DNA from: Spirochaeta sp.
GTDB taxonomy: Bacteria; Spirochaetota; Spirochaetia; DSM-2461
Direction: 5' to 3'
NCBI GenBank assembly: GCA_030635565.1
Contig: DAOVYP010000022.1
Location: forward strand, 1 to 14,068
DNA length: 14,068 nt
Each line of letters opens with the position of its first letter. The stretch's first letter is position 1. This document shows positions 1 to 14,068 of this stretch, piece by piece. A program made the position numbers and the translations under genes. Below the pieces are notes generated by a model. It saw only the letters and a program-made list of their open reading frames with translations. It was not told where the DNA came from and did not search any database.

Positions 1-2
1 CC

Positions 3-500
3 GCCTCCGCCGTCAGGGCGGTGGCCGAATCTGACGGTCCCAGCGCCGCTACGGTGACTGTTCAGCATCTGCTCTATACCATCGACGATCTAATCGGCGG
101 GCTTCTGAATCCTCATCTCTTCTGCAAACCTGTGGTGAAATTTGAAAAGGACCGCCGGGCCATCCGGGACATGGTGCTCGCCGGGAATCCCCGTTTCTTC
201 TTCGGCTCCGACAGCGCTCCTCATCTTCGGGAGTACAAGGAGTCGGACCGCTGCCCCGCCGGAACGTATACCGCACCGATGGCTCTTCCGGCACTTGTCA
301 CCTGGTTTGAAGAAGCCGGCGCCATGGAACGGATTGAACCCTTCTTCTGCGAGTTCGGGCGGCGGTTCTACAATGTCCCTGCAAATTCCGGCAGTATCAT
401 ACTGGAGCGCAGTCCATGGACGGTTCCATCGGTATCCGAAGGCTGTGTTCCGCTGATGGCCGGGGAGAAATTGCCATGGAAGGTTCAGGTAAGGAGTTAA
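3..500 (+). CDS. pyrC: Dihydroorotase, C-terminal part (5' end outside window)
   Basis: This is the C-terminal part of a class II (homodimeric, E. coli PyrC-like) dihydroorotase, which interconverts N-carbamoyl-aspartate and dihydroorotate in pyrimidine synthesis in the cytoplasm. The reading frame is open from base 3, so the start lies upstream of the window. A GTG at 21 is only an internal codon. Visible family motifs are the metal-ligand histidine in TVQHL, the substrate-region block NPHLFCKP, and GSDSAPH with the catalytic, metal-binding Asp and a following His. Next come KES and GTYTAPMALP, and the C-terminal segment ends in PLMAGEKLPWKV, much as in E. coli PyrC. It ends at TAA 498-500. 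The DGC gene converges on it with 54 bases between. Its GC-rich composition matches the his genes beyond the low-GC segment. Certain at family level. Confidence 0.93.
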   Translation, partial: ASAVRAVAESDGPSAATVTVQHLLYTIDDLIGGLLNPHLFCKPVVKFEKDRRAIRDMVLAGNPRFFFGSDSAPHLREYKESDRCPAGTYTAPMALPALVTWFEEAGAMERIEPFFCEFGRRFYNVPANSGSIILERSPWTVPSVSEGCVPLMAGEKLPWKVQVRS

Positions 501-554
501 TTTAATATTCCCGGCTCGAGGTTATGCCGATTGCACCACCCGGTTCGGCGATCA

Positions 555-1847
555 TTACTTACTGTACCGGACTTTATTTCGTCCGTCTTCTTTGGCGCGG
601 TAAAGAGCGTCGTCAGCTCTATTGATGAGAGCCGTATCATTATCCCCGTCTATGAAGGTTGTAACACCGAAGCTCAAAGTGATTTTTTCGGGTTCTTTAA
701 AATTAAAGCTTTCCACCTTGCTCCGTAATTTCTCTGCGAATTGCATTACGCCATCAGGACCGGTCCCCGGAGTCAGAATCACAAACTCCTCACCCCCCCA
801 ACGTGCAAAAAAATCGATCACACGTATATTAGCGGTAATAAGCCTGGTGAGACGAATCAAAACATTGTCTCCGGCCGAATGTCCATAGCCGTCATTGACT
901 TTTTTAAAGTGATCAATGTCAAAAATAATTAAAGATAATGGGGATTTGTTACGTTGTGCCCTTTGAATTTCATCTGCTAATGTTTTGTCGAAATACATGC
1001 GGTTGTTGATCCCGGTCAGTGCATCAGTCAAGGCTTGTCTTTCAAGAAGTTTATTGATTGTTTCCAGGGAATGCAGGTATTTTTTCTGATCTGTAATATC
1101 ACGGAAAGTAATGACTGTGCCATCCAGGGTGTCGTTTTTGTAGACAGGACGGCTGGAAATCATCACCGGAATCATTAATCCGGACTTGCATGTGAAGACA
1201 CCATCGTCGTCGTCATAGTCCTTTCCAGTTTCTACCGCATCCCTGAGTGGATTTTCACCGGGCCGAAAAATGGAACTGTCCGGCAGCTGTCTATGAATAA
1301 CATCATGGATGCGGGTACCTTCAATTTCATCAAAGGTGTAGTCCAGCAGCTTCAAAGCTTCGGGATTTGCAATAATGATTTTTCCGCCGGGATCAACAAG
1401 GAGAAGCCCCGCGCCAAGTACATCCGTAATTATCTTGAGTCTTTGCTCAAGAACCTGCTTTTCGCGCAGAGAATTAATCATATGGTTGAATGAGTTTGAA
1501 AATTCACCGAGAAAATATACCTGCTGATTCAGATCGCCATCTGCAACCTGGTTTACCTGCCATGTAAGGTGGGCCAGATTTGCCTGCAATCCTTTGAGTG
1601 ACATTGTGAATATATTTGTTCGGGATGCTTTTGCTTCAAGATTCCCCTGAGCCAGTTGATCAGAGTAATGACAGGCTTCATTGATCATATCGAAAATTGA
1701 TGCCAAGCGGCTGCAGATTGCCCTGAGTTCATCGTTTTCAATTTCTTCCAGGTCTATTGGAAAGATGAGGCCTTCTTTTCGAGGACCATGCTGCAGAGCT
1801 TCTTTAAAGGCCGTATCAATTTTTTCCAGAATCTGACGGGAATTCAC
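555..1847 (-). CDS. Diguanylate cyclase with HAMP-like, PAS and GGDEF domains
   Basis: A soluble 430-residue protein predicted to make cyclic di-GMP from two GTP. From the N-terminus it has a helical, HAMP-like region (about 55-130, with two related 'GNLEAKA' and 'DGDLNQQV' segments), a PAS domain (about 135-255, with LLLVDPGGKIIIANPEA and ending in TFRDIT) and a GGDEF domain (about 270-428). The active-site motif is GGEEF at 351-355. Metal-binding Asp310 lies in FDIDHFKK, and an RxxD allosteric inhibition site (Arg342-Asp345) sits exactly five residues before GGEEF, so product inhibition is expected. There is no signal peptide or membrane segment. The start is GTG at 1847, because an in-frame stop lies three codons upstream. 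The gene begins two bases after the V4R stop and has no well-spaced Shine-Dalgarno, so translation probably depends on coupling to V4R. The bound PAS ligand is unknown. Confidence 0.93.
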   Translation of the reverse strand: MNSRQILEKIDTAFKEALQHGPRKEGLIFPIDLEEIENDELRAICSRLASIFDMINEACHYSDQLAQGNLEAKASRTNIFTMSLKGLQANLAHLTWQVNQVADGDLNQQVYFLGEFSNSFNHMINSLREKQVLEQRLKIITDVLGAGLLLVDPGGKIIIANPEALKLLDYTFDEIEGTRIHDVIHRQLPDSSIFRPGENPLRDAVETGKDYDDDDGVFTCKSGLMIPVMISSRPVYKNDTLDGTVITFRDITDQKKYLHSLETINKLLERQALTDALTGINNRMYFDKTLADEIQRAQRNKSPLSLIIFDIDHFKKVNDGYGHSAGDNVLIRLTRLITANIRVIDFFARWGGEEFVILTPGTGPDGVMQFAEKLRSKVESFNFKEPEKITLSFGVTTFIDGDNDTALINRADDALYRAKEDGRNKVRYSK

Positions 1848-1849
1848 CC

Positions 1850-2269
1850 TTAACTATTAACCTTTTTCACCTCAAAGCGGCATGTTCTATCACCGGTTCC
1901 CCAGCAATCTACTTCTTTGACAATAAATTTTTCCCCCGTGTATTCCTCAAAAATACCTGCGAGAAAGCCTTCATCATAATTGCACACGGACTCACCGAAT
2001 ATCGGCAATCCGGAGCAATCAAGATCTTCAGATACGGTCAATGTATATTCCAGTTTCTCATCATCAGCTTTCTCAACCCTGAGTATTCCAACTTTCAGGG
2101 CGACAAGTTTTTATTTTAAGTCTGCAATAAAGTCATTGAATGGAAGTTTGGTATCAAGAACATTGATACAAAACTCTTTACCGGCAAGGTTACCTGCTTT
2201 GACAAATAACTCCATTGTTCTCTGCTTGCCGATCTCTTTCGAGAAGACATCTTTGAAAGTAAACTCCAT
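1850..2269 (-). pseudogene. V4R (4-vinyl reductase-like) domain protein interrupted by one in-frame TAA
   Basis: Reading the minus strand from ATG 2269-2267 gives an N-terminal segment MEFTFKDVF to FIADLK, then TAA (2113-2111). The same frame then resumes with KLVALKVGILRVEKA and runs to the true stop at 1850. The distal part carries the hallmark V4R motifs: ECxDCSGLP-like SEDLDCSGLP, a 'VCNYDEGFLAGIFE' block, and CWGTGDRTCRFEV at the end. V4R domains are small sensory or ligand-binding modules. Total length without the stop would be 139 residues, normal for a stand-alone V4R protein. No bases are lost or gained around the stop, so this is a substitution, not a frameshift. A TTG at 2041 could start only a 63-residue fragment. 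The gene is the natural first gene of an operon with the diguanylate cyclase. It could be a real nonsense mutation or a sequencing error. Confidence 0.72.
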
Positions 2270-2450
2270 AAGCCGATAGACAATTACCGAAGTTTCTTAC
2301 GTTCGCGGTTGGAATGGATATCGAGTTCGCCGGGCCCGTTACCTGTGTTTCGGGTTCACCATGGACAAAGCCCAGTTCGTCACCGGCGAGCCCAAGCTCC
2401 AGAGGAGCAATTTTTTCAAATCTCTTTGCAATATCGTTTGCCGTGTACAT
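2190..2450 (-). pseudogene. Truncated NIF3-like gene (N-terminal ~39 codons only)
   Basis: From ATG 2450-2448, preceded at good spacing by AAGGA, the minus strand encodes MYTANDIAKRFEKIAPLELG, then an AGDELGFVHGEPETQVTG segment. This matches the N-terminal signature of the NIF3/YbgI dinuclear-metal protein family (APLxLA, then D-x-x-G-x-x-x-G-x-P-E-x-x-V). NIF3 proteins are about 250-370 residues; here recognisable homology stops near 2334. The frame then runs on as unrelated sequence to a stop at 2190, overlapping the start of the V4R gene in another frame by about 80 bases. I read it as the remnant left by a deletion whose right edge lies just upstream of V4R. An in-frame extension upstream to 2477 exists but lacks a ribosome site. 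No C-terminal NIF3 part is visible nearby. The family call rests on a short stretch. Confidence 0.45.
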
Positions 2451-2477
2451 TTTTTCCTTATTGAACCACAAGTTCAT

Positions 2478-2717
2478 GATATCCTGTTCAGCTCTCTGCT
2501 GTTGAATTCAAATATTTTATCTCTGTGATCATCAGGGGCAGCATTACCCATGTAAAAAACAGGCATAGAACACTTTGCTTTTTCTATATTTCGGTGTCCT
2601 TGATCAAAATTTGGAGGGGTTGACTGTGACTCTTCAAACTCAAATGCCCCGTAAATGGATATCCCGCAGTAACAGCATCGCTTTTCACGTATCTCCGACC
2701 CACCTATACTGTTTCCC
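2478..2717. other. AT-rich intergenic stretch upstream of hisA, no recognised gene
   Basis: About 240 bases between the NIF3-like remnant and hisA. A minus-strand frame is open from 2794 down to 2474, ending in TGA overlapping the ATG at 2477. It runs through the hisA 5' end, has no recognisable motif and no convincing start, so I do not call it a gene. The stretch shares the low GC of the 540-2700 segment. Its right end contains the hisA promoter. Confidence 0.5.
2682..2710 (+). promoter_or_regulatory. Sigma-70-type promoter of hisA, predicted leaderless
   Basis: TTTTCA (2682-2687) and TATACT (2705-2710) are separated by exactly 17 bases. The -35 matches TTGACA at four of six positions and the -10 matches TATAAT at five of six. 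Transcription would start near 2717-2718, on the A of the hisA ATG, and no Shine-Dalgarno precedes that ATG. Found by eye; not tested. Confidence 0.5.
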
Positions 2718-3446
2718 ATGATCGCCATACCTGCAATCGACCTCATTGACGGACGTTGTGTCCGACTCACCGAAGGGATCTTCGATACCGCCAAAGTTTA
2801 TGATGAAGATCCGGTCTCGGTGGCCCGGGGTTTTGCCGAAGCCGGCGCCGAGCGTCTTCATGTTGTTGATCTGGATGCCGCCCGGGGCTCGGGCGGCAAC
2901 CGGGATTCCATCAGGGCCGTTCGGAAGGTCTTTCCCGGTATTATGGATGTGGGCGGAGGAGTGCGCAGTCTGGATGATGCCCTTACCCTGCGGGATATCG
3001 GTATCGATCTCCTGGTTGTGGGTACCGCACTGGTCCGCCGGCCTGAGGATGTGTCCGCCTGGGCCGCCAGGCTCGGTCCGGTGTTCGCTGCCGGCATCGA
3101 CGCCCTGGAGGGAGAGGTGAAAGTGTCAGGCTGGGAAGCCGGTTCATCGATCAGGGCTTCCGATCTGGCTGTACAGGCCCGGGATCTGGGTGTCGTGGAA
3201 ATCATATACACCGACATTTCCCGGGACGGAACCCTTTCCGGACCGAATGTCCCTGAGACCGTCGTGCTTGCCGCAGCTTCCGGCCTGCCGGTGATAATTT
3301 CAGGCGGAGTGGGAAATATGGCTCACCTCGAATCTCTTGCGTCTGATCCTCCTGCGGGAGTTTCCGGGGTAATTTTCGGCAAGGCACTCTATGAAGGCCG
3401 GATTAATCTCAAAGAAGCCATCCGATTATTGGGAGGTGCCGAATGA
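2718..3446 (+). CDS. hisA: HisA, phosphoribosylformimino-5-aminoimidazole carboxamide ribotide isomerase
   Basis: A 242-residue (beta/alpha)8 enzyme of histidine synthesis that isomerises ProFAR to PRFAR by an Amadori rearrangement. The N-terminus MIAIPAIDLIDGRCVRL is the typical HisA opening, with catalytic Asp8. The second catalytic Asp is Asp128 in AGIDALEGEVKVSGW. Phosphate-binding glycine motifs are seen in VGGGVRS and ISGGVGN, and YTDISRDGT (Asp166, Asp170) is the usual HisA block. Length is normal. The start is fixed by homology, since the motif begins at residue 2. No ribosome-binding site precedes it, and a well-formed promoter places the transcript start at the ATG. Its TGA overlaps the hisIE ATG by four bases (ATGA), so the two are co-translated. 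No other his genes are in the window. Confidence 0.96.
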   Translation: MIAIPAIDLIDGRCVRLTEGIFDTAKVYDEDPVSVARGFAEAGAERLHVVDLDAARGSGGNRDSIRAVRKVFPGIMDVGGGVRSLDDALTLRDIGIDLLVVGTALVRRPEDVSAWAARLGPVFAAGIDALEGEVKVSGWEAGSSIRASDLAVQARDLGVVEIIYTDISRDGTLSGPNVPETVVLAAASGLPVIISGGVGNMAHLESLASDPPAGVSGVIFGKALYEGRINLKEAIRLLGGAE

Positions 3447-4048
3447 GTGCCATATCGAAAGATCCGGCCTGGCCGGTCATCGTTCGTATCGACGGAGAGC
3501 CGGCATCGGCGGCCATGATGAACCGCAAGGCCTTCCGAAAGAGCATCGAAACCGGTGTTCCCTGGATCGTGCATCCGGAAACCGGCCGGGTTCTGCCCTG
3601 GCCCGGGGATACTCGAACAGTTTCATTGAACGAGGCTCCGGGACGTTATGAATTGAGCCTACCAGCAGCAGCCGTCACCGATCCATACGGAGCCGATACA
3701 CCTCCTGATGTTGATCCCGACGACAGGTTGAGTATGGACGACACCCGGGTGCCGGAAAACGGGGGAGTGAAAGCGGACGGCATCATGGAGAGCCTGTCGG
3801 TTCTTATCGCCGAAAGACGGCGGACCATGCCCGAGGGATCCTATACCACGTATCTCTTTGAAAAGGGGCTGGACAAAATCCGAAAGAAAACCGGGGAAGA
3901 GGCGATAGAACTGCTCCTGGCCCGGGATGATAAAGATCTGGTTTACGAGTCAGCCGACCTCATCTATCACCTGCTGGTGCTGCTTGAAGCCTCAGGGTTG
4001 AACTGGTTTGAGGTTACAGGGGAACTTACGCGCCGGTACGGCGAATAG
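3443..4048 (+). CDS. hisIE: HisIE-type protein: intact HisE (PRA-ATP pyrophosphatase) with degenerate HisI half
   Basis: A 201-residue protein built like bifunctional HisIE. The C-terminal half (about 112-200) is an intact HisE domain that hydrolyses phosphoribosyl-ATP to phosphoribosyl-AMP. Seen there are MESLSVLIAERR, the metal-binding helix KKTGEEAIELLLA and YESADLIYHLLVLLEASGL. The N-terminal half aligns with the first part of HisI: AAMMNRKAFRKSIETG resembles the family's 'LMLAYMNxEALxKTLETG'. It then loses the W-S-R-S-R and L-W-x-K-G-E-T-S-G blocks, the Asp-rich metal site (DCDxD) and CHTGxxSCF. The whole protein contains no cysteine, so the zinc site of PRA-AMP cyclohydrolase cannot form. 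An Asp/Pro-rich linker (about 78-110) joins the halves. ATG 3443 has GGGAGG upstream. The 3' end overlaps the convergent 148-residue gene by 23 bases. Confidence 0.88.
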   Translation: MSAISKDPAWPVIVRIDGEPASAAMMNRKAFRKSIETGVPWIVHPETGRVLPWPGDTRTVSLNEAPGRYELSLPAAAVTDPYGADTPPDVDPDDRLSMDDTRVPENGGVKADGIMESLSVLIAERRRTMPEGSYTTYLFEKGLDKIRKKTGEEAIELLLARDDKDLVYESADLIYHLLVLLEASGLNWFEVTGELTRRYGE

Positions 4049-4472
4049 AGGAAACAAAAGCTTCGGCATCGCCTTCCATTTCGAAAACCATATCTCTGAC
4101 TTCTCCGGTTACGGACGATTTCCAGCGCAATTCCACAACCGGCGGCTGCCGGAACAGGTTCAGCAAACCCCTTTTCTTCGGTTTGATCCGGAAAATTTCA
4201 ATCATATCAGCTGGAATCTCAATGGTTTCGTCTTTGGTTCTGCCGCTGCCTTTTTTTCTGCCTGAAAACATGGATGAAAGCCAATTTTCCGATTGGAACG
4301 TTTGGAAATACAAGGCCTTTTCCGTCGTGTAGAACAATCCCCACAAGGGCGCAGAGGTATTTTCGCGAATTACCCGGCCCAGCACCTTGGCCAGTACGGG
4401 TGTTCCAAGGTCCTCTTCCCGATTTTTCCAGAACTCTTCGGCATCTTCGCCGTCATTTCTTCCGAATAACAT
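4026..4472 (-). CDS. Hypothetical protein, 148 residues, downstream of xylH
   Basis: Not recognised. It is a soluble protein with no signal peptide or membrane segment. A charged N-terminus (MLFGRNDGEDAEEFWKNREE) is followed by alternating strand-like segments: APLWGLFYTTEKALYFQTF, then after a basic loop (GRKKGSGRTKD) IEIPADMIEIFRIKP and VVELRWKSSVTGEVRDMVFE. It ends in a helix rich in acidic residues, then SSIRRTG. The pattern of strands, a polar loop and a final helix vaguely recalls PH/GRAM-like domains, but no motif proves it. It starts 45 bases after the xylH stop on the same strand, so it may be the last gene of the xyl transcript, although no good Shine-Dalgarno precedes ATG 4472-4470. 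Its 3' end overlaps that of hisIE by 23 bases. Codon use fits the neighbours, so I think it is real. Confidence 0.7.
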   Translation of the reverse strand: MLFGRNDGEDAEEFWKNREEDLGTPVLAKVLGRVIRENTSAPLWGLFYTTEKALYFQTFQSENWLSSMFSGRKKGSGRTKDETIEIPADMIEIFRIKPKKRGLLNLFRQPPVVELRWKSSVTGEVRDMVFEMEGDAEAFVSSIRRTGA

Positions 4473-4517
4473 GAGGGCTATTCTAACCTCTGTTGAGATC
4501 TTGTTCCATCGGAAGAA

Positions 4518-5726
4518 CTAGGACTTCTGCTTGTTGGAAACGACGTCGATGTAAACGGCAATGATGAGGACCATACCCTTGACGATGTATTGCCAGAATA
4601 TATCCATGTTCATGACGCTCATTCCGTTTACGATGCTGGCCATGATGAGGGAGCCCACCATCGCGCCGATGATGGTACCCTTGCCTCCCATGAGGCTGGT
4701 GCCGCCGATGACGCAGGAAGCAATGGTTTCCAGCTCGTAATTCTGACCGGCATTCACCGTACCCGCAGCCACGTATCCGGTGAGGATGATACCCGCCACG
4801 CCGGAGAGAACTCCCATGAGCACGTGTACCAGGAATATCGTCTTCTTGATGTTGATGCCCGAGAGCCTTGTGGCCTCCAGGTTGCCGCCCACCGCGTAGG
4901 CATATCGGCCGAATCGGGTGTTGGTGGATATGTAGGAAATGAGAAGGGCTACGCCCGCGAGGATGAGCACGGGAATCTGAATGCCCCGGTAACGGTTCAT
5001 GATAAAGACATAGAGCACGACGATGCCGGAAATAATGGTGGCTTTGAGCACGTCTTTCCACATGGCGGAAATCTCGAAACCGTAGTTCTTCTTCTGATTC
5101 CGACCGATAATCGTCGTGAAATAGATGACACCGACGACGATGAGAGCGATGATCCAGCCGAACCCGTTTGAGACGTAACCCTGGGCGATTGACACCAGGC
5201 TGCTCTCCATCGGTGAGATTGTTTTTCCCTGGGTGACGCCCAGGACGCCCCCGCGGAATATCTGCATGCCCCCCAGGGTGACGATGAAAGCCGGTATCTT
5301 CAGATAGGCGATGAGCGATCCCTGCCAAACCCCGATAATGGCCGCCAGAATCAAGACGGCGATGATGGTGAAAATCGTCGACATGATGCCATGACCTGCC
5401 GCTTCCATACTCGGGAAGATTCTGGGCATGAGTTCGTAAAACACTTTAACCTGAAGGAAAGCCGTCACGGCGCTCAGAAAACCCACAACGGAACCGACGG
5501 AGAGATCGATGTTTCCAAGGACGATCACCAGCACCATGCCGGTAGCCAGGAAGGAGATGATGGATGCCTGGCGGAACAGGTTGGAGATGTTCCGGGGCTT
5601 GAGAAAAATGCCGTCGGTAAGGACCCAGAACAATGCCCAGATGAGGGCCAGGGCAATAAGGACCGTATAATCTTTGAGGCCGTGCCTTATTTTTTTCAGC
5701 AGGGCCGAATTCTGTTCAGTTAACAT
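4518..5726 (-). CDS. xylH: Xylose-type sugar ABC transporter permease
   Basis: A 402-residue inner-membrane permease of the branched-chain/simple-sugar family, closest in layout to XylH and GguB. It would form the channel of the XylFGH importer, probably as a homodimer. About ten or eleven hydrophobic segments are visible, starting at YTVLIALALIWALFWVLTDG. Family motifs are NISNLFRQASII, MVLVIVLGNIDLSVGSVVG near the N-terminus, IPAFIVTLGGMQIFRGG, and the C-terminal block IGGTSLMGGKGTIIGAMVGS. The segment GGNLEATRLSGINIKK between late helices is the conserved cytoplasmic loop that contacts the ATPase in this family. ATG 5726 has AGGAG upstream, and it starts 15 bases after xylG. The substrate is inferred from XylF. 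The reading frame is intact. Confidence 0.92.
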   Translation of the reverse strand: MLTEQNSALLKKIRHGLKDYTVLIALALIWALFWVLTDGIFLKPRNISNLFRQASIISFLATGMVLVIVLGNIDLSVGSVVGFLSAVTAFLQVKVFYELMPRIFPSMEAAGHGIMSTIFTIIAVLILAAIIGVWQGSLIAYLKIPAFIVTLGGMQIFRGGVLGVTQGKTISPMESSLVSIAQGYVSNGFGWIIALIVVGVIYFTTIIGRNQKKNYGFEISAMWKDVLKATIISGIVVLYVFIMNRYRGIQIPVLILAGVALLISYISTNTRFGRYAYAVGGNLEATRLSGINIKKTIFLVHVLMGVLSGVAGIILTGYVAAGTVNAGQNYELETIASCVIGGTSLMGGKGTIIGAMVGSLIMASIVNGMSVMNMDIFWQYIVKGMVLIIAVYIDVVSNKQKS

Positions 5727-5741
5727 TATTGATTCACTCCT

Positions 5742-7271
5742 TCAGGCCGCCGCCGTGGCCAGGGCCATAATTTTTTCCTGTGTGGCTTCGTCTACCGGCA
5801 GAATTCCCGTAGAACGGCCTTCACACATCACCATGATGCGATCGCTCATACCCAGAACTTCCTCAAGCTCGGACGAGATCATGACAATGGACACGCCCCG
5901 TTCCACGAGATCGTTCATCAGCTTGTAGATCTCATATTTGGCACCCACATCAATACCCCGGGTGGGGTCGTCGAGTATGAGGATGTCGGGCTCGGTCATC
6001 AGCCATTTGGATATCACAACCTTCTGCTGGTTGCCGCCGGAAAGTTTCTCCACGGGAACCAGGAGATTCGGTGCCTTGATGCGAAGACTCTTTGCGAATT
6101 TCCGGCTTTCGTGAAGCTCCTTATTCTTGTCGATCCGCATGAAGCTTGAGAATCTCTGCATGCTCGGCAGGGATATATTTTTTAAAACCGACTGTTCCAG
6201 GATGAGCCCCAGGGTTTTCCTGTCCTCGGGTACCAGCCCGATGCTGTTGTTCATTGCGTCCCGGGCGGAGCGGATGTCGATGTCTCTGCCGTTGAGGGTA
6301 ATCCGGCCGCCGACCTGTTTGCCCAGCTCGCCGAACAGGGAGGTGACAAGCTCTGTTCTTCCCGAACCCATCAGGCCGGCGATACCGAGAATCTCTCCCT
6401 TCTTGAGATCGAAGGAGACCTTTTCAATAAGGGTTTTGTCCATGTGTTCCGTACTGAGTACTTTGTAATCCCTGACGGAGAAAATAGGCTCACCGATTTC
6501 CACAGAACGTGAGGGAAAGCGTTCGGTCATTTCCCGTCCCACCATCATGGTGATGAGCTTATCGGTATCGGTTTCCGCAGTCGGTATGGTATCGACATGA
6601 CGTCCGTCCCGAAAAACGGTCACCGTATCGGTGATCTGAAAGAACTCCTCCAGTTTATGAGAAATGTAGAGGCAGGTAACTCCCTTCTCCTTGAGGGTTC
6701 TCAGGATGGCATGGAGCATCTTCACTTCGAATTCGCTTAGAGCCGAAGTGGGCTCATCGAGAATGAGTACCTTGGCGTCTTCGCTCAGGGCCTTGGCAAT
6801 CTCCACCATCTGCTGCTTGCCTACCCCCAGATTCCCGACAGTTTCAGCGAACGGAATATCCAGGCCGTAAGTGTCGAGAAGCTTTTTTGTTTTGCTGTAC
6901 AGGCTGTTCCAGTTGATGACATCGCCGAATCGAACCGGCTCACGCCCGAGATAGATATTTTCCCCGACAGTGGAAAAGGCATTAAGCGCCAGTTCCTGGT
7001 ATACGATGGAAACTCCGTGCTCGATAGCCTGTCGGATGGCGCCTTTTTCGAATTTGATTTCTTCGCCGTCCATCAGGATCTTGCCGGTGTAGGTATCATG
7101 GGGATACACACCGGAGAGTATTTTCATCAAGGTGGATTTCCCGGCACCGTTCTCTCCGCAAATACCGTGAATTTCACCGCGTTTGACGTTGAAACTCACG
7201 TCGGACAGAGCCACGACTCCGGGAAATTCCTTGGTGACATTATCTATTTCGAGAATGTAGTCATCGGACAT
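5742..7271 (-). CDS. xylG: Xylose-type sugar ABC transporter ATP-binding protein (two ATPase domains)
   Basis: A 509-residue tandem ATPase of the RbsA/MglA/XylG family that powers the permease from the cytoplasmic face. Domain 1 (about 5-245) has Walker A GENGAGKST (39-47), Q-loop Gln92, signature LGVGKQQ (148-154), Walker B VLILDEPTSAL (Asp172, Glu173) and H-loop His205. Domain 2 (about 260-505) has the usual degenerate P-loop GLMGSGRT, with Arg in place of the lysine (Arg305). It also has an intact LSGGNQQ signature (410-416) and Walker B ILILDDPTRGID, in which the catalytic Glu position is Asp435. The degenerate second P-loop is normal for this family. ATG 7271 follows GAGGA. It lies 107 bases after xylF, behind a terminator-like hairpin, and 15 bases before xylH. 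Domain 1 is a full-length relative of the N-terminal domain of the histidine kinase at 10047. Confidence 0.94.
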   Translation of the reverse strand: MSDDYILEIDNVTKEFPGVVALSDVSFNVKRGEIHGICGENGAGKSTLMKILSGVYPHDTYTGKILMDGEEIKFEKGAIRQAIEHGVSIVYQELALNAFSTVGENIYLGREPVRFGDVINWNSLYSKTKKLLDTYGLDIPFAETVGNLGVGKQQMVEIAKALSEDAKVLILDEPTSALSEFEVKMLHAILRTLKEKGVTCLYISHKLEEFFQITDTVTVFRDGRHVDTIPTAETDTDKLITMMVGREMTERFPSRSVEIGEPIFSVRDYKVLSTEHMDKTLIEKVSFDLKKGEILGIAGLMGSGRTELVTSLFGELGKQVGGRITLNGRDIDIRSARDAMNNSIGLVPEDRKTLGLILEQSVLKNISLPSMQRFSSFMRIDKNKELHESRKFAKSLRIKAPNLLVPVEKLSGGNQQKVVISKWLMTEPDILILDDPTRGIDVGAKYEIYKLMNDLVERGVSIVMISSELEEVLGMSDRIMVMCEGRSTGILPVDEATQEKIMALATAAA

Positions 7272-7305
7272 CGGATCTTCCTCTCGTCAGATTGTGAAAC
7301 AAGTG

Positions 7306-7341
7306 AAAAACGGGGGCCGCTTCGCTGGGAAACGGTCCCCG
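7306..7341 (-). terminator. Intercistronic hairpin with T-run between xylF and xylG
   Basis: On the minus strand, CGGGGACCG (7341-7333) can pair with CGGCCCCCG (7319-7311): eight of nine pairs, with one A-C mismatch. A 13-base loop separates them and TTTTT follows at once (7310-7306). This is the form of a rho-independent terminator. Placed after the binding-protein gene and before xylG, it would make transcripts mostly xylF-only, giving the excess of binding protein usual in such systems. Confidence 0.6.
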
Positions 7342-7378
7342 AAAGAATGATAGGATTATATCGTTAAATCCTGAAAAA

Positions 7379-8455
7379 CTACGGGCGAGGAGGCCGATCA
7401 GCTTCGGGAATGTCCCGGTAAACCTCATCGTAAGGCTGGAAGCCGGTAAGGATAACCTCTTCATACACGTTACTGGCATCAACCTGGACAACGTCGAGGA
7501 ACAGACAGGGGACGGAACCCTTGAGAGAATCGTCCAGAGTCAGTTCAGCGAGGGTGAAACTGGTCAGGCCGGAGACGGTTTCGCCCTTAGCCAGGGCAAC
7601 AGCCATATCCATAGCCATGGGGGAGAGTTTCCGGACATCTTTGAAGACAGTCATGGTGAGCTCGCCTTCAACGATGGACTTGCAACCCGCAAGGGTAGCG
7701 TCCTGACCTGAGATAGGTACCTTGCCTGCCAGACCCTGGGCTTTCATGGCTTGAAGAGCACCGAGAGCGGTACCGTCATTGGATGCTACGATAGCGTCGA
7801 CGTTGTTACCCTGAGCGGTGAGAATGTTCTCCATGTTTTTAAGGGCATTTGCGGGATCCCAGTTCTCGACCCACTGATCGGCAACGATCGTAACCTTGCC
7901 GGCATCGACAAGTTTCTGAACAACTTCCATCTGGCCCTGGCGGAACAGAGTTGCGTTGTTGTCGGTGGGACTTCCGCCGAGCATGACGAAATTGCCGCTG
8001 TCAACGACTGCGGTGACACCGCGGCCCTGGGCCCGGCCGACTTCGACATTGTCGAAGGACAGGTAGGCGGACAGGTTGGCGGATTTGATCAGGCGGTCGT
8101 AAGCGATGGTGGGAATGCCTTCGGCTGCTGCCGCGTCAACGGCGGAAGCTGCTGCATCTCCATCCTGAGCGATGATAATTAGGACATCGGCACCCTGGAG
8201 AATCATGTTTTCGATCTGGTCGTTCTGCAGCTTGGGGTCCTGGTTGGCGACCTGAGTGATCACCTGGACTCCGGCTTTCTGGCCGAGTTCGGTCAGCAGA
8301 GCGGCCTCACGGGGCCAGCGGTCGGTGGAGTAGTCCGAGAATGACACACCGACGACGATGGTATCGTCAGCCGATACCGCACCGGAGTCGCCACTGGCGA
8401 ATGCCATGGTGCCGATGAGAGATACGATAAGAGCGAGTAAGAGAAAGCGCTTCAT
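7379..8455 (-). CDS. xylF: D-xylose-binding periplasmic protein
   Basis: A 358-residue periplasmic sugar-binding protein with many motifs of E. coli XylF. These include the AYDRLI and YLSFDN regions, GGSPTDNNATLFRQGQM, DQWVENWDPANALKNMEN, VASNDGTALGALQAM, GKVPISGQDATLAG and MTVFK. D-xylose is therefore the best-supported ligand, though ChvE-like relatives bind several aldoses. The signal peptide is MKRFLLLALIV then SLIGTMAFA, with likely cleavage after Ala20. There is no lipobox cysteine, so it should be soluble in the periplasm. I chose ATG 8455, not the in-frame upstream codon at 8503, because AAGGAGG (8467-8461) sits five bases before it and the signal peptide begins there. The sigma-54 promoter, with its predicted start near 8476, also lies just upstream. 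It is the first gene of xylFGH and is divergent from the response regulator. Confidence 0.95.
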   Translation of the reverse strand: MKRFLLLALIVSLIGTMAFASGDSGAVSADDTIVVGVSFSDYSTDRWPREAALLTELGQKAGVQVITQVANQDPKLQNDQIENMILQGADVLIIIAQDGDAAASAVDAAAAEGIPTIAYDRLIKSANLSAYLSFDNVEVGRAQGRGVTAVVDSGNFVMLGGSPTDNNATLFRQGQMEVVQKLVDAGKVTIVADQWVENWDPANALKNMENILTAQGNNVDAIVASNDGTALGALQAMKAQGLAGKVPISGQDATLAGCKSIVEGELTMTVFKDVRKLSPMAMDMAVALAKGETVSGLTSFTLAELTLDDSLKGSVPCLFLDVVQVDASNVYEEVILTGFQPYDEVYRDIPEADRPPRP

Positions 8456-8460
8456 TGAAG

Positions 8461-8467
8461 CCTCCTT
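8461..8467 (-). promoter_or_regulatory. Strong ribosome-binding site of xylF
   Basis: The minus strand reads AAGGAGG five bases before ATG 8455-8453. It decides the start, because the longer in-frame possibility beginning at 8503 has no such site and would start upstream of the predicted transcript start. Confidence 0.85.
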
Positions 8468-8486
8468 TTCGATTTCCAATGTTACA

Positions 8487-8502
8487 TACAAATATTGTGC
8501 CA
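8487..8502 (-). promoter_or_regulatory. Sigma-54 (-24/-12) promoter of xylFGH
   Basis: The minus strand from 8502 to 8487 reads TGGCAC-AATAT-TTGTA. The sigma-54 consensus is TGGCAC-N5-TTGC(A/T), so spacing is exact and only the -12 C is replaced by T. A start near 8476 would leave a leader of about 20 bases holding the strong xylF ribosome site. The adjacent gene on the other strand encodes a sigma-54 activator, which supports the call. Confidence 0.8.
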
Positions 8503-8530
8503 AGTTATCCTTATTCGTGAAATATTATAC

Positions 8531-8551
8531 ATGTTCTTCAACTATAAACAT
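8531..8551. promoter_or_regulatory. AT-rich dyad between sigma-54 promoter and enhancer sites
   Basis: ATGTT (8531-8535) and AACAT (8547-8551) form a 5-bp inverted repeat with 11 bases between, inside an AT-rich stretch (about 8510-8565). The position suits a DNA-bending region between enhancer and promoter. I see no good IHF consensus, so this is a weak call. Confidence 0.25.
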
Positions 8552-8597
8552 TTACAGTTAATTGAGCCGGCCCGGTTGTGGGAAACAAGCCGGTATG

Positions 8598-8617
8598 ATG
8601 TGCAATTACCGCCACAT
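8598..8617. promoter_or_regulatory. Enhancer-type dyad A, ATGTG-N10-CACAT
   Basis: A 20-bp dyad with perfect 5-bp arms, ATGTG (8598-8602) and CACAT (8613-8617). It is centred about 131 bases upstream of the predicted sigma-54 start of xylF, a standard distance for an NtrC-family activator site. Its outer arm extends to GATGTGCA (8597-8604), which is the exact reverse complement of the outer arm of dyad B. Confidence 0.62.
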
Positions 8618-8627
8618 AGCTGCATCA

Positions 8628-8647
8628 ATGTGTACAAGCGTGCACAT
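8628..8647. promoter_or_regulatory. Enhancer-type dyad B, ATGTG-N10-CACAT
   Basis: A second 20-bp dyad of identical design: ATGTG (8628-8632) and CACAT (8643-8647), exactly 30 bp from dyad A. It is centred about 161 bases upstream of the predicted xylF start and about 40 bases upstream of the -35 of the regulator's own promoter. It could therefore also serve autoregulation. Confidence 0.62.
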
Positions 8648-8685
8648 CGGATCATGAAACCGGGGTTGTTCTTTCTCCCCGAATC

Positions 8686-8714
8686 TTGCTTTTTCATTCC
8701 GTCGGCGGGATACT
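8686..8714 (+). promoter_or_regulatory. Sigma-70-type promoter of the response regulator gene
   Basis: TTGCTT (8686-8691) and GATACT (8709-8714) with a 17-base spacer. The start would fall near 8720-8722, leaving at most about five bases before ATG 8725. No Shine-Dalgarno precedes that ATG, so the message looks leaderless or nearly so. Each hexamer is only a moderate match. Confidence 0.42.
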
Positions 8715-8724
8715 GTGGCCCTGA

Positions 8725-10044
8725 ATGATCTATAAAATACTGATCGTTGACGATGAGCTTGAAATGTGCCTTTCCCTGGCGGAATTGCTCGAATCCCACG
8801 GATACCGGGCGGAATATGCCACCGGAACCCGGGATGCCGGTATCGCTCTGGAAAAAGGGCGGTTTGATCTGATTCTTCTTGATATCCGTATGCCTGACGG
8901 CAATGGTGTTGATTTCCTGAATGTCATAAAAGACCGGGACCGATCAATTCCCGTCATTATGGTGAGTGCCTTTGCCTCTGTAGAGAATGTCGTGAAAGCC
9001 ATGAAATACGGGGCGGTTAATTTCTATTCCAAACCAATCGACATGCCGGCTCTTCTGGAAGAAATCGAACGGATTACCTCCGGGAGTTTTAACAGTGACG
9101 ATACAATCGGAGGATTGGTAACCCTGACCCGGACCCCGAGTATGGAAAGTCTGTTCATCCTGATTGAAAAGGCCGCACCCACCGATGCCCCTGTCATCAT
9201 TACCGGAGAAAGCGGCACAGGTAAGGAAATGGCGGCCAACACCGTCCATGCCTACAGTCCGAAGAAGGATGCACCTTTCATCAAACTGAACTGTGCCGCC
9301 ATTCCTGAAGCCTTGATGGAAAGCGAATTGTTCGGTCATGAGCGCGGGGCATTTACCGATGCCCGGGAACGGCGCAAGGGGAAATTTGAACAAGCCAAGG
9401 GAGGTACCATTTTTTTCGATGAAATCGGAGACATGAATATCGGGACCCAGGCTAAAATACTCCGCGTCCTGCAGGAGAAGGAATTCGAGAGGCTGGGAGG
9501 TTCGGAGACCATTTCCGCGGATGTGAGGGTTCTGGCGGCTACGAACAAGAATCTTCGGGAAATGGTAAAACATGGAAGCTTCAGGGAAGATCTGTACTAT
9601 CGATTGTCGGTAATCACAATCGAGCTTCCGCCGTTGAGGGATCGCCCCGGGGACCTTCCGGTCCTGACGGAGTTTTTCATAGAGCGCTTCAACAAGCGCT
9701 ATAACAAGAACATCAAGGGAATCAGTGAGATAACCCGCCGTTTGTTTTCCTCCCATGACTGGCCGGGGAATATCCGTGAGTTGAAAAACTGTATTGAACG
9801 TGCGGTGATATTCTGTGACGGGGACTGTATCGATCTTTCGGACTTGCCCAAACAATATGCGGAAGTGGATCTGGAGCGGAGTTTCGTCGGCCGAAGTCTG
9901 GATGATGCCACCGACAATATCACCAGAGAGCTGATACAGGATGCTCTGGACCGGTCGAGTGGTCAGAAACAGCAGGCCGCCGAAATTCTCAATATCCATC
10001 GAAAAACCCTGTACAACAAAATGAAAAAACTGGGTATGAACTGA
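8725..10044 (+). CDS. NtrC-family sigma-54-dependent response regulator
   Basis: A 439-residue cytoplasmic transcription activator. It has a receiver domain (about 1-118, acidic pair Asp9/Asp10, phospho-acceptor Asp53 in LLDIRMPDG, Lys103 in YSKP) and an AAA+ sigma-54 interaction domain (about 129-365). The AAA+ domain shows Walker A GESGTGKE (161-168), ESELFGHERGAFTDA with the sigma-54 loop at 208-213, and Walker B GGTIFFDE (Asp232, Glu233). Arginine-rich YYRLSVITIELPPLRDR and WPGNIRELKN follow. It ends in a Fis-type helix-turn-helix (QQAAEILNIHRKTLYNKMKK). The loop reads GAFTDA, not GAFTGA. The start is certain: the preceding in-frame codon is a stop and the receiver motif begins at once. 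The kinase gene follows after two bases. It likely binds the twin dyads at 8598-8647 and activates the sigma-54 promoter of xylF. Confidence 0.95.
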   Translation: MIYKILIVDDELEMCLSLAELLESHGYRAEYATGTRDAGIALEKGRFDLILLDIRMPDGNGVDFLNVIKDRDRSIPVIMVSAFASVENVVKAMKYGAVNFYSKPIDMPALLEEIERITSGSFNSDDTIGGLVTLTRTPSMESLFILIEKAAPTDAPVIITGESGTGKEMAANTVHAYSPKKDAPFIKLNCAAIPEALMESELFGHERGAFTDARERRKGKFEQAKGGTIFFDEIGDMNIGTQAKILRVLQEKEFERLGGSETISADVRVLAATNKNLREMVKHGSFREDLYYRLSVITIELPPLRDRPGDLPVLTEFFIERFNKRYNKNIKGISEITRRLFSSHDWPGNIRELKNCIERAVIFCDGDCIDLSDLPKQYAEVDLERSFVGRSLDDATDNITRELIQDALDRSSGQKQQAAEILNIHRKTLYNKMKKLGMN

Positions 10045-10046
10045 CA

Positions 10047-11891
10047 ATGGCGGACACCACGCTGCTGCAGATGCGGAACATCCATTATTCCTATGGGGGT
10101 TATCAGGCACTGCGCGGCGTGGATCTTGACATTCGCTCTGGAGAAATTCATGCCCTGGTAGGCGAGCATCGGGCGGGTAAGAGCACTCTGATGCGAATTC
10201 TCGGTGGAAACCTGGTCCCTCAGCGGGGAGATATCGTCCTGAAAGGCCGTTCCGTGCAGTTCTACTCTCCTCAGGATGCCATGTCCCGGGGCATCGGTAT
10301 GGTGTATCAGAGCATTATGGTGATTCCCTCGCTCAACGCCATTGAGAACATATATTCCGGGCGGATGCCCGGTGCCTGGCTGGGATACAGGCGATACGGC
10401 CACATGCTCACCGAAAGCCGGAAGCTCCTGAAAGAACTCGGGCAGGAGTTTGATCTTCTCACACCCCTTTCGGAATTGTCGGTAGCTCAGCAGCAGATGG
10501 TGGAAGTCGCCCGCATCCTCGCCATATCACCGGACATCCTCATCCTGGATGAAATATCCAACCGTATGAAAGACGAGGAACTGGTTCATCTTTTCCGGAT
10601 ATTGGAGGATTTCCGGAAAGCCGGAAAATCCATCATTTATATTACCCAGAATTTCGATGAAATATTCGAATTAGCCGACAGAGTGACGGTACTGCAGGAC
10701 GGGTACCGTAAAAGTACCGAAACTGTAGCCGAACTGGACCGGATGCGTCTGTATCGTCTGGCATTCGATGCCGTCCTGGAAACTCCGGGAACCCAGAGCC
10801 GGGGTGTTCCGGAGGAAGAACGGCAGCTGCTGGCCTTGAGGCGTTACAGCCACAGTCTGATTGAAGACCTGCCGGTGGGTGTGATGATCTTCGATCGGGA
10901 AGGGATGGTTTATCAGGCCAATCATTCCGCCGCCGGGATACTCGAAACCGAGCCTTCATTTCTCATCGGCAGGACGCTTGGAGATTTCTCTCTGTCGGAA
11001 GACCGGCTCATCAATGATGAAATCCGGACGACCCTTTCCAACCGCGGCAAAGGTGCCTGGGAGGGGGTTTCCATCGGCAGGGCCAAGTTCGTCAAGGCGA
11101 GAATCCTTCCCCTCCACGATGAGGATTTCAGCTATCTGGGCGCCCTTCTCACCCTGGAGGATGCATCATTAAGTGCTTCGGTGAAGGAATACCTCACCGA
11201 GGCCGAAAAGCACCAATACACCGCGGAGCTCGCCGCGGGGGTCGCCCACGAGGTCAACAATCCCCTGGGTATTATCAATAATTATCTCGAGCTCCTGAAG
11301 CTCAAGGAGCGGGACGACGATGACCTGATAAAACTGGATAAAATTCAGAAGGAAATCAGAAGAATTACCGAAATTGTCGGCAGCCTTCTGAGTTTCAGCC
11401 GTTTACCCCGGAAAAACGAGGCCGTGGTGAGTCTGGTGGAATTACTGGATGAAGTGCTTCTTCTCCTGGGACACCGATTCGCCGAAAAGAGGATCAAGTT
11501 GGAAAAACGATTCCAGACGGATCCCGCTTTGACTAAGGGGGATGAAAATCGGCTCAAGCAGGTGTTCATCAACTTGTTGATGAACAGCCTTGAAGCCGTT
11601 CTGGACGAAGGCCGTATCGCAGTGGATATTTCAAAAGCCGGAGAATTCCTGCGGGTGAGGGTGTCGGACAATGGACACGGGATTCCACTGGACCTTGAGG
11701 AGTCGGTCTTTCAGCCCTTCTTTACCACCAAGCTGACAAAAACCAATACCGGTCTGGGGCTTTCCATCTGCGATCACATCATCAAGGCTCATGGCGGGAC
11801 CCTCTCGTATGAAAGTACCCCGGGAGAATGGACCAGTTTTGACGTTTTGCTGCCCCGGACATCTCGACCCTCAGCGCAGGAGCGCGTATGA
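10047..11891 (+). CDS. Soluble hybrid sensor: sugar-ABC-ATPase-like domain fused to PAS and histidine kinase
   Basis: A 614-residue protein with no signal peptide or membrane helix. Residues 1-240 are a complete ABC ATPase domain of the RbsA/MglA/XylG type. They show Walker A GEHRAGKST (39-47, Lys45 kept), Q-loop Gln88 in GMVYQS, signature LSVAQQQ (144-150, Gly to Ala) and Walker B ILILDEISN (Asp168, Glu169, P-T of the D-loop region lost). At the H-loop, YITQNFDEIFELADRVTVLQDG has Gln201 where His is normal. A PAS domain follows (about 268-375), then HisKA with AGVAHEVNNPLG (phospho-acceptor His401). The HATPase has N-box NLLMNS (Asn513), DNGHG (541-545) and TGLGLSI (568-574). It starts two bases after the regulator, so it is translationally coupled. 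It is the cognate kinase of that regulator and probably senses the XylFGH transporter or nucleotide state. The domain calls are firm; the signal is inferred. Confidence 0.95.
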   Translation: MADTTLLQMRNIHYSYGGYQALRGVDLDIRSGEIHALVGEHRAGKSTLMRILGGNLVPQRGDIVLKGRSVQFYSPQDAMSRGIGMVYQSIMVIPSLNAIENIYSGRMPGAWLGYRRYGHMLTESRKLLKELGQEFDLLTPLSELSVAQQQMVEVARILAISPDILILDEISNRMKDEELVHLFRILEDFRKAGKSIIYITQNFDEIFELADRVTVLQDGYRKSTETVAELDRMRLYRLAFDAVLETPGTQSRGVPEEERQLLALRRYSHSLIEDLPVGVMIFDREGMVYQANHSAAGILETEPSFLIGRTLGDFSLSEDRLINDEIRTTLSNRGKGAWEGVSIGRAKFVKARILPLHDEDFSYLGALLTLEDASLSASVKEYLTEAEKHQYTAELAAGVAHEVNNPLGIINNYLELLKLKERDDDDLIKLDKIQKEIRRITEIVGSLLSFSRLPRKNEAVVSLVELLDEVLLLLGHRFAEKRIKLEKRFQTDPALTKGDENRLKQVFINLLMNSLEAVLDEGRIAVDISKAGEFLRVRVSDNGHGIPLDLEESVFQPFFTTKLTKTNTGLGLSICDHIIKAHGGTLSYESTPGEWTSFDVLLPRTSRPSAQERV

Positions 11892-11901
11892 TAGGCCCGG
11901 T

Positions 11902-12402
11902 ATGGATATCAACGGAATAGTTATTTCTGAATGGATTGCCAAACTCGGCATCTGGCCCCTCATCGTTCTTCTCGTCCCCAATCTCATGTTCCGCCGCTAT
12001 GGTCAGTCCGCCGGCAAGAAACGCATGTCCTCCCTCTTTCAGGCCATCGCAGTTTTCCTGATTACCACCATGGCCGCATTCATTGTGGAGCGGGAACTCA
12101 GTGACAAATATCTGTTTATCGGTATTGCCGCCGTCGCCGTGCTGCTTTATGTGTTCCGGGAACGAGTGTTTCCCTACAGGCTTTCCTGTATTGAATGTGA
12201 TGCGCGCCTGGATTTTAAAACAATATATTTCATGGATGACAACCTGTGTACCGACTGTCATTCGAAAAAAGTCGCCAGGGAAGAAGCCGCGGAGGAGAAA
12301 GTTGCGGAATCGGCAAATGAAGGGAATTCTGAAGAAACCGAAAGCGATGAAATCAGTAGTGACGAAACGCCTCAAATCGAATCTGAAGACGGTGACGATT
12401 AA
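11902..12402 (+). CDS. Small membrane protein with four-cysteine zinc-ribbon-like motif and acidic tail
   Basis: Not a family I can name. Predicted length is 166 residues from ATG 11902, chosen because the open frame extends upstream only as a shadow of the kinase gene and the hydrophobic part begins here; the ribosome site is weak. Three hydrophobic segments (about 13-30, 45-62, 70-86) are followed by C-I-E-C (Cys96, Cys99) and C-T-D-C (Cys116, Cys119). That is the spacing of a small zinc ribbon or rubredoxin-like metal knuckle. The last 40 residues are strongly acidic (about 18 Glu/Asp) and probably disordered. It starts 10 bases after the kinase stop on the same strand, so it could be the third gene of the two-component operon. 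Its relevance to sugar sensing is unknown. It converges on gltA with 37 bases between and no clear terminator. Confidence 0.78.
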   Translation: MDINGIVISEWIAKLGIWPLIVLLVPNLMFRRYGQSAGKKRMSSLFQAIAVFLITTMAAFIVERELSDKYLFIGIAAVAVLLYVFRERVFPYRLSCIECDARLDFKTIYFMDDNLCTDCHSKKVAREEAAEEKVAESANEGNSEETESDEISSDETPQIESEDGDD

Positions 12403-12439
12403 CCACATCGCCAAGTCACCAAATCTCCAGGACACAACA

Positions 12440-13933
12440 CTAACGGCCTGCCAGATTTTCATTGATGGCCCTGGCCGCCCGGCGTCCCTCGCCCATGGCG
12501 AGGATGACTGTGGCCGCTCCCAGGACGATGTCCCCCCCGGCATAGACCTTGTCAATCGATGTCTTTCCGGTTGATTCCTCGACGATGATGTTGCCCCATT
12601 TGTTGACTTCCAGTCCCGGGGTGGTCTGCTTGATCAATGGGTTGGAAGCATTGCCGATTGAGGTGATGCAGGCATCGCATTCGACAATAAACTCACTGCC
12701 TTCTATGGGTAACGGACGCCGCCGGCCCGAATCATCGGGTTCTCCCAGTTCGTAGCGCAGGCATTCGATTGATGTGACACGACCTTCCTCATCCCCGAAG
12801 ATTTGTGTCGGGCTGGCCAGAAGATCGAAAATCACACCTTCTTCCATGGCGTGGTGAACTTCTTCCACCCGGGCCGGGAGTTCTTTTTCGGTTCGCCGGT
12901 AGACGATGTGCACTTCTTCGGCACCGAGACGAACTGCGGTTCGGGCGGCATCCATGGCCACGTTGCCGCCGCCGAAAACACAGACTTTCTTTGCCGAGTA
13001 CATCGGAGTGTCGGCCTGACCGGTTTGGTAGGCCTTCATCAGGTTGGATCGGGTGAGGTATTCGTTTGCAGAGAAAACGCCGACAAGATTCTCGCCGGGG
13101 ATGTTCATGAATTTAGGCAGGCCGGCACCGGTGGCGATGTAGAGGGCGTCGTACCCGTCTTCGGCGAGCATATCGGCTATTTTCCGGGTTCGTCCCACGA
13201 GAAAGTTGGTTTCGAAATTGACGCCCATGGTGATGAGATTCTCAACGTCCCGCTCGACAATGGCCTTGGGAAGGCGGAATTCAGGGATGCCGTAAACGGT
13301 AACCCCGCCGGGCTTGTGGAAGGCTTCGAACACCGTGACTTCATGACCTTCCCGGCGGATGTCGGCTGCCGCGGTGAGCCCGGAGGGCCCTGAGCCGATA
13401 ACAGCCACTTTTTTACCCGTTGCGGCTGATACGGGGATGGGGGCAACGGCGTTGTGCTCGACTTCCCAGTCGGAAACGTAGCGTTCGATGCGGCCGATGG
13501 CCACGGATTTTTCGGGGTCTTTGAGCATCTTACCCACGGTACAGGGGAGCATGCATTGCTTCTCCTGGGGGCAGACACGCCCGCAGATAGCCGGCAGCAG
13601 GCTTGATTCCTTGATGACGGTGATGGACTCGGCAAACTCAGCTCTGGCGGCATGGGCGATGAACTTTGGAATATCGATGGATACAGGACATCCGGCTATG
13701 CAGGGGGCATTCTTGCACTGCAGGCATCTGAGGGCTTCCACCTTCACCTGGTTCTCGGTGTAACCGATCGCCACTTCCGTCATGTTGGCCCGGCGAATCC
13801 GAGGATCCTGAGCGGGCATGTCCTGCTGTGTGATAACCCGTCTTTCCTTAACTGAGAGTTCCCGGTCTCCGAACTCGACCCAGAGTTTTTCGGCATCGAC
13901 TTCAAGGGATGCGGGTGTGATGTATTCGCTCAT
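12440..13933 (-). CDS. gltA: GltA-like NADPH oxidoreductase; probably NfnB subunit of electron-bifurcating transhydrogenase
   Basis: A 497-residue iron-sulfur flavoprotein of the glutamate synthase small-subunit family. The N-terminal ferredoxin-like part binds two 4Fe-4S clusters: CLQCKNAPCIAGCP (Cys70, 73, 78, 82) and CGRVCPQEKQCMLPC (Cys117, 121, 127, 131). A FAD site (VIGSGPSGLTAA, 178-189) and an NADPH site (FGGGNVAMDAARTA, from 320) follow. The C-terminal block is VYAGGDIVLGAATVILAMGEG. No large glutamate synthase subunit is in view. Instead it overlaps by four bases the end of a SudB/NfnA-like gene, the layout of NfnAB (NADH-dependent reduced ferredoxin:NADP oxidoreductase). Databases usually label such proteins GltA. 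ATG 13933 has GGAGG eight bases upstream. Both functions remain possible. Confidence 0.9.
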   Translation of the reverse strand: MSEYITPASLEVDAEKLWVEFGDRELSVKERRVITQQDMPAQDPRIRRANMTEVAIGYTENQVKVEALRCLQCKNAPCIAGCPVSIDIPKFIAHAARAEFAESITVIKESSLLPAICGRVCPQEKQCMLPCTVGKMLKDPEKSVAIGRIERYVSDWEVEHNAVAPIPVSAATGKKVAVIGSGPSGLTAAADIRREGHEVTVFEAFHKPGGVTVYGIPEFRLPKAIVERDVENLITMGVNFETNFLVGRTRKIADMLAEDGYDALYIATGAGLPKFMNIPGENLVGVFSANEYLTRSNLMKAYQTGQADTPMYSAKKVCVFGGGNVAMDAARTAVRLGAEEVHIVYRRTEKELPARVEEVHHAMEEGVIFDLLASPTQIFGDEEGRVTSIECLRYELGEPDDSGRRRPLPIEGSEFIVECDACITSIGNASNPLIKQTTPGLEVNKWGNIIVEESTGKTSIDKVYAGGDIVLGAATVILAMGEGRRAARAINENLAGR

Positions 13934-14068
13934 TTATTCCCTCCGGAAGTCGCCTCGATTCGGCATTTATGCTCTTCTTCCTGGGGTTTGTAGGCTTTCA
14001 GGCGCAGCATCATGTTGTCGAAATCAACCAGGTGACCGTCGAATTCCGGTCCGTCGACGCAGACGAAC
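13930..14068 (-). CDS. SudB/NfnA-like FAD/NAD-binding subunit, C-terminal end (rest outside window)
   Basis: The minus strand from 14067 gives FVCVDGPEFDGHLVDFDNMM, then LRLKAYKPQEEEHKC and a short tail ending in TGA (13932-13930). FVCVDGPEFDGH-VDFD is the conserved C-terminal block of the sulfide dehydrogenase beta subunit / NfnA family (dihydroorotate dehydrogenase electron-transfer-like, FAD plus 2Fe-2S). In these proteins the cysteine region here helps hold the iron-sulfur cluster. Its stop overlaps the gltA ATG as ATGA, and gltA's ribosome site (GGAGG) lies inside its last codons, so the two subunits are co-translated. Only about 45 codons are visible; too short for the ORF cut-off but clear by motif. 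Confidence 0.85.
   Translation of the reverse strand, partial: FVCVDGPEFDGHLVDFDNMMLRLKAYKPQEEEHKCRIEATSGGNK

Follow-up and report, generated by a model that had tools for sequence, protein, structure and literature searches.

The window, as we call the whole 14,068-nucleotide stretch of DNA analyzed here, encodes a 614-residue histidine kinase with an N-terminal ABC nucleotide-binding domain (NBD), which we refer to as ABC-HK (10047..11891, + strand). Its gene is a single uninterrupted open reading frame whose ATG begins 2 nt past the stop codon of the gene upstream (8725..10044, + strand), which codes for an NtrC-type response regulator containing REC, sigma-54 AAA+ and Fis-type helix-turn-helix domains as identified using Pfam. 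Divergent from this pair, on the - strand, are three genes for an importer of the RbsA/XylG/AraG class, which we take to be the class labeled CUT2. They encode a XylF-like periplasmic binding protein (7379..8455; Pfam Peripla_BP_4), whose start was read from the sequence as the likely ATG at 8455 that follows AAAAGGAGG, a XylG-like ATPase with two NBDs (5742..7271; two ABC_tran stretches, Pfam), and a XylH/GguB-like permease (4518..5726; BPD_transp_2, Pfam PF02653). Because all three proteins score under their NCBIfam cut-offs (341.8 bits against 389.55 for xylF, 662.6 against 699 for PRK13549, and 335.6 against 450 for GguB), 'xylose' denotes a likeness here and not an assignment.

Domain organization of ABC-HK

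Pfam places four domains in ABC-HK in the order ABC_tran, PAS, HisKA and HATPase_c, each over its curated cut-off. The ABC_tran match (residues 22-170, E 3.3e-25) lies within an NBD that spans residues 1-240 (10047..10766, + strand) and is akin to the first, N-terminal half (N1) of sugar ATPases of the RbsA type, as judged by NCBIfam and a tree of 109 NBDs (see below). In NCBIfam, residues 3-235 are nearest to the first half of the AraG, YtfR, RbsA, AlsA, MglA and XylG ATPases, with scores far under the full-length cut-offs, as would be expected of half a protein. A PAS domain follows (PF00989, residues 270-372, 10854..11162, + strand, E 4.5e-6), and then the HisKA domain (PF00512, residues 394-453, 11226..11405, + strand, E 5.6e-12), in which the phospho-acceptor His401 (11247-11249) sits in the sequence AHEVNNPL; this position is a histidine in 85/85 relatives. 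The catalytic HATPase_c domain (PF02518, residues 498-605, 11538..11861, + strand, E 3.1e-25) retains the ATP-lid G1/G2 glycines G543, G569 and G571, which are kept in 83 of the 85 relatives, the remaining 2 being gapped. With this histidine, these glycines and a neighboring response regulator, ABC-HK has the sequence features of a HisKA-type sensor histidine kinase and is predicted to act as one.

No segment of membrane strength is present in the window protein, as its Kyte-Doolittle-19 maximum is 1.41 and no stretch reaches 1.6; among its relatives, 10/85 contain one stretch of at least 1.6. In an AlphaFold2 model of ABC-HK (mean pLDDT 74, pTM 0.42), the NBD, PAS and catalytic domains are folded, and the stretches 231-268 and 375-401 are poorly placed. 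Foldseek matches the two halves of the protein to ABC ATPases and to PAS/LOV histidine kinases, respectively. A first-pass annotation of this DNA had described a full sugar-ATPase NBD in one reading frame with PAS and HisKA/HATPase domains, lacking any membrane segment or periplasmic sensor. The single frame, the domain order and the lack of a membrane segment are all borne out, whereas catalytically the NBD falls short of 'full': the H-loop position is Gln201, the signature reads LSVAQQ and the D-loop SNRM. Sequence comparison supports ABC-HK as a kinase that has no membrane sensor and contains an ATPase domain of the importer type.

Motifs and conservation of the kinase NBD

Motifs were counted in 85 kinase NBDs, 68 transporter N1 domains and 68 transporter C-terminal (N2) domains. 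The kinase NBDs were divided by score into clades A (46) and B (39), as an automatic two-clade split isolated the outlier L227 alone. The Walker A motif of ABC-HK, GEHRAGKS (residues 39-46, 10161..10184, + strand), contains Lys45, which is kept in all 84 relatives that have a letter at this position, and bears His-Arg where the transporter N1 domains have Asn-Gly; His41 occurs in 71/85 kinases, and Arg42, among the letters listed, in 39/46 of clade A and 0/39 of clade B. The Q-loop glutamine, Gln88 (10308..10310, + strand), is conserved in 84/85. In ABC transporters this glutamine faces the permease. The Walker B motif ILILDE (residues 164-169, 10536..10553, + strand) is similarly well kept (Asp168 in 85/85, Glu169 in 79/85). 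The signature LSVAQQQ (residues 144-150, 10476..10496, + strand) is degenerate, with Ser145 in 26/85 and glycine at 147 in 6/85, and the H-loop position, Gln201 in place of histidine (10647..10649, + strand), is a histidine in 51/85 kinases (17/46 in clade A, 34/39 in clade B) as compared to 68/68 N1 domains. Together with the SNRM D-loop, these substitutions leave ABC-HK without the full motif set of an active ABC ATPase. Two further N1 features are altered: the proline after Walker B, present in 67/68 N1 domains, is replaced in most kinase NBDs, and the glutamate after the Q-loop glutamine (62/68 in N1) is lost in them.

The two halves of the neighboring transporter ATPases differ in their motifs. 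Their N1 domains keep Walker A, Walker B, the Q-loop and the histidine, but have a weak signature and a D-loop aspartate in only 6/68, whereas N2 has LSGGNQQ and the D-loop aspartate in 68/68, a Walker A lysine in 6/68 and, among the letters listed, no H-loop histidine. One degenerate ATP site is also described for RbsA and NupO in the available part of the published account (PMC11466899). We infer from the motifs that the kinase NBD resembles an N1 half-site, which would bind ATP and clamp the ATP of a partner poorly. A canonical closed homodimer of NBDs is therefore unlikely. Averaged over the whole NBD, the kinases are as conserved as the transporter NBDs (JSD 0.52 and 0.49 versus 0.50 and 0.49). 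The Q-loop region (residues 88-106) scores 0.57 in clade A, 0.58 in N1 and 0.49 in clade B, while residues 229-239 are more conserved in the kinases (0.59 and 0.62) than in N1 (0.41), which would fit a joint that transmits a signal.

The fusion recurs across a bacterial class

In a search of the protein collection with the window protein, 119 of the 120 best matches carry both ABC_tran and HATPase_c, the exception (P0012) being a 438-residue fragment with the same sequence as the window protein; a search with an Acidobacteria-labeled member likewise returned both halves in 119 of its 120 best matches (exception P0216). Genomes with a match to the window protein number 15/41 among relatives (E 1e-90), 12/26 in the same family (E 1e-75), at least 57/394 in the same class (E 1e-60) and at least 11/392 in an even sample of the phylum (E 1e-90); the last two are lower bounds, with only three candidates scored per genome, and the source genome is counted once in each of the four. 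Nearly all of these matches run end to end, a few being clipped by contig ends. Some genomes have several copies (four in G016, three in G024), and relatives in the class sample reach down to about 26% identity. Contigs were also scanned with two short patterns: among 80 loci only L031-L035 and L048 match the query from the NBD through HATPase, the others being mostly plain kinases or ATPases. L035 and L048 are complete fusions in records labeled KSB3 and Acidobacteria, respectively; L031, L032 and L034 were excluded from the counts, as their gene layouts are those of L155, L206 and L230.

The draft, fragmented state of many contigs is all that was found in favor of an isolated gene fusion or an assembly artefact, a reading whose probability we regard as negligible. 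It is contradicted by the class genomes with matches, five of which are in one contig (G011, G031, G088, G402 and G516), and by the fusions in the KSB3- and Acidobacteria-labeled records. A frameshift private to the window was rejected on the same recurrence and on full-length relatives at 93%, 84% and 81% identity; those at 93% and 81% have no stop inside the match, and the sole TAA of the 84% relative falls after its 611-residue open reading frame. The first-pass annotation had suggested a search for ABC_tran and kinase domains in one protein, and had held that its reading would fail if a frameshift or stop parted the halves or if homologues were always two genes. The search reveals a recurrent architecture, the frame is intact, and nearly every best match joins both halves.

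ABC-HK is part of a conserved kinase-regulator-importer module

We compared the regions around 85 ABC-HK genes, some of which are close relatives. L165, L166 and L215 were omitted from this set, as their kinases are cut by contig ends, and contig ends or stops also truncate a few of the retained genes (e.g. L147, L155 and L219). Neighbors were counted at the 62 loci with at least 4.5 kb upstream and at least 1 kb downstream. A regulator lies directly upstream of the kinase in 61/62; in all 78 loci that have a regulator it is on the same strand, and in 77 of them the gap is 100 nt or less, overlaps included. A two-NBD ATPase of the RbsA type is found within 9 kb in 59/62 (greatest distance 4.9 kb), a BPD_transp_2-type permease in 59/62 (60/62 by profile), a binding protein in 60/62, and all three transporter parts in 56/62. 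Several of the misses arise at length cut-offs, namely the ATPase at L144 and L190, where only short open reading frames are present (L144 is also without a regulator), the permease at L164 and L217, and the binding protein at L152. At L238 the kinase-regulator pair is present and no RbsA-class transporter lies within 9 kb; the pair there faces two alcohol dehydrogenases, a glycyl-radical enzyme and a radical-SAM protein.

A search for the regulator family in six of these genomes gave 70 hits, and 29 regions chosen among them served as controls; all have REC-bearing regulators, none is an NBD-kinase locus, and neighbors were counted within 8 kb. A two-NBD ATPase occurs in 3 of these regions, a permease in 4 and an ordinary kinase in 25, so that the linkage of ABC-HK differs from the controls for both the ATPase (59/62 versus 3/29, Fisher p 3e-16) and the permease (60/62 by profile versus 4/29, p 5e-16). 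BPD_transp_1 permeases outnumber BPD_transp_2 permeases in 10/10 genomes counted (34 versus 12 in G000 and 43 versus 10 in G031). A search with 14 BPD_transp_1 queries, which matched little beyond themselves, gave 0/62 at the ABC-HK loci and 0/29 in the controls, and this count carries little weight. In a sample of 10 binding proteins and 8 ATPases the types of substrate differ and the transporter class stays the same: the binding proteins are mostly of the sugar type (Peripla_BP_4), with Bmp-type proteins (PF02608) at L224 and L240, and one of the ATPases, at L035, passes an NCBIfam cut-off, that of AraG. Mapping the neighbors, as the first-pass annotation had proposed, thus reveals linkage to one transporter class; its suggestion of XylH as the specific partner is too narrow, since the sampled partners span xylose- and arabinose-like to Bmp-type importers. 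We also considered, and rejected, the NBD as the motor of the transporter, because the transporter retains its own two-NBD ATPase in 59/62 loci.

The output of the module is very probably a sigma-54 circuit. In the window, a putative promoter with one mismatch, TGGCAC-N5-TTGTA (TGGCACAATATTTGTA, 8502-8487, - strand), lies 31 bp before the likely xylF ATG; a single other one-mismatch site occurs in the window, at 1122 on the - strand. The pattern TGGCAC-N5-TTGCW was searched for in the 300 bp upstream of, and 60 bp inside, the first listed start of the divergent operon. With at most one mismatch it is found at the start of the divergent transporter operon in 41/58 loci (8 of them perfect), which are related and hence do not represent 58 independent events. 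By comparison, dinucleotide shuffles of the 58 regions gave a mean of 0.25 and a maximum of 1 (20 rounds, at most one mismatch), and the opposite strand gave 1/58; with two mismatches allowed the numbers are 50/58 versus 4.75 in shuffles. The dehydrogenase operon of L238 has a site without mismatches at its start. RpoN is encoded in 11/11 genomes tested. The regulator retains its phospho-accepting Asp53 and Lys103 in 78/78, as well as its GA(F/Y)T(G/D/N)A loop (glycine in 77, threonine in 77 and G/D/N in 78 of 78 in the respective columns). All features of a sigma-54 circuit are therefore in place, i.e. a GAFTGA-type regulator loop, RpoN and a -24/-12 match at the target, and from the promoter matches, RpoN and the conserved Asp, Lys and loop it follows that the NtrC-type regulator very probably activates the neighboring operon. 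ABC-HK is part of a conserved kinase-regulator-importer module with a sigma-54 output, and in many spirochaete-type bacteria it apparently sets the gene activity of the importer encoded beside it.

Descent and co-divergence

A tree of 109 domains groups 51 kinase NBDs with the N1 domains of 26 transporter ATPases and separates both from 26 N2 domains (SH-aLRT 96). This quick tree unites the kinase NBDs in one group (support 93) save for a faulty outgroup row, L014_OUT, which we ignored; it has a branch length of 10, falls among the kinase NBDs, and is a minus-strand hit that was probably read on the wrong strand. By this quick method, the kinase NBD appears to share descent with the N1 half of RbsA-type ATPases, either as its sister group or nested within it. 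ABC-HK differs from the RbsA, XylG and AraG ATPases with whose N1 half it groups in that its NBD is fused to a kinase and has lost the signature and the proline after Walker B, and often the H-loop histidine. It carries one NBD as compared to two in the neighboring XylG, and is thus without the two fused NBDs of asymmetric sites that characterize RbsA/CUT2 ATPases.

Across 63 loci, the pairwise distances of the NBD, the kinase core and the regulator are closely intercorrelated (Spearman 0.83-0.89), whereas their correlations with the distances of the ATPase, permease and binding protein are 0.17-0.26; the ATPase and permease correlate at 0.56. The kinase and regulator therefore seem to have moved as a pair, their importer partners being exchanged within one transporter class. 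In this mirror-tree comparison the NBD does not co-diverge with the permease beyond the level of the kinase core: the NBD-permease value, 0.18, is hardly above the kinase-permease value of 0.17 (NBD-ATPase, 0.26), although both of these weak correlations exceed chance (Mantel p 0.002 and 0.004, respectively).

A proposed model in which the kinase reads the state of its importer

We propose, with a probability of roughly 0.55, that ABC-HK is a soluble kinase that senses through its N1-like NBD what state an RbsA-class importer is in, and sets how strongly that importer is expressed. The input module would be a captured copy of the ATP-binding N-terminal half of an RbsA-type importer ATPase, which presumably still binds ATP. 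Its retained Q-loop face would dock on the cytoplasmic side of a permease of the RbsA/CUT2 class, or the NBD may instead join the transporter's own ATPase. The occupancy or working state of the importer would alter the geometry of the NBD, a change that the PAS domain and the conserved tail of the NBD would relay to HisKA. The phosphorylated regulator would then activate the divergent transporter operon at its sigma-54 promoter, whereby the importer would set its own level, the direction of this response being likewise presumed. Computed support comes from the architecture, the joint divergence of kinase and regulator, the linkage to one transporter class, the sigma-54-like sites and the motif pattern. 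A dependence of the NBD on some feature of RbsA-class importers, either a cytoplasmic loop of the permease or the N2 half of the ATPase, would best account for the class restriction together with the kinship of the NBD itself. The GGN..A..LSGI region, presumably the coupling loop, ranks with the best-conserved stretches in 69 neighboring permeases. Covariation with the permease loop in 58 loci, too small a set for direct-coupling analysis, exceeds that of random re-pairing for the NBD (z 9.5), but as it does so to a like degree for the kinase (8.5) and regulator (11.6) controls, it is not specific to the NBD and is no evidence of contact; covariation of the NBD groove (z 7.1 with the loop versus 6.1 with the rest of the permease) is not taken as a result. 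Points that speak against contact with the transporter are the weak NBD-permease correlation, the JSD of 0.49 in the Q-loop region of clade B, the loss of the glutamate and the L238 locus.

A more specific and tentative version of the model has the kinase dimer displacing the transport motor, with its two N1-like domains plugged into the two cytoplasmic sites at which the permease dimer docks ATPases. If so, a binding-protein-dependent importer would become a transmembrane receptor. Since all of the RbsA class shares the docking loop, a single family of kinases could then serve many substrates by a change of partner. More generally, were contact with the importer to hold true, the substrate of the neighboring importer would name the signal at each locus, which would aid the assignment of ligands to the many sensor kinases that have none, and a swap of importer might redirect the kinase.

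The NBD could instead read cytosolic ATP/ADP and make no contact with the transporter, whose genes would simply be its targets, so that uptake is matched to energy charge. This less likely reading is consistent with Walker A and B residues that are near-invariant while the signature and H-loop decay, with the weak NBD-permease co-divergence and the covariation that lacks an NBD-specific signal, and with the perfect sigma-54 match at the non-transporter operon of L238; a kinase that gauges energy charge via an ABC domain was not found in the accessible part of the open-access literature. It leaves unexplained why the neighbor is almost always of the RbsA class, to which the NBD is kin (59/62), even though BPD_transp_1 permeases are the more numerous in every genome counted. 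PAS domains are common sensors, and together with the partial loss of catalytic residues this could mean that the PAS domain is the real sensor and the NBD an inert leftover or scaffold. Such a role is very unlikely, as Lys45 (84/84), Gln88 (84/85) and Asp168 (85/85) persist in relatives down to about 26% identity and the NBD as a whole is as conserved as its transporter counterparts. It is also improbable, though somewhat less so, that the kinase NBD stands in for N1 opposite the N2 domain of XylG, whose intact LSGGNQQ would clamp the kinase's ATP such that free or idle XylG is sensed. The halves would indeed be complementary, since the kinase NBD has an ATP half-site with the signature serine in 26/85 and N2 has the signature in 68/68 with a Walker A lysine in 6/68, and the available text on RbsA and NupO puts a degenerate site on record (PMC11466899). 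However, a single chain contains both N1 and N2, so that this pairing would require displacement of N1, and the NBD-ATPase tree correlation is only 0.26.

Relation to known transporter-kinase systems

Reading of importer state by ABC-HK, the interpretation that we prefer, would extend a known theme. The kinase BceS is membrane-bound, unlike ABC-HK, which has no segment of membrane strength to anchor it. ABC-HK shares with BceS- and PhoR-like kinases a gene linkage to an ABC transporter (59/62 versus 3/29 in controls). AtoS/ZraS-type kinases with AtoC/NtrC-type regulators have the same PAS-HisKA-HATPase core and sigma-54 regulator, but in ABC-HK an N-terminal ABC domain occupies the place of their usual sensor part. 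In BceS-BceAB, the accessible text describes an ABC transporter that couples to a histidine kinase as a separate protein (PMC6978683). The state of that transporter controls a kinase that governs the genes of the transporter itself, as our model proposes for ABC-HK, although BceS is without an ATPase domain and separate from its transporter. PhoR couples to PstSCAB through the separate proteins PhoU and PstB, according to the same text (PMC6978683); like ABC-HK in our model, it is a kinase lacking a canonical periplasmic sensor that reads an ABC importer, whereas ABC-HK has the ATPase domain within the kinase. In XylFII-LytS, as far as the available description goes, the xylose-binding protein is read through a sensor domain of the kinase (PMC6321045), a route for a xylose signal for which ABC-HK has no such domain. 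RbsA-type importers are named 'type II importers' in the accessible part of PMC11466899. The 5TMR kinases, as described in the available text, share a fold with transporter S-components, and an evolutionary link between transporters and kinases has been proposed on this basis (PMC11109136); that link involves a membrane-embedded subunit, whereas ABC-HK involves the cytosolic ATPase.

How importers report to gene control is known from a few systems, in which separate proteins touch. Here the putative coupling part lies inside the kinase itself and is found repeatedly across a bacterial class, next to importers that differ in substrate. The first-pass annotation is partly supported: the built-in ATPase domain, its recurrence and the linkage to one transporter class bear it out, the kinship with the N1 half and the sigma-54 link to the transporter genes extend it, and its specificity for XylH is too narrow. 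It had also known of no described system of this form, in agreement with our searches: no description of a histidine kinase with an ABC ATPase domain was found in the accessible text of the open-access (PMC) literature, and the available part of a census of bacterial signaling proteins (PMC1183210) yielded no mention of kinases that contain ABC domains. In the protein collection, ABC-HK proteins go under the names 'AtoS', 'PAS domain S-box-containing protein' and 'ATP-binding cassette domain-containing protein'; some collection names join kinase and ABC ATPase, and annotation pipelines have therefore already met the combination.

Variation within the kinase family and its partners

The Walker A motif of the N-terminal ABC ATPase domain (NBD) differs between the score-based clades of histidine kinases carrying this domain (ABC-HKs). 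At residues 41-42 (numbering of the window protein), clade A kinases mostly read GE-His-Arg where the transporter has GE-Asn-Gly, with Arg42 found in 39 of 46 members in the NBD alignment, and clade B kinases mostly contain His-Gly (Gly42 in 37/39, same alignment). The partner importers of two ABC-HK loci, L224 and L240, contain Bmp-type (PF02608) binding proteins, which points to nucleoside-like substrates for some importers paired with the same kinase family. At the ABC-HK locus L238, the kinase-regulator pair (L238:9118-10932) faces L238:12406-17891, which encodes two alcohol dehydrogenases along with a glycyl-radical enzyme and a radical-SAM protein; no RbsA-class transporter lies within 9 kb of the pair. 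A pattern scan located a perfect match to a putative sigma-54 promoter at L238:12407. In three control regions (L263, L266 and L269), two-NBD ATPases occur near kinase-regulator pairs of the ordinary type, whose NBD-less kinases are possible alternative sensors for the same RbsA-type transporter class.

Other genes in the window

Downstream of the kinase, a small gene (11905-12402, plus strand) weakly matches DUF7564 (22.4 bits, below the 32.2 cut-off) and also adjoins the kinase in the same-genus relatives L139, L140 and L141. Adjoining the sugar locus are genes (2718-4048, plus strand) that are presumably HisA-like and HisIE-like. Immediately upstream of a PAS-GGDEF gene (555-1847, Pfam), what appears to be one small protein, presumably V4R-like, is split over three different minus-strand frames (1850-2507); the broken frames look like a decayed gene or sequencing errors.
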